64,000 bases of DNA from Bacteroidales bacterium (GTDB lineage Bacteria; Bacteroidota; Bacteroidia; Bacteroidales; VadinHA17), in NCBI GenBank assembly GCA_016928075.1, contig JAFGLJ010000027.1:62001-126000 (forward strand), written 5' to 3'. The notes under the pieces were generated by a model. The model made no database searches, was not told where the DNA came from, and saw only the letters and a program-made list of their open reading frames with translations. Position numbers and translations under genes: made by a program. Shown in pieces: positions 1 to 64,000 of the stretch (positions are counted from its first letter, which is position 1; every line of letters begins with the position of its first letter).

Positions 1-114
1 TTCAATGCTCTTCTTCAGCTTTTTATAGTTATCAACCAGAATGATATCTCCCTGAAATCCTGACACGGGATAATTCACCAGTTCAGTTTTATCAATATTC
101 TCTTTAAACGTCAT
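1..114 (-). CDS. 3'-5' exonuclease, N-terminal fragment (cut by window edge)
   Basis: Only the first 38 codons are inside the window. The reading frame begins at an ATG (114-112) and stays open to base 1. The opening residues (MTFKENIDKTELVNYP, then a segment like GDIILVDNY) resemble the start of the RNase D-like 3'-5' exonuclease domain proteins of Bacteroidota, in which the GxIxxVD strand leads into the first catalytic acidic motif. The start overlaps the end of the upstream DUF5063 gene by 11 bases, which suggests translational coupling and shared expression. The pairing of this exonuclease with DUF5063 is, from memory, frequent in Bacteroidales. The catalytic DEDD residues lie outside the window, so the family call is an inference from the N-terminus and the neighbour. 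Confidence 0.65.
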   Translation of the reverse strand, partial: MTFKENIDKTELVNYPVSGFQGDIILVDNYKKLKKSIE

Positions 115-718
115 CCTCGCTTTTTTTCCTGAATTCATCCTGTCTGCGTGATATTATCCAATCTGATTTATCACTTTCATCGTTCCCTGACTGTATATCA
201 CCACCAATTTTTTCCAAATCAATCAGGGCATGATGAACCGCCCTTATCGTATTCACCAATGTTTGACCCCAGTAGAGTCTGAAGCTTTCTTTGCACTCCC
301 ATAATGCATCATTCATCAATTCCACTGTGCCCACCCGGTAAACCATAAGGAAATCCTTGATGTCCTGGTAAATATCTGCCAGGTTCTCAGACAGGTTGCA
401 ATAGATAAGTTCTTCAGTAGATCCCTTGTCCTGGTTTACATCTATATAATCATTGGCAGTGCCAAATTTAACGGTGAGTGTGTCTTTGATGTTTTGCCAG
501 TCTTCCTCCCTTACAAATTTTTCTGTTTCTTCATCAAGTTTTGACTCAATTTCCGGGAGATACAAGGCTTTCATATACATAAGTGGTAAAAGTCTCTGGA
601 GAACCAGTAAAAGTTTTCCACCATCTGCAGAGGAAGCATCCTCCAGGAAGCGGCAATATTCATTAGCTACAGCTGTAAATTCTATTACTTCTTTAGAATA
701 GACTAAGTCCTCATCCAT
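104..718 (-). CDS. DUF5063 domain-containing protein
   Basis: This 204-residue soluble, acidic, helical protein matches the DUF5063 pattern of Bacteroidota: an N-terminal helix (YSKEVIEFTAVANEYCRFLE), a conserved LLPLMYMKALYLPEIE segment around residues 44-59, and a later tract with DIYQDIKDFLMVYR and an FRLYWGQTLVNTIRA-type segment in the C-terminal half. No signal peptide or membrane segment is seen. The function of the family is not known to me. The gene overlaps the start of a 3'-5' exonuclease by 11 bases, so the two are probably translated together, which hints at a nucleic-acid-related role. This is inference only. The start is an ATG at 718; recQ lies upstream on the same strand after about 70 bases. 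Confidence 0.8.
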   Translation of the reverse strand: MDEDLVYSKEVIEFTAVANEYCRFLEDASSADGGKLLLVLQRLLPLMYMKALYLPEIESKLDEETEKFVREEDWQNIKDTLTVKFGTANDYIDVNQDKGSTEELIYCNLSENLADIYQDIKDFLMVYRVGTVELMNDALWECKESFRLYWGQTLVNTIRAVHHALIDLEKIGGDIQSGNDESDKSDWIISRRQDEFRKKSEDDV

Positions 719-788
719 AGGAAATATTTTTGGACAAAATTATCCAAATAAATTGTATTAACGAAAGGTGCGGCGAAAGAGAGGGTAT

Positions 789-2702
789 TCAGCTGTTCCA
801 GATAAGGTTTTCGCTATCATCCTTTAATATTTTGTCATGATCGAGCAACCATCGTATTACCTTTATCGTTTTCTCTTCATCTATATCTATTTTAGCCACC
901 ATCTGGTCAGCAGTCATAGGTTTTTCTTCCAGGATATCCTTTATTTTATCCAGTATCTGGTCAAATTCATATTTGCTAAGGTCCAGTTCATTCCTGCTCA
1001 TGCAAACATCACACATTCCACATCTTACCGATTCCTGACCGAAATAGTCGAGAAGCATACTGGCCCTGCATTTAGTTTGTGATGTAACATATTTGATCAT
1101 TTGATCCAGCCGGGACAAGTACTTATCCTTCACATCCTTATGGTTCTCCGGGGAAATATAAAGTGATTTCCTGTCGAGGCGTTCTTCAGTAAATATTATA
1201 AGGGCTGTTCTTTTTCCTGGTATATAGTTTATTATATCTCGGCTGCTCAGGTTTACCAGGAATTTATATATAATATCGCGTGACAGTCCAGATTTTTTAG
1301 ACATTACCTCTTCATTTATAGGCACATATTCAGTGAACATCCCTGTATAGCTCCTGAGAAGAAGTTTTATGAATCCATCCATTGAAGCATTTGCTACCTG
1401 GAATTTATAGAGGTCGTCACGGCTTACCTTGAAATATACTCTTGAGGGATTATTCAGTTCCTCAGTCAGTTCAAGGTATTTCTCCCTTTCAAGAAACTTA
1501 AGGCTGTTATATGCCTGGGTAACAGATAATCTGTATTTGGCAACGAATTCTGCGAGATTAAAATCATATACCACATTTTTGCCGCTTCCAACCGGTATCT
1601 GAAGAAAATTGCATAGCAATTCATATATATTCTTGATATAGTCTACCGAGGGAAATTTTGCATTAACCCTATCCTTTGCCCTGCTAACATCACTGTCGTA
1701 GTATAGCTGAACGGCCCAGGCCTTATTGCCATCCCTGCCTGCCCTTCCGCTTTCCTGGAAATATGATTCAATGGAATCGGGTATATCCCAGTGTATTACA
1801 AACCGTACATCCGCCTTGTCAATACCCATTCCGAAGGCATTTGTTGCAACTATTATCCGTGGTTTCCCCGATGCCCATGCATTCTGTTTCCTTTCCCTCT
1901 GTTCCCTGTTAAGGCCGGCATGATAATAATCAGCCGCAATGTTGTTAGGCACCAGAAATTGTGCAATTTCTTTTGTTTTCTTCCTGCTCCTGACATATAT
2001 AATACCTGATCCTTTAACTTTTTGGAGAGTGTCAAGTACATATTTATTTTTATCTTCCACTTTACGCACAAGATATACCAGGTTCTTACGTTCGAATCCT
2101 GATTTCAATACGTTTCGCTTCCTGAATTCAAGCTTATCCATTATATCATCAACCACTTTCGAGGTAGCGGTGGCTGTAAGGGCAAGGATTGGTACATCTT
2201 TTCCCACCAGTTTCCTTATAACGGCTATATTTAGATAGGAAGGTCGGAAATCATATCCCCACTGCGATATACAGTGAGCTTCATCTACTGCAATAAGAGT
2301 AACATTCATTGCTCCCACCCTTTTTTCAAAAATCTGTGATTTTATTCTTTCAGGTGAGATATACAGGAATTTATAATCGCCATAAATGCAATTATCAAAT
2401 GAGATATCTATTTCTTCCCGTGTCATTCCTGAATGTATGGCCATTGCCCTGATATTCATTTGCCTGAGCTTATCTACCTGGTCTTTCATCAGTGCGATGA
2501 GCGGTGTAATAACTATACATAATCCTTCTGAAGCAAGTGCAGGTATCTGGAATGTAAGTGACTTTCCCCCTCCTGTAGGCATCAATCCCAATGTATCATT
2601 ACCCTCAGCTATTGATTTCAGTATTTCCTCCTGTAAGGGCCTGAATGAGGTATATCCCCAGTAACGGGTCAGAATTTTCCTGTATTCGTCCAAGCGTTTC
2701 AT
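789..2702 (-). CDS. recQ: RecQ-family ATP-dependent DNA helicase
   Basis: A 637-residue superfamily 2 helicase that unwinds DNA 3'-5' in recombination and repair. Visible motifs are the Walker A MPTGGGKS (GGGKS at 44-48), the DEAH box with the RecQ aromatic-rich loop DEAHCISQWGYDFRPSY (from 140), TATAT (motif III), and motif VI-like ESGRAGRDG. The RecQ zinc-binding module is present with cysteines at about 545, 561, 564 and 567. The C-terminal 70 residues form a short winged-helix-like tail; I do not recognise an HRDC domain. Length fits bacterial RecQ. The ATG start is divergent from guaB over a 153-base gap, with a candidate promoter at 2741-2748. A second RecQ elsewhere in the genome is possible, so the gene symbol is by family. 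Confidence 0.93.
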   Translation of the reverse strand: MKRLDEYRKILTRYWGYTSFRPLQEEILKSIAEGNDTLGLMPTGGGKSLTFQIPALASEGLCIVITPLIALMKDQVDKLRQMNIRAMAIHSGMTREEIDISFDNCIYGDYKFLYISPERIKSQIFEKRVGAMNVTLIAVDEAHCISQWGYDFRPSYLNIAVIRKLVGKDVPILALTATATSKVVDDIMDKLEFRKRNVLKSGFERKNLVYLVRKVEDKNKYVLDTLQKVKGSGIIYVRSRKKTKEIAQFLVPNNIAADYYHAGLNREQRERKQNAWASGKPRIIVATNAFGMGIDKADVRFVIHWDIPDSIESYFQESGRAGRDGNKAWAVQLYYDSDVSRAKDRVNAKFPSVDYIKNIYELLCNFLQIPVGSGKNVVYDFNLAEFVAKYRLSVTQAYNSLKFLEREKYLELTEELNNPSRVYFKVSRDDLYKFQVANASMDGFIKLLLRSYTGMFTEYVPINEEVMSKKSGLSRDIIYKFLVNLSSRDIINYIPGKRTALIIFTEERLDRKSLYISPENHKDVKDKYLSRLDQMIKYVTSQTKCRASMLLDYFGQESVRCGMCDVCMSRNELDLSKYEFDQILDKIKDILEEKPMTADQMVAKIDIDEEKTIKVIRWLLDHDKILKDDSENLIWNS

Positions 2703-2740
2703 AAATTGGATGGCAGTGGGTAAGATTTATGCTTTAAATA

Positions 2741-2748
2741 CAAAAATA
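2741..2748 (-). promoter_or_regulatory. Candidate recQ promoter -7 element
   Basis: On the minus strand this reads TATTTTTG, an exact match to the Bacteroidota -7 consensus TAnnTTTG. It lies about 39 bases upstream of the recQ ATG, giving a short leader. No clear -33 TTTG partner is found at the usual spacing, so the call rests on one box. Confidence 0.4.
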
Positions 2749-2820
2749 ATAACTGTAATTCAATTTTTTAGCCATGGGAAAAAATAAAAGACAGCTGTTT
2801 AAGCAATCATCAATTTTTTG

Positions 2821-2827
2821 TATCTTG
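2821..2827 (+). promoter_or_regulatory. Candidate guaB promoter -7 element
   Basis: TATCTTG followed by C lies 29 bases before the guaB start. It resembles the Bacteroidota -7 box TAnnTTTG with one T missing. It is preceded by a T-rich run. No riboswitch-like structure is visible in the short leader. Confidence 0.35.
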
Positions 2828-2855
2828 CGCAATCAAAATCAAATACCTGTTACTT

Positions 2856-4322
2856 ATGTCTTTTCTTGATGATAAAGTGGTTATGGAGGGTATAACATTC
2901 GACGATGTACTGCTTATCCCTTCCTATTCGAATGTCCTTCCCAGAAAGGTAAATATAAGTTCAAAATTTACCAGGAAAATCAGCCTGAATACGCCAATAG
3001 TATCAGCTGCCATGGACACCGTTACTGAAGCTGAGCTGGCCATTGCCATAGCCCGTGAAGGAGGTATAGGGGTAATACATAAAAACATGTCAATCGAGAA
3101 ACAGGCTATGCAGGTCAGAAAAGTTAAGAGGGCAGAAAATGTGATGATTCTTGAACCTGTAAGCATAGGTATTGATGCAACAGTCTCAGAGGCTCTGGAA
3201 CTGATGAGAGATTATAAAATCGGTGGCATACCGGTTATAAAAGAGAATAATATCCTGGTAGGCATTGTGACGAACAGGGATCTCAGATTTGAGAACCAGA
3301 TGACAAAGAAGATTTCTGAAATTATGACCACGAATCTCATTACCACCGACCAGGAAACAGACCTCGAGAAGGCTGCAGATATTCTGCAGAAGCATAAGAT
3401 TGAAAAACTCCCTATTGTAAATGAAAAAAATCAGCTTGTGGGTCTAATAACCTACAAAGACATCACCAAGACAAAGGACAGACCGACAGCATGTAAAGAT
3501 AATAAGGGAAGGTTAAGGGTAGCAGGTGCAATAGGTATAGCACCCGACACACTGGATAGAGCTACAGCACTTATCAATGCCAATGTTGATGCATTATCAA
3601 TAGACACTGCGCATGCTCATACTGAGAATGTTGTACAAATACTGAGAGATATCAAGAGGAATTTCCCCGATACGGAAGTCATAGCAGGAAATATTGGTAC
3701 GGCTGAAGCTGCGATAATGATGGCTGATGAAGGGGCTGACGCGGTTAAGGTTGGAATCGGACCCGGATCAATTTGCACAACAAGAATAGTTGCAGGGGTT
3801 GGTATTCCACAACTCTCGGCAATCTATAATGTTGCAAAAGCATTGGAAGGATCGGGCATTCCAATAATAGCAGACGGTGGAATTAGATATTCGGGAGATA
3901 TAGTAAAAGCCATTGCTGCAGGGGCAGATTCAATAATGGCCGGTTCACTGTTTGCAGGAGTGGAAGAATCGCCCGGTGAAACAATAATATATAACGGCCG
4001 TAAGTTTAAATCGTACCGTGGCATGGGCTCAATAGAGGCAATGCAACTGGGATCAAACGACAGATACTTCCAGGATATTGAAGATGACATAAAGAAACTT
4101 GTACCTGAAGGTATAGCTGCAAGGGTACCATACAAGGGCACACTCTCTGAAGTAGTTTACCAGATGATTGGCGGACTGAGGGCCGGGATGGGCTATTGTG
4201 GCGCCGCAGATATTGCCGCACTCAAAAAAGCACGCTTTGTTCAAATCACCCATTCAGGTATAATTGAAAGTCATCCTCACGATGTAACCATAACAAGGGA
4301 AGCTCCCAATTACAGCAGATAA
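2856..4322 (+). CDS. guaB: IMP dehydrogenase
   Basis: This enzyme oxidises IMP to XMP with NAD+, the committed step of GMP synthesis in the cytosol. The 488 residues match the usual length. The N-terminal barrel start ([15 protein letters not shown] at 11-25) and the SAAMDTVTE motif are followed by two CBS domains at roughly 97-150 and 155-205. The catalytic loop [10 protein letters not shown] places the nucleophilic cysteine at residue 307. The flap and IMP-binding segments ([24 protein letters not shown]) are intact. The ATG start follows the candidate promoter closely. The gene is followed after 24 bases by the parvulin/OstA run, so read-through from guaB into that run is possible. Confidence 0.98.
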
Positions 4323-4346
4323 TATCCTGAAATTAATAGTAATATT

Positions 4347-6314
4347 ATGGAAATCAGGAAGCTTATAACTTACACAGTTCTTCTATTACTTACAGTTAAC
4401 CTGAATGCCCAGACAAATGATTTCCTCCTGAAAGTTAACGACAGGGAAGTTAGTGCCGATGAGTTTAAATGGCTATACCTGAAAAATAACAGTGGTGATT
4501 ATTATACCGAAATAGATGAGTATCTCGATTTATACACCAGGCTGAGATTAAAAGTTGAAGCAGCCGAAGAAGCGGGCATACACAAGAGTGCTTCATTTAA
4601 ATCCGAATTAGAGGGTTACAGGAAACAACTGGCCAAGAATTACCTTACCGACCAGGATGTTAAAGACAGACTGCTTGAAGGAGCATATGAAAAATACAAA
4701 ACAGAAATTCATGCACTGCATATCCTGATCAAATGTCCGGCAGATGCATCACCTGAAGATACGCTCAGTGCATATAACCGAGCCATGAACATAAGACAGA
4801 GAATCAGACTTGGCGAACCATTCGAGTCTGTCGCAAAAGGTGCCAGTGATGATCCCATGGTTAATATTAATGGTGGCAATCTTGGATATTTTACAGTTTT
4901 CCAGACTCCCCTGCCATTTGAAAATACAGTTTACAATATGAAACCCGGTGAGCTCTCAGAACCTGTGAGAACAGCCAATGGATTTCATATAATAAAAGTA
5001 CAGGATAGAAGGGCAAACCAGGGCAGAATCAAAGTAACACATATTATGAAAGCCACACCCCCGGGAACCACTGAAGAAGCAAGAGCCAGGGCAAAAAATG
5101 AGATTGACAGCCTATATCATCTGCTTCAGAACGGAGCCGATTTCAGTGAACTGGCAAAGAATAATTCAGATGATATGATGACTGCTCCGAACGGTGGTGA
5201 ACTGCCATGGTTCGGTAGTGGTGAAATGATTCACGAATTCAGTATAGCAGCTTTCAGTCTTTTAAGAGATAATGAGTATACAGAACCAGTTAAGACAGTG
5301 TACGGATGGCATATAATAAAACGGCTTGACAAGCAGCCTTTTCCTGAATATGAAGAAGCAAAAAAATACCTCCAAAGCAGACTATCAAACTCATACCTTT
5401 TGTCAGTAAGCAGGAAATCATTTGCCGATAATCTCAAGAAAGAATACAATTATAAACACCACAGTAATGCACTGGAATGGTTTTACTCAATTGCAGATTC
5501 AACATTCAGACACGGCAATGATTATATTATAACCGAAAAGGTTCCGCGCGAGGTACTGTATTCATTTGCTTCTGAAGAATGCATGATGTCCGAATTTGCC
5601 GGATATATCAAGGAGTATGGCAGCCAGGCACCTGATTACAACTCTGAAATATTCATCAATACACTGCTCGATCAAAAAGTCTATAACCATCTTATTGAAT
5701 ATGAAAATTCAATTCTTGAAGAAAAATACCCTGCATTTTCTTATCTCATGAATGAATTTTATGATGGCATGATGTTATTTGAAATATCAGACAGCCTGAT
5801 ATGGAAAAGGCCAGAAAACGACAACAACGGACTGAAACAGTATTATGATACCAGGAAGGATGAATTTATTGAAAAAGAGGAAGCAATGGCAAGAATATAC
5901 GAGATCTCTCAAGATGCGGGAAAAAGGAAAACAAGAAAAATAATAAAGGCCATAAGAAGACACCACGACAACGGGAATTACTACCGTGAGGTAATGAATG
6001 TTGCTGTCTCAGGAGGAGATACACTTGTAAGAATAACTGAAGGAACATGGAAAAAAGGTGAAGATGTAATTCTTGATGATATAAGATGGAACAGGGGTTT
6101 AAGTCAGCAGAAAACAAATAATGGTATAATACTTGTTGATATACTCACGATCAAAAAGGAAAGGTACAAGGATTTTGAAGATGTTAAAGGTAAAATCTTA
6201 ACCGATTATCAGAAATACCTTGAAGAAAAATGGCTCGGTGAATTAAAGAGTAAATACAAGGTATCGGTTAACAGGGAATTATTGGAAAAACTTAAATCGG
6301 AAATAGGGAAATGA
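4347..6314 (+). CDS. Periplasmic SurA-like peptidylprolyl isomerase, two parvulin domains
   Basis: A 655-residue exported parvulin-type chaperone/isomerase. Residues 1-22 form a signal peptide (a run of leucines ending NLNAQ). A SurA-like helical N-domain follows, then two PpiC-type domains at about 120-220 and 228-330. Both show the family's conserved landmarks: HILIK/HIMKA, NGGxLGYF/NGGELPWF and GFHIIK/GWHIIK. The remaining ~320 residues are helical and unassigned, longer than in classical SurA. Such proteins assist folding of outer-membrane proteins in the periplasm. It overlaps the next gene by four bases (ATGA), which suggests translational coupling. It begins a four-gene envelope-biogenesis run ending in an OstA-like protein. 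Confidence 0.9.
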   Translation: MEIRKLITYTVLLLLTVNLNAQTNDFLLKVNDREVSADEFKWLYLKNNSGDYYTEIDEYLDLYTRLRLKVEAAEEAGIHKSASFKSELEGYRKQLAKNYLTDQDVKDRLLEGAYEKYKTEIHALHILIKCPADASPEDTLSAYNRAMNIRQRIRLGEPFESVAKGASDDPMVNINGGNLGYFTVFQTPLPFENTVYNMKPGELSEPVRTANGFHIIKVQDRRANQGRIKVTHIMKATPPGTTEEARARAKNEIDSLYHLLQNGADFSELAKNNSDDMMTAPNGGELPWFGSGEMIHEFSIAAFSLLRDNEYTEPVKTVYGWHIIKRLDKQPFPEYEEAKKYLQSRLSNSYLLSVSRKSFADNLKKEYNYKHHSNALEWFYSIADSTFRHGNDYIITEKVPREVLYSFASEECMMSEFAGYIKEYGSQAPDYNSEIFINTLLDQKVYNHLIEYENSILEEKYPAFSYLMNEFYDGMMLFEISDSLIWKRPENDNNGLKQYYDTRKDEFIEKEEAMARIYEISQDAGKRKTRKIIKAIRRHHDNGNYYREVMNVAVSGGDTLVRITEGTWKKGEDVILDDIRWNRGLSQQKTNNGIILVDILTIKKERYKDFEDVKGKILTDYQKYLEEKWLGELKSKYKVSVNRELLEKLKSEIGK

Positions 6315-7162
6315 GAACAATTATTACTGCTGTCAGCATTTTGCTTTCTATGTTTGCATGCACAAAATATAACAATGACGCCAATCGTGTAATTGTAGCA
6401 CAGGTGGACTATAGGTCCCTGTTTGCCGACCAGATACCCGTTAAAACAAATAATGGGCTCAGCAGTGAAGACAGTATTAGTATTGCACGTAATTACATAG
6501 ACAGATGGATAAGGAATGAACTGATATTGAGAAAGGCTGAGGAAAACCTTTCAGAAGAATACCAGGCAGAAATCAACAGCAAGCTGGAAGAAACAAGGGC
6601 AAACCTGATGATATACCAGTATGAACAGCAAATGATGCTACAGAAAATGGATACGACGGTAACAGAAAAGCAGATATTGGATTATTATGATAATCACTTA
6701 CAGAATTTTAATCTGCAGAACAATATCATTAAAGTTTTGTTTCTCAAGCTGCCTTATGAGGCTCCGAACATTGACAGGGCGAGAGCCTGGTACAGGTCAG
6801 ATCAACAAACTGATATCCAGAGCCTTGAAAGTTACGCATACCAGTTTGCAGAAAAATTTGACGATTTTGGAGAAAAGTGGATTAACATGAATTTCCTGCT
6901 GAGGGAATTACCTGCCAATATTGATAACGAATCATACTTTCTCAGAAACAACCGGTATTATGAGACAAGTGATGCCGATTTCCATTATTTTGTTAACATC
7001 CGTGACTTCAGACTGAAGGGATCAGTAGCACCAATTGATTATGTGAGAGACGACATCAAGACTATAATACTTAACAACAGAAAGATAGATTTTTTGCAGG
7101 AACTTGAAAACGGCATTTATAACGAGGGGATCAGAGACAACAGCTTCCGTGTTTTCAAATAG
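6311..7162 (+). CDS. Lipoprotein related to periplasmic peptidylprolyl isomerases
   Basis: A 283-residue protein with a lipoprotein signal (lipobox-like SMFAC, cysteine at residue 17). After it come SurA-N-like helices (NYIDRWIRNELILRKAEENL). The region from about residue 135, with IIKVLFLKLPYEAP, sits where a parvulin domain would be, but the hallmark NGGxLG and GFHIIK motifs are missing. It is therefore probably a chaperone with a degenerate or inactive parvulin domain. It starts within the stop of the previous gene (ATGA) and is followed after 73 bases by a SurA homologue. Its position between two active-looking isomerases suggests a shared periplasmic role in outer-membrane protein assembly. 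That role is inference. Confidence 0.75.
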   Translation: MRTIITAVSILLSMFACTKYNNDANRVIVAQVDYRSLFADQIPVKTNNGLSSEDSISIARNYIDRWIRNELILRKAEENLSEEYQAEINSKLEETRANLMIYQYEQQMMLQKMDTTVTEKQILDYYDNHLQNFNLQNNIIKVLFLKLPYEAPNIDRARAWYRSDQQTDIQSLESYAYQFAEKFDDFGEKWINMNFLLRELPANIDNESYFLRNNRYYETSDADFHYFVNIRDFRLKGSVAPIDYVRDDIKTIILNNRKIDFLQELENGIYNEGIRDNSFRVFK

Positions 7163-7235
7163 ACTGAAATAGAATTATTATAAGGTTCGAAATAAATTAT
7201 AAATACAGGAGTTAATTAAAAGAAGAAGCATAGAG

Positions 7236-8585
7236 ATGAAAATACTCAATCGCATAATTATCAGCCTTTTTACATTTGTATTGGTTACGACTACATCAAA
7301 CTCGCAATATATTATTGATGAGGTTTCTGCTATTGTTGGTGATGAAACAGTTTTTCTTTCTGATGTCGAGAACATGGTTCTGCAGCAGATCACCATGGGT
7401 GACAACCGCCCAATTGAAAGAATAAGATGTGAGGTTTTTGAAGATCTGATGGTGCAGTTATTGTTTCTTGACCAGGCAAGGCTAGACAGTATAGAGATTT
7501 CCAGTGATGACATCAACAGGATGCTTGACGAAAGGCTGAATGATTTTGTATTGCGTGCCGGATCGGAAGAAAACCTGGAGGGATATTTTAGAAAAAGCAT
7601 GGTAGAAATAAGACGAGACCTCAGGCCAATGATGGAAAATCAACAGCTGGCAGCACAGGTTCAGAATAACCTTGCCATGGATATAACCATTACCCCTGAA
7701 GAAGTAAAAGGATACTACGAATCTATTCCTCCTGAAAATATACCACTTGTACCAGCCCATGTAGAGATAAGTATAATCCAGATTAATCCTCCCGGGCTGG
7801 AACAGAGTAAGCTTGAAACAAGGCAACAGCTGCTTAACCTGCGCAGGAGAATTATCGAGGGGGAAAGTTTCAGGGCTCTTGCAGTTCTATACTCCGAGGA
7901 TGAACAGTCTGCAGCCAACGGAGGCGAAATAGGATTTCAGGTAAGGGGTAACCTTGACAGGGTATATGCTGATGAAGCATTCAGCCTGAAAGAGAACCAG
8001 GTATCAAAGGTTATTGAATCAGAATTTGGTTTCCATATTATTGAACTTATAGAAAGAAAGGGAGATATGGTAAATACCCGGCATATTTTAATCAAGCCTA
8101 AAATAAAACCGGAACAGGCAATAGAAGCCAAAAACCGGCTCGACAGTATAGCAGATCTCATTCGCTCTGACTCGCTCAGCTTTAAGAATGCAGCTTTAAT
8201 GTATTCAACACACCGCGACAGCAGGATGAACGGTGGAGTATATGTTACAAGTGATACAAGAGAAAGCCTTATCGAGATTGACAGGTTGCAAAGGGAAATG
8301 TATCTGATTGTAAGAGATATGAATATCAACGAAATATCAGACGGTTTCCAGATGAAAGATGAGACGGGTAATACTGTATTCAGGATAATTAAGCTTAATA
8401 AACAAACCGAACCCCATGTCGCTAATCTAAAAGAAGATTATAATTACCTCCAGGAGCTTGCCCTTGCAAATAAACGTGCCGGAGTTTACCAGGACTGGAT
8501 CAAGGAAAAAATGGAAATGACATACATAAAGATTAGCGACAAGTTCAGAACATGTAATTTCAGGAACAAGGGATGGCTCAAATGA
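7236..8585 (+). CDS. surA: SurA-like periplasmic chaperone/peptidylprolyl isomerase
   Basis: 449 residues, close to the usual SurA length. An N-terminal signal peptide (about 1-23, ending SNSQ) is followed by the classical SurA opening, IIDEVSAIVGDETVFLSDVE, and a helical N-domain to about residue 150. Two parvulin domains follow at about 174-274 (NGGEIGF, FGFHIIEL) and 280-385 (TRHILIKP, NGGVYV). The second domain has a weaker signature. A short C-terminal helix completes the SurA N-P1-P2-C layout. It delivers unfolded outer-membrane proteins to the BAM complex. The stop codon overlaps the ATG of the OstA-like gene in an ATGA arrangement, so the two are probably translationally coupled. Confidence 0.9.
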   Translation: MKILNRIIISLFTFVLVTTTSNSQYIIDEVSAIVGDETVFLSDVENMVLQQITMGDNRPIERIRCEVFEDLMVQLLFLDQARLDSIEISSDDINRMLDERLNDFVLRAGSEENLEGYFRKSMVEIRRDLRPMMENQQLAAQVQNNLAMDITITPEEVKGYYESIPPENIPLVPAHVEISIIQINPPGLEQSKLETRQQLLNLRRRIIEGESFRALAVLYSEDEQSAANGGEIGFQVRGNLDRVYADEAFSLKENQVSKVIESEFGFHIIELIERKGDMVNTRHILIKPKIKPEQAIEAKNRLDSIADLIRSDSLSFKNAALMYSTHRDSRMNGGVYVTSDTRESLIEIDRLQREMYLIVRDMNINEISDGFQMKDETGNTVFRIIKLNKQTEPHVANLKEDYNYLQELALANKRAGVYQDWIKEKMEMTYIKISDKFRTCNFRNKGWLK

Positions 8586-10096
8586 AAGTGATAAGGATTA
8601 TCAGGCTTATCCTTCTTTTTATTCTGCCTTTCAGCATATTGACTGCCCAGGAAACCGAGCGCGAGGGTAAAAAGAAAATTGAAATCTTACATGCTGATCT
8701 TATGGCCAACCGGGGTGAAATGAGGCAACTGCTCGGAAATGTAAGATTCAGACATAAGGAAACTTATATGACCTGTGACAGTGCTCACTTTTTCCCTGAC
8801 AGGAACCTGGTTGAAGCATATAGTAAAGTCCATATCTTTAAAGGTGACACTCTCCATCTTTACGGAGAATATTTACTTTATGACTCTGAAGCGGAGTTCG
8901 CATACGTAAGAGATTCTGTCCTGCTTATTGACAATGAAACAAGACTGAACACCGATTATCTTGAATATGACATGGTTAATGAGACAGCAACCTATACTAC
9001 GGGGGGAAGGATCATAAATGAAGATAATGTGCTGACAAGCAAGATAGGAATATACTATACCGAGGAAGAGGTATTTAATTTCAAGGACAGTGTGAAACTT
9101 GTCAATCCTGATTATACAATGCACTCAGATACACTGAAATATGACACAGTCAGTGAGATTGCATATTTCCTGGGCCCTTCAGAAATAGTTGGAGACAGTA
9201 TTTATGCAAAGTGCAACAGGGGCTGGTACGACACTAAGAATGAGCTGAGCCTTTTAATGGATGATGCTTTTATTGATAATGAGGTCCAGATTGTTACAGG
9301 TGATTCATTATATTATGAAAATGATAACGGCTATGGTACTGCACACCATAATGTAACAATAAGGGATAAGGAACAGGACATAATTGTAAAAGGCAATGTA
9401 TCATGGTATTACCAGGAACCCGAACGGTTCATGATAACCGACAGCGCAGAGTTCATCCAGGTGAACGAGGATGATTACCTTTACCTGCATGCTGATACTC
9501 TCAGGTCAATCACTATCAGTGATTCGACTATGAATTACCGCCTTGTGAAAGCTTATTACGGATGTCGGATCTACAGCGAAGATATTCAGGCTAAATGTGA
9601 TTCATTAGCCTATTCATTCCGTGATTCCGTTATTCGGCTTTATTATAATCCGGTGTTGTGGTCTGAAGCCAACCAGTTGTTTGCCGACTCCATGGCCCTG
9701 ATTACCAAGAACAGGGAAATGCATAAGATGGAATTATATAATAATTCTTTTGTAATAGAGGAAGTGGATTCAGCAAGGTATAATCAGCTTAAAGGGAAGA
9801 ACCTGTTCGGGTATTTCAGGGATAATAAGCTTTACAAGATAGAGATCAGGGGTAATTCGGAGAAGATATATTTCGCCATAGAGGATAATGAGCTGATAGG
9901 TGTGGACCAATCGACATGTGTCAACATGGATATATATATTGAAGATGGTAAGATCAGCGAGATTTACCTGATGGACAACCCCGAGGGAACACTCGACCCT
10001 CCCCTGTATAAAACGCCTTCACTCAGGCGGCTTGAGAATTATGCCTGGTACCAGGCCATAAGGCCAAAGAACAGATACGATATCTTCAGAAAATAA
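8582..10096 (+). CDS. OstA-like protein (LptA/LptD N-domain family)
   Basis: A 504-residue exported protein of the OstA-like type of Bacteroidota. A signal peptide (MKVIRIIRLILLF to about LTAQ) is followed by repeated beta-jellyroll turns of the LptA/OstA fold. These show as recurring short motifs such as TCDSAHFFPD, YGEYLLYDSE, DYLEYDM, HSDTLKYDT and GDSLYYEN. The family is linked to lipopolysaccharide transport across the periplasm. I chose the ATG at 8582 because it forms an ATGA overlap with the surA stop, as also seen at 6311; an ATG at 8573 would add three residues before the signal peptide. It converges with the DUF2795 gene six bases downstream, with no room for a separate terminator. 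Confidence 0.88.
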   Translation: MKVIRIIRLILLFILPFSILTAQETEREGKKKIEILHADLMANRGEMRQLLGNVRFRHKETYMTCDSAHFFPDRNLVEAYSKVHIFKGDTLHLYGEYLLYDSEAEFAYVRDSVLLIDNETRLNTDYLEYDMVNETATYTTGGRIINEDNVLTSKIGIYYTEEEVFNFKDSVKLVNPDYTMHSDTLKYDTVSEIAYFLGPSEIVGDSIYAKCNRGWYDTKNELSLLMDDAFIDNEVQIVTGDSLYYENDNGYGTAHHNVTIRDKEQDIIVKGNVSWYYQEPERFMITDSAEFIQVNEDDYLYLHADTLRSITISDSTMNYRLVKAYYGCRIYSEDIQAKCDSLAYSFRDSVIRLYYNPVLWSEANQLFADSMALITKNREMHKMELYNNSFVIEEVDSARYNQLKGKNLFGYFRDNKLYKIEIRGNSEKIYFAIEDNELIGVDQSTCVNMDIYIEDGKISEIYLMDNPEGTLDPPLYKTPSLRRLENYAWYQAIRPKNRYDIFRK

Positions 10097-10101
10097 ATGG
10101 A

Positions 10102-10323
10102 TTAATACTCATCTTCATTGAAAAAGAAGTCATCCTTACTTGGATAATCAGGCCAGATATCTTCAATACTTTCATATATATCTCCCTCGTCTTCTATTTC
10201 CTGTAAATTCTCGATGACTTCCATGGGTGCCCCCGACCTGATTGCATAATCAATAAGCTCATCCTTGGTTGCCGGCCAGGGAGCATCTTCGAGTTTTGAT
10301 GCTAGTTCAAGAGTCCAGTACAT
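10102..10323 (-). CDS. DUF2795 domain-containing small protein
   Basis: A 73-residue, strongly acidic protein. The first half (LEDAPWPATKDELIDYAIRS, residues 11-30, and the following GAPMEVIENLQEI) matches the DUF2795 pattern, in which WPAT/YPATKxELIxYAxxxGAP is typical. The C-terminal third is rich in D, E and aromatic residues and is likely flexible. The family is small, soluble and of unknown function as far as I know. It ends six bases from the OstA-like gene on the opposite strand and sits downstream of the adenosyltransferase gene. Confidence 0.82.
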   Translation of the reverse strand: MYWTLELASKLEDAPWPATKDELIDYAIRSGAPMEVIENLQEIEDEGDIYESIEDIWPDYPSKDDFFFNEDEY

Positions 10324-10405
10324 TTTTTCCCTTCTGATTTTTCAATTTGGGTCTGCAAATAAATATTAAATTATTTAATAAAACAACAGTAAATTTCACT
10401 TTTTT

Positions 10406-10948
10406 TCAAGGTATCCATTTACTCTGCTCTATACCTGATTCTTCGGCTATTTTCCTTGCGAGAACAAAAAGATAATCAGACAATCGGTTAAGGTACCAGG
10501 CTGCTTTTATATCAGTATTTTTCTTAACGGGAAGTGAGGTAACCAGTCTTTCAGCCCTCCGGCACACACACCTTGTTATGTGTGTGAATGAAACGGCATC
10601 ATTGCCTCCCGGAAGCACAAAAGATGATAATTCGGGTAATTTTTCTTCCATAAGATCGATTTCATTTTCAAGCATTTTAATATCGTCATCATCAGGAGGT
10701 GCCATCTTTGAGATATCTGCCCCCGGTCCTACCGAGAGGATAGCAGCAACATGCATAAGCTTATCCTGTATGGAATATAAAGTAACCGATCTGCCGGCGT
10801 TAACGGGAAGGCCCCTCAAGAGCCCAAGCCATGATATTAGTTCATCTAGGGTACCGTATGCATCTATCCTTTCATGATGTTTAGGTACCCTTTCTCCTCC
10901 CGCCAACGATGTTGTGCCATCATCGCCGGTTCTTGTATAAATTTTCAT
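10406..10948 (-). CDS. Cob(I)yrinic acid a,c-diamide adenosyltransferase, PduO type
   Basis: A 180-residue enzyme that transfers the 5'-deoxyadenosyl group of ATP to cob(I)alamin, making adenosylcobalamin. The N-terminal ATP-binding signature KIYTRTGDDGTTSLAGG and the segment ERIDAYGTLDEL (25-38) are textbook PduO. The C-terminal VCRRAERLV and the NRLSDYLFVLAR helix complete the trimeric four-helix fold. Length is normal. The gene starts two bases after the stop of the ABC ATPase gene, so the pair is probably cotranscribed, though no functional link is obvious. An AdoB12-dependent enzyme would be expected elsewhere, for example methylmalonyl-CoA mutase; none is in the window. Confidence 0.94.
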   Translation of the reverse strand: MKIYTRTGDDGTTSLAGGERVPKHHERIDAYGTLDELISWLGLLRGLPVNAGRSVTLYSIQDKLMHVAAILSVGPGADISKMAPPDDDDIKMLENEIDLMEEKLPELSSFVLPGGNDAVSFTHITRCVCRRAERLVTSLPVKKNTDIKAAWYLNRLSDYLFVLARKIAEESGIEQSKWIP

Positions 10949-10950
10949 TA

Positions 10951-11637
10951 TCAGTTCTTGATTTCATCACTGGATATCTGTCCGTCCATAAGTCGGACGA
11001 TCCTTTTGGCATGCCGTGCGATATCCTCTTCGTGGGTAACCAGTATTACAGTATTTCCATCAGAATGTATCTTATCAAGAAGTTTCATAATATCAACAGA
11101 TGTTTTACTGTCAAGATTACCAGTAGGCTCATCAGCAAGTATTATGGAGGGTTTGTTAACCATTGCCCTGGCAATTGCCACCCTCTGGCGCTCTCCTCCT
11201 GACAGTTCATTGGGTTTGTGTGTAATTCTGTCAGCCAGGCCAACCGAGTCAAGCATTTGTTTTGCCATTTCAATTCTGTCGGCCTTTGCAACTCCTGCAT
11301 ATATCAGAGGAAGCATAACATTTTCATGGGCTGAATATCTTGGTAGTAAATTAAAGGTCTGAAAAACAAAACCTATCTCCTTGTTCCTTATCTCTGCAAG
11401 CTGGTTATCTTCAAGCTTGCTTACATCGGTACCATTGAGCACATAATTTCCCTTGGTGACCGTATCAAGGCATCCCAGTATGTTCATCAGGGTGGATTTA
11501 CCTGAACCAGAAGGCCCCATAACGGCGACATATTCATTTTTATCAATGGACAGGGTGACCGATCGCAGGGCTCTTACTATAATTGTGCCTATTTGATAGT
11601 TCTTAACCACGTCATTTATTTCAATTAATTTACTCAT
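10951..11637 (-). CDS. ABC transporter ATP-binding protein, MacB/LolD-like, orphan
   Basis: A 228-residue ATPase of the MacB/LolD/FtsE group. Visible are Walker A (GPSGSGKST), the Q-loop ([11 protein letters not shown]), the ABC signature ([15 protein letters not shown]) and Walker B with the D-loop ([15 protein letters not shown]). The GNLDSKT form is typical of the MacB/LolD subfamily, which powers lipoprotein release or efflux with an FtsX-like permease. No permease gene is adjacent: downstream is the PduO-type adenosyltransferase (two bases away) and upstream is a methyltransferase. It must therefore pair with a permease encoded elsewhere. Confidence 0.92.
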
Positions 11638-11713
11638 TCTATCTAAAGGTTTAAAATTCTCCGAAAGTACTTCTAAAAATCTAAAAAATAAAAATCAAAC
11701 TCATTAAATAATG

Positions 11714-12502
11714 TTAATATCTTATCACAAAATCCTGTTTTACCATTCCCTCTCTGAAAAACACAAATCCCATCTGGAAAATATCTATACTTACTGACAC
11801 CTGTAAATCACTTTTTATTTCATTCCATGCTTCATTCATTTCAAAAGAATAATTAATGTCATCAAAAATTATAACAGATTCGTCCGTAATAAGTTCTTTC
11901 AGCAAGGTAAAATACCTCAATACAGGTTCTTTCCTGTGATTTCCATCAACAAATACCATTGAAGGCCTGAAGCCTGTTGCCCTGATAGCATGTAGCTGAG
12001 TGTCAAAATCACCCTGAATAATATCAGTATTACCAATATTTCCTCGGGCAATATTCCTTTTTGCCACTTTCGCCAGATTATTACAACCCTCGATACTTAT
12101 TATTTTTGAGAAAGGAGCACCCATGGCCATGAAAATTGTGCTTATTCCAACTGATGTTCCGAGCTCAAGAATATTTTTCCCATCGTACTGCTGTGCTATA
12201 TTATGCAGAACCCTGCCATACCTGTTTCGTATTGCTGATGTGCGGGATATATCTGAAAGCCGCCTGCGGGATGATTTGGTATATTGTGATCCTGCCCCCA
12301 GGTCGTTTACTTTTATTAGTTCACAGCTCCCTGCCATATACTTCCTTATTTTTAAGATTATGTCCATAACTTCAGGGGGAATATCCTTACGCAAAACAGT
12401 ATTTATAAAATCAAAAACAAACGGGCTGTGAATTCCATGTCCTTTCCTGTGGCGCGAAAAAGCAAAATATTTAAAAGCCCTTGCAATCCTGTAGTAATTC
12501 AT
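11714..12502 (-). CDS. Class I SAM-dependent methyltransferase
   Basis: About 262 residues from the ATG at 12502; an upstream in-frame TTG at 12535 would add eleven residues but is less likely. The SAM-binding motif I is KNILELGTSVGISTIFMA, followed by the acidic motif II (ISIEGC). VFVDGNHR and an IIFDDINYS segment are as in O-methyltransferase-like, catechol-type folds of Bacteroidota. The N-terminal part (HGIHSPFVFDFI) is a recognisable lead-in for this family. The substrate is unknown. It is divergent from recG over about 90 bases and upstream of the ABC ATPase gene on the same strand. Confidence 0.83.
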   Translation of the reverse strand: MNYYRIARAFKYFAFSRHRKGHGIHSPFVFDFINTVLRKDIPPEVMDIILKIRKYMAGSCELIKVNDLGAGSQYTKSSRRRLSDISRTSAIRNRYGRVLHNIAQQYDGKNILELGTSVGISTIFMAMGAPFSKIISIEGCNNLAKVAKRNIARGNIGNTDIIQGDFDTQLHAIRATGFRPSMVFVDGNHRKEPVLRYFTLLKELITDESVIIFDDINYSFEMNEAWNEIKSDLQVSVSIDIFQMGFVFFREGMVKQDFVIRY

Positions 12503-12592
12503 CCTTCTGGAAAATACTGTTTGTGAACAATTCAAAAATAGTTAATTTAGGATTTAGGTTTAATTAATCCAGTTTTATATTCTCAGCGAATA

Positions 12593-14698
12593 ATGCCTGA
12601 TATCCTTGACACTGAAATAAAATTCCTGGCGGGAGTGGGTCCAAAAAGATCGGAGTTGCTCAAGAAAGAACTGGATATTACAACCTTCAGGGATCTGTTG
12701 TATTATTTCCCTTACAAATACATTGACAGAACCAGATTTTACAAGATTTCTGAATTGGACCCTGAAATGCCGTATGTTCAGGTAAGAGGCTTCATTGATG
12801 GATTCCAGACTGAGGGAGGTGGTCGAAATAAGAGACTGTCAGCAATATTCAGGGATGATACCGGATCAATTAAGCTGGTCTGGTTCAAGGGACTTAAATG
12901 GATTATCGACTCATATAAAATTAATAAGGAATATATAATTTTTGGAAAACCAGGTTTATTTAATGAAACGATTAATATTGTACACCCTGAGATTGAAGAT
13001 CCTGAACAGCTGGAAAAGAGAATAATAAGCAATATACAGGCGCAGTATAGTACAACCGAAAAACTTAAGAACAATTACATTACTTCCAAAACAATATACA
13101 AATTACAAAGTAATTTATTCAGCCAATTACGTACCAGGGTTAAGGATACGTTACCATCATGGATGAGAGAAAAATACAGGCTGATGAACCTGCATGATGC
13201 CCTTTTTATCACTCATTTCCCCAATGATAACAAAGATCTTGAAAGAGCGCGTTTCAGGCTTAAGCTTGAGGAATTATTCTATATCCAGTTAAGCCTGCTG
13301 AGTCTGAAGATACACAGGGGGAACAGGTTCAAAGGCTATGTTTTCGGTATCGTGGGGGAAAAATTCAATGAATTTTACTCCAGGAACCTTCCTTTCAGCC
13401 TTACCGGTGCACAGAAAAGGGTTATGAAAGAAATAAGAAAGGATCTCGGCTCAGGCAAGCAAATGAATCGTCTGCTGCAGGGTGACGTGGGAAGTGGTAA
13501 AACACTTATTGCCCTGATGAGTATGCTGATAGCCATTGACAATGGCTACCAGGCATGCCTGATGGCCCCGACGGAGATCCTTACCATACAACATTATAAT
13601 ACCGTATCTGATATGCTGAGGGGTATAGATATAGAATTGTGCCTTCTAACCGGCTCAACAAAGAAATCAGAAAGGGAACGAATAGCAACCGGCCTGGAAA
13701 ACGGTACTATAAAAATAATAATAGGAACTCATGCTCTGATAGAAGAAACGGTCCAATTCAACAAACTGGGTTTAGCAATTATAGATGAGCAGCATCGTTT
13801 TGGTGTCGCGCAAAGGGCCAGCTTATGGAAAAAAGACAGGAATCCACCTCATGTTCTGGTAATGACAGCAACACCAATCCCCAGGACTTTAGCAATGACC
13901 CTTTATGGCGACCTGGATGTATCAGTGATTGATGAGCTCCCTCCAGGCAGGAAGCCTGTTAAGACCATCCACTTTACTGATTCTGCCAGGTTAAGGGTAT
14001 TTGGGTTTATGAAAGAACAGATTAAAGCCGGACAGCAGATTTATATAGTATATCCGCTCATCAAGGAATCAGAGAAGATGGACTACAAAGACCTTGAAGA
14101 TGGTGTGGAAGCAATAACAAGGGCCTTTCCTCCTCCCCGGTACGTTATATCCGTGGTTCATGGCAAAATGAAATCGAGAGATAAGGATCTGTCTATGAGG
14201 TTATTTACCACAGGTAAGGCTCATATACTTATCGCAACAACAGTAATAGAAGTTGGCGTGGATGTACCTAACGCATCTGTAATGATTATCGAATCAGCCG
14301 AAAGGTTTGGTCTTTCACAGCTACACCAGCTGAGGGGTCGCGTAGGCAGGGGTGCCAAACAATCATACTGCGTTCTTATGAGCTCGGATAAACTCTCAAA
14401 TGAAGCACGTAAAAGGATTGAAACAATGGTTAGCAGTAATGATGGCTTTGAGATTGCCGAAGCTGACCTGCGCTTACGCGGACCCGGCGATCTCGAAGGA
14501 ACGAGGCAGAGCGGGATAGGATTTGACCTTAAGATTGCCAGCCTGGGAAAAGACGGACAGATACTTGAATATGCCAGAAGAATTGCAGAAGAAATACTTG
14601 AGGAGGACCCGCTGTTGAAAAATCCGGACAATCATATACTTACAGAACAATTAAGCAGGTTGAAAAAAACTGAGTATGACTGGAGCAAAATAAGTTAA
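12593..14698 (+). CDS. recG: ATP-dependent DNA helicase RecG
   Basis: A 701-residue helicase that remodels stalled replication forks and Holliday junctions. The N-terminal wedge/OB region opens with IKFLAGVGPKRSELLKKE (helix-hairpin-like) and runs to about 250. The helicase core shows Walker A (GDVGSGKTLIALM, about 299-311), DEQHRFGVAQR (DExH box), TATPIPRTLAM, and motif V/VI segments IATTVIEVGVDVPNA and LHQLRGRVGRG. The C-terminal RecG signature RLRGPGDLEGTRQSG is present. Length is normal. The ATG start lies 90 bases from the divergent methyltransferase gene. The Rnf operon follows after 136 bases and has its own candidate promoter. Confidence 0.97.
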   Translation: MPDILDTEIKFLAGVGPKRSELLKKELDITTFRDLLYYFPYKYIDRTRFYKISELDPEMPYVQVRGFIDGFQTEGGGRNKRLSAIFRDDTGSIKLVWFKGLKWIIDSYKINKEYIIFGKPGLFNETINIVHPEIEDPEQLEKRIISNIQAQYSTTEKLKNNYITSKTIYKLQSNLFSQLRTRVKDTLPSWMREKYRLMNLHDALFITHFPNDNKDLERARFRLKLEELFYIQLSLLSLKIHRGNRFKGYVFGIVGEKFNEFYSRNLPFSLTGAQKRVMKEIRKDLGSGKQMNRLLQGDVGSGKTLIALMSMLIAIDNGYQACLMAPTEILTIQHYNTVSDMLRGIDIELCLLTGSTKKSERERIATGLENGTIKIIIGTHALIEETVQFNKLGLAIIDEQHRFGVAQRASLWKKDRNPPHVLVMTATPIPRTLAMTLYGDLDVSVIDELPPGRKPVKTIHFTDSARLRVFGFMKEQIKAGQQIYIVYPLIKESEKMDYKDLEDGVEAITRAFPPPRYVISVVHGKMKSRDKDLSMRLFTTGKAHILIATTVIEVGVDVPNASVMIIESAERFGLSQLHQLRGRVGRGAKQSYCVLMSSDKLSNEARKRIETMVSSNDGFEIAEADLRLRGPGDLEGTRQSGIGFDLKIASLGKDGQILEYARRIAEEILEEDPLLKNPDNHILTEQLSRLKKTEYDWSKIS

Positions 14699-14797
14699 AC
14701 TTCACAATAAAGATGCCCTTCTTATTTAGACTGATTCTATATTATTTTACCCTGATGAAAAACTGATTTAATGCATACTTATTTCGGCAGCATATTA

Positions 14798-14805
14798 TAA
14801 ATTTG
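14798..14805 (+). promoter_or_regulatory. Candidate promoter -7 element of rseC-rnf operon
   Basis: TAAATTTG exactly matches the Bacteroidota -7 consensus TAnnTTTG. It lies 29 bases before the rseC ATG in a 136-base intergenic region after recG. A clear -33 TTTG is not seen at the usual spacing (TTTCGG lies nearby). The predicted transcription start falls just before or within the palindrome at 14814-14827. Confidence 0.5.
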
Positions 14806-14813
14806 CCCATTCA

Positions 14814-14827
14814 AACCATGCATGGTT
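14814..14827. promoter_or_regulatory. Perfect 14-bp palindrome, candidate operator of rnf operon
   Basis: AACCATGCATGGTT is a perfect inverted repeat with no spacer. It starts nine bases after the candidate -7 box and ends seven bases before the rseC start codon. Its position over the predicted transcription start suggests a repressor operator; it could also interfere with ribosome access. No homologous copy was noticed elsewhere in the window. Function is inferred from position and symmetry only. Confidence 0.45.
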
Positions 14828-14834
14828 CCATAAA

Positions 14835-15257
14835 ATGCAAAACGAAGATACGATTGAACATACTGGTACAGTAAAATCAGTAGAAAATAAGCATATAACT
14901 GTAAATATCCTTTCGCATCCTGCCTGTTCAGGATGTATTGCTTCAGGTATATGTGATCTTTCAGGCCGTGCGAACAAGGAAATTATCGCAAGTGCCGGCC
15001 CTGAAGTAAAGGCCGGTGACCAGGTGATTGTAGTAATGAAAAGGTCTATGGGTTTCAAAGCATTGTTCCTGGGATACCTGCTTCCTTTTATTATTGTAAT
15101 GCTGATACTTATTGTTTTAACCTCACTATCCGTATCAGAATCTGTAAGCGGTATTACTGCTTTATTTTCACTTGTTCCCTACTACGTCATAATCTACCTG
15201 AGAAAAGAAAAGGTTGGTAAGAGTTATTCATTTACTATAAAAAAACTAATTAAATGA
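14835..15257 (+). CDS. SoxR-reducing system/RseC family membrane protein
   Basis: A 140-residue RseC-type protein. The N-terminal domain has the cysteine cluster HPACSGCIASGIC (about 32-44), matching the conserved RseC/RsxC-type cysteines. Two transmembrane helices follow at about 75-95 and 100-118. In Bacteroidota this gene regularly precedes the Rnf genes. In E. coli the Rsx (Rnf-like) complex and RseC keep SoxR reduced. No SoxR is seen here, so a role in Rnf assembly or redox sensing is the safer inference. Its TGA overlaps the ATG of rnfB, so it is the first gene of the operon. Confidence 0.88.
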   Translation: MQNEDTIEHTGTVKSVENKHITVNILSHPACSGCIASGICDLSGRANKEIIASAGPEVKAGDQVIVVMKRSMGFKALFLGYLLPFIIVMLILIVLTSLSVSESVSGITALFSLVPYYVIIYLRKEKVGKSYSFTIKKLIK

Positions 15258-16117
15258 GTTCTGTAGTTCTTATAACAATAATCTCTTTAAGCCTTTTAGG
15301 TATTATAGCAGCACTGATATTATTTTTTGTTGCGCAAAAATTCAAGGTTTTTGAAGATCCGCGCATTGATGAAGTTGAGGCAGCCTTGCCCGCCGCCAAT
15401 TGTGGAGGCTGTGGCTATGCAGGTTGCCGCAATTTTGCAGAGGCACTTGTTAAGTCCGAAACTTTTGAAGGCTTGTATTGTCCTGTCGGTGGAAATGAGA
15501 CCATGGCAGAGGTAGCCAGGATCCTTGGCAGGGAAGCACCGGAAGTAGAACCGGAGGTGGCAGTTGTGCGATGTAATGGCACCTATGAAAACAGGAAAAA
15601 AACATCTTACTATGACGGTGCCATGAACTGTACCATCGCCCACAACCTTTATGGGGGCGACACCGACTGTCATTATGGTTGCCTCAGCTTGGGCGAGTGT
15701 GTTGATGCCTGTGATTTTGATGCTATGTATATGGATAGCGAAACAGGGTTGCCTGTTGTGATTGATGAAAAATGTGTTGCCTGCGGGGCATGCGTTAAAG
15801 CTTGTCCACGCAACATAATCGAACTCAGGAAAAAGGCAAAAAAAGACAGGAAGATATATGTTTCATGTGTAAACGAAGATAAAGGCGGACCTGCAAGGAA
15901 AGCCTGCAGCGTTGCATGTATAGGATGCGGCTTATGTGTGAAAGCCTGTCCTTTCGATGCCATTACACTGAACAACAACCTTGCATATATTGATCCCGAG
16001 AAATGTATGCTATGCAGAAAATGTGTTCCTGTGTGTCCTACGAATGCAATAATCGAGGTAAATTTTCCACCCCGGAAAACTCAAGAAAAGGTAGAGGCGG
16101 AAAAAGCGGAGGCATAA
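15254..16117 (+). CDS. rnfB: Rnf electron transport complex subunit B
   Basis: A 287-residue membrane-anchored iron-sulfur protein that takes electrons from ferredoxin. One N-terminal transmembrane helix (about 5-25) is followed by the RnfB-type cluster motif NCGGCGYAGC with a later cysteine (LYCPVG). Several ferredoxin-type motifs come next: CVACGACVKACP, CIGCGLCVKACP and CMLCRKCVPVCP, plus an irregular cysteine-rich stretch (CHYGCLSLGECVDAC). This long, cluster-rich form is the one seen in Bacteroidota and acetogens. The gene overlaps rseC by four bases and is followed by rnfC after 32 bases. Confidence 0.96.
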   Translation: MSSVVLITIISLSLLGIIAALILFFVAQKFKVFEDPRIDEVEAALPAANCGGCGYAGCRNFAEALVKSETFEGLYCPVGGNETMAEVARILGREAPEVEPEVAVVRCNGTYENRKKTSYYDGAMNCTIAHNLYGGDTDCHYGCLSLGECVDACDFDAMYMDSETGLPVVIDEKCVACGACVKACPRNIIELRKKAKKDRKIYVSCVNEDKGGPARKACSVACIGCGLCVKACPFDAITLNNNLAYIDPEKCMLCRKCVPVCPTNAIIEVNFPPRKTQEKVEAEKAEA

Positions 16118-16149
16118 AATAACTGAAGTTGAACCTAAATTAATATAAA

Positions 16150-17484
16150 GTGTTGAAGACATTCGCCAAAGGAGGCGTTCATCCACCTGAAAACAAAATA
16201 TCTGCAGGTATTCCAATCGAAATATTACCGGTACCGGAACAGGTCATTATACCTATTAATCAACACCTCGGAGCTCCTGCTGAGCCGATGGTTGAAAAGG
16301 GTGAGGCAGTTAAGGCAGGCCAGATAATTGCCCGGAATAAAGGTTTTGTATCAGCAAATATTCATTCTCCTGTTTCGGGTAAAGTTCTTAAGGTCGATAA
16401 GGCCTTTGACTCCTCGGGTTACAAGCAGACATGTGTAATAATAAATGTAGAGGGGGACGAATGGATTGATTCTGTAGACCGAAGCGATAAACTTAAAAGG
16501 GATATTAATCTTACGGGTGAAGAAATTATAAAAAAGTGTTCTGAAAATGGTATTGTTGGAATGGGCGGAGCAACATTCCCAACCCATGTAAAGCTTACTA
16601 TACCTCCGGGTAAAAAATGTAACGTACTGATCATAAATGGTGTAGAATGTGAGCCCTATCTCACTTCCGATCATCGCCTATTGCTGGAGAAGACCGGGGA
16701 AATACTCACAGGGACATCCCTGCTTATGAAGGCGCTGGGGGTAGAAAGGGCTATGATAGGTACTGAAAACAACAAGAAAGATGCCATCGAAAAGCTGCAG
16801 AGTATGGTGTCGGAATATAGTGGTATAAGTGTTCATGCCCTTAAAGTTAAATACCCGCAGGGTGCTGAAAAACAACTTATAAAAGCACTTATAAAAAGGG
16901 AAGTGCCTTCAGGAGGCCTTCCTATTGATGTTGGCACAGTCGTTCATAATGTTGGAACTGCTTACGCCGTATACGAAGCCGTACAAAAAAATAAGCCACT
17001 GGTGGAAAGAGTTGTAACAGTAACAGGGAAAGACATGGAAAAGCCTGTAAACCTGCTTACTCGAATAGGAACCCCCGTAAGCAAGCTTATAGAATATGCG
17101 GGAGGTTTACCTGACAGCACCGCCAAAATAATAAACGGGGGACCTATGATGGGTAAAGCACTCGCTTCACTTGATGTACCGGTAACAAAAGGGACATCAG
17201 GAATTATACTTATCAGAAGAAAAGAATCAAGGAGGAGTGAAACAGGGCCCTGTATAAGATGCAGTAAATGCATAGCAGCCTGCCCTATGGGACTGGAGCC
17301 ATACCTTTTGATGACACTCGCTGAGAAAGAGCTTTATGAAAGAGCGGAGAAAGAGAGGATAATGGATTGCATGGAATGCGGATCATGCAGTTACATATGC
17401 CCGGCGCATCGACCTTTACTGGATTACATAAGGCTGGGTAAGTCCAATGTAGGCAGGATAATAAGAGAACGAAAACAAAAATAA
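16150..17484 (+). CDS. rnfC: Rnf electron transport complex subunit C
   Basis: The 444-residue peripheral subunit that binds FMN/NADH and passes electrons between NAD and the complex. The N-terminal TFAKGGVHPPENKISAG segment is typical of RnfC. The NADH/FMN domain has GMGGATFPTHVK and NGVECEPYLTSD. Two C-terminal [4Fe-4S] motifs are CIRCSKCIAACP and CMECGSCSYICP. The start is a GTG at 16150 (or the TTG one codon later); no in-frame ATG lies nearby. The fit of the homologous N-terminus (LKTFAKGG) supports this choice. It sits between rnfB and rnfD, in the usual B-C-D-G-E-A order. Confidence 0.96.
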   Translation: MLKTFAKGGVHPPENKISAGIPIEILPVPEQVIIPINQHLGAPAEPMVEKGEAVKAGQIIARNKGFVSANIHSPVSGKVLKVDKAFDSSGYKQTCVIINVEGDEWIDSVDRSDKLKRDINLTGEEIIKKCSENGIVGMGGATFPTHVKLTIPPGKKCNVLIINGVECEPYLTSDHRLLLEKTGEILTGTSLLMKALGVERAMIGTENNKKDAIEKLQSMVSEYSGISVHALKVKYPQGAEKQLIKALIKREVPSGGLPIDVGTVVHNVGTAYAVYEAVQKNKPLVERVVTVTGKDMEKPVNLLTRIGTPVSKLIEYAGGLPDSTAKIINGGPMMGKALASLDVPVTKGTSGIILIRRKESRRSETGPCIRCSKCIAACPMGLEPYLLMTLAEKELYERAEKERIMDCMECGSCSYICPAHRPLLDYIRLGKSNVGRIIRERKQK

Positions 17485-17510
17485 GCACTCAAAGAAATAG
17501 AATACTAATA

Positions 17511-18521
17511 ATGAATAATCTACTGACAGTATCACCATCTCCGCATGAGTATGGCAAGGAGACAACAAAAAAACTCATGTACGGAGTGGTAATAGCCCTA
17601 GCCCCTGCCCTGCTTGCCACTATCTGGTTTTTCGGCTGGGCAGCAATCCTGATAACTTCAGTTTCCGTAGTGTCCTGTGTTATTTTCGAATCTCTTATCC
17701 AGAAATTTATTTTAAGGAAGAAACCATCTGTAAGTGACGGTTCCGCGGTAGTTACAGGTCTGTTACTCGCTTTTTGCCTTCCCACCAATCTTCCCATAGG
17801 ACTAATTATCCTGGGTGCCCTGGTAGCTATAGGTGTTGGTAAAATGACCTTTGGAGGACTGGGAAATAACCCTTTCAATCCGGCACTCGTCGGAAGAGTC
17901 TTCCTTTTTCTTTCCTTTCCGGTTCAGATGACCACATGGCCTGTCCCAAAAGGATTTAAGACAAGCTTCACTGATGCAATAACAGGTGCAACACCATTAA
18001 GCATACTGAATGAGAACTATGATAAAATTCCTGTACAAAATATTATGACGGACACGGAGCTTGCTATGCCGGGATACCAGCAGCTTTTCTGGGGAAACAT
18101 GGGAGGTTCACTGGGTGAAATAGCTGCTTTTGCCCTTCTTATAGGACTGGCATACCTGCTCATAAGGAAAATCATAACCTGGCATATTCCAGTAAGCATA
18201 CTCCTCACAGTAATCCTGTTCACAGGTATCTTATGGCTTGCCAATAATGAATCAAATGCTGATCCACTTTATCACCTTATGACCGGGGGGTTGCTCCTGG
18301 GAGCTATTTTTATGGCCACCGATTACGTAACCTCACCCATGTCAAAAAAAGGCATGATAATTTACGGCGTGGGAATAGGCATAATAACAGTACTTATCAG
18401 GCGATTCGGAGCGTATCCTGAAGGTGTGCAGTTTGCAATACTTATAATGAATGCATTCACACCACTGATAAATATATATTTAAAACCATCAAGGTTCGGA
18501 GAGGAGGTAAAAAATGTCTAA
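17511..18521 (+). CDS. rnfD: Rnf electron transport complex subunit D
   Basis: A 336-residue integral membrane subunit with about eight to ten hydrophobic helices. It carries a covalent FMN in the known family: the flavinylation motif DAITGATPL is present with the acceptor threonine at about 161. The N-terminal SPSPHEY is typical of RnfD/NqrB. FGGLGNNPFNPALVGR and MATDYVTSPMS are further conserved signatures. Together with RnfG, RnfE and RnfA it forms the ion-translocating membrane core. Its end overlaps the start of rnfG by eight bases. Confidence 0.96.
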   Translation: MNNLLTVSPSPHEYGKETTKKLMYGVVIALAPALLATIWFFGWAAILITSVSVVSCVIFESLIQKFILRKKPSVSDGSAVVTGLLLAFCLPTNLPIGLIILGALVAIGVGKMTFGGLGNNPFNPALVGRVFLFLSFPVQMTTWPVPKGFKTSFTDAITGATPLSILNENYDKIPVQNIMTDTELAMPGYQQLFWGNMGGSLGEIAAFALLIGLAYLLIRKIITWHIPVSILLTVILFTGILWLANNESNADPLYHLMTGGLLLGAIFMATDYVTSPMSKKGMIIYGVGIGIITVLIRRFGAYPEGVQFAILIMNAFTPLINIYLKPSRFGEEVKNV

Positions 18522-19095
18522 GAAAGAATCAAACCTTAAAAACATGTTTATTGCTCTGCTGGTGATCACTTTTATCGCTTCAGCATCCCTTGGTGGCATT
18601 TATGAACTGACAAAGGAACCTATAGCAGCAGCAAAGCTTGAAAAGAAAAATAGCGCTATAAGGCAGGTTATTCCTGAATTTGACAATAGCCCCACTGATG
18701 ATATTTATAAGAAAGCTGTAAATGGTGATACACTTTATTTTTACCCTGGAACAAAAGGTGGTGAACCGGTAGGAACAGCCGTTGAAACGTTCTCAAATTT
18801 AGGGTTCTCAGGGGAAATTAAGATAATGGTTGGCTTCCTGCCCGATGGTACAATAAATGATGTTGCTGTCCTTGAACATGCAGAGACACCAGGGCTGGGT
18901 GATAAAATGGAAAGGAAGAAATCAGACTGGAGTTTGCAGTTCCAGGGGAAGAACCCTGAGTCATTCCGCCTGTCTGTTAAGAAGGACGGCGGCGATGTTG
19001 ATGCCATTACAGCCTCAACAATCAGTTCAAGAGCTTTCTGCGATGCTGTGGAAAGAGCATATGAAGCTTTTAGAAGTATAAATCAGAACAAGTAA
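18514..19095 (+). CDS. rnfG: Rnf electron transport complex subunit G
   Basis: A 193-residue protein with one N-terminal transmembrane helix (about 11-31) and an extracytoplasmic FMN-binding domain. The flavinylation site is in VDAITASTISSRA, with the predicted acceptor threonine at about 169. Most RnfG proteins have TGAT here; this one has TAST, which still keeps the threonine. HAETPGLGDKM is the second family signature. A maturation enzyme (ApbE) would be needed and is not in the window. It overlaps rnfD by eight bases and precedes rnfE by 18 bases. Confidence 0.95.
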   Translation: MSKKESNLKNMFIALLVITFIASASLGGIYELTKEPIAAAKLEKKNSAIRQVIPEFDNSPTDDIYKKAVNGDTLYFYPGTKGGEPVGTAVETFSNLGFSGEIKIMVGFLPDGTINDVAVLEHAETPGLGDKMERKKSDWSLQFQGKNPESFRLSVKKDGGDVDAITASTISSRAFCDAVERAYEAFRSINQNK

Positions 19096-19113
19096 AAAAG
19101 CTAATACGAAGAT

Positions 19114-19701
19114 ATGAACCAACTTAAGAATTTCACCAAAGGCTTTATAAAGGAAAACCCGGTATTTGCTCTCTTCCTCGGCCTGTGCCCAACACTTGGT
19201 GTAACCACTACCGCCATAAATGGTATGGGCATGGGCCTGGCAACCACATTTGTCCTGTTGATGTCAAATGTCGTAGTTTCCCTTATTAAAAACTTTATAC
19301 CTGATAAAGTCAGGATACCTTCCTTTATAGTTATTATAGCGTCTTTTGTAACTATTGTTGAACTTATAATGCAGGCGTACCTCCCTGCACTATTTGAAGC
19401 ACTTGGCCTTTTTATCCCGCTTATAGTTGTGAACTGTATTGTGCTGGGACGCGCCGAGGCTTTTGCATCAAAGAACACACTGCTGTCATCTGCAATAGAC
19501 GGACTGGGCATGGGATTGGGATTTACCTTTGCACTTACCCTCCTGGGGTCGGTTAGGGAAATACTTGGTTCAGGATCCATATTCGGACTGAAATTTATAG
19601 GCGGGGAAGGCATACTTATATTCATATTATCACCGGGAGCGTTCATTGCGCTGGGTTACCTCATAGTGATTGTTAACAAGCTAAGTAAGAAAGGGGCATA
19701 A
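19114..19701 (+). CDS. rnfE: Rnf electron transport complex subunit E
   Basis: A 195-residue integral membrane protein with about six helices. The signature half-motif [12 protein letters not shown] near residues 26-37 and [13 protein letters not shown] mark the RnfE/NqrD family. These subunits form the membrane iron-sulfur site that pairs with RnfA by inverted pseudo-symmetry. It is separated from rnfA by one base, so the two are certainly cotranscribed. The DIKEL-like loop of other family members is replaced here by a [20 protein letters not shown] stretch, which is normal for RnfE. Confidence 0.95.
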
Positions 19702-19702
19702 G

Positions 19703-20275
19703 ATGGAATATATAATAATAATCATATCTGCAATCTTTGTAAATAATATTGTTCTCAGCAAGTTCCTGGGTATTTGCCCCTTCATTGGGGTTTCAGCAAA
19801 AATTGAAACAGCCATAGGGATGTCGGGAGCAGTCTTATTTGTAATGACCATAGCCACACTGGTAACTTACCTGATTCAGAATTATATACTAATCCCTTTT
19901 GGCATAGTATACATGCAGACCATTACCTTTATCCTGGTTATTGCATCATTGGTTCAGCTGGTGGAGATTATACTTAAGAAAGTAAGCCCTACATTATACC
20001 AGGCTCTTGGTATATTCCTTCCGCTTATTACTACTAACTGTGCAGTCCTGGGAGTAGCTATAATGGCGGGTCAGCAGGACCTCAACCTCATGGAAAGTAT
20101 CGTTTTCGCTATCGCGAATTCAATAGGTTTTGGCCTTGCACTTATACTCTTCGCAGGTTTGCGTGAGCACCTCGAACTGGCAGATGTACCGACACCCATG
20201 AGAGGTGTTCCAATAGCTTTTGTTGTTGCAGGGCTACTGGCCATGGCTTTTATGGGATTTGCAGGTATAGTGTAA
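19703..20275 (+). CDS. rnfA: Rnf electron transport complex subunit A
   Basis: A 190-residue, six-helix membrane protein, last gene of the operon. The opening helix carries [20 protein letters not shown], the RnfA/NqrE hallmark with a cluster-ligating cysteine, and the mirrored [12 protein letters not shown] lies in the second half. Paired with RnfE it makes the core ion- and electron-conducting unit. The gene ends eight bases from the stop of the convergent large oxidoreductase fusion gene, with no obvious terminator between them. Confidence 0.96.
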
Positions 20276-20283
20276 AAGTGACT

Positions 20284-23200
20284 TTACTTAAAAGCTTTTT
20301 CCAGTAATCCGTCACCATCAATTTTGAGCCGGTCAAAATAATCAGGTACCCGTTTGCCTGTCAGTTTATCCACATACAATTTAGCGAGGTATTGTCCTAA
20401 CATAAAACCCTGCCCCCGCAGACCTATGAACAAACCGTGATCAGTATCGATGAGCATCCTCGGCTCAACATAATAACCTGCCCATATAGCCTGAAATCCA
20501 ACCGATGATAAGCATGGTACCCAATCAACGAACACTTCCGTAACAATCTCAAGAAAATCCTGGGAATTGATCTTCAGGTTTTTTCCTGTTTCTTCCGGTT
20601 CAATCATAGGTGAAGCGCACCCAATTATCTGCCCCGTTTCAGCTAACTGCTGACCATAAACAGCTGTGAATCCTTTATATTTTCTTCGATCGATTAACAT
20701 TGACAGTGGACTTCCATTGATGCCCAGCATAGGTAAGCGACGGGTAATAAAGGCCTGGTGTTTAACAGGATAAATGCCCGTTTCAAGCCCTAATCTGGAT
20801 GCGAATTTCGCACCTTCGGGACCAAGGGCATTAATGAACACCTCGGTTTGATATTCAATGTACTCATTATTATGATCACGGACAATTACATTATAAGCCT
20901 TTCCCGAAGTATTTATATCTATTAATTCACAATCTTCAAGTATTGTACCTCCATGTTCAATGCCTATATTTCTTATAAGATCAATCACTCTGCCAGGTGT
21001 AGCCTGCCAGCAATTGTTGGTAATAAGTGCTGCCTTATATTTATTCAACGAAGGGTTGAAATGATCCGACACTTCCTTCCGGAAATCTTTGGAATCAATC
21101 ATCCTTGCGTCCGACCAGGCAATAGAAGCCTCCAGGTCTCTGTATATCTGTTCATCGTGTGCAAAAGTAACATACTTGATTGGAAGGAAATCAATATTCT
21201 GAACATCCTGTAATTCTCTGAATATCTGTAAATTATTATTTGCAATATCGGAAAGCTCGGGCAGACTGAAGTTTGGACGGCCGGCAGCAATGTTTCTCCA
21301 TGATGAGCCGCGACCATAATTAATCATTAAGGGTTTAAGACCTGCTTCTGCCATATATCTGAATAAAGCGCTACCACCTATACCGCCTCCGGCAATAAAG
21401 GACTGTGTATGGATTATTTTACGGCTCTTGTCATTCAGGTGGGTGATTACGTTTTCATGAGCCTTCCTGGGAAGAAGTTCACCCAATACTATCTGATTAG
21501 AAAGCGGACCACGAGGTGTGGCATCGCCAACCATTGAAATACCGTATTTAGGTAAGACAGTCTTTAATCGCTTAATACATCGTTTCCCCCGGCAGGCACC
21601 CATTCCCAATCTCGTGGTATGTTTTATCTCATCAACTGAAATAAATTTCCTTGGGCCGATAATATCAAGTATTTCATTCAGTTTTACATCATCACAATGA
21701 CATATATACTGATCTCCTTCATATTTATTCACTGTATCCTCATAACTGATCTCATCCGGATAAATTTCCTTGATAATAAAACCTCTCACCTCGATTAGCT
21801 CGTCACCACTTATGTCAAGTGCTTTAACCCTGGCAATATTTGTTTTATTTTCTTTCCTGAGCACTTTTTCAATAATTCCCTCCCCCAGTTTCTGCCCCTG
21901 ATTGTTTACCAGGTAAACTTCAGAATCTTCTGCAACGTTGTATTCAACAGGCAGGAACAACCAGTTCTTTTTGAGATTATACCCAAAAATGGCCAGTCCG
22001 GGACACTGGTAAACGCATTCCATACAACCTATACATTTATCGAAATCTATTTCCGGAACAGTGCTTGTGGATGATTTGGTAATGGCATTGTGAGGGCAGG
22101 CAAAAGCACAGGGATTACATGCAAAACCATAAAGACAGTCTATTAATACGAAAGGTTTTCCCCATATTCTGTCTTTTGAGGGCTTGAAAGGATCATCTAT
22201 GATCTTAACCGGTTCCTGCTGGGAATCAATATATTCTTTGGATATTTTCAAATACTGTTTATAATCATATCTTACTCCCATTTCATCAATAATTTCATAA
22301 GCTACCTGTTTCCCCCTGAGTACTGCACTTGTTCCCTCTCCTATCCTGATTGCATCGCCTGCACCATGACAGTTTCTACCAAAAACTTCTCTACCCTTTA
22401 TAAGCAAAGCGTCATCAGAAATAAGGCCCGTACAAATGTTAATAGCATCAATTCCATTAATCACTTTTTCTGTTCCGGGCACAGGTTCAAAATTCTCAGC
22501 ATCTGCAATTACTGCTCCCGTAATACCGTCGTAATTCTCATTGGGTATTGCCTTAACAAGGATTTTAGAAGTCAGAACGGGAATCCCCAGGCGTCTTACC
22601 CTGTTAGCCTGAACGGGAAATCCTCCTTCGCAGGGCATTGCTTCAATAATTGCTTTTACTTTTGCCCCGGCCTGTATTAACTGGTAAGAGGTAAGGTAGC
22701 CAATATTTCCTGCTCCAACAGTCAGCACATTTTTACCCAGCAAGGTAAATTCCTGGTTCATCATTTTCTGTACAACCGCTGCTGTATATACCCCGGGCAC
22801 ATCATCGTTCTCAAAAGGAGGCATAAAGGGCACTGCCCCTGTAGCAACAACCAGGTAATTTGTATCGACGTAATATATCTCTTCCGAATTAATATTTTTA
22901 ACAGCCAGTCTTTTACCTTCAAGTATATCCCAGACTGTAGATTCAAGAAATATACCTTTTTGATTTTCACCTGCCAGAGATTTTGCAATATCAAAACCTC
23001 TCATGCCTCCAAATTTCTTCTCTTTTTCAAAAAAGAAAAACTGGTGTGTCTGCATTAGGAACTGCCCGCCTATATGATCATTATTATCTATTACTACATT
23101 GTCAATTCCGTGCATATTCAATATTTCCCTGGCTGCAAGACCTGCCGGTCCCGCACCGATAATAGCCACGTCAGTTTTATAAACATTCAATGGCTTATCG

Positions 23201-23517
23201 GTTTCTATTTTTTGTGACCCCGGTTTATAATCCCGGGGGATTGTTTTCACCTCCCTGACGCCATTCACTCGTGTGATACATATTCTCCTTATTACTCCAT
23301 CAACTAGCATTTCGCAGGCGCCACATTTCCCTATACCGCATTCAAGACTGCGGTTCCTGTTTTCGAGGCTGTGACTATGCACCGGATAGCCTGCCTGGTG
23401 AAGGGCTGCGGCAATAGTGAAGTCTTTCTCCGCAGTAATGGTTTTATCGTTGAATTTAAAACTTGTCTTTTGTTTTTCAGGAACAACCAGTATTGGATGA
23501 GAAGTTATTTTCTGCAT
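20284..23517 (-). CDS. Giant multi-cofactor dehydrogenase: [2Fe-2S]-FAD-2x[4Fe-4S]-BFD-DAO fusion
   Basis: About 1077 residues from the ATG at 23517; a TTG at 23538 would add seven. In order: an N-terminal [2Fe-2S] domain (C60, C65, C68, C80), as in sarcosine oxidase alpha or HcnA; an FAD/NAD-type reductase (GAGPAG 121-126, second Rossmann GAGNIG 268-273), as in HcnB; two [4Fe-4S] motifs (C461/467/470/474 and C495/498/501/505); a BFD-like [2Fe-2S] site (C606, C608, C642, C647); and a C-terminal DAO-type FAD domain (GGGIGG 710-715), as in HcnC or sarcosine oxidase beta. In known dye-linked proline, hydroxyproline, octopine and glycine (HCN-forming) dehydrogenases these are separate subunits. 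It probably oxidises an amino or imino acid and passes electrons to a carrier. Substrate and acceptor are unknown. Confidence 0.85.
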   Translation of the reverse strand: MQKITSHPILVVPEKQKTSFKFNDKTITAEKDFTIAAALHQAGYPVHSHSLENRNRSLECGIGKCGACEMLVDGVIRRICITRVNGVREVKTIPRDYKPGSQKIETDKPLNVYKTDVAIIGAGPAGLAAREILNMHGIDNVVIDNNDHIGGQFLMQTHQFFFFEKEKKFGGMRGFDIAKSLAGENQKGIFLESTVWDILEGKRLAVKNINSEEIYYVDTNYLVVATGAVPFMPPFENDDVPGVYTAAVVQKMMNQEFTLLGKNVLTVGAGNIGYLTSYQLIQAGAKVKAIIEAMPCEGGFPVQANRVRRLGIPVLTSKILVKAIPNENYDGITGAVIADAENFEPVPGTEKVINGIDAINICTGLISDDALLIKGREVFGRNCHGAGDAIRIGEGTSAVLRGKQVAYEIIDEMGVRYDYKQYLKISKEYIDSQQEPVKIIDDPFKPSKDRIWGKPFVLIDCLYGFACNPCAFACPHNAITKSSTSTVPEIDFDKCIGCMECVYQCPGLAIFGYNLKKNWLFLPVEYNVAEDSEVYLVNNQGQKLGEGIIEKVLRKENKTNIARVKALDISGDELIEVRGFIIKEIYPDEISYEDTVNKYEGDQYICHCDDVKLNEILDIIGPRKFISVDEIKHTTRLGMGACRGKRCIKRLKTVLPKYGISMVGDATPRGPLSNQIVLGELLPRKAHENVITHLNDKSRKIIHTQSFIAGGGIGGSALFRYMAEAGLKPLMINYGRGSSWRNIAAGRPNFSLPELSDIANNNLQIFRELQDVQNIDFLPIKYVTFAHDEQIYRDLEASIAWSDARMIDSKDFRKEVSDHFNPSLNKYKAALITNNCWQATPGRVIDLIRNIGIEHGGTILEDCELIDINTSGKAYNVIVRDHNNEYIEYQTEVFINALGPEGAKFASRLGLETGIYPVKHQAFITRRLPMLGINGSPLSMLIDRRKYKGFTAVYGQQLAETGQIIGCASPMIEPEETGKNLKINSQDFLEIVTEVFVDWVPCLSSVGFQAIWAGYYVEPRMLIDTDHGLFIGLRGQGFMLGQYLAKLYVDKLTGKRVPDYFDRLKIDGDGLLEKAFK

Positions 23518-23742
23518 ATCAGGACATATTAATTTCAATTAATGACCTGGTGAAAATAATAACAGAATAACAAGAAATTACTGATATCTGTCATTAAGTG
23601 AACTTACCCGGTCAATGGCAGGTTACCGGTTAAGTACGGACTATTGATCATTTAGGATCTTTTATCAGCCTAAATTGTATATTATAAATAAAATAGCTGT
23701 ACGAGAAGCTGGCAGTTTAGAAAAGTGATAAGTCAGCATTTT
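23518..23742. other. Intergenic region with 11-bp imperfect inverted repeat
   Basis: This 225-base gap separates zupT from the downstream oxidoreductase fusion gene, both on the minus strand. It contains ACTTACCCGGT (23602-23612) and ACCGGTTAAGT (23625-23635), an inverted repeat with 10 of 11 positions pairing and a 12-base spacer. It lacks a T-run on either side, so an operator or leader hairpin is more likely than a terminator. I see no other feature here and no small gene. Confidence 0.35.
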
Positions 23743-24549
23743 CTACAACATCATAAGGCTTATTCCTATGACTATGATTCCGCTTATCAGGCCGTAGATA
23801 GTGGTATGGTGTTTCCCATATTTATGGGCAGCAGGCAGGAGTTCATCAAAAGATATATAGATCATAATTCCGGCAACCAGTGCAAACATATAACCCAGGA
23901 CAATCTGGCTTCGGAACAATGAGAGTATTAAATATCCTACCAGTGCTCCTAACGGCTCGGAGAAGCCCGACAGGGTGGCCCACCAGAATGCTTTTTTCCT
24001 CGATCCCGTGGCATAATACACGGGTACAGAAACAGCTATGCCCTCAGGGATATTATGTATGGCTATAGCGATGGCTATGCTTACACCAACAGTTATGTCC
24101 GATACTCCTGCCATAAATGTAGCTATCCCTTCAGGGAAATTATGAATGCTGATTGCTACAGCAGTAAAAACACCTACACGTAATAACCTTTTACCTTTGC
24201 AGGCGCGTCCGTTATCCATTTGCTCGAGGCTCCTCATTTCATGGGGGTTTTCCTGAGTTGGTACCATCTTGTCTATAAGTGCCGTAAGCCCAACGCCACT
24301 AATAAAAAAAAGGAAAGTAATCCATGCTGAGATATTAACAGTATAGTATTCACCAATTACACTGTTTGCTTCTCCAAGAATTTCTGTAAAGGAGATATAA
24401 ATCATCACTCCGGCGGAAAAACCAAGTGAGTAGGAAAGGAAGGTGGTGTTTGTCCTTTTTGCAAAAAACGCTATTCCTCCTCCTATAGCTGTTGCCAGCC
24501 CTGCAAAAAGTGTAAGGCCAAAAGCAAGGTAAACATTAGTCCATTCCAT
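23743..24549 (-). CDS. zupT: ZIP-family metal transporter, ZupT-like
   Basis: About 268 residues from the ATG at 24549; the frame extends to 24606, but the extra residues are not ZupT-like. Eight hydrophobic helices are visible. Helices four and five carry the metal-binding motifs HNFPEGIATF and HNIPEGIAVSVP, and the following ATLSGFSEPLGALVGY is the ZupT signature. The protein imports zinc and other divalent cations across the inner membrane. The gene stands alone in front of the oxidoreductase fusion gene after a 225-base gap. No Fur/Zur-like operator was recognised. Confidence 0.93.
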   Translation of the reverse strand: MEWTNVYLAFGLTLFAGLATAIGGGIAFFAKRTNTTFLSYSLGFSAGVMIYISFTEILGEANSVIGEYYTVNISAWITFLFFISGVGLTALIDKMVPTQENPHEMRSLEQMDNGRACKGKRLLRVGVFTAVAISIHNFPEGIATFMAGVSDITVGVSIAIAIAIHNIPEGIAVSVPVYYATGSRKKAFWWATLSGFSEPLGALVGYLILSLFRSQIVLGYMFALVAGIMIYISFDELLPAAHKYGKHHTTIYGLISGIIVIGISLMML

Positions 24550-24736
24550 TCCTGTAGCAATATTTAAAAATGATCTGCAAAAATACAAAAAGTAAAGGTA
24601 ATACAATGATCAATGACTAAACTTATAAGGCAGGGCATTCTGATCTCAGATCCTTATCATTTCTTCATTTGTAATATACTCCATATGATAATGATAATCC
24701 CCTTTAAAACGTTATTTTTATATAAAATACAATTTA

Positions 24737-25282
24737 TTGAATCAGATAACAAAATATTACAGGGCTCTGGGACTGCAGCCGGGAGCACAGATTGATGATA
24801 TTAAGAAAGCTTACAGGAGATGTGCACGCAAATACCATCCCGACATTAATAAATCACCTTCAGCAAGTGAACTTTTTATCATTTCAACCGAGGCATACCA
24901 GTTCCTCCTGGCACATCATAAAAGAAAGGAGTCTGATTCCGACAGAGCCAGTGAATTTATTAATGAATGGGACAGGTACAAAAGAGAACAGGCAAGACGC
25001 AAAGCCTATGCTCATGCCAGAATACGTTATACCCAGTTTGTTAATTCAGACCTTTACAAATCGACAAGAGTACTTGATAAAACAAGGATATTCATAGCGA
25101 TAATTTTCGCGTTATTAATAATAATCCTTGCCATTAACGGTTACATAGTCAGGCTTAAAATGGTTGATAAGGGATTTGAAAGACCCACACTGTCAGGTTT
25201 TATTTTACTTATATTCACAGGTATTTTGTTCCTGGTAACTTCATTGATATTTTTGTATCATCATTATAAGAATAAAAAATAA
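24737..25282 (+). CDS. J-domain protein with C-terminal membrane segments
   Basis: A 181-residue protein. The N-terminal J-domain (about 5-60) has helix II KKAYRRCARKYHPD with the HPD motif at 34-36, so it should stimulate DnaK. There is no Gly/Phe region or zinc finger. Two hydrophobic helices at about 118-138 and 152-175 anchor it in the inner membrane, leaving the J-domain in the cytosol. The start is a TTG at 24737: an in-frame stop at 24695-24697 and the lack of any in-frame ATG leave few alternatives. The client is unknown. The next gene, a thioesterase, starts ten bases downstream. Confidence 0.82.
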   Translation: MNQITKYYRALGLQPGAQIDDIKKAYRRCARKYHPDINKSPSASELFIISTEAYQFLLAHHKRKESDSDRASEFINEWDRYKREQARRKAYAHARIRYTQFVNSDLYKSTRVLDKTRIFIAIIFALLIIILAINGYIVRLKMVDKGFERPTLSGFILLIFTGILFLVTSLIFLYHHYKNKK

Positions 25283-25292
25283 TCTCTATGGC

Positions 25293-25769
25293 ATGCGGAG
25301 GAAAATAAAAAACCCATACAATCCAGAAATAAACAAGTGTTTTGGCTGCAGCTGCAAGAATCCCATAGGACTTAAACTTCAATTTGAAGAAGTTGATAAT
25401 TATATTGAGGCAAAATGGGAGCCCAATGAGTATTACTCGGGATATGTAAATGTCCTGCACGGAGGTATAATAGCAACACTGCTTGATGAAATATGTGCAT
25501 GGTGTGTAAGCGTTAAGCTAGGAACCGCAGGTGTTACATCCGAGCTTAAAGTAAGGTACCTTAAACCGGTTTTCATGAACAGGGGTACCATAACCTTAAG
25601 AGCCAGTATTGAAAGGACAGATGACAGGTATGTCTACCTGAAAAGCGAACTGGCTGACGGTGACGGTAAATTATGCACTGAAGCGTATTCAACGTATTTC
25701 GTCTATCCAGAAGAGTATGCAAAACGTAAATTTGGTTTTCCCGGGAAAGAATATTTCTTTGATAAATAA
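25293..25769 (+). CDS. PaaI/hotdog-fold thioesterase
   Basis: A 158-residue hotdog-fold protein of the PaaI type, which hydrolyses acyl-CoA thioesters in the cytosol. The helix-lead motif VLHGGIIATLLDEICAW (residues 50-66) has the HGG and the catalytic acidic residue of the family. A short cysteine-rich N-terminus (KCFGCSCKNPIGLKL) is typical of the Bacteroidota members and may bind metal. The strands TSELKVRYLKPV and YLKSELADGDGKL follow. It starts ten bases after the J-domain gene. The substrate is unknown. Confidence 0.88.
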   Translation: MRRKIKNPYNPEINKCFGCSCKNPIGLKLQFEEVDNYIEAKWEPNEYYSGYVNVLHGGIIATLLDEICAWCVSVKLGTAGVTSELKVRYLKPVFMNRGTITLRASIERTDDRYVYLKSELADGDGKLCTEAYSTYFVYPEEYAKRKFGFPGKEYFFDK

Positions 25770-25831
25770 CTGTTTACATGGCATGTTTTTTGCGGCGTTA
25801 CGGATGAAACCAAACCAAAAAATAAAATACA

Positions 25832-27067
25832 ATGACACGATATCTGCTCCTTCTTATTCTTCTGGCAATCCCCTTCAATTCATGTGAAAAAAACAACCCG
25901 GACAATTTACCTGATGAACCGGTACCGATAGAGCTCACTGCCACGCAGCAGGAACTGGTTGAATCAGACAATACATTTGGTTTTGATATTTTCAGGCTCG
26001 TAATGCAAGAGAACAGTGATGTGGAAAATGTCATGATCTCTCCTCTAAGCATATCATATGCCCTTTCTATGACGCTTAACGGGGCAAATGGTGCGACACG
26101 TGATTCTATGATGAAGGCCCTGAGGTATTATAATATTGATATTGAAGATATCAATAACTCGTATAAGGACCTTACCGATAAACTTATGGAAGTTGACGAG
26201 AGGGTCCTGATGGAAATTGCCAATTCTGTTTGGGTTGAGGAAAGGCTAAGGGTTAAGCAGACTTTCATGGATGTTTTAAAAGATTATTTTGATGCTGAAG
26301 CTTACGATTTCTCTGTCGGCGATCCTGATATAGTGGATATCATAAATAAGTGGATTGAAGATCATACTCATGGTAAAATAAAAGACATGATAGATCCACC
26401 CCTGCCACCCGATATCGCCATGTTACTGATAAACGCTATATATTTTAATGGCAAGTGGAAATATGAGTTCGACAAGGATAACACCGTCGATATGCCATTC
26501 TATCCTGAAGGAGGATCACAGGTTGATGTTCCTATGATGAACCAGGAATTAACAGCAAAGATCAATGCTACGGACGAATTCATAATACTGGAACTCCCAT
26601 ACGGACAGGGTAATTACGTGATGGATGTTGTACTCCCGGATGATGGTTATACTTCGGCGGATATCATTCCACTCCTGAATTCCGATGACTGGAACACATG
26701 GATTGAAGGTTTGCGCGATGGCGATGTGGATCTGTACATGCCCAGGTTCAAATACGAATTTAAAACTGAACTGAAAAATGTCCTGTCCGCTATGGGAATG
26801 GGACTGGCATTCGACCCTTTTTCAGCCGATTTCTCAAATATATCTGAACAGAGTCTTTTTATCAGCAAAGTATTGCACCAGACGTTTATTGAGACCAATG
26901 AAGAAGGCACTGAAGCAGCTGCTGCAACAGTTGTAATGATAGAATTGACATCTATGCCCAGTGGTCCTGTTGTAGTCAGACTGGATAAGCCATTTATATA
27001 CATAATAAGGGAAACAAGTACCAACTGTATTGTCTTTATGGGTAAAACGGGTAATCCTGCCGTTTGA
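25832..27067 (+). CDS. Serpin-family protease inhibitor, lipoprotein
   Basis: A 411-residue serpin with a lipoprotein signal (PFNSC, cysteine 18). The serpin fold is complete: NVMISPLSISYALSMTLNGA, the NAIYFNGKWKYEFDKD motif, a late segment HQTFIETNEEGTEAAAAT (breach and hinge), and the closing strand LDKPFIYIIRE with FMGKTGNPAV. The hinge GTEAAAAT has small residues from P15 to P8, as expected for an inhibitory serpin that inserts its loop. The scissile region is ELTSMPSGP. The alignment is a few residues longer than in antitrypsin, so P1 cannot be fixed (T, S or M). Anchored at the envelope, it likely protects the cell from external or its own serine proteases. Confidence 0.92.
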   Translation: MTRYLLLLILLAIPFNSCEKNNPDNLPDEPVPIELTATQQELVESDNTFGFDIFRLVMQENSDVENVMISPLSISYALSMTLNGANGATRDSMMKALRYYNIDIEDINNSYKDLTDKLMEVDERVLMEIANSVWVEERLRVKQTFMDVLKDYFDAEAYDFSVGDPDIVDIINKWIEDHTHGKIKDMIDPPLPPDIAMLLINAIYFNGKWKYEFDKDNTVDMPFYPEGGSQVDVPMMNQELTAKINATDEFIILELPYGQGNYVMDVVLPDDGYTSADIIPLLNSDDWNTWIEGLRDGDVDLYMPRFKYEFKTELKNVLSAMGMGLAFDPFSADFSNISEQSLFISKVLHQTFIETNEEGTEAAAATVVMIELTSMPSGPVVVRLDKPFIYIIRETSTNCIVFMGKTGNPAV

Positions 27068-27110
27068 GAATAAATAATCCTTATCTTTAAAATCGTCCAA
27101 AGTGATTGGT

Positions 27111-28019
27111 ATGATAAGGATTCTTATTCTTTTTTTTCTTTCTTTTACAGTGACGCAACCATTGGCGGTCATGAGGATTGAAGACAATAAACAGCCAGAC
27201 CAGGTAATTTTATCATTTGGATTAATAGCAGACGTTCAGTATTGCGAGATTAAAAATTACGGATCCAGGTTCTTCAGCAATTCGCTGACCAAGCTTTGTG
27301 ATGCAATAGATGACCTTAATAATTCCGATATTGATTTTATATTCAACCTGGGTGATTTAATAGACAGGGATTTCAAATCCTTTAAGCCGGTAATGCAAAT
27401 TCTTGAAAAAAGCGATAACAGGATATATCATGTGCTTGGAAATCATGATTTAACCCTTAAGCATAGATATAAAAAAGATGTAAAGGACATGCTTACCGGA
27501 GAAAATAGCTATTACAGTTTCACACAGCAGGGATTCAGATTTATTGCTCTCAATACCTGTGAAATAAGCACCTACTATGGACCATTTCTTTCAGCCTTGA
27601 AAGCAAGGATGATTCTTGATAAACTGAAAAGTGAAAGCTACCCCAATGCCTTTGATTGGAACGGGGAAATGAGTAAGAAGCAGATTGAGTGGTTCATATC
27701 CGAACTGGAAGAAGCACGTGACAAAAATGAACATGTACTGGTTTTTTCCCATCACACAATAGAACCTGCCGGTCCACACAATGTCTTCAACAGGAAGGAA
27801 ATGCTTGAGATCATTTCAGGTTATGACCATATAATTGCCTGGTTTTCAGGCCATGATCATTCAGGGGGTTATCGCAATTCACATAATGTACATTTTATAA
27901 CTATGAAGGGAATGGTTGAAACTGCTGATAAAAATGCGTGGGCCATTGTGGAAGTTTATAACCATAAACTTCTGATTAAAGGAAGAGGTTTAGAGGAAAG
28001 CCGGATACTGGAATACTAG
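27111..28019 (+). CDS. Secreted calcineurin-like phosphoesterase, ADPRibase-Mn type
   Basis: About 302 residues from the ATG at 27111; a GTG three codons earlier is also open. A signal peptide covers roughly the first 20 residues. The metal-binding motifs are FGLIADVQY (DxQ in place of the usual DxH), GDLIDRD, GNHDL, FSHHT and FSGHDHSGGY. The DVQY opening and GHDHSGGY close are typical of the Mn-dependent ADP-ribose/CDP-alcohol diphosphatase group. The reaction would release AMP or CMP from nucleotide diphosphate substrates outside the cytosol. The gene follows the serpin gene after 43 bases and converges with siaC. Confidence 0.84.
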   Translation: MIRILILFFLSFTVTQPLAVMRIEDNKQPDQVILSFGLIADVQYCEIKNYGSRFFSNSLTKLCDAIDDLNNSDIDFIFNLGDLIDRDFKSFKPVMQILEKSDNRIYHVLGNHDLTLKHRYKKDVKDMLTGENSYYSFTQQGFRFIALNTCEISTYYGPFLSALKARMILDKLKSESYPNAFDWNGEMSKKQIEWFISELEEARDKNEHVLVFSHHTIEPAGPHNVFNRKEMLEIISGYDHIIAWFSGHDHSGGYRNSHNVHFITMKGMVETADKNAWAIVEVYNHKLLIKGRGLEESRILEY

Positions 28020-28025
28020 AGAATT

Positions 28026-28400
28026 TTAAGTTATTTCCACAAAATTGAAGTCCATATCGAGTACCGATGCAAAATATTCACCCCTTTCCAGAATGTCTTC
28101 ATCGCCCTCTTCATAGAACCAGTTCACATAGTACTTTTTATCTTTGAGCCTTACTTCCTTAAGTTTTTGAAGCATCACGATAATGTATTTTGCAGTAGCA
28201 CTGTTTAAATATTCAAGCTGTAAGTCAACAAATGTTGTATCTGCCGGATCTTTAATATATTCTTCAATCCACTTTAGAACCGGATTAAAAAAAATCTGGG
28301 CATTTTCATGAATGGAGCGACCCTTAAACCTTAGATTACCATCAGGGCTAAGGGCTATTTCAGGTGAATTTTTAGTCGCCTTTATGAATAATTTATCCAT
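28026..28400 (-). CDS. SiaC-family regulatory phosphoprotein (DUF1987)
   Basis: A 124-residue DUF1987 protein. Family markers are the opening (LFIKATKNSPEI), the FFNPVLKWIEEYI helix, and LQLEYLNSATAKYIIVML around 62-79. The last holds the Ser/Thr that corresponds to the phosphorylation site of SiaC in Pseudomonas. In that system SiaC is controlled by the SiaA phosphatase and SiaB kinase and activates the diguanylate cyclase SiaD. None of these partners is adjacent here: the neighbour upstream is a PanE-like reductase. The gene may therefore be regulated by unlinked PP2C/kinase genes. Confidence 0.88.
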   Translation of the reverse strand: MDKLFIKATKNSPEIALSPDGNLRFKGRSIHENAQIFFNPVLKWIEEYIKDPADTTFVDLQLEYLNSATAKYIIVMLQKLKEVRLKDKKYYVNWFYEEGDEDILERGEYFASVLDMDFNFVEIT

Positions 28401-28450
28401 AGGCCGGTATTTATTGCTAATATAATTATCGGAAAATAAATATAAAATCT

Positions 28451-29488
28451 TTATTTATAATATTTTTCAAATACTTCCTCGTCAAGATTAGCAACTGTAA
28501 TTTTTCTTTTACCATCCTCGATTTCGTGGATCATATTAACAATAGCTTCATTTACGGGTGTGGGCACCCCATATTCCCTGCCATTGGATGAAATATAACC
28601 ATTCAGGTAATCTATTTCTGTTAATTTCCCTCTCTGCAGCGACTGAAGCGATGATGATTTTAAACGTCGATATTTCAAACCCATCAGGAATAAAGTTATA
28701 TGTCTTTTAAACTCGTAGATACTATTTCTCCCACTGATGAATTTATAGTAATTCAACCTGTTGCCATAATCTTCAACCTTTAACTGGAGCACATCTGCCA
28801 GTTCAATGGCTTCACGAATTATAGCAATGAAAAGCTTCCTTGCTTTGCGCTTCTTCATCATCTGGCCAAGCAGTAATCCTGTAAGCGCTCCCACCGAAGT
28901 AATACATGAATTGATGATAAGCTTTGAATAAAGGTGCCCCATTATGTTGTCAGTGATCCTGACCGGCAGCATGTTTCCCAGCAGTGTTGCTATCTCGTTC
29001 AGCCTTTGATCTCCAGCTCTGTCAATATAACCTATTACGAAGTCACCGGTGGATGTCATTACCAGATCGCCCGGTTTATTCATGGTAGCTCCCCATCCCA
29101 CTATACATCCAACAATGTGATCATTTCCCAGTATTCTACCAAGTTCGGGTTCACATATTCCATTTTGCATTGATATCACCAAGCTGTTTCTTTTCAACAG
29201 GGGCTTCAGATCCTCTGCAGCTTCAACCATATCGGTGGCCTTAACAGCTAACAGTATTATATCATTTGATTTACCGATATCTTTAAGAGAAACGTAAGCT
29301 TTCATTTTTTCACTGAACCTGCCCTGAACACCGGTGACGTTCAATCCTTCATTGATTATAAGCTCACTGTAGTCTTCGTACTTACATACAATCTCAACAT
29401 TAAAGCCAGCCTTTTTGAGGAAGGCGGCAGATATACCTCCAATGGCCCCTGCACCAACAACTAGAATTGAGTTATCCTTTAAAGCCAT
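28451..29488 (-). CDS. Ketopantoate reductase PanE/ApbA family protein
   Basis: About 345 residues from the ATG at 29488. A longer frame to 29581 would overlap tsaD and lacks homologous residues. The N-terminal Rossmann motif ILVVGAGAIGG (8-18) binds NADPH. MQNGICEPELGRILG and GCIVGWGATMNKPG correspond to the catalytic region of the family. The C-terminal helical domain has a substrate segment around TEIDYLNGYIS. It may reduce 2-dehydropantoate to pantoate for CoA synthesis. Paralogues acting on other 2-oxo acids are common, so I give no gene symbol. It starts ten bases after the tsaD stop. Confidence 0.82.
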   Translation of the reverse strand: MALKDNSILVVGAGAIGGISAAFLKKAGFNVEIVCKYEDYSELIINEGLNVTGVQGRFSEKMKAYVSLKDIGKSNDIILLAVKATDMVEAAEDLKPLLKRNSLVISMQNGICEPELGRILGNDHIVGCIVGWGATMNKPGDLVMTSTGDFVIGYIDRAGDQRLNEIATLLGNMLPVRITDNIMGHLYSKLIINSCITSVGALTGLLLGQMMKKRKARKLFIAIIREAIELADVLQLKVEDYGNRLNYYKFISGRNSIYEFKRHITLFLMGLKYRRLKSSSLQSLQRGKLTEIDYLNGYISSNGREYGVPTPVNEAIVNMIHEIEDGKRKITVANLDEEVFEKYYK

Positions 29489-29498
29489 ATTGGTAATG

Positions 29499-30518
29499 TT
29501 AAATATTAAACCTTGCCAGTGGAACTGTATCCTGACCGGTAAAATCGTTCTCAAGATACTTAAAATAGGCGGTAATTGCAATCATGGCAGCATTATCTGT
29601 TGTATATTTCAGTTCAGGTAGATATATATTCCAGCCATACTGCCCGGCAAGTTGACTGAGTGATGATCTCAATGAACTGTTTGCGGCAACACCACCTGCT
29701 ATACCTATCTCTTTTATCCCTGTCTTTAATGCAGCTTTGACCAGTTTATCCAGTAATATTTCTATTATTGTCTTCTGTAGAGATGCACAGAGGTCTTTTT
29801 TATTTTCTTCAACAAATTCGGGTCTTTCTTTGACAGCATCACGCAGGAAATAAAGAAAATTAGTCTTAAGTCCGCTGAAACTGAAATTAAATCCTTCAAT
29901 CTTAGGCCTGGTAAAAATAAACCGGTCAGGATTACCTTCAGATGCCAGTTTATCAATTAAAGGACCACCCGGGTAAGGCATACCCATAACCTTTGCACAT
30001 TTATCAAATGCTTCACCTGCAGCATCGTCAATAGTTGACCCTATTCCCTCCAGCTTCATATCCCTGTCAACTATTATAAGCTGTGTATGTCCGCCAGATA
30101 CAAGAAGGCATAAAAATGGTAATCCCGGGGTTCTTTTGTCTTTATCCTTTTCCCTCAGCCAGTGTGAAAGAATATGCGCATGAAGATGGTTAACTTCTAT
30201 CAGGGGCTTTTCAAGAGCCAGAGCAAAACCTTTTGCAAAAGAGGTCCCAACAAGAAGGGATCCCAGCAAACCCGGCCCACGCGTAAATGCGAGTGCATCA
30301 ATATCTTCCCTCTCAATGTCTGCATATTTAATAGCCTGGTCAACAACAGGAACAATATTAGCCTGGTGAGCCCTGGATGCCAGCTCCGGCACAACACCTC
30401 CATATGATTTATGAACCTCCTGCCCTGCAATAAGATTGGAAAGAAGATAACCATCTCTCACAACAGCCGCCGATGTATCGTCACATGAAGATTCTATGGC
30501 AAGAATAGTAACCGGCAT
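29499..30518 (-). CDS. tsaD: tRNA N6-adenosine threonylcarbamoyltransferase
   Basis: A 339-residue ASKHA-fold protein that, with TsaB and TsaE, transfers the threonylcarbamoyl group to A37 of ANN-decoding tRNAs. The N-terminal ILAIESSCDDTSAAVV, the GGVVPELASRAH motif, the metal-binding NHLHAHILSHW (H111, H115), and the C-terminal TTDNAAMI are all intact. The ATG start at 30518 faces the tamB-like gene 61 bases away. The TrmO gene at 61.1 kb would add a methyl group to the same nucleotide. Confidence 0.97.
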   Translation of the reverse strand: MPVTILAIESSCDDTSAAVVRDGYLLSNLIAGQEVHKSYGGVVPELASRAHQANIVPVVDQAIKYADIEREDIDALAFTRGPGLLGSLLVGTSFAKGFALALEKPLIEVNHLHAHILSHWLREKDKDKRTPGLPFLCLLVSGGHTQLIIVDRDMKLEGIGSTIDDAAGEAFDKCAKVMGMPYPGGPLIDKLASEGNPDRFIFTRPKIEGFNFSFSGLKTNFLYFLRDAVKERPEFVEENKKDLCASLQKTIIEILLDKLVKAALKTGIKEIGIAGGVAANSSLRSSLSQLAGQYGWNIYLPELKYTTDNAAMIAITAYFKYLENDFTGQDTVPLARFNI

Positions 30519-30545
30519 TTATCTTTATTTTTCAGTTTTTTACGC

Positions 30546-30553
30546 TATTTTTG
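30546..30553 (+). promoter_or_regulatory. Candidate tamB promoter -7 element
   Basis: TATTTTTG matches the Bacteroidota -7 consensus TAnnTTTG. It lies 27 bases before the chosen ATG of the TamB-like gene, in the 61-base divergent gap with tsaD. This supports the shorter start at 30580, because the longer frame would begin upstream of the box. Confidence 0.4.
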
Positions 30554-30579
30554 GAATGTCATTTGTGCATGCACATATA

Positions 30580-33500
30580 ATGGGCAAAATTAAGAAAATA
30601 TATAAAATCCCTCTTTTTGTATTACCGGCTATATTGATTCTTGCTGCCATTTGCTTTGTTACCCTGAGAAGTCCATCAGTACAAACATGGTTATTCGAGA
30701 GATTAACAACCAGGATATCAAAGAATAATGATATAGATATTTCGGCAGGTAATATAAGGTTTACCTTTTTCAATCAAATCGAGGTAAATAACATCCTCAT
30801 AAAAGATAATACGGCCGATACTATGCTGTATTCACCTGTGGTCAAAGCAGGAATAAGGAAAATAAAAGTAAAGGAAAGACTAATAAGCCTTGGCCATGTG
30901 GATATTGACAGCCCGGTAATAAAGCTGCGACCTGATACCAATAATGTGCTGAACCTGACCTCTCTGACAAAACTGCTGGCTAATGAAGATACTGTAAAAA
31001 GAAATACGGATCTTTTGATCAGGCAGATAGCTATCGACAATGGTGAACTGAGTTACAGATCAGGTAACAGGCCTGATACTTCAGAAACCTTTGACATACA
31101 TAATATTAATCTCTCTGATTTTAATCTAACTATTGATAACCTAATTAAACATCATTCTAACATCGGATTAAGCATTTCCGAGTTTTCATTCTCTACAGGG
31201 AAAGGTTTTGAGATGGAAAATCTTATTACCGAAGTGCGGATAGAGGATGGCAAATACAGCTTTATTGATCCTGCTATAAAGACTTCAAACAGCTTTATAA
31301 ATTCAGAACTGATAGGGGTTGATATTATCAGTAACGGTAATGATTTCAATTTTCTCCGTGATGCGGATTTAAAGCTGACACTTCAAAGTTCCCTCATATC
31401 ACTATCTGATCTTGGATATTTCCTCGAGCCGCTGAAAGGAATGGATAATGACATCCTGTTCTCTGGGAGTATAACCGGCACGGTACAAGAAATGAATGGA
31501 AGGGATATTACACTCTCATATTCCGACAGCACTATGCTTACCTGTGATTTTGACCTTTCCGGTATGCCCGATATTCAAAATACTTTCATGTTTATAAGAG
31601 TAGAGAGTTTTACTACCACGGCCAGGGAGATAGCTGAATTGGAAATACCGGGTATGGATAAGCTAGATCCCGGAAATGAATTACTGAAGCTGGGAACTAT
31701 ATCATTCAATGGTAATTTCACTGGCTTTATACAGGATTTTGTAACGTATGGAACCATAAATACTGAACTCGGTTCTGTTTCAACCGATATATTGTTCAGG
31801 CCTGACACCTCAAGTACTTTCTTTTATAAGGGCACGCTGCAGGCACGTTTAATAGAGTTGGGGAAAATATTAAGTCGTGAAAATATACTGGGTTCACTTT
31901 CAGCCCACCTGGATGTAGAAGGCACATTAAAATCCCTCAAGAATTTCAGGGCTGACATAGAGGCCACCATTGACAGCGTGGAATTTAAAAATTATATCTA
32001 CAGTGATATTGCAATCAGTGGGCTCGTAACTGAAAAAATCTGGGATGGTACAGTAACTTCAAATACCGAAGATCTGAAAATGGATTTGCTGGGTCGATTT
32101 GATTTTACCGGAAATTTGCCCGAAGTGGATTTCAGTCTTAACCTCCTCGAAGCTGATCTCTATAAGCTTAATATTGATCAGTCCGATAGCCTTTCAAGTC
32201 TTTCGATGCTGCTAACCGCAAGCTTCGCAGGGAATAGCATCAATAACATGACTGGAAATATACGTCTTTTAAACTCCAAGCTCAGGAGAAATGGTGATGA
32301 ATTTGATCTTTTCGACTGCAGTATCAGCGCTTTTAATATTGACAGTTCAACCATGGGCATAAACCTGAGAACAGACTATGTTGATGCTGATATAAGAGGC
32401 AAATATGACCCTGCCTCCATAATACCCGATCTCACACTTGCCGGGTCATCCCTATTCCCCTCACTTATAAATAGCAGGGCGAATGAATTTTCGTCCAGGA
32501 ACGACTTTGAATATGAAATCAGGTTTAAAAATACAGACCTTATTAATGAGTTCTTCCAGACGGATTTCCTGTTGTCTCCCGGTTTTACGATAAAAGGCTC
32601 AATCAAACCTGAACATAAAATCAATATAGCAGCTGCAGGAGACTATGCAATCTATAAGACAAATAGTCTGTCCGGACTCGATTTAAATTGTACCATTGAA
32701 AACACCGGCATGCTGGTCGATCTGTACAGTGAGCAATTGAGTCTGGTCAACAGGCTTAACCTCGAAAAACTTGGAATCACTTCCACAACCAACACTGATA
32801 TTTTCAATATAAACATTAACTGGGACAATAACGGCAATCTTGAAAACAAAGGAATAATTGCTGCTGAAGGGATTTTCTCCAAGCCTGATAGCATAAACAC
32901 AAGACTAGATCTCAACTTGCTACCTGCCCAGTTAGTTATCAATGATAAATCATGGCAGGTAGACAGCAGCAGGTTTGTTATTGATTCAACTTCAATCAGC
33001 GTAAACAGGTTTATGGTAAACCGGCAGGAGGAATATTTCATGATCGATGGTAAGATATCCGAAGATCCGTACGACAGTATAAATATCAGTTTCAAGGGTC
33101 TTAACCTTGCCGGTCTTAATAAGCTTGAAAGAGAGCAAACCAAAGAAGATTCCAGGAAATTAGAGTTTGTTCTTGAAGGGTTAATGAATGGAGAAATACT
33201 CTTAACAGATTTTTATAATAACCCTATGTTCGAAACAGATGTTTTGATTGAAAGCTTTAAAGTCAATGATCAGGTACATGGCGATGTAAAAATATTGTCG
33301 GTATGGGACAATAACGGGAAGGTGGCAGGTATCAGTTTAAGTAATAATAAGAATGGAATAAACACTTTCAGAGTTGATGGCGAGTATAACCCTGTGGGGA
33401 AACAACTGGATCTGATGGCTGCTGTAAATGAAATGCCACTCGATATACTAAACCTGTTTCTAAAATCTTTTGCTTCTGAAGTGAACGGACTGGGCTCAGG

Positions 33501-35043
33501 AAGTTTGAGAATAATCAGTGATAATGGTAATATGTCATTGGAAGGTAGTGTTATGGCCGAGCAGGCTTCAATGACGATTGATTACCTGCAATCAAATTTC
33601 AGATTTTCTGACAGTATACGTTTCAACAACAATAAAATAATATTCCGAAACATTCAAATCAGCGACAATAGAAACAATAAGGCCGTAGTTGATGGTTATG
33701 TAGCTCACGATAATTTCAAGGAATGGCTTGTTAACCTGCGTATCGATGCCGATAATATTATGGCCCTGGACACAAGGCAAAAAGATAACAGCCTGTTTTA
33801 CGGTACGGCCTATGCATCCGGTGTGATAGCAATTGGTGGTCCTGCAAATAACCTGGATTTTAGTATTTCAGCCAAAACGGGAAGAAATACCAGGATGTTC
33901 ATTCCCCTCAGTTCGGGTGAAGAAGTAAGTGATTATACATTCATAAGCTTCAGGGAAGAAAATGAACAAACGGGTAAGGATGTCCCTGTGAACCTGCCAT
34001 TTCTGAACAGGGAAAAGGCAAAATCAATATCCCTGAACTTTGAGCTGGAGGTGACACCTGATGCTGAGGTTCAGCTGGTCTTCGATTCCAAGCTTGGAGA
34101 TGTTATGAAAGCGAGGGGGACCGGTACCCTGAATATGACCCTTGATGAGGAAGGTGACTTTACTATATTTGGCGATTACGTAATAGAAGACGGAGAATAC
34201 CAGCTCACCCTGGGAAATATATTCAATAAACGATTTATTGTTGAAGAGGGTGGTACAATATCATGGAATGGCGATATTATGAATGCCAATATAGATGTAA
34301 AAGCCATATACAAACTCAAGGCTTCACTTGAGGATCTTTTCCAGGACGAGGCTTATGCTGAGCGAATACCCGTAGAATGCCATCTGAATATGAGTGGTCA
34401 GCTTGTAAACCCAATAATTGGTTTCGATATTTACCTTCCAACGGCTGATGAATCGATGCGTACAGACCTCAGGGCCGCTATCGATTCCGAGGAGGAAATG
34501 AGCAGGCAATTTCTATATTTACTTGTCATGAACAGTTTTTATCCTGATCCTGCCGTTACAGGTACATCCCTAAATACCACAAATGCCGGTGCCTCCGCAA
34601 TGGGTGTCACAACTACTGAAATGCTATCAAACCAGTTAAGCAACTGGTTATCCCAAATAAGTAATGACTTTGATATTGGTTTTACCTACAGACCTGGCAA
34701 TGAGATAAGCTCCCAGGAGGTCGAAGTTGCCCTTTCAACTCAATTGCTTAACGACAGGGTCGTGATCAATGGTAATTTCGATGTGGGAGGTGAAACTGGC
34801 GGTCAAACAAGCTCATCAACAAATGAGATAACAGGAGATTTTAATGTTGAAGTGAAGATAACTGAAAAAATAAGGTTCAAGGTTTTTAACCGGTCGAATG
34901 ATAATCTTGTATATGAAACTGCTCCATATACACAGGGTTTTGGCCTTTTCTTCAGACAAAGTTTCGACAAATTCAGCGACCTATTCCGTAAGAACAAAAG
35001 TGAGATGAAGAAGGAAGAAGAACCTGAGATTATTGAAGAATAA
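30580..35043 (+). CDS. TamB-like translocation/assembly module protein
   Basis: About 1487 residues from the ATG at 30580. The frame runs back to 30496 inside tsaD, but the transmembrane anchor starts right after this ATG. One N-terminal helix (about 9-29) is followed by an AsmA-like start (NNDIDISAGNIRFTFFNQIEV). Then come more than a thousand residues of beta-rich, Asp/Asn/Ser-rich repeats of the lipid-channel type. The C-terminal TamB (DUF490) domain shows GTLNMTLDEEGDFTIFGDY, EYQLTLGNIFNKRF and DIYLPTADES. TamB proteins bridge the inner and outer membranes and help phospholipid transport or outer-membrane protein assembly. No BamA/TamA partner is nearby. Confidence 0.93.
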   Translation: MGKIKKIYKIPLFVLPAILILAAICFVTLRSPSVQTWLFERLTTRISKNNDIDISAGNIRFTFFNQIEVNNILIKDNTADTMLYSPVVKAGIRKIKVKERLISLGHVDIDSPVIKLRPDTNNVLNLTSLTKLLANEDTVKRNTDLLIRQIAIDNGELSYRSGNRPDTSETFDIHNINLSDFNLTIDNLIKHHSNIGLSISEFSFSTGKGFEMENLITEVRIEDGKYSFIDPAIKTSNSFINSELIGVDIISNGNDFNFLRDADLKLTLQSSLISLSDLGYFLEPLKGMDNDILFSGSITGTVQEMNGRDITLSYSDSTMLTCDFDLSGMPDIQNTFMFIRVESFTTTAREIAELEIPGMDKLDPGNELLKLGTISFNGNFTGFIQDFVTYGTINTELGSVSTDILFRPDTSSTFFYKGTLQARLIELGKILSRENILGSLSAHLDVEGTLKSLKNFRADIEATIDSVEFKNYIYSDIAISGLVTEKIWDGTVTSNTEDLKMDLLGRFDFTGNLPEVDFSLNLLEADLYKLNIDQSDSLSSLSMLLTASFAGNSINNMTGNIRLLNSKLRRNGDEFDLFDCSISAFNIDSSTMGINLRTDYVDADIRGKYDPASIIPDLTLAGSSLFPSLINSRANEFSSRNDFEYEIRFKNTDLINEFFQTDFLLSPGFTIKGSIKPEHKINIAAAGDYAIYKTNSLSGLDLNCTIENTGMLVDLYSEQLSLVNRLNLEKLGITSTTNTDIFNININWDNNGNLENKGIIAAEGIFSKPDSINTRLDLNLLPAQLVINDKSWQVDSSRFVIDSTSISVNRFMVNRQEEYFMIDGKISEDPYDSINISFKGLNLAGLNKLEREQTKEDSRKLEFVLEGLMNGEILLTDFYNNPMFETDVLIESFKVNDQVHGDVKILSVWDNNGKVAGISLSNNKNGINTFRVDGEYNPVGKQLDLMAAVNEMPLDILNLFLKSFASEVNGLGSGSLRIISDNGNMSLEGSVMAEQASMTIDYLQSNFRFSDSIRFNNNKIIFRNIQISDNRNNKAVVDGYVAHDNFKEWLVNLRIDADNIMALDTRQKDNSLFYGTAYASGVIAIGGPANNLDFSISAKTGRNTRMFIPLSSGEEVSDYTFISFREENEQTGKDVPVNLPFLNREKAKSISLNFELEVTPDAEVQLVFDSKLGDVMKARGTGTLNMTLDEEGDFTIFGDYVIEDGEYQLTLGNIFNKRFIVEEGGTISWNGDIMNANIDVKAIYKLKASLEDLFQDEAYAERIPVECHLNMSGQLVNPIIGFDIYLPTADESMRTDLRAAIDSEEEMSRQFLYLLVMNSFYPDPAVTGTSLNTTNAGASAMGVTTTEMLSNQLSNWLSQISNDFDIGFTYRPGNEISSQEVEVALSTQLLNDRVVINGNFDVGGETGGQTSSSTNEITGDFNVEVKITEKIRFKVFNRSNDNLVYETAPYTQGFGLFFRQSFDKFSDLFRKNKSEMKKEEEPEIIEE

Positions 35044-35118
35044 AAAAATAAAATTATTTTTGTCCCTTTAATAATTTAAGATCAATCACTGAAATCATAT
35101 GATTAAAACCTGGCAACT

Positions 35119-36591
35119 ATGTTCCTACTGATGGTCGTTATCTTCATCCTTGGTTATACAGCTATAGCCCTGGAGCATCCCATTAAAGTTGAAAAAGCTG
35201 CAAGTGCTTTATTAACAGGATCAATACTCTGGGCTCTTTATGCACTATTCAGCACACAGATCTTGTCCCTTAACCTTTCCCCGTCCTGGGCAGAAATTCA
35301 AACAATGGCTTCATGTATCGTTGATAATATTAAGCCCACCATGAACGATATTGAATTTGCCATTTCTCCCTATATGCAAACTATTGAACTTGCTCATGAA
35401 CCTGTACATTTTGTAAAACATGAACTGGGTCATCACCTTATTGAAATAGCAGAAATACTGTTTTTCCTTTTTGGTGCTATGACCATTGTTGAGACAATAG
35501 ATCAAAACCAGGGATTTACCGTAATAACTGACAAGATTAAAACTACATCCAAAGTTAAACTGCTTTGGATTCTTGGCTTCCTTACCTTTTTCATGTCAGC
35601 AGCCCTTGATAACCTCACTACGACAATTGTTATGATTGCGCTTCTGCGAAAGCTTATCTCAGACAAAGGGGTAAGATGGTTTTTTGCCAGCATTATTGTG
35701 ATTGCAGCTAATGCCGGAGGTGCATGGTCACCAATAGGTGATGTTACAACCATAATGCTCTGGATAGGCGGGCAGGTAACCACCGGGGCTATAATAACAA
35801 GGGTTATTTTCCCCAGCCTTATCAATATGGTGGTGCCATTAATAATACTCTCATTCATGCTGAAGGGAAATGTAACTAGGCCTGTTATTGATGATTCAGA
35901 TAATAACTATACAAGTAAAAGAGAAAGGACTATTATCCTTATACTGGGAGTGGCATGTTTAATTAATGTGCCGATATTCAAAAGTATTACTCATCTTCCT
36001 CCTTATATTGGTATGCTTTTCGGGCTTGGTGTTTTGTGGCTTGTTACTGAGATTATGCACAGGAAAAAGCCAGCTGAAGCACAGAAAAAATTATTTATTT
36101 TCCATGTACTCAAAAAAGTTGATACACCAACAATCTTTTTCTTCCTGGGTATCCTTATAGCCGTTGCATCACTTCAATCCGCCGGACAGCTTGCCAGCCT
36201 GTCCAGGTGGCTGGATGATAAACTTGGCAATATCTATACAATAGACCTTGCCATAGGTGCACTATCTGCTATTGTTGACAATGTACCACTTGTGGCCGGG
36301 GCTATGGGCATGTACCCGATAGCTAGCCCCGAAATGCTGGAAATAGCTGCCAATCCGGAATATTTGGGATTCTTTGTTCAGGATGGCCTGTTCTGGGAAT
36401 TCCTGGCATATTGCGCCGGTACAGGTGGCAGTATGCTGATTATTGGCTCAGCAGCAGGAGTGGCTGCCATGGGACTGGAAAGAATTGACTTTATATGGTA
36501 CCTGAAAAAAATCAGCTGGCTGGCTCTAATAGGCTATGTGGCAGGTGCAGGTGCTTACTGGCTGGAGGCACAGTTATTTAGTATACATTGA
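35119..36591 (+). CDS. nhaD: Na+/H+ antiporter NhaD
   Basis: A 490-residue membrane protein with about 12-13 hydrophobic helices. The ion-transporter superfamily signatures of NhaD are visible: SAALDNLTTTIVMIALLRK, NAGGAWSPIGDVTTIMLW, LSAIVDNVPLVAGAMGMYP and GTGGSMLIIGSAAGVA. A long hydrophilic loop near residues 75-110 contains several histidines (HEPVHFVKHELGHHL), which is usual for Bacteroidota NhaD. The protein exports sodium in exchange for protons. It has a strong terminator immediately downstream, so it ends its transcription unit. Confidence 0.95.
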   Translation: MFLLMVVIFILGYTAIALEHPIKVEKAASALLTGSILWALYALFSTQILSLNLSPSWAEIQTMASCIVDNIKPTMNDIEFAISPYMQTIELAHEPVHFVKHELGHHLIEIAEILFFLFGAMTIVETIDQNQGFTVITDKIKTTSKVKLLWILGFLTFFMSAALDNLTTTIVMIALLRKLISDKGVRWFFASIIVIAANAGGAWSPIGDVTTIMLWIGGQVTTGAIITRVIFPSLINMVVPLIILSFMLKGNVTRPVIDDSDNNYTSKRERTIILILGVACLINVPIFKSITHLPPYIGMLFGLGVLWLVTEIMHRKKPAEAQKKLFIFHVLKKVDTPTIFFFLGILIAVASLQSAGQLASLSRWLDDKLGNIYTIDLAIGALSAIVDNVPLVAGAMGMYPIASPEMLEIAANPEYLGFFVQDGLFWEFLAYCAGTGGSMLIIGSAAGVAAMGLERIDFIWYLKKISWLALIGYVAGAGAYWLEAQLFSIH

Positions 36592-36613
36592 GAGCTGTTA
36601 ACAAAAAATTTGG

Positions 36614-36653
36614 AAACGGGATATAATACAAACCATTATATCTCGTTTTTTTT
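36614..36653 (+). terminator. Rho-independent terminator after nhaD
   Basis: Stem arm ACGGGATATAAT (36616-36627), seven-base loop, and ATTATATCTCGT (36635-36646), pairing along 12 positions with one G-T wobble. It is followed by an eight-base T run. It starts 22 bases after the nhaD stop codon. Flanking AA/TT extends the stem. Confidence 0.8.
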
Positions 36654-36795
36654 ATATATTCGACTGATTTAAAGAGATACCAAGAAGGTGAGTCAGGCCT
36701 GCGACAGCTGTAGACTCATTACATTCCAGCAAGCTGAGCCGGCTCCATACTAACATATATGTATAAATTAAGAATTGATAAATATTAGAACATAA
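36654..36795 (+). other. Leader/intergenic region of exbB with possible structure
   Basis: The 142 bases between the nhaD terminator and exbB are unusual in having a GC-richer block (about 36680-36750) within AT-rich flanks. The block holds GAGTC (36690-36694) and GACTC (36713-36717), which can pair around a small loop, and the perfect 10-bp palindrome GAGCCGGCTC (36736-36745). This could be a structured leader or small RNA. No promoter box or open frame was found in it. Confidence 0.3.
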
Positions 36796-37476
36796 ATGAC
36801 ACTTTTAAACATTTTATTGCAGGAATCTGAAGTTATACTGGACGAATCTGAGCAGGTAACACTTACTTTTGGTGAATTGGTACTAAAAGGCGGATGGGTT
36901 ATGGTACCCATTATTTTGCTCTCATTGATAGCTATTTACATATTTGTTGAAAGGTTCTACGTCATATCAAGGGCAGGTCATGAAGATATGAACTTCATGA
37001 ACAGGATAAAAGACTATATATATGACAGTAAAATTGATGCAGCAGTAGCACTATGTAAATCAAACAAATCACCTGCATCACGGATGGTTGAGAAAGGGAT
37101 TTCACGGATAGGCCGACCACTTAACGACGTTAACACTGCAATTGAGAATGTGGGTAAGCTGGAGGTGTACAAGCTGGAAAAAGGACTGGCAACACTGGCT
37201 ACAGTAGCCGGGGCTGCACCAATGATAGGATTTCTTGGTACGGTAATTGGTATGATTAAATCGTTCTATGATATGGCAAGTGCGGGTAATAACATCGATG
37301 TATCATTGCTGAGTAATGGAATTTATACCGCATTGGTAACGACAGTGGCCGGATTAATAGTTGGAATTCTGGCTTATTTTGCTTATAATATTCTTGTTTC
37401 TAAGGTTGAAAAAGTGATCTTCAGACTTGAAGCAACATCAACTGAATTTATGGATATACTGAACGAACCTGTTTAA
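36796..37476 (+). CDS. exbB: MotA/TolQ/ExbB proton channel family protein
   Basis: A 226-residue inner-membrane proton channel protein with three transmembrane helices (about 32-50, 130-155, 165-190). The family signature is the pair TLATVAGAAPMIGFLGTVIGMI and TALVTTVAGLIVGILAYFAYN, with a conserved Thr/Pro pattern in the pore helices. With ExbD it turns the proton gradient into mechanical energy for TonB. The gene is first in an exbB-exbD-tonB set with ten bases between the first two genes. TolQ is an alternative name, but the downstream TonB supports ExbB. Confidence 0.92.
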   Translation: MTLLNILLQESEVILDESEQVTLTFGELVLKGGWVMVPIILLSLIAIYIFVERFYVISRAGHEDMNFMNRIKDYIYDSKIDAAVALCKSNKSPASRMVEKGISRIGRPLNDVNTAIENVGKLEVYKLEKGLATLATVAGAAPMIGFLGTVIGMIKSFYDMASAGNNIDVSLLSNGIYTALVTTVAGLIVGILAYFAYNILVSKVEKVIFRLEATSTEFMDILNEPV

Positions 37477-37486
37477 AAGGGTAATT

Positions 37487-37879
37487 ATGGCAATAAATTC
37501 GAGAAATAAAATAAATGTTCAATTCAGTATGGCAGGCATGTCTGATATAGTGTTCCTGCTGTTGATATTCTTTATGATTACATCAACACTGATACATCCG
37601 ACAGCCCTTAAGTTGCTGCTTCCAAAGGGAAGCAGCCAGACTTCTGCAAAACCACTTACCACTGTATCCATAACAAGAGACCTGCAGTATTTTATTGAAG
37701 ACCAGCCTGTTGCTTTTGAGGACCTGGAAGCCGCACTCAGACAAAAAATAGGACAGAGTGAAGATATGTATGTATCATTGCACGCCGATAAAACTGTACC
37801 TATTGAATATGTGGTCAGAGTAATGAACATAGCAAAAAACAATCAATATAAACTGATTCTTGCGACAAGTCCTAAATAA
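37487..37879 (+). CDS. exbD: ExbD/TolR biopolymer transport protein
   Basis: A 130-residue protein with one N-terminal transmembrane helix (about 18-38). The pore-lining aspartate is in MAGMSDIVFLLLIFFMITS. The periplasmic domain has the ISVD-like turn region SLHADKTVPIEYVVRVMNIA. It pairs with ExbB to form the proton-driven motor. The gene overlaps the following TonB-type gene by 20 bases, which suggests tight coupling. Confidence 0.93.
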   Translation: MAINSRNKINVQFSMAGMSDIVFLLLIFFMITSTLIHPTALKLLLPKGSSQTSAKPLTTVSITRDLQYFIEDQPVAFEDLEAALRQKIGQSEDMYVSLHADKTVPIEYVVRVMNIAKNNQYKLILATSPK

Positions 37880-38804
37880 CGATCTCTATGACTTCCCTTC
37901 GGAGAAGGGGAAAGGCATAATCGGCACGGTAATATTCCATATCGTACTGGCCGTAATACTCATTATTTCAGGTTTTCATCCCCCCGAGAACCTGCCTGAA
38001 GAGGAAGGTATACTGGTTAATTTCGGAACGGATGAGACCGGTGAAGGTTTACTTGAACCTGCACCAGCCTCGGCAATGTATGAAAGCAGCCAGGCGGAAA
38101 CTGAACAGGCTTCAGATAAAGTCATGGATGAAACCGGTGATGCTGTATTGCAAACACAGGCAAAAGAAACACAAATGACACAGGAGTTTGAGGAGGCGCC
38201 GGTTATTGAAAAGAAAGTTGAACAGCCCGATCCTGAAGAAATACGTCGCAGGCAGGAAGCCGCTGAAGCTGAACGACTTCGCCAACAACAGCTTGAAGAA
38301 GAGCGACTAAGGAAAGAGGCTGAAGAAGCTGAGAGGAAAAGACTGGAGGAAGAACAGAGGCGCAGAACACAAATTATGGACCGTACCCGGAATGCCCTTG
38401 AAAGGGCAAATGCCAGGGGATCTGATACCAATACAAACCAGGGAGTGGCAGGAGGAAGAGGAAACCAGGGCGTCGAAACGGGTGCAATTAATGCAGGGGT
38501 TTACGGTGAGGGAGCAGGAACGGGTACAGAAGGTGTCTCATTTAACCTTGCTGGGCGTCAGGCGCAATCACTGCCCAAACCAGATTATGACATCCAGAAT
38601 GAAGGAATAGTGGTTGTAGAAGTAAGGGTAGACAGGAACGGCAATGTGACACAGGCTACTCCGGGTGTGAAAGGATCAACAACACTGGAGGAATATTTTC
38701 TCAAAGTTGCCCGTGATGCGGCCATGGCAGCCAAGTTCGACCGCAAACCTGATGCACCCGCCACACAGGTAGGCACAATAACCTATCATTTCATCCTGCG
38801 GTAA
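37860..38804 (+). CDS. TonB-family energy transducer
   Basis: A 314-residue protein. One transmembrane helix (about 19-38) is followed by a Pro/Glu-rich spacer. A long charged coiled coil of EEIRRRQEAAEAERLRQQ type runs at about 120-175. A C-terminal TonB-like domain (VVVEVRVDRNGNVTQATPG, VARDAAMAAKFDRK) completes it. It transmits ExbB/ExbD motion to outer-membrane receptors. No in-frame ATG exists at the N-terminus. The best start is the TTG at 37860, inside exbD; it gives a sensible cytosolic tail before the helix. The end overlaps the stop of the convergent TauE/SafE gene by 14 bases. Confidence 0.87.
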   Translation: MRQVLNNDLYDFPSEKGKGIIGTVIFHIVLAVILIISGFHPPENLPEEEGILVNFGTDETGEGLLEPAPASAMYESSQAETEQASDKVMDETGDAVLQTQAKETQMTQEFEEAPVIEKKVEQPDPEEIRRRQEAAEAERLRQQQLEEERLRKEAEEAERKRLEEEQRRRTQIMDRTRNALERANARGSDTNTNQGVAGGRGNQGVETGAINAGVYGEGAGTGTEGVSFNLAGRQAQSLPKPDYDIQNEGIVVVEVRVDRNGNVTQATPGVKGSTTLEEYFLKVARDAAMAAKFDRKPDAPATQVGTITYHFILR

Positions 38805-39561
38805 CAAGATCGCGGATACCAAGCAGCTCTAACGCCGAAACAAAGATAGCCACCAATAGTATTACCCTCACAAATTTTGGCCCCCAGCCAACAGCAACGT
38901 GCGTGCCTACCCATGCACCAAGCATATTACCCACAGCCAGAATAAGCCCCACACGAAGATTGACCTGACCGTTAATAAAAAAGACAATAAGTGCTATAGC
39001 AGTATATACCAGTATAATAAACACTTTAAGTGCATTTGCCTTTATAAGATCTGCACCAACGCCCAATACTAGCCCTGCCAGCAGGAAAAAACCCACACCC
39101 GCCTGGATGAAGCCACCATAGACTCCTATAAGGAAAAATATCACTATTCTCCATAATTTCGGACTACCGTCCACCTTGCCGGCTTGTTCCTTCAGCCATC
39201 TCTCAGGCTTGAGTAATATTATAAAAAACATGAATATGAGCAACCCTCCGATAAATACCCTTAATATCTGTTCATTGAAATTAACAGCTATAATAGCACC
39301 TATAAGGGAACCGGCAGTGGCCGGGATCACAAGCCATATTCCCTCACTGTATTCAAATACTTTTTGCTTTTTGAAACTGCTTACTGCAACTATATTCTGG
39401 AGAAAAATAGCTACACGGTTGGTGCCATTGGCAATATTTGCCGGCAGACCCAGAAACATAAGCAGGGGTAACGTAAGCAGTGAGCCGCTGCCTGCCAATG
39501 TATTTAAAAAACCGGCAATAATGCCTACAGCTATAATTGCCAGATAAATATACCACTCCAT
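38791..39561 (-). CDS. TauE/SafE family sulfite exporter-like permease
   Basis: A 256-residue membrane protein with about eight hydrophobic helices, the usual size of the family. The N-terminal repeat has AGFLNTLAGSGSLLTLPLLM and GTNRVAIFLQN; the second half has GVYGGFIQAGVGFFLLAGLV, the mirrored TauE signature. Family members export sulfite, sulfoacetate or other organosulfur anions, but the substrate cannot be read from sequence. The gene lies eight bases downstream of a single-domain response regulator on the same strand, so the two may be cotranscribed. Confidence 0.9.
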   Translation of the reverse strand: MEWYIYLAIIAVGIIAGFLNTLAGSGSLLTLPLLMFLGLPANIANGTNRVAIFLQNIVAVSSFKKQKVFEYSEGIWLVIPATAGSLIGAIIAVNFNEQILRVFIGGLLIFMFFIILLKPERWLKEQAGKVDGSPKLWRIVIFFLIGVYGGFIQAGVGFFLLAGLVLGVGADLIKANALKVFIILVYTAIALIVFFINGQVNLRVGLILAVGNMLGAWVGTHVAVGWGPKFVRVILLVAIFVSALELLGIRDLVTAG

Positions 39562-39568
39562 AAATTGC

Positions 39569-39961
39569 TTAATGCTTGACTTCCCCCAGTATTTCAGAAA
39601 TTGCCTTCTCGAGGTTTGAAATGAGCGAGTTATCTTTAATAATATAATCCGTTATACCCTTACGTGCCATCTCAAGAACAACATCTCCCCTGTCCTGACC
39701 TGAAAGCATAACTATAGGAACATCCGGTTTCTTCTCCCTGATCTTATCAAAAATTTCCATTCCGTTCAAAACCTTCATACCTGCTTTAAAGAAATAATAA
39801 TCAAGTATAATCAGGTCAGGATCCCTTTCAAGCGCTTCAATGCATTCCTCTCCGTATTCAAATGGTTCAACCAGATAATCTTCCGAGTTAAAGCGTTTTA
39901 TTACCAGCTGGTTGATAAAAGGATCATCATCAACAATGAATATTACTTTTCTTTTGCTCAT
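39569..39961 (-). CDS. Stand-alone response regulator receiver protein
   Basis: A 130-residue CheY-like receiver with no output domain. The acidic pocket is DDD at 11-13, the phosphoacceptor is D54 in LIILDYYF, the switch serine is in VMLSGQD (S87), and the conserved lysine is K109 (YIIKD). The FFKAGMKV insertion after the phosphorylation site is unusual. No histidine kinase is adjacent, so it may serve as a phosphorelay intermediate or bind a target protein. The TauE/SafE gene starts eight bases after it, and glyA is upstream across 101 bases. Confidence 0.9.
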   Translation of the reverse strand: MSKRKVIFIVDDDPFINQLVIKRFNSEDYLVEPFEYGEECIEALERDPDLIILDYYFFKAGMKVLNGMEIFDKIREKKPDVPIVMLSGQDRGDVVLEMARKGITDYIIKDNSLISNLEKAISEILGEVKH

Positions 39962-40062
39962 TTGGAATCCGGAGTTGTAGCTCGCATAAAGATAAATAAA
40001 ATGTTTTTAAAGAAAACAATAATCCTTAACACTAAAAACGCTATTCTTGATATTCTGCTGAT

Positions 40063-41343
40063 TTACCATGAAAAAAGCGGATAGGGTCTCATCATTTCAT
40101 TTACCTTCTTCCCTATACTGGAAATTAGGGTTTCATTATTAATATTGGCAATGATTTTATCAATAAATTCGACGATAGTCTCCATAGAATCTTCCTTTAA
40201 CCCACGTGTGGTAATAGCAGCAGTGCCAACTCGTATGCCGGAAGTCTGGAAGGGGGAACGGGTGTCGAAAGGAACCATATTTTTGTTTAATGTAATATGC
40301 GCTTTAACAAGAGTGTTCTCGACCTCCTTACCGGTTATTTCAGGATACTTTGTTCTGAGATCTATAAGCATGGAATGATTATCAGTACCACCTGATATTA
40401 CTTTATATCCCAGATTAATAAATGCCTCAGCCATCACTTTTGCATTCTTTTGAACCTGTGATTGGTAAACTTTGAATTCAGGAGTCATAGCTTCTGCGAA
40501 GGCTACTGCTTTTGAGGCTATAATATGTTCAAGTGGGCCACCCTGTGTACCCGGGAATACAGCTGAATCAAGCAGAGATGACATTTTTCTAACCACCCCC
40601 TTGTTAGTGGTTTTTCCCCAGGGATTCTCAAAATCATTACCGATAAGTATAATGCCTCCCCTCGGCCCCCTCAGTGTTTTATGTGTTGTGGATGTTACTA
40701 TATGAGCATACCTGACAGGATTTTTAAGTAATCCTGCAGCTATAAGACCTGCTGGATGAGCCATGTCAACTAAAAATATTGCTCCTGTTTTGTCCGCAAT
40801 ATTTCTCATTCTTTCATAATCCCATTCCCTCGAATAAGCTGATGCGCCCCCTATAATCATTTTGGGTCTTTCTTTCAGGGCAAGTTCTTCCATTTTGTCA
40901 TAGTCTATCAATCCCGTTTCACTGTCGACACCGTATGCTACTGGCCTGTAAAGAATACCTGATGAGTTAACCGGGGAGCCATGCGTGAGGTGACCTCCAT
41001 GAGAAAGATCAAGACCCATAAATGTATCGCCCGGGTTAAGTACACTCAAAAAGACAGCCATATTTGCCTGAGCCCCGGCATGAGGCTGAACATTTGCATA
41101 TTCAGCATCATATATCTTTTTCAGACGTTCAATTGCCAGGGCCTCCGATTGATCAACCACTTCACAGCCTCCATAGTATCGCTTCCCGGGGTAACCCTCT
41201 GCGTATTTATTTGTCATTACAGAACCCATAGCCTCAAGAACCTGAGGACTTACAAAATTTTCGGATGCTATCAATTCAATACCATCGAGTTGTCTTTGTT
41301 TTTCTTTTTCAATAAGATCAAATATTGCTTTATCCCTTATCAT
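40063..41343 (-). CDS. glyA: Serine hydroxymethyltransferase
   Basis: This PLP enzyme interconverts serine and glycine with tetrahydrofolate. I take the ATG at 41343, giving 426 residues and the typical start [20 protein letters not shown]. The frame extends to 41412 but those residues are not conserved, and AAAGGTAA lies just before the chosen start. Conserved segments include [43 protein letters not shown], the PLP lysine in [14 protein letters not shown], and [11 protein letters not shown]. The gene is divergent from the CBM9-like gene with a candidate promoter at 41410-41417. Confidence 0.97.
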
Positions 41344-41409
41344 TTTATTACCTTTTATCAAATATTTATACTTGCGAATTTCTTTTATCAAATCAGTGAT
41401 TGTCTTAAA

Positions 41410-41417
41410 CAAATATA
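41410..41417 (-). promoter_or_regulatory. Candidate glyA promoter -7 element
   Basis: Minus-strand TATATTTG exactly matches TAnnTTTG. It lies about 66 bases upstream of the glyA ATG, leaving a moderate leader. A CAAA (minus-strand TTTG) further upstream at 41444-41447 is a little too far for the standard -33 spacing. Confidence 0.4.
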
Positions 41418-41499
41418 AGTCTAATTTTACTATATTAGGTGATCAAATACTTTATAAATAAATCCGTCATATCACCGTCTTGTAAAAAATACTTCTGCC

Positions 41500-42651
41500 A
41501 TGTTAAGAAAACTAATCTATCGTAAAACACTAAACATCATTATTACATCAATAGGAGTTATTTTGTTCATAACAGCCTGTCAAGACACTGAAAATAAAAG
41601 CATTGATCATTACAGTGTAAACACGGAAAAAATTAAGGTGCCTGCTGGTGATTTCAGTCCCGAAAGTTATATATGCTATAAAGCTGATCAAATTATCATT
41701 GACGGTAATCTCGATGAAAATTCATGGGAATCTGCCCAATGGACAAATGATTTTGTGGATATCGAAGGAGAATTGAAACCTCTGCCCCTTTACCGGACAA
41801 GAGCTAAAATGTTATGGGACGATGACTATCTCTATGTTGCTGCTGAACTTACAGAACCACACATCTGGGCAAAGCTCAAACAAAGAGATACAGTAATATT
41901 CTATGATAATGATTTTGAAGTATTTATTGATCCTGATGGAGACACATATGAATATATGGAATTTGAGATGAATGCCTATAACACTATTTGGGATCTGCTT
42001 CTTACGAAGCCATACCGGGATAATGGCAGGGTTGCTGATGCATGGAATATTAATGGAATAAAAACTGCAGTAAATATCATTGGTAGTATAAATGACCCTT
42101 CAGACAAGGATGATAAATGGATAGTTGAACTGGCATTCCCTTTATCTGTCCTGACTGAATTCGGAGACCATCCGGGCAATGGTAAACAGTGGAGGATAAA
42201 TTTCTCAAGAGTTAATTGGCGAATTGAGACTGAGAACGGTAAGTACAGAAAGGCTGTAAATCCCGAAACAGGAAAAGCGTACCCCGAGTATAACTGGGTA
42301 TGGTCTCCTCAGGGCCTGATCAATATGCACTATCCTGAGAGATGGGGTTATCTTCAGTTCTCCGATATAAAAGCCGGTGAAGGTACTGCAGAATTTGTGC
42401 AAGGTCCTGACGAAAATGTAAAGTGGAATCTCCGAATTATGTATTATGCCCAGAGAAATTATGCCAGTGAGAAAGGTATTTATACTTCAGATATTGACGA
42501 ATTGATTGACTATGGATATCAAATGAGTGAATACGAACCATATATCCTGCTTAAACCATTTGGATACGAAGCCTATATAATATCAGAGGACTCAAATCTT
42601 CTATGGACCATAAATGACGCAGGAAAGATATACAGCAGAAAAACAAAATGA
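41500..42651 (+). CDS. CBM9-like carbohydrate-binding lipoprotein
   Basis: A 383-residue exported protein. The signal ends in a lipobox FITAC at about residue 27. The CBM9/DOMON-like fold covers about 55-270: IDGNLDENSWESAQWTNDF, then LWDDDYLYVAAELTEPHIWA, DNDFEVFIDPDGD, YEYMEFEMNAYNTIWDLL and WIVELAFPLSVL. The last quarter has a short region of unknown kind. Such proteins occur with glycoside hydrolases in Bacteroidota and bind sugars or their ends. The gene overlaps the GH29 gene by four bases (ATGA), so the pair is translated together; this suggests it supports fucosidase action at the cell surface or in the periplasm. Confidence 0.86.
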   Translation: MLRKLIYRKTLNIIITSIGVILFITACQDTENKSIDHYSVNTEKIKVPAGDFSPESYICYKADQIIIDGNLDENSWESAQWTNDFVDIEGELKPLPLYRTRAKMLWDDDYLYVAAELTEPHIWAKLKQRDTVIFYDNDFEVFIDPDGDTYEYMEFEMNAYNTIWDLLLTKPYRDNGRVADAWNINGIKTAVNIIGSINDPSDKDDKWIVELAFPLSVLTEFGDHPGNGKQWRINFSRVNWRIETENGKYRKAVNPETGKAYPEYNWVWSPQGLINMHYPERWGYLQFSDIKAGEGTAEFVQGPDENVKWNLRIMYYAQRNYASEKGIYTSDIDELIDYGYQMSEYEPYILLKPFGYEAYIISEDSNLLWTINDAGKIYSRKTK

Positions 42652-44207
42652 TCAGGATTCTGGATAGGGTAAATATTAAAAGATATGACATGTTATCACG
42701 GACAATAATAATCATAATAATAAGCCTGGCAAGCTTAACCGCATGTTTTACCGGTACGGAAACCGAGGAAGGTCCATATTATGAAAAATCAGTTACTTTC
42801 CCATCCGGTATCAGCCTCGATGAAAAAGTAAAAATGGCAGCAAGAGTTGTTCCAGACAGTCAGCAACTGGCATGGCAAAAACTTGAAATGACAGCTTTTG
42901 TGCATTTTACCATAAATACTTTCACCGGCCTTGAATGGGGAAAGGGCGATGAATCGCCTGAATTGTTCAATCCTGCAGAATTTGATGCACAACAGTGGGC
43001 AAGAATAATATCAGAAGCAGGCATGAAAATGATAATTCTTACCTGTAAACATCATGATGGCTTTTGCCTGTGGCCCACAAAAACAACCGATCATTCTGTA
43101 AAATACAGTCCCTGGAAGGCGGGCAAAGGGGATATAGTTAAAGAAGTTAAGGAAGCATGTGATGAATACGGCCTTAAATTCGGAATCTACCTGTCGCCGT
43201 GGGACAGAAATGCAGAATCATACGGTGACTCACCCGCATACAACAGGTTTTTTATGGAGCAACTGAAAGAACTGCTTACATGGTATGGTAATATCGATGA
43301 AGTATGGTTCGACGGTGCCAATGGAGAAGGACCTAATGGGAAAGTACAGGTTTATGATTGGAACGCTTATTACCGGTTAATAGAAAATTACCAGCCCGGA
43401 GCAGTAACAGCCATCATGGGGGAAGACATCAGGTGGGTAGGCACTGAATCGGGCTACGGAAGGGAAACAGAGTGGAGTGTCACTGCATTTGCTCCGGGGG
43501 GAAGTGATAGAAGCAGGGAAATAAATGAAAGGCTTGGTCTGCAGGCAACTTTGGAAGATTTAGGTTCACGGGCCCTGATTGACAAAGCAAACAGTTTGTT
43601 CTGGTACCCTGCTGAGGTTGATGTGTCTATACGTCCCGGCTGGTTTTATCATAAAGAGCAGGATGATAAGGTCAAGACAGTTAAAAAACTGGTGGATATT
43701 TATTTCAGCTCGGTTGGCAGAAATTCCGTACTATTGCTTAATATCCCACCCGATACCCGTGGGCTGATACACGAAATCGATGCGGCCAGACTGAAGGAAT
43801 TTAAAAAATACCTGGACGAAACCTTTGATAATAATATTGCCTACAGGGCATTTACCCGTTTCCCGGGAGCACGCAAAAGCGTTGATGGGAAAAATGAAAC
43901 CTATACGTATATTAATGAATTTCCTGCTGAGATAGAATACAAATTCCCTTTTGCTGAAGATTTTAATGTTCTAATGATTAAAGAGTTTATTTCGAAAGGA
44001 CAAAGAATAGAGAGTTTTAAGCTGGAAGCTTTTGTAAATGATGAATGGCTTGAACTGGCTACATCAACAACCGTTGGATATAAGAAGCTTCTCCGGTTCC
44101 CTGCTGTAAAAAGCGACAGGATAAAACTGACAATAAACCAGTCCAGGGACAATGCCATGATTTCAGAAATAGGTCTCTTTCTGGAACCTGACAGCATTCA
44201 ACCCTGA
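42648..44207 (+). CDS. Alpha-L-fucosidase, GH29, lipoprotein
   Basis: A 519-residue enzyme that removes terminal alpha-L-fucose. The GH29 barrel shows TAFVHFTINTFTGLEWG, ILTCKHHDGFCLWPT, GIYLSPWDRN, and the nucleophile region DEVWFDGANGEG with the predicted nucleophilic aspartate at 222. A C-terminal beta-sandwich (about 410-515), probably carbohydrate-binding, follows. The lipobox is LTAC (cysteine 33). The ATG at 42648 overlaps the CBM9 stop in ATGA; an ATG at 42690 would give a cleaner signal peptide, so the true start is one of these two. Fold details resemble the GH29 subgroup that attacks branched or complex fucosides, but linkage specificity cannot be read. Confidence 0.93.
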   Translation: MIRILDRVNIKRYDMLSRTIIIIIISLASLTACFTGTETEEGPYYEKSVTFPSGISLDEKVKMAARVVPDSQQLAWQKLEMTAFVHFTINTFTGLEWGKGDESPELFNPAEFDAQQWARIISEAGMKMIILTCKHHDGFCLWPTKTTDHSVKYSPWKAGKGDIVKEVKEACDEYGLKFGIYLSPWDRNAESYGDSPAYNRFFMEQLKELLTWYGNIDEVWFDGANGEGPNGKVQVYDWNAYYRLIENYQPGAVTAIMGEDIRWVGTESGYGRETEWSVTAFAPGGSDRSREINERLGLQATLEDLGSRALIDKANSLFWYPAEVDVSIRPGWFYHKEQDDKVKTVKKLVDIYFSSVGRNSVLLLNIPPDTRGLIHEIDAARLKEFKKYLDETFDNNIAYRAFTRFPGARKSVDGKNETYTYINEFPAEIEYKFPFAEDFNVLMIKEFISKGQRIESFKLEAFVNDEWLELATSTTVGYKKLLRFPAVKSDRIKLTINQSRDNAMISEIGLFLEPDSIQP

Positions 44208-44334
44208 TCTTTAAATCAACCTATTGATAACTTTTATCCCTTCTGTAGTTTAACTGCAGTAATCTGACTGATACTTACTCTCTTCAGTTTAACAAACCAC
44301 TAAAACTTTTTAATTGATTTGCTGTTAAACTAAT

Positions 44335-44832
44335 ATGAAGGGAGCAAAAATAAATATCACCTATCACTCGGGTATTTTTAAGCTCGAAACATGGCAGATC
44401 CTTGAATCGGGAATTGATGAGGCTTGGGATTTTTTCAGTGACCCGTCGAAGTTAGCAGAGATCACTCCTCCTCATATGGGTTTTCTTATAACTTCCGGGA
44501 AACCTTCCCGAATGTACCAGGGACAGATAATCAGTTACAGGATAGGGATATTACCCCTCATAAAATCCAACTGGGTTACTGAAATAACAACTGTGGTTCC
44601 GGGAAAATATTTCATCGATGAGCAGAGATCAGGCCCGTACAGGATATGGCATCATGAACACCATTTTACACACACAGATAAAGTGGTGGAAATGCATGAT
44701 AAGGTTACTTATAAAATACCATTGGGTCCTCTCGGCAGGATGGTTCATTTTCTGTATATCAGGAAAAAATTATTAAATATATTTACATACAGATATAATA
44801 AACTCGATGAGATTTTTAACAGTAAAAAATAA
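44335..44832 (+). CDS. SRPBCC (START-like) family protein
   Basis: A 165-residue soluble protein of the START/Bet v 1-like ligand-binding fold. The start shows LETWQILESGIDEAWDFFSD, followed by the PSKLAEITPPHMGF segment typical of this family and, near the end, LGPLGRMVHFLYIRKKLLNIF. No signal peptide is seen. The ligand and function are unknown. The gene stands between the fucosidase gene (127 bases upstream) and the universal stress gene (24 bases downstream). It is not obviously part of the glycan group. Confidence 0.84.
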   Translation: MKGAKINITYHSGIFKLETWQILESGIDEAWDFFSDPSKLAEITPPHMGFLITSGKPSRMYQGQIISYRIGILPLIKSNWVTEITTVVPGKYFIDEQRSGPYRIWHHEHHFTHTDKVVEMHDKVTYKIPLGPLGRMVHFLYIRKKLLNIFTYRYNKLDEIFNSKK

Positions 44833-44856
44833 CATTAATTTATCGGATAGAATATT

Positions 44857-46002
44857 ATGAAACTATTAGAAAAGATATTAGTACCACTTGATTTTCAGAG
44901 TGATTTCCAAAAACAAATTACAACAGCTGAGAATATCGCAAAAAGTTTTAATTCGCAGATTATAGTTCTTCATGTTTTACCCCCTGAAGCGGAGAGGAAA
45001 TCCATAAAATCATTATTATCTGATTATGTTGATTCACAGCTTGAGAAGATAGTAAAAGAGCTTGATAAAAACGAAATAAAATATCGTACTGAAAAAGTAT
45101 ATGGCAATGCATTTGACCGCATAATGTCATTTGCACAGGATAATAATGTGAACCTTATTCTTATAACTGACGGCACTGAAAACCAGGATACAGATTTCGG
45201 TGTAAGCGTCATTGCAGAGAAACTTATACGCAAATCTGAAAAACCCGTATGGGTGATTAAAAAGAACAGCAACGTCATCCCTGAAAAAATTCTTTGCCCG
45301 GTTGATTTCTCAGATGCTTCGGTCCGGGCACTTAATAATGCGATAAAAATAACACGAACTTTTAATTCTGAACTTCATATAATCAATGTTTTTGAGCCAC
45401 TGCAGGAGAGTTTCTCTGTAAGATTAAACGTCAATTACCAGGAAGAAAATTCCCGCCTGCAAAAAGAAAACGAAAAGCAATTTGACGATTTCATTAAAAC
45501 ATTTAATCCCTCCGGAATAAAATATAAGACAGGATATTTAAAAGGAAACCCCCATGAGGCCATAGTCGGGTTCGCCAGGGCAAATAAGATAGACCTCATA
45601 TTTATGGGGGCAACGGGCAAATCGGTCTTACAGAGGGTATTGCTTGGCAGTGTGACTGAAAAAGTGGTAAGGGATCTGCCATGTTCCATAGTAACTACCA
45701 AATCAGAAAATTTACTAAACCTGAAGATCGAGTCTGACATTTCAACCCTGGAAAAGCATTATTCACAGGCCTTGAAACTTAAAGAAACAGGGTTTTACGA
45801 TGAAGCCATTGAGCAGTTGAAAATCTGCCTGTATGTAAACGACCTGCACATTCCTGCAATAAATGAATTAATTAAGATTTATGAATTAACAGGTGATATG
45901 ATTTCTGCAAAAAGTTACAGGCAGAAACTTGATGAAATTCTTGAGCGACTATGGGACAGTAAGATACAATTAGAAATCCGAAAAGCCTATAAATTAAAAT
46001 AA
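44857..46002 (+). CDS. Tandem universal stress protein with C-terminal helical tail
   Basis: A 381-residue cytosolic protein. Two Usp domains are seen at about 1-137 and 142-283. The second carries the ATP-binding GATGKSVLQRVLLGSVTEKV pattern (G2xG9xGS). The first lacks a clear copy, since ITDGTENQ replaces it, so only one domain probably binds ATP. The last ~95 residues (YSQALKLKETGFYDEAIEQL and onward) look like a tetratricopeptide-type pair of helices, which is not standard in this family. It may give a protein-binding function. The small membrane gene that follows starts nine bases downstream. Confidence 0.86.
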   Translation: MKLLEKILVPLDFQSDFQKQITTAENIAKSFNSQIIVLHVLPPEAERKSIKSLLSDYVDSQLEKIVKELDKNEIKYRTEKVYGNAFDRIMSFAQDNNVNLILITDGTENQDTDFGVSVIAEKLIRKSEKPVWVIKKNSNVIPEKILCPVDFSDASVRALNNAIKITRTFNSELHIINVFEPLQESFSVRLNVNYQEENSRLQKENEKQFDDFIKTFNPSGIKYKTGYLKGNPHEAIVGFARANKIDLIFMGATGKSVLQRVLLGSVTEKVVRDLPCSIVTTKSENLLNLKIESDISTLEKHYSQALKLKETGFYDEAIEQLKICLYVNDLHIPAINELIKIYELTGDMISAKSYRQKLDEILERLWDSKIQLEIRKAYKLK

Positions 46003-46011
46003 CAAGTCCGA

Positions 46012-46233
46012 ATGAAAAAATATTTTTCACTTGCAGATGTCCTGGTGATTGCGACTACATTTATACTGTTCGCAGCCGCACTTTTCGCCAAAGGTTTTAC
46101 CAATGCACTTCTCCTCGAAGCAGGTGTATTGCTTGTCTCAGTTAAAATAATTATGATGAATTATAAATTAAGTCAGACAAATAAGAAAATACTGGGCAAG
46201 CTTGAAGCAATTGAAAAGAATATCAATAAATAG
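46012..46233 (+). CDS. Small membrane protein of unknown function
   Basis: A 73-residue protein with two hydrophobic segments (about 9-27 and 32-48) and a basic C-terminal amphipathic tail ending LGKLEAIEKNINK. No family was recognised. It starts nine bases after the universal stress gene and is likely cotranscribed with it. Codon use and length are consistent with a real gene, but support is limited to the frame, the spacing and the membrane segments. Confidence 0.6.
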   Translation: MKKYFSLADVLVIATTFILFAAALFAKGFTNALLLEAGVLLVSVKIIMMNYKLSQTNKKILGKLEAIEKNINK

Positions 46234-46324
46234 GCAATCAGTAGATATTAACCTATCGCCCCCGGACATCGTATCCATTCAAATATTTCTTAAATTAGGG
46301 ATTTAATCCCTAAAACCAGGAAAT

Positions 46325-47797
46325 ATGAGAATTTTCAAAACACTGTTTCTACTGCTTCTTGTTACTACACTAAACTTACAATCACAGGATTACAAAGCTT
46401 CTCTGTTTGGTATAGAATCAAACGGTACAACACTGAACACAACATCCATTCAACAGGCAATTGATTATATACATGAGAATGGGGGCGGGAGGCTGATGTT
46501 TTACGTGGGGCGGTATCTTACGGGGACCATTCATCTGAAATCGAACGTAACAATTCACCTGGAAGAAGGTGCGATACTTGTTGGTTCTGATAATCCATTC
46601 GATTACGAACGGATAGGATCATGGATGGCCCTTATCTTTGCCCACGATCAGGAAAATATTGGAATAACCGGGAAAGGAGTTATTGATGGACAGGGCTACC
46701 TGGTGGCAAATAATATCCTGTCAATGGTTCATAAAGGTATTATTAAAGACCCGAGTGGATTGTTATATGACCGTCCAAGGGAAGGCATACGTCCACAGAA
46801 CATTTATTTCAAGGGATGCAGGAATGTTCATATACAGGGCATAATGCTGAAAGATCCGGCAAGCTGGAACCAGCAATATGACCAGTGCACTAACCTGGTT
46901 ATCGAAGATCTGCTGGTCGACAGCAAATCTTACTGGAATAATGATGGGGTGGATATAGTCGACTGCGACAGTGTTATTGTGAGGAACTGCTACATCGATG
47001 CTGCCGATGATGGTATTTGCCTTAAATCGCACAGTGCCGATTTTGTGTGCCAGAATGTATATGTGTATAACAATACTGTTCGCACCAGTGCCAACGGAAT
47101 AAAATTCGGTACAGTATCCAGGGGAGGCTTCAGGAATGTTAAAATAATAAACAATACAGTTTATGATACATACCGATCAGCCATCACCTTTGCTGCTGTC
47201 GACGGAGGGTTTGTTGAAAATATAACAGTAGACAGCCTTAGATCGATAAATACGGGTAACGTTATTTTCCTGCGGATCGGTGAACGACAGAAAGAGCTTA
47301 AAGGGAGAATGAATAATATCAATATTTCTAACCTGTATGCCGAAGTACCTGCCACGAAAGCCGATGCAGGCTATAATTATGAAGGCCCTGTGGAAGACAA
47401 TCCCAGGAATATATCGCCATCTTCAATTGTTGGAATGCCCGATGTATCTATAACCAATGTAAAACTGAAAAATATTGAGATAGTATACCCGGGAGGAGGA
47501 GATCCATATTATGCAAAAGTTGGTCTGAACGAGCTGGACAAAGTACCTGAACTTCCCGACAGGTATCCTGAATTCTCAATGTTCAAGGAGCTTCCTGCCT
47601 GGGGTTTCTATATCAGACATGCAGAAAATATTGAATTTGAGAATGTGACCCTTAGGTGCAAAGAAGAAGACTACAGGACGGCCATAGTACTCGATGATGT
47701 ACATAATGCCACTTTTAAATCTCTGAAAGTTGAAGAGCCTGTTAAAATGAAGGATCCTGTATATTCTCACAGGTCAACAGGTATCTTTATCAGGTAG
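46325..47797 (+). CDS. Glycoside hydrolase family 28 (polygalacturonase-like)
   Basis: A 490-residue exported beta-helix enzyme. A signal peptide (about 1-21, ending LQSQ) precedes the GH28 opening (SIQQAIDYIHENGGGRL and YLTGTIHLKSNVTIHLEEGA). Catalytic-region markers are WNNDGVDI (204-211) and AADDGICLKS (227-236), which supply the catalytic aspartates. The GHG and RIK motifs of classical polygalacturonases are replaced by SANGIKFGT and YRSAITFA. This points to the branch acting on galacturonide- or rhamnose-containing side chains rather than plain pectate. The GH106 gene follows after 24 bases, so the pair probably cooperates on rhamnogalacturonan-type pectin. Confidence 0.85.
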   Translation: MRIFKTLFLLLLVTTLNLQSQDYKASLFGIESNGTTLNTTSIQQAIDYIHENGGGRLMFYVGRYLTGTIHLKSNVTIHLEEGAILVGSDNPFDYERIGSWMALIFAHDQENIGITGKGVIDGQGYLVANNILSMVHKGIIKDPSGLLYDRPREGIRPQNIYFKGCRNVHIQGIMLKDPASWNQQYDQCTNLVIEDLLVDSKSYWNNDGVDIVDCDSVIVRNCYIDAADDGICLKSHSADFVCQNVYVYNNTVRTSANGIKFGTVSRGGFRNVKIINNTVYDTYRSAITFAAVDGGFVENITVDSLRSINTGNVIFLRIGERQKELKGRMNNINISNLYAEVPATKADAGYNYEGPVEDNPRNISPSSIVGMPDVSITNVKLKNIEIVYPGGGDPYYAKVGLNELDKVPELPDRYPEFSMFKELPAWGFYIRHAENIEFENVTLRCKEEDYRTAIVLDDVHNATFKSLKVEEPVKMKDPVYSHRSTGIFIR

Positions 47798-47821
47798 CAA
47801 CTTATCATTAAACCACCATTA

Positions 47822-50698
47822 ATGAACCGCAGGAGATTTATTTCAACAGGGATGATACTTTATGCCGGAGGCATGGCTATGGGCGGAATACCATTTCATG
47901 CAATTATCAGAAAGGAAAATGAAGAAAGTGGTGATAATTTGTTCAATATTTTTTCTGATCCGCCTTGTTGCTATCATCCATTTGTAAGGTGGTGGTGGAA
48001 CGGCAATAAAATTGAAGCTGATGAACTGGTAAGGGAACTGGGACTGTTAAAAGAAGCATGCGTGGGTGGCGCTGAAATCAATCCCATTGCATTTCCTTCG
48101 AGGGAAGAAGGTGATGATCTCGGAAAGCCATCGCTGAGATGGCTGAGCAAAGAATGGATAAATATGCTGCAGGTTACTTTTGATGAAGCAAAACGCCTGG
48201 AGATGACCTGTGACCTCATAGTAGGTTCAGGTTGGCCTTTTGGAGCAGAAACACTCAAACCTGATGAAAGAGCCCAGGTTATGATTCTTGATGCCATTGA
48301 ATTGCAGGGCCCTTTAAGTTTTGAAATTTCAAAGTTTACCATATTCAAAAATTCCGACCCCGGGGTTACCGAACCTTTCCCCGGCCGTACTTTTGATCTT
48401 ATTTCACTTATGCTCGTTCCGGACCCTGTAAGCAGCCTTGATGACACAATAGATTTAAATGATATCACCCATAATGAAGTAATTACTGTCGAGGTACCCG
48501 AAGGAAAACATTTCTTGTACTCAGTTGTAAGGGTAAATTCTTTTGCTTCAGTGATTAATGGTGCGCCCGGAGCAGCCGGACCAATACTTAATCATATGGA
48601 CAAGAAAGCTGTAAGGAAGTACCTTGATCTTATGTCAGACACCATACAGCAGCAAACCGGCTCACTGTCGAAGCATATTCGTGCATTCTTTACAGATTCA
48701 ATGGAGCTCGAAGGATGTAATTGGACTGATGATTTCCCTGATGCTTTCAAAGAAAAACGGGGATACGAAATTATACCCTGGCTTCCTTTTATACTATTCA
48801 AAGTGGGCAGGTTAGGAGGTGTTGTCGATTTTAATTACGGTGCAGCAAAAACCAGTGAATTCGATGAAAAGGTAAAGCGTGTCCGCTTTGATTTTGAACT
48901 TACCAAAGCAGAATTACTCTATGAAAGGTTTACCCTGACATACCTGGAATGGTGTAAAGACCTGGATGTATTGTCACGTTCCCAGGCTTATGGACGCGGT
49001 TTCTTTCCCCTTGTGAGCAGCCTGGGCTATGATATCCCTGAAGGTGAATCATGGACTACTAACTGGTTGAAACATAAGGTAGGAGAAGAAATGCCCGATG
49101 ATGATTACAGGCGCGGCAGGGCATACACAATGATTAATAAATATGTCTCTTCCGCGGCCCATCTTACAGGTAAAAGAATGGTTAGCTGCGAAGAGATGAC
49201 CAATACCTACCATGTATTTAATACTTCCCTCGAACTTCTTAAAATTGGTTCCGATCAGAGTATAATATCAGGATCTACACATTCGGTATGGCACGGCTTC
49301 AATTACTCACCTCCTGAAGCACCGTATCCGGGATGGATACAATATGGTTCATACTACAATGAGAATAATAACTGGTGGCCATATTTAAAATACCTGAATA
49401 AATACAAAGCCCGTTTATCTTCCATAATGCAGAATGCTGTTATGTACACCGATATTGCCATTATGCCAGCCAATTATGATTTATGGAGTGAATCAGGAGT
49501 ACAGACCGATCCTTTCCCTGAAAGACTGAATGTCCCATATACTTCCTTGATATGGGAATCCATAAGCAAAACCGGAGGTGCAGCTGATTATATTACAGAG
49601 ATTATAATCAATAACTCGGAAATAAAGGATGGTTACATATGCTATGGCCCTAAAAAATATGGCATACTTATACTGGCAGAGGTGCTAAGCATAAACCCGG
49701 TCACTCTGTCAAATATTTTCAAGTTTGTTTCAGGAGGTGGAAAGGTAATCTGCATTGAGAAATACCCGGAAAAGTCTCTCGGCCTTAATAATTACAGGGA
49801 AAATGACAAAGCGGTACAGGATATGGTTGATGAACTCAGGGAATTCAGGGATAACTTTATACTGATCAAAAAACCTTATAATACATCATATCTCTCATGG
49901 ATGGAAAGTATCATGTCAAAATACCATATATCCCGTTATTTGAAGATTGAAAAACCTGACACTTTCCTAATGCAAACACGGTATCAGGCTGACGACGGCA
50001 GTGAAATTATATTTTTCGCAAATTCCAGTATAAGAAACTGTCAGGAAACGCAAATAAGTTTTTTAAAAGATATTACAGAAAACAGGTATGCCTGGATATG
50101 GGATCCGGAGACCGGCAATCGTTACAGGATAAAGCCGAATAGCAAGGGATCATATAGTCTGTACCTCGGACCATCCGAATCAAGATTATTTGTGTTTGAT
50201 AAAAATAAAACCGGCAGAAAGTGGCAACCTCTGCCCTGCCGGGATACAGACACCATTACTTTTTCAGGCCCGTGGAACCTAGAATTCCTTCACTGCCGCC
50301 ACGAAAAAACAACACCCACCATACTCCAGACCCTCCGGGATCTTAAAGATATTCCTGAATACGCTCATTTTTCGGGTACCGTTATTTACAGGAAAAAAAT
50401 ATTTCTAAGCAAGAACTTACCTTCTTACATGAAGCTGGGACAAGTATATAATATTTCAAAGCTTACTATTAATGGCAAATATGCAGGAACTAAATGGTAT
50501 GGAAATCATATTTATTATATAGAAAACTATGTACAGGAGGGAGAGAATGAATTTGAAATACATGTTATTACGCTGATGGGTAATTATATGAAATCACTAA
50601 CTGATAATCCCAATGCACAATACTGGACCAACCTGGAAAGGAAAAATCAGGAAATGGTATCTATGGGGTTAATTGGCCCTGTTAAATTGTATAGATGA
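47822..50698 (+). CDS. GH106-like alpha-L-rhamnosidase
   Basis: A 958-residue exported protein. The N-terminus MNRRRFISTGMILYAGG looks like a Tat-type signal (RRRF followed by a hydrophobic stretch). GH106 markers are HPFVRWWWNGNKIE (52-65), GGAEINPIAF, and a barrel segment with FFTDSMELEGCNWTDDF and an RSQAYG tract. The C-terminal part (FSGTVIYRKKIFL and an LTINGKYAG tract) has a beta-galactosidase-like jelly-roll. GH106 enzymes cleave L-rhamnose from rhamnogalacturonan. Length is normal. It is encoded right after the GH28 gene, and the SLOG-like gene follows after about 15 bases. Confidence 0.85.
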   Translation: MNRRRFISTGMILYAGGMAMGGIPFHAIIRKENEESGDNLFNIFSDPPCCYHPFVRWWWNGNKIEADELVRELGLLKEACVGGAEINPIAFPSREEGDDLGKPSLRWLSKEWINMLQVTFDEAKRLEMTCDLIVGSGWPFGAETLKPDERAQVMILDAIELQGPLSFEISKFTIFKNSDPGVTEPFPGRTFDLISLMLVPDPVSSLDDTIDLNDITHNEVITVEVPEGKHFLYSVVRVNSFASVINGAPGAAGPILNHMDKKAVRKYLDLMSDTIQQQTGSLSKHIRAFFTDSMELEGCNWTDDFPDAFKEKRGYEIIPWLPFILFKVGRLGGVVDFNYGAAKTSEFDEKVKRVRFDFELTKAELLYERFTLTYLEWCKDLDVLSRSQAYGRGFFPLVSSLGYDIPEGESWTTNWLKHKVGEEMPDDDYRRGRAYTMINKYVSSAAHLTGKRMVSCEEMTNTYHVFNTSLELLKIGSDQSIISGSTHSVWHGFNYSPPEAPYPGWIQYGSYYNENNNWWPYLKYLNKYKARLSSIMQNAVMYTDIAIMPANYDLWSESGVQTDPFPERLNVPYTSLIWESISKTGGAADYITEIIINNSEIKDGYICYGPKKYGILILAEVLSINPVTLSNIFKFVSGGGKVICIEKYPEKSLGLNNYRENDKAVQDMVDELREFRDNFILIKKPYNTSYLSWMESIMSKYHISRYLKIEKPDTFLMQTRYQADDGSEIIFFANSSIRNCQETQISFLKDITENRYAWIWDPETGNRYRIKPNSKGSYSLYLGPSESRLFVFDKNKTGRKWQPLPCRDTDTITFSGPWNLEFLHCRHEKTTPTILQTLRDLKDIPEYAHFSGTVIYRKKIFLSKNLPSYMKLGQVYNISKLTINGKYAGTKWYGNHIYYIENYVQEGENEFEIHVITLMGNYMKSLTDNPNAQYWTNLERKNQEMVSMGLIGPVKLYR

Positions 50699-50713
50699 TT
50701 AAATAATTAAGTT

Positions 50714-51196
50714 ATCATAAGAAAAGTAATATCGGGAGGCCAGACCGGGGTCGATCGGGCTGCTCTGGATGCAGCATTGTATCTCGGTTTTGAAACAGGT
50801 GGATGGTGCCCGCCCGGCAAAGTTGGCGAGAACGGGAATATACCACCGGAATATAACCTAATTGAGACAGAGCGGGAAAGAAGTGACCGTGCACCTGGTA
50901 TACCGAGATCACAACGAACCGAAAACAATGTGAGGTTTTCAGATGCCACACTGATTTTGATTCCTGGGAATATTGAAAGGGACAGCGGAACAGAATGGAC
51001 ATTGGAATGTGCACGTTACTACAATAAACCCTGCTTTTCCATCAGTCCATATCATCCCCGGGCGAAAAGAAGAATTATTGAATGGATCTGTGAAGTTCAA
51101 CCTGAAGTGGTCAATGTAGCAGGACCTTCTGAAAACACATCACCGGGGGTTTATGAACAATCATATAAAATATTGGTAGAGATCCTGAATAAATAA
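50714..51196 (+). CDS. Putative molybdenum carrier/SLOG-family protein without canonical start
   Basis: The frame from 50714 encodes about 160 residues. It begins with the conserved KVISGGQTGVDRAALDAAL, the nucleotide-binding motif of the 'molybdenum carrier' (SLOG-like) family. This is followed by GGWCPPGK, YNLIETERERSDR, RTENNVRFSDATLIL, and a C-terminal INVAGPSE-like VNVAGPSENTS. An in-frame TAA at 50708-50710 leaves only GTT, ATC, ATA, AGA, AAA, GTA before the motif. No ATG, GTG or TTG is available until the TTG at 50777, which would remove the motif. The likely start is ATC (50714) or ATA (50717), or the start codon has been lost. The role is unknown; the family name is historical. Confidence 0.7.
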   Translation: MIRKVISGGQTGVDRAALDAALYLGFETGGWCPPGKVGENGNIPPEYNLIETERERSDRAPGIPRSQRTENNVRFSDATLILIPGNIERDSGTEWTLECARYYNKPCFSISPYHPRAKRRIIEWICEVQPEVVNVAGPSENTSPGVYEQSYKILVEILNK

Positions 51197-51256
51197 ATCT
51201 AACTTAAGAAAAGGTATTCTATCTACAGTTCCATTCTGTTGGGATTCTATGTGTTT

Positions 51257-51475
51257 TTAACCTTTTCTGAAAAACCTGATCAGGTTTATTATTACGGTTA
51301 TGATCAAGCTGATAACTACCATTGAAGTTATCGGGATGAATATTTTCCTGTTTTCGTTCACAATACGGATATCACCCGGCAGTTTACCAAACCAGCTTAT
51401 AAGGCCAGGTGCATATTTTATCACAATTCCGATTATAATTAATCCGATCCCTAAAAGTATGAATAATCTTCCCAT
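51257..51475 (-). CDS. DUF2905 family small membrane protein
   Basis: 72 residues from the ATG at 51475, preceded by AAGGAAT (a fair ribosome site); an ATG at 51496 adds seven residues. Two transmembrane helices flank the family signature WFGKLPGDIRIV (28-39). The first helix is of the MGRLFILLGIGLIIIGIVI type. The function of DUF2905 is unknown. The gene converges with the SLOG-like gene; its final bases form one arm of a 9-bp inverted repeat (51208-51216 AGAAAAGGT, and ACCTTTTCT at about 51260-51268). Confidence 0.85.
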   Translation of the reverse strand: MGRLFILLGIGLIIIGIVIKYAPGLISWFGKLPGDIRIVNENRKIFIPITSMVVISLIITVIINLIRFFRKG

Positions 51476-51553
51476 ATTATTCCTTAGATCCGGCATGGAG
51501 TATTGAAAGAAAATGCAAAGTTAAAGTTCAGTTTTAAAATAACATTCGTTTAC

Positions 51554-52582
51554 CTAATATATTCTCAGAACCTTTGCTCCCCTTATCCTCCGGTCCTTAA
51601 GTTCATTTAATGCCTTATTTGCTTCTTCAAGAGGATATTCTGTTATATCCGGCCTTATATTCATCTCGGCTGTAAGCTTCAGGAATTCATCTATATCCCT
51701 TCGACTTACATTCGCAACGCTTTTTATCTCTTTTTCCATCCATAAATGGCCAGGGTAATCAAGGTTAAGCAAATAATCCTTATCAATATCTTCTTTTCTT
51801 ATTGCATTTATAACCAACCTGCCACCCGGTGTCAGGTTTTTCATAGCTTCTACAACGGGTTTCCATACCGGTGTAGTATCAATTATACTATCCAGTTTCT
51901 GAGGTGACTCATCTTCTGTATCACCTGCCCAGACAGCGCCAAGTTCCAGGGCAAAATACCTCTCTTTTTCACTCCTGGCAAACACATAAACTTCTGAATC
52001 GGGATACATAAATCTTACCATTTTCAGAACCAGGTGCCCTGAAGCACCAAATCCCGTAAGTCCCAGTTTTTTGCCATTGACCAATCCTGTCAGACGTAAT
52101 GACCGGTACCCTATTGCACCGGCGCAGAGTAAAGGAGCGGCTTCTGCATCAGTGAATTTTTCAGGTATCATGAACGCAGAATTTTCCGGAATGCTTATAT
52201 ATTCAGCATAACCCCCGTTAACATCTCTGCCTGTTGCCCTGAATTCAGGACAAAGATTATCATTACCGGACAGACAGTAATCACATTTACCACAGGATGA
52301 ATAAATCCATCCAATCCCCACCCTGTCGCCTGTCTTAAAACGGTTAGCCCCCTCCCCTTTGCTTTCAATATATCCAACCACCTGATGTCCTGGAACTACA
52401 GGGAATGATGGAGGTGGCGTTCTCCCCTCTATCTCGTCCAGTTCAGTATGGCATACCCCGCATACGGAGATCCTGACAAGTATTTCATTCATGCCGGGAA
52501 CAGGTTTCTTCAAATCTGCCAGTGCAAGGGGGCTGGTATTTATTCTCATATCAGTTACATTATTCATTACCATTGCTTTCAT
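51554..52582 (-). CDS. Zinc-dependent alcohol dehydrogenase family protein
   Basis: A 342-residue MDR-family enzyme. The catalytic zinc site is CGVCHTELD with PGHQVVGYI; the structural zinc site is CGKCDYCLSGNDNLC. The Rossmann motif is LGLTGFGASGHLVLK. VGIGWIYSSCG and CAGAIGYRSLRLTG are typical of the bacterial zinc alcohol/aldehyde reductases of the AdhP-like group. It probably interconverts alcohols and aldehydes with NAD(P). The substrate is unknown. It is divergent from the macrodomain gene over 205 bases. Confidence 0.9.
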   Translation of the reverse strand: MKAMVMNNVTDMRINTSPLALADLKKPVPGMNEILVRISVCGVCHTELDEIEGRTPPPSFPVVPGHQVVGYIESKGEGANRFKTGDRVGIGWIYSSCGKCDYCLSGNDNLCPEFRATGRDVNGGYAEYISIPENSAFMIPEKFTDAEAAPLLCAGAIGYRSLRLTGLVNGKKLGLTGFGASGHLVLKMVRFMYPDSEVYVFARSEKERYFALELGAVWAGDTEDESPQKLDSIIDTTPVWKPVVEAMKNLTPGGRLVINAIRKEDIDKDYLLNLDYPGHLWMEKEIKSVANVSRRDIDEFLKLTAEMNIRPDITEYPLEEANKALNELKDRRIRGAKVLRIY

Positions 52583-52701
52583 AACCCCGAATATTTATGT
52601 TAAAACTGGGAATACGGTTCGTATCATGTTTACACTAAGGTATAAAGTTAAGATCATTAATGACTTAATACAAATATTATCCAAATACTATTTGATTCTG
52701 A

Positions 52702-52709
52702 TATCTTTG
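52702..52709 (+). promoter_or_regulatory. Candidate promoter -7 element for macrodomain-selD genes
   Basis: TATCTTTG is an exact TAnnTTTG match, 78 bases before the macrodomain gene. A TTTG lies only seven bases upstream, so a standard -33 element is missing. The rest of this 205-base intergenic stretch (52583-52787) is AT-rich and otherwise shows nothing I can assign. Confidence 0.4.
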
Positions 52710-52787
52710 TATATAGATTAGAAATAGAGTAATTTGGATGGTGTTTTACCCTTGCATTAAAAAGTCAACCGGTAAAAAAATGTTACT

Positions 52788-53261
52788 ATGAAAAACGCAA
52801 TAAAATATCAAATTGGAGATGCTACCGAACCCACTGGTAAAGGCATTAAAATAATTGTACACATCTGTAATGACATAGGTGCATGGGGAAAGGGTTTTGT
52901 CATGGCATTGTCGGGAAAATGGTCGAAACCTGAAACTGAATACCGGAAATGGTTCAAGGATGGAAAAGGGTTTGAACTTGGAGCAGTCCAATTTGTACAG
53001 GTTGAAAATGACCTCTTTGTAGCCAATATTATTGGACAGAGAGGTATAATCTCAATAGACTCGCGGCCTCCAATAAGGTATGAGGCTGTTGAAACAGGAC
53101 TGGCAAAAGTTGCAGAGAAAGCTATTGAACTGGGTGCCAGCATTCATATGCCAAGGATAGGAAGCGGTCTTGCAGGTGGTAAATGGGAAGAGATTGAAAA
53201 AATAATAAATAATACACTTGTTAACCGCGGATTATCTGTAACAGTTTATGACCTTGAATAA
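52788..53261 (+). CDS. Macrodomain protein (Poa1/ADP-ribose-1''-phosphatase-like)
   Basis: A 157-residue single macrodomain, which binds or hydrolyses ADP-ribose derivatives. IKYQIGDATEPTGKG opens the fold; IIVHICNDIGAWGKGFVMAL holds the substrate loop (HxCNxxGxWGKG), which resembles the Appr-1''-p processing group; IHMPRIGSGLAGGKWEEIE is the second loop with its GSGLAGG. It has no membrane or secretion signal. The next gene, the cysteine desulfurase-SelD fusion, begins ten bases after its stop (or overlaps it if the earlier ATG at 53248 is used). This suggests an operon, but no known pathway links the two functions. Confidence 0.9.
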   Translation: MKNAIKYQIGDATEPTGKGIKIIVHICNDIGAWGKGFVMALSGKWSKPETEYRKWFKDGKGFELGAVQFVQVENDLFVANIIGQRGIISIDSRPPIRYEAVETGLAKVAEKAIELGASIHMPRIGSGLAGGKWEEIEKIINNTLVNRGLSVTVYDLE

Positions 53262-53271
53262 GTATACCAAT

Positions 53272-55476
53272 ATGAACCCTATATACCTTGATTATAATGC
53301 TACTACTCCTGTAGATCAAGAGGTTGCTGAAGCAATGCGTCCTTTTATCTCAGAATATTTTGGGAACCCTTCCAGCATGCATTCATATGGAACAAAAGCC
53401 AAAACCGCTATTGAAAATGCCCGACGGCAGGTGGCCGGAATGCTCGGGTGTGAACCTTCTGAGATTGTATTCACAAGTGGGGGCACAGAATCAAACAACT
53501 ATGCCATAAAAGGTATTGCCTACAGGCACAGAAAAAAAGGGAATCATATTATTACATCATGCATAGAACATCCTGCTGTTTTTGAAGTGTGCAGATACCT
53601 TGAACAATCAGGTTTCGAGGTAACCTACCTCCCTGTTGATGAGTATGGACAGGTCAGTGTTGAATCAGTGAAATCAGCCATAAAGGACAGTACTATTCTC
53701 ATTACTGTCATGCATGCCAATAATGAAGTTGGTACAATTCAACCAATAGCAGAAATATCAGAAATAGCAAAAGCAAATAATATTTTTTTTCATACTGATG
53801 CAGCCCAATCTGCAGGTAAAATTGAGACACGCGTTGATAAACTGGGTATTGACCTGTTAAGTATCGCCGGTCATAAGCTATATGCCCCCAAAGGTGTTGG
53901 TGCATTGTACATACGAAATGGCGTATCCCTTGAAAAAATGATGCATGGAGCTGATCATGAACAGAATATGAGAGCAGGAACGGAAAATGTACTTGAAATC
54001 GTGGGGCTTGGGAAGGCCTGCGAACTGGTAATGAAAAATCTCATTGAGTATACAGCTCATTATATGAAAACAAAAGACTATTTATACGAACTTCTTAAAA
54101 AATCCATTCCTGATCTCAGATTAAACGGACATCCTGATAAATGCCTGCCGAACACACTGAGCGTGTCCTTCCCCGGGATAGAGGCAAATACGCTTATCTC
54201 CAGGCTCGAGAGAGTGGCAGCTTCAGCAGGTGCGGCATGCCATGCTGAAAGTATTGATGTATCGGAAGTACTTAAATCAATGAAAGTTCCCAAAGAGTAT
54301 GCAATGGGTACTATCAGACTTTCGACAGGAAGGGGAACAACTATGGAGGATATCAAGAAAGCATCGGATGAGATAGTAGACACCGTCAACTCATTGATGC
54401 CGGAAAAGGTGAAAACTACAGGGAGTTATTCAAAAAAAACCGGTGAAATTAAACTCACACACTATACTCACGGTTTAGGTTGTGCCTGTAAAATCCAGCC
54501 ACAGAATCTTGAAAAAGTACTTGGTTCTATTTCCGCTTTTAACGACCCTATGGTTCTGGTCGGGACAGAAACAGCCGATGATGCCTGCGTTTACAGGCTA
54601 AGCAGCGAAACGGCCATTGTGCAGACACTCGATTTCTTTACCCCTGTGGTAGATGACCCTTATCATTTTGGTTCAATAGCAGCTGCCAATGCTCTCAGTG
54701 ATATTTATGCTATGGGGGCAGAACCTCTTTTCGCACTTAACATTGTAGGATTCCCGGAAGACACTTTACCACTTGATATTCTTGAGCAAGTATTGAAAGG
54801 TGCCCGTGAAAAGGCCGGCGAGGCTGGTATTGGAATAATCGGTGGACATACAATAGAAGACCCCGAACCCAAATACGGATTGGTCGTGACCGGTATAGTG
54901 CACCCTGAAAAAATAATAAGGAATAAAGGAGCTAAACCTGGTGACTCGCTTGTTCTTACAAAACCTATTGGTACAGGTATACTGTCCACAGCTTTAAAAA
55001 GGGGAATGATAAGTGCTGAACTGGAAGAAACTCTTATCAGGATGATGGCATCTCTCAATAAAATTCCTGCAGATTTAATGCAGAAATATGATGTACATGC
55101 CTGCACCGATGTTACAGGCTTTGGGTTGGCGGGTCACCTCAGGGAAATGAGCATAGCTTCAGAATGTGATGTGACCATTTATCCGCGTAAAATACCATTT
55201 CTCAGTGAAGCTCATAACCTTGCAGCAGCGGGAATCATTCCCGGCGGAACATACAACAACCATAAATTCGTTCAAAAGGATGTTGATTTTGGATCATATA
55301 ACAGGACCATGCAACTGCTTTTATGTGATGCCCAGACATCAGGAGGATTACTCATAGCTATTAACAGGGATGATGCTCTTTCATATTTAAATGACCTGAA
55401 TGATGCCGGAATCACCAAAGCAGCTATAATAGGTGAATTTACCGTAAAAGGTAAGGGTAAAATTTTAGTTTTGTGA
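53272..55476 (+). CDS. Cysteine desulfurase-selenide water dikinase (SelD) fusion
   Basis: About 734 residues from the ATG at 53272; another ATG eight codons upstream overlaps the macrodomain gene. The N-terminal half (1-380) is a NifS/IscS-like PLP enzyme: YLDYNATTPVD, TSGGTESNN, IEHPAV (H100), SIAGHKLYAPKG (PLP lysine K202), and the catalytic loop SAGAACHAE (C323). The C-terminal half (390-734) is SelD: THGLGCACKIQP with C404 and K407 matching the catalytic Cys and Lys, DDACVYRL, and GAREKAGEAGIGIIGGHT. The catalytic site is Cys (TGT), not selenocysteine. The first domain could mobilise Se from selenocysteine and hand selenide to the second, which makes selenophosphate from ATP. No selA, selB or tRNA-Sec is in the window. 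Confidence 0.93.
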   Translation: MNPIYLDYNATTPVDQEVAEAMRPFISEYFGNPSSMHSYGTKAKTAIENARRQVAGMLGCEPSEIVFTSGGTESNNYAIKGIAYRHRKKGNHIITSCIEHPAVFEVCRYLEQSGFEVTYLPVDEYGQVSVESVKSAIKDSTILITVMHANNEVGTIQPIAEISEIAKANNIFFHTDAAQSAGKIETRVDKLGIDLLSIAGHKLYAPKGVGALYIRNGVSLEKMMHGADHEQNMRAGTENVLEIVGLGKACELVMKNLIEYTAHYMKTKDYLYELLKKSIPDLRLNGHPDKCLPNTLSVSFPGIEANTLISRLERVAASAGAACHAESIDVSEVLKSMKVPKEYAMGTIRLSTGRGTTMEDIKKASDEIVDTVNSLMPEKVKTTGSYSKKTGEIKLTHYTHGLGCACKIQPQNLEKVLGSISAFNDPMVLVGTETADDACVYRLSSETAIVQTLDFFTPVVDDPYHFGSIAAANALSDIYAMGAEPLFALNIVGFPEDTLPLDILEQVLKGAREKAGEAGIGIIGGHTIEDPEPKYGLVVTGIVHPEKIIRNKGAKPGDSLVLTKPIGTGILSTALKRGMISAELEETLIRMMASLNKIPADLMQKYDVHACTDVTGFGLAGHLREMSIASECDVTIYPRKIPFLSEAHNLAAAGIIPGGTYNNHKFVQKDVDFGSYNRTMQLLLCDAQTSGGLLIAINRDDALSYLNDLNDAGITKAAIIGEFTVKGKGKILVL

Positions 55477-55522
55477 AACAGGGTAACAGGTAATGACCCA
55501 ATCTAAATAATGTAAAGTAGAA

Positions 55523-56983
55523 ATGGAAATAGACAGCTCACTTGACTTCTCTCCTGAATTACTTAAGAAATTAATATTAAGATCGGCTGAAATTATTGAG
55601 GAGTGGTATTCGATCGGCATACGGAATAGTAAAATATACCGGAATTATTCACCTGCTGATATACGCAGCCTTTTTGATGAACCCATGCCTGTTGAGGGAT
55701 CAAATCCTGAGAAACTGCTGGAAAAAATCCGAAAGGATGTTTTCAGAGCTTCAAATTTTAACCCCAGCCCGAATTACTACGGTTATATAACCGGAGGAGG
55801 CAACCATGCATCAATTATTGCCGAGCTTTTAAAAGCCAGCCTTAACCAGAATAATCTCAAATGGCACAGTGCACCTGCCAATTCGGAAATCGAAAAGATT
55901 GTGGTTAAATGGATATGCCAGTTTATTAACTATCCCGACGATGCCGGTGGTGTCCTCGTAAGTGGAGGCTCTGTGGCCAACTTTTTAAACCTGGCCGTAA
56001 TGCGTAAGGTAATGTGCCCCGGGGATATTGCGAATGATGGTTTATATGGAGGAACCCGAATAACTGTTTATGTATCAGAACAGGGTCATTCAAGCATCGA
56101 TAAGGCAATGGATATGCTCGGGCTGGGTAAAAATTATCTGAGAAAAGTTCCTGTTGATGATAACCTGCGTGTAAACACAAAAATCCTTGAAGAAACAATC
56201 CGGGAGGATCGCAGCTCCGGGCTCATGCCTGCATGTATAATAGGAATTGCCGGAACAACAAATAATGGTGCCGTTGATCCGCTTAAAGAACTGGGTAATA
56301 TTGCCTCGAAATATAATATGTGGTATATGGTCGATGGAGCCTACGGGCTTCCTGCGGCGGGAACTGAGATGGCAGGTCATCTGTTTGAAGGACTTGAAAT
56401 GGCCGATTCATTATTGATAAACCCGCATAAATGGTTTTTTGTACCGTTTGAAGCATCATGTGTGATAGTAAAAAATAAGAAATTACTGAGGGACACTTTC
56501 AGCCTTATGCCTGATTATCTTCGTGGAGGCCAGGAAGAAACAGAACGTGATGACCTGATGAATTACAACCTGCAACTCACAAAAGACTTCAAAGCGCTGA
56601 AAGTATGGATGACATTTAAAACATATGGTGCCGGGAAACTTAAAAAAGCTATAGAGAATGATTGCGGTCTTGCACAGTATGCAAAATTATTGATTGAAAA
56701 AGCTGATGATTTTGAACTGATGGCCCCTGTGCCCTTATCAATAGTTTGTTTCAGGTATACGGGCAAAAATGGCAGATACACCGGTGACGAACAGAAACTT
56801 GACAATATAAATGAGAAAATCCTGGATGGAATTGAAAAAGATGGCAGGATTTTCTTTGCAGGCACGAAAATCAAAGGAAGAACATCTCTGCGAATAAACC
56901 TTACCAATCACCGCAGAACAAAGGCAGATATTGATTTCCTATTTAAAGTCCTGAGGCAAATTGCAGGCAAAACAATAAAATAA
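55523..56983 (+). CDS. Group II PLP-dependent amino acid decarboxylase (AADC-like)
   Basis: A 486-residue enzyme of the aromatic-L-amino-acid/tyrosine decarboxylase fold. Key residues seen are H189 (SEQGHSSIDKA) which stacks on PLP, D271 (MVDGAYGLPA), and the Schiff-base lysine K303 in LINPHKWFFVPFE. GYITGGGNHASIIAELL and GGVLVSGGSVANF are typical N-terminal segments. It would release CO2 from an amino acid, giving an amine; the exact substrate (aromatic amino acid, or another) cannot be stated. It lies 46 bases after the selD fusion gene and seven bases before corA. Confidence 0.9.
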   Translation: MEIDSSLDFSPELLKKLILRSAEIIEEWYSIGIRNSKIYRNYSPADIRSLFDEPMPVEGSNPEKLLEKIRKDVFRASNFNPSPNYYGYITGGGNHASIIAELLKASLNQNNLKWHSAPANSEIEKIVVKWICQFINYPDDAGGVLVSGGSVANFLNLAVMRKVMCPGDIANDGLYGGTRITVYVSEQGHSSIDKAMDMLGLGKNYLRKVPVDDNLRVNTKILEETIREDRSSGLMPACIIGIAGTTNNGAVDPLKELGNIASKYNMWYMVDGAYGLPAAGTEMAGHLFEGLEMADSLLINPHKWFFVPFEASCVIVKNKKLLRDTFSLMPDYLRGGQEETERDDLMNYNLQLTKDFKALKVWMTFKTYGAGKLKKAIENDCGLAQYAKLLIEKADDFELMAPVPLSIVCFRYTGKNGRYTGDEQKLDNINEKILDGIEKDGRIFFAGTKIKGRTSLRINLTNHRRTKADIDFLFKVLRQIAGKTIK

Positions 56984-56989
56984 TACACC

Positions 56990-58054
56990 ATGGCAAGATT
57001 TCTTAAAGACCGTTCAAAGGCAAAAGGCCAGGCTCCCGGATCACTGGTCCTTATAGGACGGCAAAAAATGGAAAAACCACAGATCAGTCTAATGGATTAC
57101 GGCTCTGATCACCTGGTTGAACATGAACTTGATTCAATAAATGATTGCATACCATACCTGAAAACTAAATATGTTTCATGGATAAATATATACGGTATCC
57201 ATGAAACGGAAATGATAAATAGTATTGGTGAGATATTCAATCTGGATAACCTGCTGCTGGAAGATATACTGAATACTGATCAGATGCCCAAATATGTCTC
57301 CGGAGGAAAATACGATGCTTTCATTCTGAAAATGCTTGATTATGATAGTGATAGTAATATTATTAAAGCTGAACAGATTTCAATAATACTGGGAAAGAAT
57401 TTTGTTTTAACTCTTCAGGAACGTAAGGGTGATGTTTTTGATCCGGTGAGATCCAGAATAAGGAATTACGGGGGCCGGGTTAGATTGAATAATAACGATT
57501 ACCTGACATATGCCCTGATGGATATAATAACTGATAATTACCTTTCAATAATAGAGACTATAGGTCAAAAAATAGAGAATCTTGAAACAAAAATATTTTC
57601 TGAGAATAATGAAGAAATTGCTTCAGAAATCTACAGATATAAAATTGAGCTTTCATTTCTGAGGAAAAACATACGACCGGCAAAAGAGGCAATTATGAAC
57701 CTGTTGAAGAACGTGGATACCTTATTCAGGGCTGATACTTTGAGTTATATGGTTGATCTAAAGGAGTCTATTATACATGCCAGTGAATCTATCGAGCTTT
57801 ACAGCAACCTGGTCTCAGATCAGCTTAACACTCATAACACACTGGTAAACAACAAAATGAATCAGGTAATGAAAATATTGACAATTTTTGCATCAATATT
57901 TATTCCACTTACATTCATAGCAGGTATCTACGGAATGAACTTTACTAATATCCCAGAATTGAGATTGAAATATGGATATCTTTTCTTCTGGATACTAATA
58001 CTCATAGTTGGCATCATACTGCTATTATTCTTTAAAAAGAAGAAATGGCTGTAG
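56990..58054 (+). CDS. corA: CorA-type magnesium/cobalt transporter
   Basis: A 354-residue channel. The large N-terminal cytosolic domain (1-290) is followed by two C-terminal transmembrane helices. The first helix ends with the strictly conserved YGMNF motif; the second runs YLFFWILILIVGIILLLFF. The positively charged tail KKKKW is typical. It forms a pentamer that lets in Mg2+ (and Co2+) when intracellular levels are low. It starts seven bases after the decarboxylase gene and ends the run of same-strand genes before a candidate promoter at 58072. Confidence 0.96.
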   Translation: MARFLKDRSKAKGQAPGSLVLIGRQKMEKPQISLMDYGSDHLVEHELDSINDCIPYLKTKYVSWINIYGIHETEMINSIGEIFNLDNLLLEDILNTDQMPKYVSGGKYDAFILKMLDYDSDSNIIKAEQISIILGKNFVLTLQERKGDVFDPVRSRIRNYGGRVRLNNNDYLTYALMDIITDNYLSIIETIGQKIENLETKIFSENNEEIASEIYRYKIELSFLRKNIRPAKEAIMNLLKNVDTLFRADTLSYMVDLKESIIHASESIELYSNLVSDQLNTHNTLVNNKMNQVMKILTIFASIFIPLTFIAGIYGMNFTNIPELRLKYGYLFFWILILIVGIILLLFFKKKKWL

Positions 58055-58071
58055 AATAAATAAATTTCAAT

Positions 58072-58079
58072 TATATTTG
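58072..58079 (+). promoter_or_regulatory. Candidate promoter -7 element of RRM gene
   Basis: TATATTTG is an exact match to TAnnTTTG, followed by CATAATG. It lies 96 bases before the RRM protein start, so the transcript would have a roughly 90-base leader. Long leaders are common for cold-shock-like RNA-binding genes; no specific structure was resolved here. Confidence 0.5.
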
Positions 58080-58174
58080 CATAATGTTTAATCTTGAGGG
58101 ACTTGAGTTCCTATAACTTCTTAACTAAGTTAATTAAGTTCACAGACAAAAGACTCTCAGCAATTTTTTACTAA

Positions 58175-58447
58175 ATGAATATTTTTGTTGCAAAGCTTTC
58201 GTACCAGACAACGGAAGAAAAATTAGAACAGCTATTTCAGAAATTTGGTGAGGTAGCAAGCGCTAAAATCATCTTCGATAAATACGAAGGAAGATCCAAG
58301 GGTTATGGCTTTGTGGAAATGCCTAATGAAGAAGAGGCACTCGAAGCTATTAACTCACTTAATGACACCGAATTTGATGGTCGTCAGATAGTAGTTAAAA
58401 AAGCCAGGCCTAAAGAAGATAATAACTCACGGGGTCGTAGAGATTAA
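58175..58447 (+). CDS. RRM-type RNA-binding protein
   Basis: A 90-residue protein made of a single RNA-recognition motif (about 1-78) and a short basic, Arg/Gly-containing tail (NSRGRRD). RNP2 is IFVAKLSY and RNP1 is KGYGFVEM, both with the aromatic residues that contact RNA. Such small RRM proteins in Bacteroidota and cyanobacteria act as RNA chaperones and are often cold-induced. The tail resembles the glycine/arginine-rich end of those proteins, though it is short. It has its own candidate promoter upstream and a strong terminator downstream, so it is monocistronic. Confidence 0.93.
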   Translation: MNIFVAKLSYQTTEEKLEQLFQKFGEVASAKIIFDKYEGRSKGYGFVEMPNEEEALEAINSLNDTEFDGRQIVVKKARPKEDNNSRGRRD

Positions 58448-58473
58448 AAGTCCCGGGTTATCAGTAATTGAAT

Positions 58474-58490
58474 CCTGATAAAATATCAGG
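58474..58490 (+). other. Short hairpin after RRM gene
   Basis: CCTGATA-AAA-TATCAGG is a perfect 7-bp hairpin 27 bases after the RRM stop. It lacks a T run on the coding strand, so it is not a typical terminator. It may stabilise the mRNA 3' end ahead of the terminator at 58519-58556. Confidence 0.4.
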
Positions 58491-58518
58491 CTTAAAAAAG
58501 GAAATATAATTTGTGTAG

Positions 58519-58556
58519 CCAGGTAACCAAAAAGGTTGCCTGGTTTTTTATTTTGT
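58519..58556 (+). terminator. Rho-independent terminator after RRM gene
   Basis: CCAGGTAACC (58519-58528), a five-A loop, and GGTTGCCTGG (58534-58543) pair along ten positions with one wobble. A T run TTTTTT-A-TTTT follows. It ends the RRM transcript. The remaining bases up to 58663 contain another TAnnTTTG match (TAAATTTG at 58601-58608), a possible promoter for the exported protein gene. Confidence 0.85.
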
Positions 58557-58600
58557 ATCCCCGTTCTATGCTTATTATTAGAATTTGATGCAAGTATTAG

Positions 58601-58608
58601 TAAATTTG
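58601..58608 (+). promoter_or_regulatory. Candidate promoter -7 element of exported protein gene
   Basis: TAAATTTG followed by C matches TAnnTTTG exactly, 56 bases before the start at 58664. TTTG at 58584-58587 lies 13 bases upstream, which is shorter than the usual -33 spacing. Confidence 0.4.
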
Positions 58609-58663
58609 CAGAAGTAAATAATATTAAACTTAACCTATTTATTTTATAATAAGATTCCCGGTC

Positions 58664-59059
58664 ATGAAAAAATTAATTTTAAGTTTAGTTATGGTGACTG
58701 TTATTGCCGGCAGTGCGTTTTCACAAACCAGACAGGCAAGTCACTCTCAAGCACTAAAAACAGGTGTCACGACAATAGACCTTATAAATGGGCTAAAAAT
58801 TAAGGTTGATTTCAGTCCTGATGAAGGAAAATTATGGTTTACAGGAGAATCCAAAGACCTGAAGATGTTTATTACTGAATACATTCCTTTATCCGATCCT
58901 AACGGAACCGGAATTGAGATTGGCAAGAGTTACATGTTGGACAATATGTATGCTTCAATCGAGTATAAGGTGCTCACAATAGAGGGTAACAAGGTTACCC
59001 GTATATGGTTCAGAATAGTAGCCAGATCACTTGAACTTCCAGAGAAGAACTGGATATGA
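58664..59059 (+). CDS. Exported protein of unknown function
   Basis: A 131-residue protein. Residues 1-20 form a clear signal peptide (MKKLILSLVMVTVIAG then SAFSQT). The mature part is short and probably beta-rich (LINGLKIKVDFSPDEGKLWF, IEYKVLTIEGNKVTRIWFR). No lipobox, membrane helix or known family was recognised. It is flanked by a terminator upstream and a broken oxidoreductase gene downstream. It is likely monocistronic with the candidate promoter at 58601. Confidence 0.7.
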   Translation: MKKLILSLVMVTVIAGSAFSQTRQASHSQALKTGVTTIDLINGLKIKVDFSPDEGKLWFTGESKDLKMFITEYIPLSDPNGTGIEIGKSYMLDNMYASIEYKVLTIEGNKVTRIWFRIVARSLELPEKNWI

Positions 59060-59149
59060 GTACTTATTATACAGGCCGTTCGTTTTAGGGAAGGGCCAGA
59101 CTTTAATAATTAATTTTGCTTACTGTTGAATCTGCGTACGGGCAACAAA

Positions 59150-60133
59150 ATGATAGCATTAATACAGGAAAATCACGGGGATGAGATTTTTCTTACAGAA
59201 GTTCCGATACCGGAACCCGGACCCGGTGAGGTTCTCGTTAAAATGCATTTCTCACCAGTTAATCCTTCTGATCTCAGTCTTCTCCAGGGCACTTATAAAG
59301 GCAATCCGCAATATCCGATTATACCGGGGATTGAAGGAAGCGGGATTGTTGTTAAGAGCGGCAGGGGAATAATAGCAGGCTTAAGAAAAGGTAAAAGGGT
59401 AGCATGTACTGCATCAGAAAATAAAGGTGGAACATGGGCAGAATACATGGTAACATCCGCCACCAGAGCAATACCGCTTGGTAAGAAAATAGATGATGAG
59501 CAGGGTGCAATGTTACTGGTGAATCCTCTTACAGCACTGGCATTTATAGATATGGCTGTAGAAAGCAAACAGACTGCTATAGTAAACAATGCGGCAGCCA
59601 GTTCCCTGGGGAAAATGTTAATTTACCTCTGTAAGAAATATGATATAACCCTGGTAAATATTGTCAGTAGAGAATCACAGTTAAACACAATTAAGGAACA
59701 GGGTGCTGAATATGCTCTGATAAGCTCCTCGTAAGATTTTGAAAAGGAACTGGCTTTCTGGTCAGGAAAATTGAATGCCAGGCTTTTCTTTGATGCAGTG
59801 GGAGGAGAACAGACTGAAATAATGTTAAGATCATCTCCCCCGGGAAGCACTATAGTAAGTTATGCAAAACTGTCTGAACAAAATATCAGTCTGGATCCAC
59901 GCTTATTGTTACAGGAAAATAAGAAAGTACGGGGTTTTTACCTCGGTAATCATACGGCTGGAAAAACTTTATTACAGAACCTCAGGACAGTCGGAAAGGT
60001 TAAAGATTTGCTAGCCAATCATATAAAGATAAATATTTCGGCCAGGTTCAGTTTTGAAAAGATAAATGAAGCTCTTGACTATTATCGCAGAAATATGTCA
60101 GCGGGTAAGGTACTGCTGTACCCCGGGACTTAA
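59150..60133 (+). pseudogene. Quinone oxidoreductase-like MDR gene interrupted by one in-frame stop
   Basis: The frame from the ATG at 59150 to the stop at 60131-60133 would encode about 327 residues, a normal length for quinone oxidoreductase/zinc-less MDR proteins. It has VPIPEPGPGEVLVKM, PGIEGSGIVV, NPLTALAFIDMA, NNAAASSLGKML and, downstream, FFDAVGGEQTE and GKVLLYPGT. A single TAA at 59732-59734 (after ISSS) splits it. The frame continues without any shift, and the resumed sequence (DFEKELAFWSGKLNARLFFDA) is what an intact homologue would have. A one-base nonsense mutation or a sequencing error is the simplest cause. The N-terminal product of about 195 residues would lack most of the Rossmann domain. 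Confidence 0.85.
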
Positions 60134-60158
60134 TACCCGGTAAAAGATCGGTGTTTGT

Positions 60159-60995
60159 TTATGAGAAAGAATCGAGTGTTTCCCCGAGTCTTTCAGCTAG
60201 CTTATCTAATGCCTTCCTGTTATTTTTTTGAATCTTCTTTTGCACAACTTCATACTCTGCAAGTAGTTTTTCCTTTTCCTTCCCCTTTGCCTTGAAAAAC
60301 ATTGATAATGCATTTGAAAGGACAAGGCGGTCGTGCCAGTTTCCTATTAATGTTTCCGTACTATTAAGCCTGCTATACTGATCCTTCTCAAAAGTACTAT
60401 CATCACGGGTCCATAGAATGCTGAGTAGCGGTTTAATGTTCTTCAGGATAATACGAACCTCATGAATATATTCCAGCTCATTTGATTCACTAATGAGGTT
60501 TTTGATCCTGTCGAGCTCTGAATAAATGAAATCAGTAATAATACCAAGAAGTTCTAATTCAGTATTTCTTGAGAAAACAACATTAAGGGTCTTTCTTATT
60601 TCTTCGAGTCGTGAATAATTAAAAGAGTTAATCGAATTATCAAGGTTTGTATTCCATTCAGGTCTTAACTTCGCGATGTACTTTGAAAATGACTTGTATA
60701 GTTTTTCTGTTCCCTTAAATTTCATTAATAAACCGAGGTTTATCTGGCTTTCTCTTATTAAGCCGGCACTTTTAAAAACAGCTTTATATACATGGTAATG
60801 ATCCTTTGCCCTGAATTCCACAGGATGCATAAACTCGAGGAGGCTAAAAACAGCTTTCAGTCGTTTTATCCTGACCCTTAACTGATGAATATCTTTCATC
60901 CTGTACCTTCCCGGTATACTATCCATGAATGAACAAATATCATCAACCTGTTTCTCAAAATAATCAATAATGAATACCTTTTCCTGATCCTCCAT
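60159..60995 (-). CDS. CHAD domain-containing protein
   Basis: A 278-residue all-helical, basic protein with the CHAD pattern: conserved His and Arg/Lys residues on repeated helices (IHQLRVRIKRLKAVFSLLEF near 37-56, EYIHEVRIILKNIKPLLSIL near 174-193). The two symmetric halves each carry such a helix. CHAD proteins bind polyphosphate or other polyanions. No polyphosphate kinase or CYTH gene is adjacent. The gene converges with the broken oxidoreductase and is divergent from trmO over 133 bases. Confidence 0.88.
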   Translation of the reverse strand: MEDQEKVFIIDYFEKQVDDICSFMDSIPGRYRMKDIHQLRVRIKRLKAVFSLLEFMHPVEFRAKDHYHVYKAVFKSAGLIRESQINLGLLMKFKGTEKLYKSFSKYIAKLRPEWNTNLDNSINSFNYSRLEEIRKTLNVVFSRNTELELLGIITDFIYSELDRIKNLISESNELEYIHEVRIILKNIKPLLSILWTRDDSTFEKDQYSRLNSTETLIGNWHDRLVLSNALSMFFKAKGKEKEKLLAEYEVVQKKIQKNNRKALDKLAERLGETLDSFS

Positions 60996-61104
60996 TATAA
61001 GTTATTGCTTAGATGCAAATTACATAAAATTTCTCAATATTTCCCCACTTATGAGATTCATTGCTGATAATTAATTCGTTACTATAACACTCAATTATAT
61101 ATAT

Positions 61105-61112
61105 TACCTTTG
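61105..61112 (+). promoter_or_regulatory. Candidate promoter -7 element of trmO-photolyase genes
   Basis: TACCTTTG is an exact TAnnTTTG match, 17 bases before the trmO start, giving a very short leader. A standard -33 TTTG was not found. Confidence 0.45.
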
Positions 61113-61128
61113 AAGAAATTCAGCCCCT

Positions 61129-61614
61129 ATGATGAAGTTTGAATTCAAGCCGATAGGATTCATCAGGACACAGAGCAGGGAGATTAGCGGAACTCCAATA
61201 CAGCCTTCCTATGCAAAAGAATATACAGGCAAGGTGGAAATACTACTTGAATACATACCCGGTCTTAAAGACCTGGATGGATTTTCTCATATTATTCTGA
61301 TATATGTTTTTGACAGACACAGGCGGGGCGATTATAAATTGCATGTGAAACCGTATATGGATGACGAAATCAGGGGTGTTTTTGCTACCAGGGCTCCAAA
61401 GCGTCCAAATAACATAGGCTTATCGATCGTGAAAGTTGATCAGATAAAAAATAATATGATCTTTTTTTCGGGCGCTGACATGCTTGATAATACCCCTGTT
61501 CTGGACATTAAACCTTATGTACCCGAATTTGATGAAGGTGAAAAATTCCGAATCGGCTGGCTTGAAGGAAAGATAAAACTCGGTGAGGAAAGAAAAGCAG
61601 ATGAAAGGTTCTGA
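61129..61614 (+). CDS. trmO: tRNA (N6-threonylcarbamoyladenosine(37)-N6)-methyltransferase
   Basis: A 161-residue TsaA/VirR-like beta-barrel enzyme that methylates t6A37 using SAM. The opening FKPIGFIRTQSRE, the KEYTGKVEILLEY region, DLDGFSHIILIYVFDR, and GVFATRAPKRPNNIGLSIVK are all conserved family segments. Length is normal. Its 3' end overlaps the photolyase gene by 14 bases (ATG at 61601). It acts after TsaD, whose gene is at 29.5-30.5 kb. Confidence 0.93.
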   Translation: MMKFEFKPIGFIRTQSREISGTPIQPSYAKEYTGKVEILLEYIPGLKDLDGFSHIILIYVFDRHRRGDYKLHVKPYMDDEIRGVFATRAPKRPNNIGLSIVKVDQIKNNMIFFSGADMLDNTPVLDIKPYVPEFDEGEKFRIGWLEGKIKLGEERKADERF

Positions 61615-62947
61615 GAAACATAATGAAGATTTTCTGAATCAAATTCGGGGAATTATTAACAACGAGGTAAGTATACACTGGCTGAGAAGAGACCTGAGAC
61701 TGAATGATAATACAGGGCTTTTCCATGCACTGTCTTCAGGTAAACCGGTAATTCTGCTATTCATTTTTGATGATAATATCCTCTCTGATTTACAGGATGA
61801 TGATCCCATGATTTCTTTTATTTATGATAACCTTTTGATAATAAACAGATTGGTTTCCAGTCTGGGAAGCTCTGTGATTGTTTTAAAAGGTGATTGGAAG
61901 AAGATATGGCATGATCTCATATCCCTGCTAAAAATAAAAGCCGTTTTCTGGAATACTGACTATGAACCTTATGCAATCAGGCGCGACAGCGAAGTAAGAA
62001 ATATCCTCCATAAAAACGGAATTGAATCTTACAATTATAAAGACCAGGTAATTTTTGAAAAGGATGAAGTTACAAAAGATGATTCTTCACCTTACACCGT
62101 CTTTACTCCCTATAGTAAGAAATGGCTAAACAATCTGGAAAAAAATGGCATACCTCAAAAAAGACGCTCAGAGGATCATTTACACAATCTTGCAGGGATA
62201 TCAATTAATTTTCCCTCGCTCAGATCAATTGGGTTTAAAAGGTCAAATATTAGACCCAGGGAGTTTATAAGCAAAAATATAGAGAGCTATGATAAACACA
62301 GGGATTACCCTTACCTTGATGCCACAACCTATTCCGGTCCTCACCTTAGGTTTGGCAGTGTAAGTATAAGGGATATTGTCAAAACAGCTCTTATGGTTAA
62401 TAAAACATATTTGAATGAACTGATATGGAGAGAATTTTTTATGCAGATCTTATATCATTATCCTGGGGTTGTTAATGACAGCTTCAAACGTAAATATGAT
62501 AACATCAGGTGGATTAATGACGAAGAGTTATTCGATAAATGGTGCAATGGATCAACCGGTTATCCGATTGTTGATGCCGGTATGAGGCAGTTAAATGCAA
62601 CAGGATATATGCATAACAGGGTAAGAATGATAACCGCCAGCTTTTTATGCAAACACCTGCTGACCGATTGGAGATGGGGTGAAAGGTATTTTGCCGGAAA
62701 GTTGCTGGATTATGAACTTTCATCAAATAATGGCAACTGGCAGTGGGCAGCCGGAACAGGATGTGATGCAGCTCCTTATTTCAGGGTGTTCAATCCTGTT
62801 CTGCAGGCTAAAAAGTACGATAGGGATAATAAATATATAGTTAAATGGGTACCGGAACTTGGTACCCCGTCCTACCCGGATCCCGTTGTTGATCACGAGT
62901 TTGCACGGAAAAGGGCAATTGAAACCTATAGGTATTACCTGAGATGA
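61601..62947 (+). CDS. phr: Deoxyribodipyrimidine photolyase (class I/cryptochrome family)
   Basis: About 448 residues from the ATG at 61601; AGGAAAG lies 9-15 bases upstream, and a GTG at 61583 is a weaker alternative. The N-terminal alpha/beta antenna domain starts IHWLRRDLRLNDNTGLFHAL. The C-terminal FAD domain has the typical LIWREFFMQILYHYP, GYPIVDAGMRQLNATGYMHN, MITASFLCKHLLTDWRWGE, and NGNWQWAAGTGCDAAPYFR. The latter includes the lesion- and FAD-contacting residues. It uses light to split cyclobutane pyrimidine dimers. The short overlap with trmO suggests coupling. It ends 16 bases before a palindromic repeat. Confidence 0.94.
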   Translation: MKGSEKHNEDFLNQIRGIINNEVSIHWLRRDLRLNDNTGLFHALSSGKPVILLFIFDDNILSDLQDDDPMISFIYDNLLIINRLVSSLGSSVIVLKGDWKKIWHDLISLLKIKAVFWNTDYEPYAIRRDSEVRNILHKNGIESYNYKDQVIFEKDEVTKDDSSPYTVFTPYSKKWLNNLEKNGIPQKRRSEDHLHNLAGISINFPSLRSIGFKRSNIRPREFISKNIESYDKHRDYPYLDATTYSGPHLRFGSVSIRDIVKTALMVNKTYLNELIWREFFMQILYHYPGVVNDSFKRKYDNIRWINDEELFDKWCNGSTGYPIVDAGMRQLNATGYMHNRVRMITASFLCKHLLTDWRWGERYFAGKLLDYELSSNNGNWQWAAGTGCDAAPYFRVFNPVLQAKKYDRDNKYIVKWVPELGTPSYPDPVVDHEFARKRAIETYRYYLR

Positions 62948-62963
62948 CGGGTGGAGACGTAAG

Positions 62964-62991
62964 GTAGAGACGTTGCACGCAACGTCTCTAC
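62964..62991. repeat. 28-bp palindromic repeat between convergent genes
   Basis: GTAGAGACGTTGC, two bases, then GCAACGTCTCTAC: 13-bp perfect arms. An imperfect copy of the first half (GTGGAGACGTAAG) lies just upstream at about 62951-62963. Palindromes with this GAGACG core are, from memory, scattered in Bacteroidota genomes as REP-like elements. It overlaps the 3' end of the redoxin gene, supplying its TAG stop. It may also act as a bidirectional terminator. No second copy was found in this window. Confidence 0.75.
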
Positions 62992-63578
62992 TTTATTCCG
63001 CATCCTATTGCACGGGTAAAATCCGGATCGGGTTCCCTTCCTGCAAGAAGGTTATTTACAGCATCCTGAACGTAGTGTTCATCAGCCTGTTCTGCATCCC
63101 TGTAATTATTATCTATAGCACCTATGTATGAAACCTTCAATTTATCCTGTTCTTTTTTAAGTATATAGACATGAGGTGTTTTAGTGGCTCCATATATTTT
63201 ATATATCTCCTGCTTCTCATCATGAAGATAAGGAAATGTAAAACCCTTCTCTTCAGCCCTTTCTATCATCTTTTCAAATGAATCAGCAGGGTAAGCTTCT
63301 GCAGAATTAGGATTAATTGCTATCACCGGGAAACCCTTGTTCTTAAACATCTTATCCAGTGCAATTATCCTGTCTTCCCATGCAATGGCATATGGACAAT
63401 GATTAGTGGTAAAAATTACAATGAATCCCTTTGCATCCTGATGGTCTTTCAGTGATACATATTCACCATCAATATTACGCAATTTGAAATCGGTGGCATA
63501 GTCGCCAACTTCATAGCCCTGCGACATTAAGGTGCTACTCAGAATAAGTGAAAAAACTATGGTTAACAAGCTTTTCAT
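62988..63578 (-). CDS. Exported thioredoxin-fold (redoxin/AhpC-TSA type) protein
   Basis: A 196-residue protein with a signal peptide (about 1-19, ending STLMSQG). The thioredoxin fold follows with the active-site region FTTNHCPYAIAWEDRI, which has a single cysteine and no resolving partner in CxxC form, as in the redoxin group. Later segments are VIAINPNSAEAYP, FTFPYLHDEKQEIYKIYGAT and TPHVYILKKE. It is probably a periplasmic thiol peroxidase-like or redox protein. Its last codons fall at a palindromic repeat (62964-62991), which supplies the stop, so the C-terminus (GCGIK) may have been altered. The TlpA-like gene lies 30 bases upstream on the same strand. Confidence 0.85.
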   Translation of the reverse strand: MKSLLTIVFSLILSSTLMSQGYEVGDYATDFKLRNIDGEYVSLKDHQDAKGFIVIFTTNHCPYAIAWEDRIIALDKMFKNKGFPVIAINPNSAEAYPADSFEKMIERAEEKGFTFPYLHDEKQEIYKIYGATKTPHVYILKKEQDKLKVSYIGAIDNNYRDAEQADEHYVQDAVNNLLAGREPDPDFTRAIGCGIK

Positions 63579-63608
63579 ATCATTAAAAATTTAATGGTTA
63601 CTATTTGA

Positions 63609-64000
63609 TTATTGAATTAAAGACTGAATATGTGATTTCAATTCAGTGTATGATATCATCCCCTCGTGAAACTTTCGGTAGCCCTTGCCGGGCGCATGAA
63701 TGAGGGTTGCAGGAATACTTCCGGTCCATGAATCATCAACCATTGGTATCCACCTGTTAAAATCCGGTTCATCCAGTAACAATACCTCTGAACTTATATT
63801 GTATTCTTTTATGAATTTTGCAAGACGGGTATCTTTCTGTGAGGGCATATCAAGGCTTACGAGGATCAGTTTCATCTTATGATTGGTGTATTCCTTTTCC
63901 ACCTTCAGCAAATCAGGCATTTCTTCAGTGCATGGTTTACACCATGTAGCCCAGAAATTGTACACGTAAACTGTATCTGATTGCTTATTTAACTCTTCTT
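63609..64000 (-). CDS. TlpA/ResA-like thiol-disulfide oxidoreductase (cut by window edge)
   Basis: The stop is at 63609 and the frame is open through the right edge (EELNKQSDTVYVYNFW precedes the active site). The thioredoxin motif is NFWATWCKPCTEEMP, with the CKPC pair typical of TlpA/ResA. The remainder shows LILVSLDMPSQ, SSEVLLLDEPDF, and SIPATLIHAPGKG with the conserved cis-proline (IPATL). The N-terminal signal or anchor lies outside the window. It probably reduces disulfides in the envelope and is likely cotranscribed with the downstream redoxin gene. Confidence 0.88.
   Translation of the reverse strand, partial: EELNKQSDTVYVYNFWATWCKPCTEEMPDLLKVEKEYTNHKMKLILVSLDMPSQKDTRLAKFIKEYNISSEVLLLDEPDFNRWIPMVDDSWTGSIPATLIHAPGKGYRKFHEGMISYTELKSHIQSLIQ

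Follow-up and report, generated by a model that had tools for sequence, protein, structure and literature searches.

Analysis of a 64,000-nucleotide stretch of Bacteroidales DNA (the window) identified one gene whose product would be a single-chain imino-acid:acceptor oxidoreductase, working like the archaeal heteromeric L-proline dehydrogenase (PDH1 type), a reading that we favour with modest confidence. Co-occurrence of the gene with P5C dehydrogenase (P5CDH), and its adjacency to proline genes in four arrangements, suggest an L-proline (or 4-hydroxy-L-proline) dehydrogenase. The modules are those of a known heteromeric family; what is new, judging from the sequence, is the single-chain form with an inserted ferredoxin-like module and the absence of a putative FMN motif. 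The features are as follows, with residues numbered from the ATG at 23517 unless the 1084-aa query is named:

20284 to 23517, minus strand: whole gene, one intact open frame of 1077 aa from ATG
20284 to 23538, minus strand: alternative longer form of 1084 aa, from an upstream TTG at 23538
23248 to 23472, minus strand: N-terminal plant-type [2Fe-2S] domain (Fer2_4), residues 16-90, Pfam E 2.5e-9, Cys 60, 65, 68 and 80
22228 to 23190, minus strand: FAD/NAD(P) reductase-like module, residues ~110-430, Pyr_redox_2 E 1.3e-19, with two glycine-rich nucleotide sites (121-126 and 268-273) plus Glu292
21988 to 22137, minus strand: ferredoxin-like domain (Fer4 families), residues 461-510, with two [4Fe-4S] sites, Cys 461/467/470/474 and 495/498/501/505
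21763 to 21987, minus strand: small beta-barrel, residues ~511-585, from AlphaFold models
21553 to 21708, minus strand: BFD-type [2Fe-2S] domain, residues 604-655, Fer2_BFD E 4.6e-8, Cys 606, 608, 642 and 647
20287 to 21420, minus strand: DAO-type FAD catalytic domain, residues 700-1077, DAO E 3.1e-25

Eighty kept relatives covered the 1084-aa query from residues 1-8 (residue 23 in one) to 1037-1084. As the alignment of most relatives began at about residue 8 of that query, the ATG at 23517 is the likelier start, as the earlier note had it. That note had also called for a count of genomes with the same fusion, and had named a frame error joining adjacent genes as a threat to its reading. The full-length fusion was found as one contig piece in 97/247 genomes of the same order (E <= 1e-50); in 95 of these 97 it lacks internal stops. 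Three further genomes carry it, at the same threshold, split in two across different contigs. The fused gene is common in its order and no single-genome oddity. A frame error or assembly artefact, for which no point in favour was found, is contradicted by the recurrence of the same single frame in these 97 genomes, in the 80 kept relatives and in an annotated Parabacteroides distasonis record (WP_048927274.1, a full-length copy named 'FAD-dependent oxidoreductase'), and can for practical purposes be dismissed. The count of 100 genomes used below leaves out two of 102 matching genomes, G435 and G454, which encode a different protein of ~1290 aa that matches residues 9-694 at 29-30 percent identity. 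A phylum-wide draw, in which members of the order were few (at least three), gave a single match in 296 genomes, the window's own. Among the open-access titles and abstract openings in the matches listed, none was on the fusion, which is no proof of absence in print.

A domain-database search, as proposed in the earlier note, returned the modules named there in the same order (Fer2_4, Pyr_redox_2, Fer4-type, Fer2_BFD, DAO), all above the curated Pfam cut-offs. Residue counts and the tree were based on 110 rows, comprising 105 different sequences. All 16 predicted Fe-S cysteines (four quartets) were kept in 110/110 sequences, save Cys 80, in 109/110. The GxGxxG sites 121-126 and 710-715 and the glycine-rich site 268-273 were invariant, as were Arg747, His920, Trp1012, Tyr1016 and Met1039 of the DAO domain. 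Four Fe-S sites and two FADs are thus predicted, giving six redox sites, and the domains and conserved cysteine and glycine sites bear out the earlier claim of one chain with six such sites. The beta-barrel gave only middling matches in the PDB (best Z 6.6 over 62 residues), and its fold was therefore left unnamed.

Structure and profile alignments were built from 45, 27 and 27 of the 111 sequences at hand. The nearest solved proteins in the profile search were PDH1 alpha (E 6.5e-16) and PDH1 beta (E 5.9e-15); a search restricted to the DAO part gave PDH1 beta at E 3.7e-16, followed by DMGDH (3.3e-8). Structural comparison of the DAO part also placed PDH1 beta first (1y56_B, Z 38.9 over 351 residues), with sarcosine oxidase beta at Z 37.8 and DMGDH at Z 37.1. 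The solved chains nearest to the reductase module were PDH1 alpha (1y56_A) and sarcosine oxidase alpha (2gag_A / 1vrq_A), Foldseek ranking 1vrq_A narrowly above PDH1 alpha. The likening to Hcn, sarcosine, proline and opine dehydrogenases made in the earlier note holds by Pfam, profile and structure matches. Against the proline reading, an identity of 19% is too low to predict substrate specificity, and the near tie with sarcosine oxidase beta keeps the substrate a prediction.

The enzyme may instead be a dehydrogenase of another secondary amine (sarcosine, dimethylglycine, an opine, or an N-methylated amino acid such as N-methylproline), linked only indirectly to the proline genes. This would accord with the structural closeness of sarcosine oxidase beta and DMGDH, with the sarcosine oxidase alpha family as top NCBIfam match of the reductase module, and with an apparent corrinoid-protein methyl-transfer cluster (named by eye) a few genes off in three loci (L053, L064 and L065). 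However, by sequence as well as by structure the DAO part matches PDH1 beta best, and the fused gene adjoins PRODH or P5CDH in some loci and co-occurs with P5CDH. The fused protein also scored 61.9 bits against a cut-off of 1164 for NCBIfam TIGR01372 (soxA), and the folate-binding GCV_T domain was absent among the best 25 of 30 Pfam matches (E <= 1). We consider such a substrate unlikely, though worth weighing. Heterotetrameric sarcosine oxidase (2gag, 1vrq, 3ad7) has a reductase-like alpha and a DAO beta structurally close to the fusion but, unlike it, consists of separate subunits.

The same holds for PDH1 (PDB 1y56, P. horikoshii), whose reductase-like alpha with a BFD domain and DAO beta correspond to parts of the fused chain but are separate subunits. 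The fused protein additionally carries the ferredoxin-like domain and beta-barrel, inserted ahead of the BFD domain, and N-terminal [2Fe-2S] cysteines that are missing from the 1y56 alpha alignment. PDH1 beta has a 'TPDxxPxIG'-like stretch that is shorter in the fused protein, which counts against a PDH1-like reading. According to PMC4575208, OdhABC, D-hydroxyproline dehydrogenase and HCN synthase have the same kinds of module ([2Fe-2S] gamma, FAD/[2Fe-2S] alpha, DAO beta) on separate alpha, beta and gamma subunits, whereas the fusion is one chain; for the opine, D-hydroxyproline and HCN enzymes this agrees with the earlier statement that the subunits of known enzymes are separate. The window's single frame likewise does not fit the three subunits of HCN synthase HcnABC. 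The abstract, introduction and phylogeny section of that paper describe no 4Fe-4S domain for OdhABC-type enzymes, in contrast to the fused protein. The paper gives FAD, FMN and [2Fe-2S] as the contents of purified opine dehydrogenase, and treats Arg-X-Trp, in the beta part of separate-subunit enzymes, as a putative site for FMN; by our own reading this motif would correspond to RTW of 1y56_B. Across the 110 rows, the residue aligned to this Arg was Ala (106 rows) or Ser (4 rows), so that R-x-W of PDH1 beta becomes [AS]-x-W in the fused protein and the putative FMN motif is absent, a further point against the PDH1-like reading.

As a PDH1-type enzyme, the protein would use its C-terminal DAO flavin to oxidise L-proline (possibly 4-hydroxy-L-proline) to pyrroline-5-carboxylate (P5C, or its 3-hydroxy form). 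Single electrons would pass first through the BFD [2Fe-2S] and both [4Fe-4S] sites. The FAD/NAD reductase-like module and the [2Fe-2S] at the N-terminus would receive them next and hand them on to a carrier, either soluble or in the membrane; a separately encoded P5CDH would convert the product to glutamate. We infer the substrate, the electron-transfer order, the direction and the acceptor; channelling of electrons to a carrier, as put forward in the earlier note, would be plausible. A reductive or bifurcating enzyme, with NADH-dependent imine reduction at the DAO site and, driven through the [4Fe-4S] sites, reduction of ferredoxin that serves Rnf, is very unlikely. Two [4Fe-4S] sites, an NAD-like site and two predicted flavins on one chain would suit it, as would a relative system that includes NuoEF and FlpD-like parts and the Rnf-like genes adjoining the fused gene; the association with P5CDH indicates oxidation, however, and such neighbours were seen only in the window and a close relative (L002). 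We see an equally slim chance that the DAO domain, four Fe-S sites and NAD-type module couple proline/P5C to ferredoxin in one bifurcating or ferredoxin-linked polypeptide, Rnf then building an ion gradient. In that case proline would serve anaerobic Bacteroidales as a soluble redox couple for conserving energy.

The proline dehydrogenase reading was examined further by co-occurrence across the order. P5CDH (TIGR01236, E <= 1e-90) was present in 86/100 genomes with the fused gene and 65/147 without (odds ratio 7.7, p = 1.2e-11, 247 genomes; the genome-level tables here ignore kinship). By taxonomic-family label, the counts were 53/60 and 34/60 (p = 1.8e-4; 120 families, labelled f1, f2 and f52-f169 and taken as all those in the draw). 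The contrast held in PRODH-positive genomes (65/68 vs 52/81) and in PRODH-negative ones (21/32 vs 13/66). These counts use 151 of 164 TIGR01236-matching genomes; the 13 left out had E above 1e-90, several had PutA-length proteins, none had the fused gene and 10 had PRODH. Adding them reduced the contrast to 86/100 vs 78/147 overall, 65/68 vs 62/81 with PRODH and 21/32 vs 16/66 without.

PRODH (PF01619) is an unrelated domain, absent from the fused protein among the best 25 of 30 Pfam matches (E <= 1), that possibly catalyses the same reaction; in order-wide profile matches, PRODH and the fused gene are different loci. PRODH was also present in 68/100 genomes carrying the fused gene, which is thus not simply a PRODH replacement. 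Neither PRODH nor P5CDH was found in 11/100, while 21 of the 247 genomes had the fused gene and P5CDH but no PRODH match. Ornithine aminotransferase is the other usual source of P5C. It was found in 39/45 genomes checked, and a P5CDH gene in a genome lacking PRODH therefore does not prove that a proline dehydrogenase has been overlooked; three of the 21 genomes (two of one genus) also lacked it. Two genomes, G402 and the 79% complete G389, had P5CDH but neither PRODH, ornithine aminotransferase nor the fused gene.

The frequent presence of PRODH, sometimes adjacent, could mean that the fused enzyme is specific for trans-4-hydroxy-L-proline and PRODH handles proline, both supplying one P5CDH, an enzyme that accepts both products. 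We regard this as rather improbable, given the 21 genomes without a PRODH match and the rarity of proline racemase/hydroxyproline epimerase (PF05544), found in only 3/46 genomes checked (45 chosen PRODH-less genomes and the window's own). The D-hydroxyproline route requires this epimerase and, at 3/46 chosen genomes, was rejected as unlikely. The substrate, which the earlier note had left as an unknown amino acid, can be narrowed to the proline type, since the catalytic half is nearest to PDH1 beta by sequence and the gene has genomic ties to proline catabolism; its identity is still predicted. If the enzyme is a proline dehydrogenase, many Bacteroidales, including the source of the P. distasonis record, own one that is unrelated to PRODH and annotated generically, and proline catabolism could go unnoticed in those 21/247 genomes. 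One chain with the whole electron path would also offer a simpler object of study for an otherwise multi-subunit family.

Gene neighbourhoods were compared across 111 loci, two of which are the window and L001, its own copy. PRODH or P5CDH lay within 4.5 kb of the fused gene in 18/111; the other 93, many of them short, had no proline gene nearby. The four arrangements with proline genes were each confined to their own supported part of the tree (110 rows). As all four fell inside one 74-row group, they may all descend from one ancient adjacency that was rearranged and frequently lost. Within 1 kb, 17 gene families occurred in three or more of the 109 loci compared and four recurred in more than one arrangement, the most frequent being PRODH; the others were superoxide dismutase-like, a repeat protein and DoxX-like (named by eye). 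No operon context conserved across the family was found, and neighbours tracked local synteny. The cluster-1 neighbour (21 loci), often followed by PlsX- and FabH-like genes (named by eye), was set aside as background synteny. The Rnf-like genes beside the fused gene in the window and L002 are convergent with it.

The open frame on the minus strand of window 20284-23538 comprises 1084 codons counted from a TTG. Alignments to most relatives begin at about residue 8, which favours the ATG at 23517 as the start and predicts a product of 1077 aa; residue numbers run from that ATG. Within this single frame Pfam placed, from N- to C-terminus and all over cut-off, Fer2_4, Pyr_redox_2, 4Fe-4S domains, Fer2_BFD and DAO, bearing out the succession of [2Fe-2S], reductase, [4Fe-4S], BFD and DAO modules read by the earlier note. 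Four cysteine quartets (16 Cys) were kept in 110/110 aligned family members, with the exception of C80 (109/110). Three cysteines outside the Fe-S sites, two of which sit in the DAO domain, were also invariant.

Invariant cysteines outside the Fe-S sites
Window 22432-22434, minus strand: Cys 362, 110/110 sequences
Window 21010-21012, minus strand: Cys 836, 110/110 sequences
Window 20617-20619, minus strand: Cys 967, 110/110 sequences

Matches to the protein at E <= 1e-50 occurred in 102 of the 247 genomes of the window's order; 100 of these held the true fused protein, and the other two a different one. The gene lay on one contig piece in 97 of the 100 genomes (95 without an internal stop), and was split into two pieces on different contigs in three. 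The earlier note had proposed counting genomes with the same fusion, and with the gene in one piece in 97/247 the objection of a frame error or assembly artefact is rejected. No second full copy was found in any of the 247 genomes at E <= 1e-50. In a phylum-wide draw 1 of 296 genomes matched, the window's own, so that no fused gene was found outside the order within that sample. A representative-genome scan, from which the best 80 of at least 577 related stretches were retained, gave Bacteroidota by record title for 78 of those 80, and a Phycisphaerae assembly and an 'uncultured bacterium' for the others; on the strength of these titles the window's order is taken as Bacteroidales. A 72% identical copy (L013:4653-7880), on a contig binned as a Phycisphaerae metagenome-assembled genome, may reflect horizontal transfer or mis-binning. 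Among named organisms, the gene occurs in strain Perlabentimonas gracilis M08_MB and, as a full-length copy (62.9 percent identity) annotated 'FAD-dependent oxidoreductase', in a Parabacteroides distasonis record. The latter is at L122:12001-15237, on a 218-kb circular record labelled plasmid, which may be chromosomal because ppdK, rlmD and similar genes lie on it.

The fused protein was modelled with AlphaFold (mean pLDDT 85.9, pTM 0.84). The top structural match of the DAO part was the beta chain of PDH1, the L-proline dehydrogenase of P. horikoshii (Z 38.9, 2.4 angstrom, 351 residues), with sarcosine oxidase beta close behind (Z 37.8), then DMGDH (37.1) and glycine oxidase (36.0). The reductase-like, or alpha-like, part matched both sarcosine oxidase alpha, with the slightly better Foldseek E-value, and PDH1 alpha, with the better target-normalised TM-score (0.75 versus 0.41). 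In the sequence-profile comparison, the two PDH1 chains ranked highest among solved relatives.

Within the PDH/Odh/Hcn/sarcosine-oxidase group, the fused protein represents a variant made of a single chain. Watanabe et al. (PMC4575208) describe relatives whose alpha, beta and gamma subunits are separate, in agreement with the earlier claim that known enzymes are so divided. Unlike PDH1, the fused protein retains N-terminal cluster cysteines, missing from the 1y56 alpha alignment, has an extra ferredoxin-like domain and a small beta-barrel ahead of the BFD domain, and carries [AS]-x-W where 1y56 beta has R-T-W. The same paper describes Arg-X-Trp as a putative FMN site, which in our own reading equals this RTW; given its replacement, FMN may be absent and an Fe-S chain may substitute. 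The protein is predicted to work like a PDH1-type proline dehydrogenase, yet we do not class it as one, because it is one chain rather than separate subunits and lacks Arg-X-Trp.

P5C dehydrogenase (P5CDH, TIGR01236) was present in 86/100 genomes with the fused gene vs 65/147 without (odds ratio 7.7, p 1.2e-11), counts that leave out 13 weak matches; with these added, the figures were 86/100 vs 78/147. The known partnership of P5CDH with monofunctional proline dehydrogenase (PRODH) gave an odds ratio of 6.9 in the same genomes. By taxonomic-family label, P5CDH was found in 53/60 with the fused gene vs 34/60 without (p 1.8e-4). Where PRODH was present, the counts were 65/68 vs 52/81 (65/68 vs 62/81 with the weak matches), and where it was absent, 21/32 vs 13/66 (21/32 vs 16/66). 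PRODH itself was weakly linked to the fused gene (68/100 vs 81/147, p 0.047). Since the fused gene thus stands alongside PRODH, not as its stand-in, in 68/100 genomes, the two enzymes likely differ in conditions, carriers or substrates. Ornithine aminotransferase (OAT) was also missing in three of the 21 genomes with the fused gene and P5CDH but no PRODH match (G318, G365 and G431, the first and last of the same genus); these are a weak point, since OAT is common (39/45 genomes checked). PRODH, OAT and the fused gene are all missing from two genomes that do have P5CDH, G402 and G389 (the latter 79 percent complete).

The most likely role of the fused protein is oxidation of L-proline or 4-hydroxy-L-proline to a pyrroline carboxylate used by P5CDH. 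We infer that electrons would pass from the DAO flavin to the BFD cluster, through the two [4Fe-4S] clusters to the reductase flavin, and via the N-terminal cluster to an external carrier. With the proline/P5C couple at about -0.12 V, electrons would have to move uphill to reach NAD+ or ferredoxin directly, and the expected acceptor is a quinone or some other carrier of higher potential, unless the enzyme couples two reactions.

An Rnf-type operon of six genes, named by eye from translations, lies convergent with the fused gene at window 15254-20275, the two stop ends being 8 bases apart. Locus L002 has the same gene order, and at L109 Nqr-type genes (by eye) come after the fused gene. In two genomes of the order (L096:2373-9837 and L097:2293-9754) a NuoE-NuoF fusion, a ~1290-aa protein and a separate DAO protein stand in a row, possibly an NAD-linked relative complex. 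At L096 the ~1290-aa protein has Fer2, 4Fe-4S, FlpD, reductase and BFD domains, and the DAO protein matched PDH1 beta best among solved structures (E 2.1e-44).

No family-wide conserved operon surrounded the fused gene among the loci compared. PRODH or P5CDH lay <= 4.5 kb away in 18/111 loci, many loci being short, in four arrangements.

Proline genes beside the fused gene
Short PRODH, downstream, convergent: 10 loci
Short PRODH, upstream, divergent: 2 loci
Distinct long PRODH, upstream, divergent: 2 loci
P5CDH, upstream, co-directional: 4 loci

These sit in four separate well-supported parts of a fused-protein tree (quick method, midpoint root), in which the groups were tested solely against each other and rows without such a neighbour are interspersed among them. 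As all four fall inside a single 74-row group, one ancient adjacency, much reshuffled and often lost, may lie behind them, although the genes around the fused gene differ between arrangements. In a control count, 17 gene families lay <= 1 kb from the fused gene in at least 3 of 109 loci, and four of them recur in more than one arrangement: PRODH most frequently (12 loci), superoxide dismutase-like (6), a repeat protein (4) and DoxX-like (3). By eye, superoxide dismutase-like genes adjoin the fused gene at L053, L064, L048 and L114, and nitroreductase-like genes at L053, L064 and L114.
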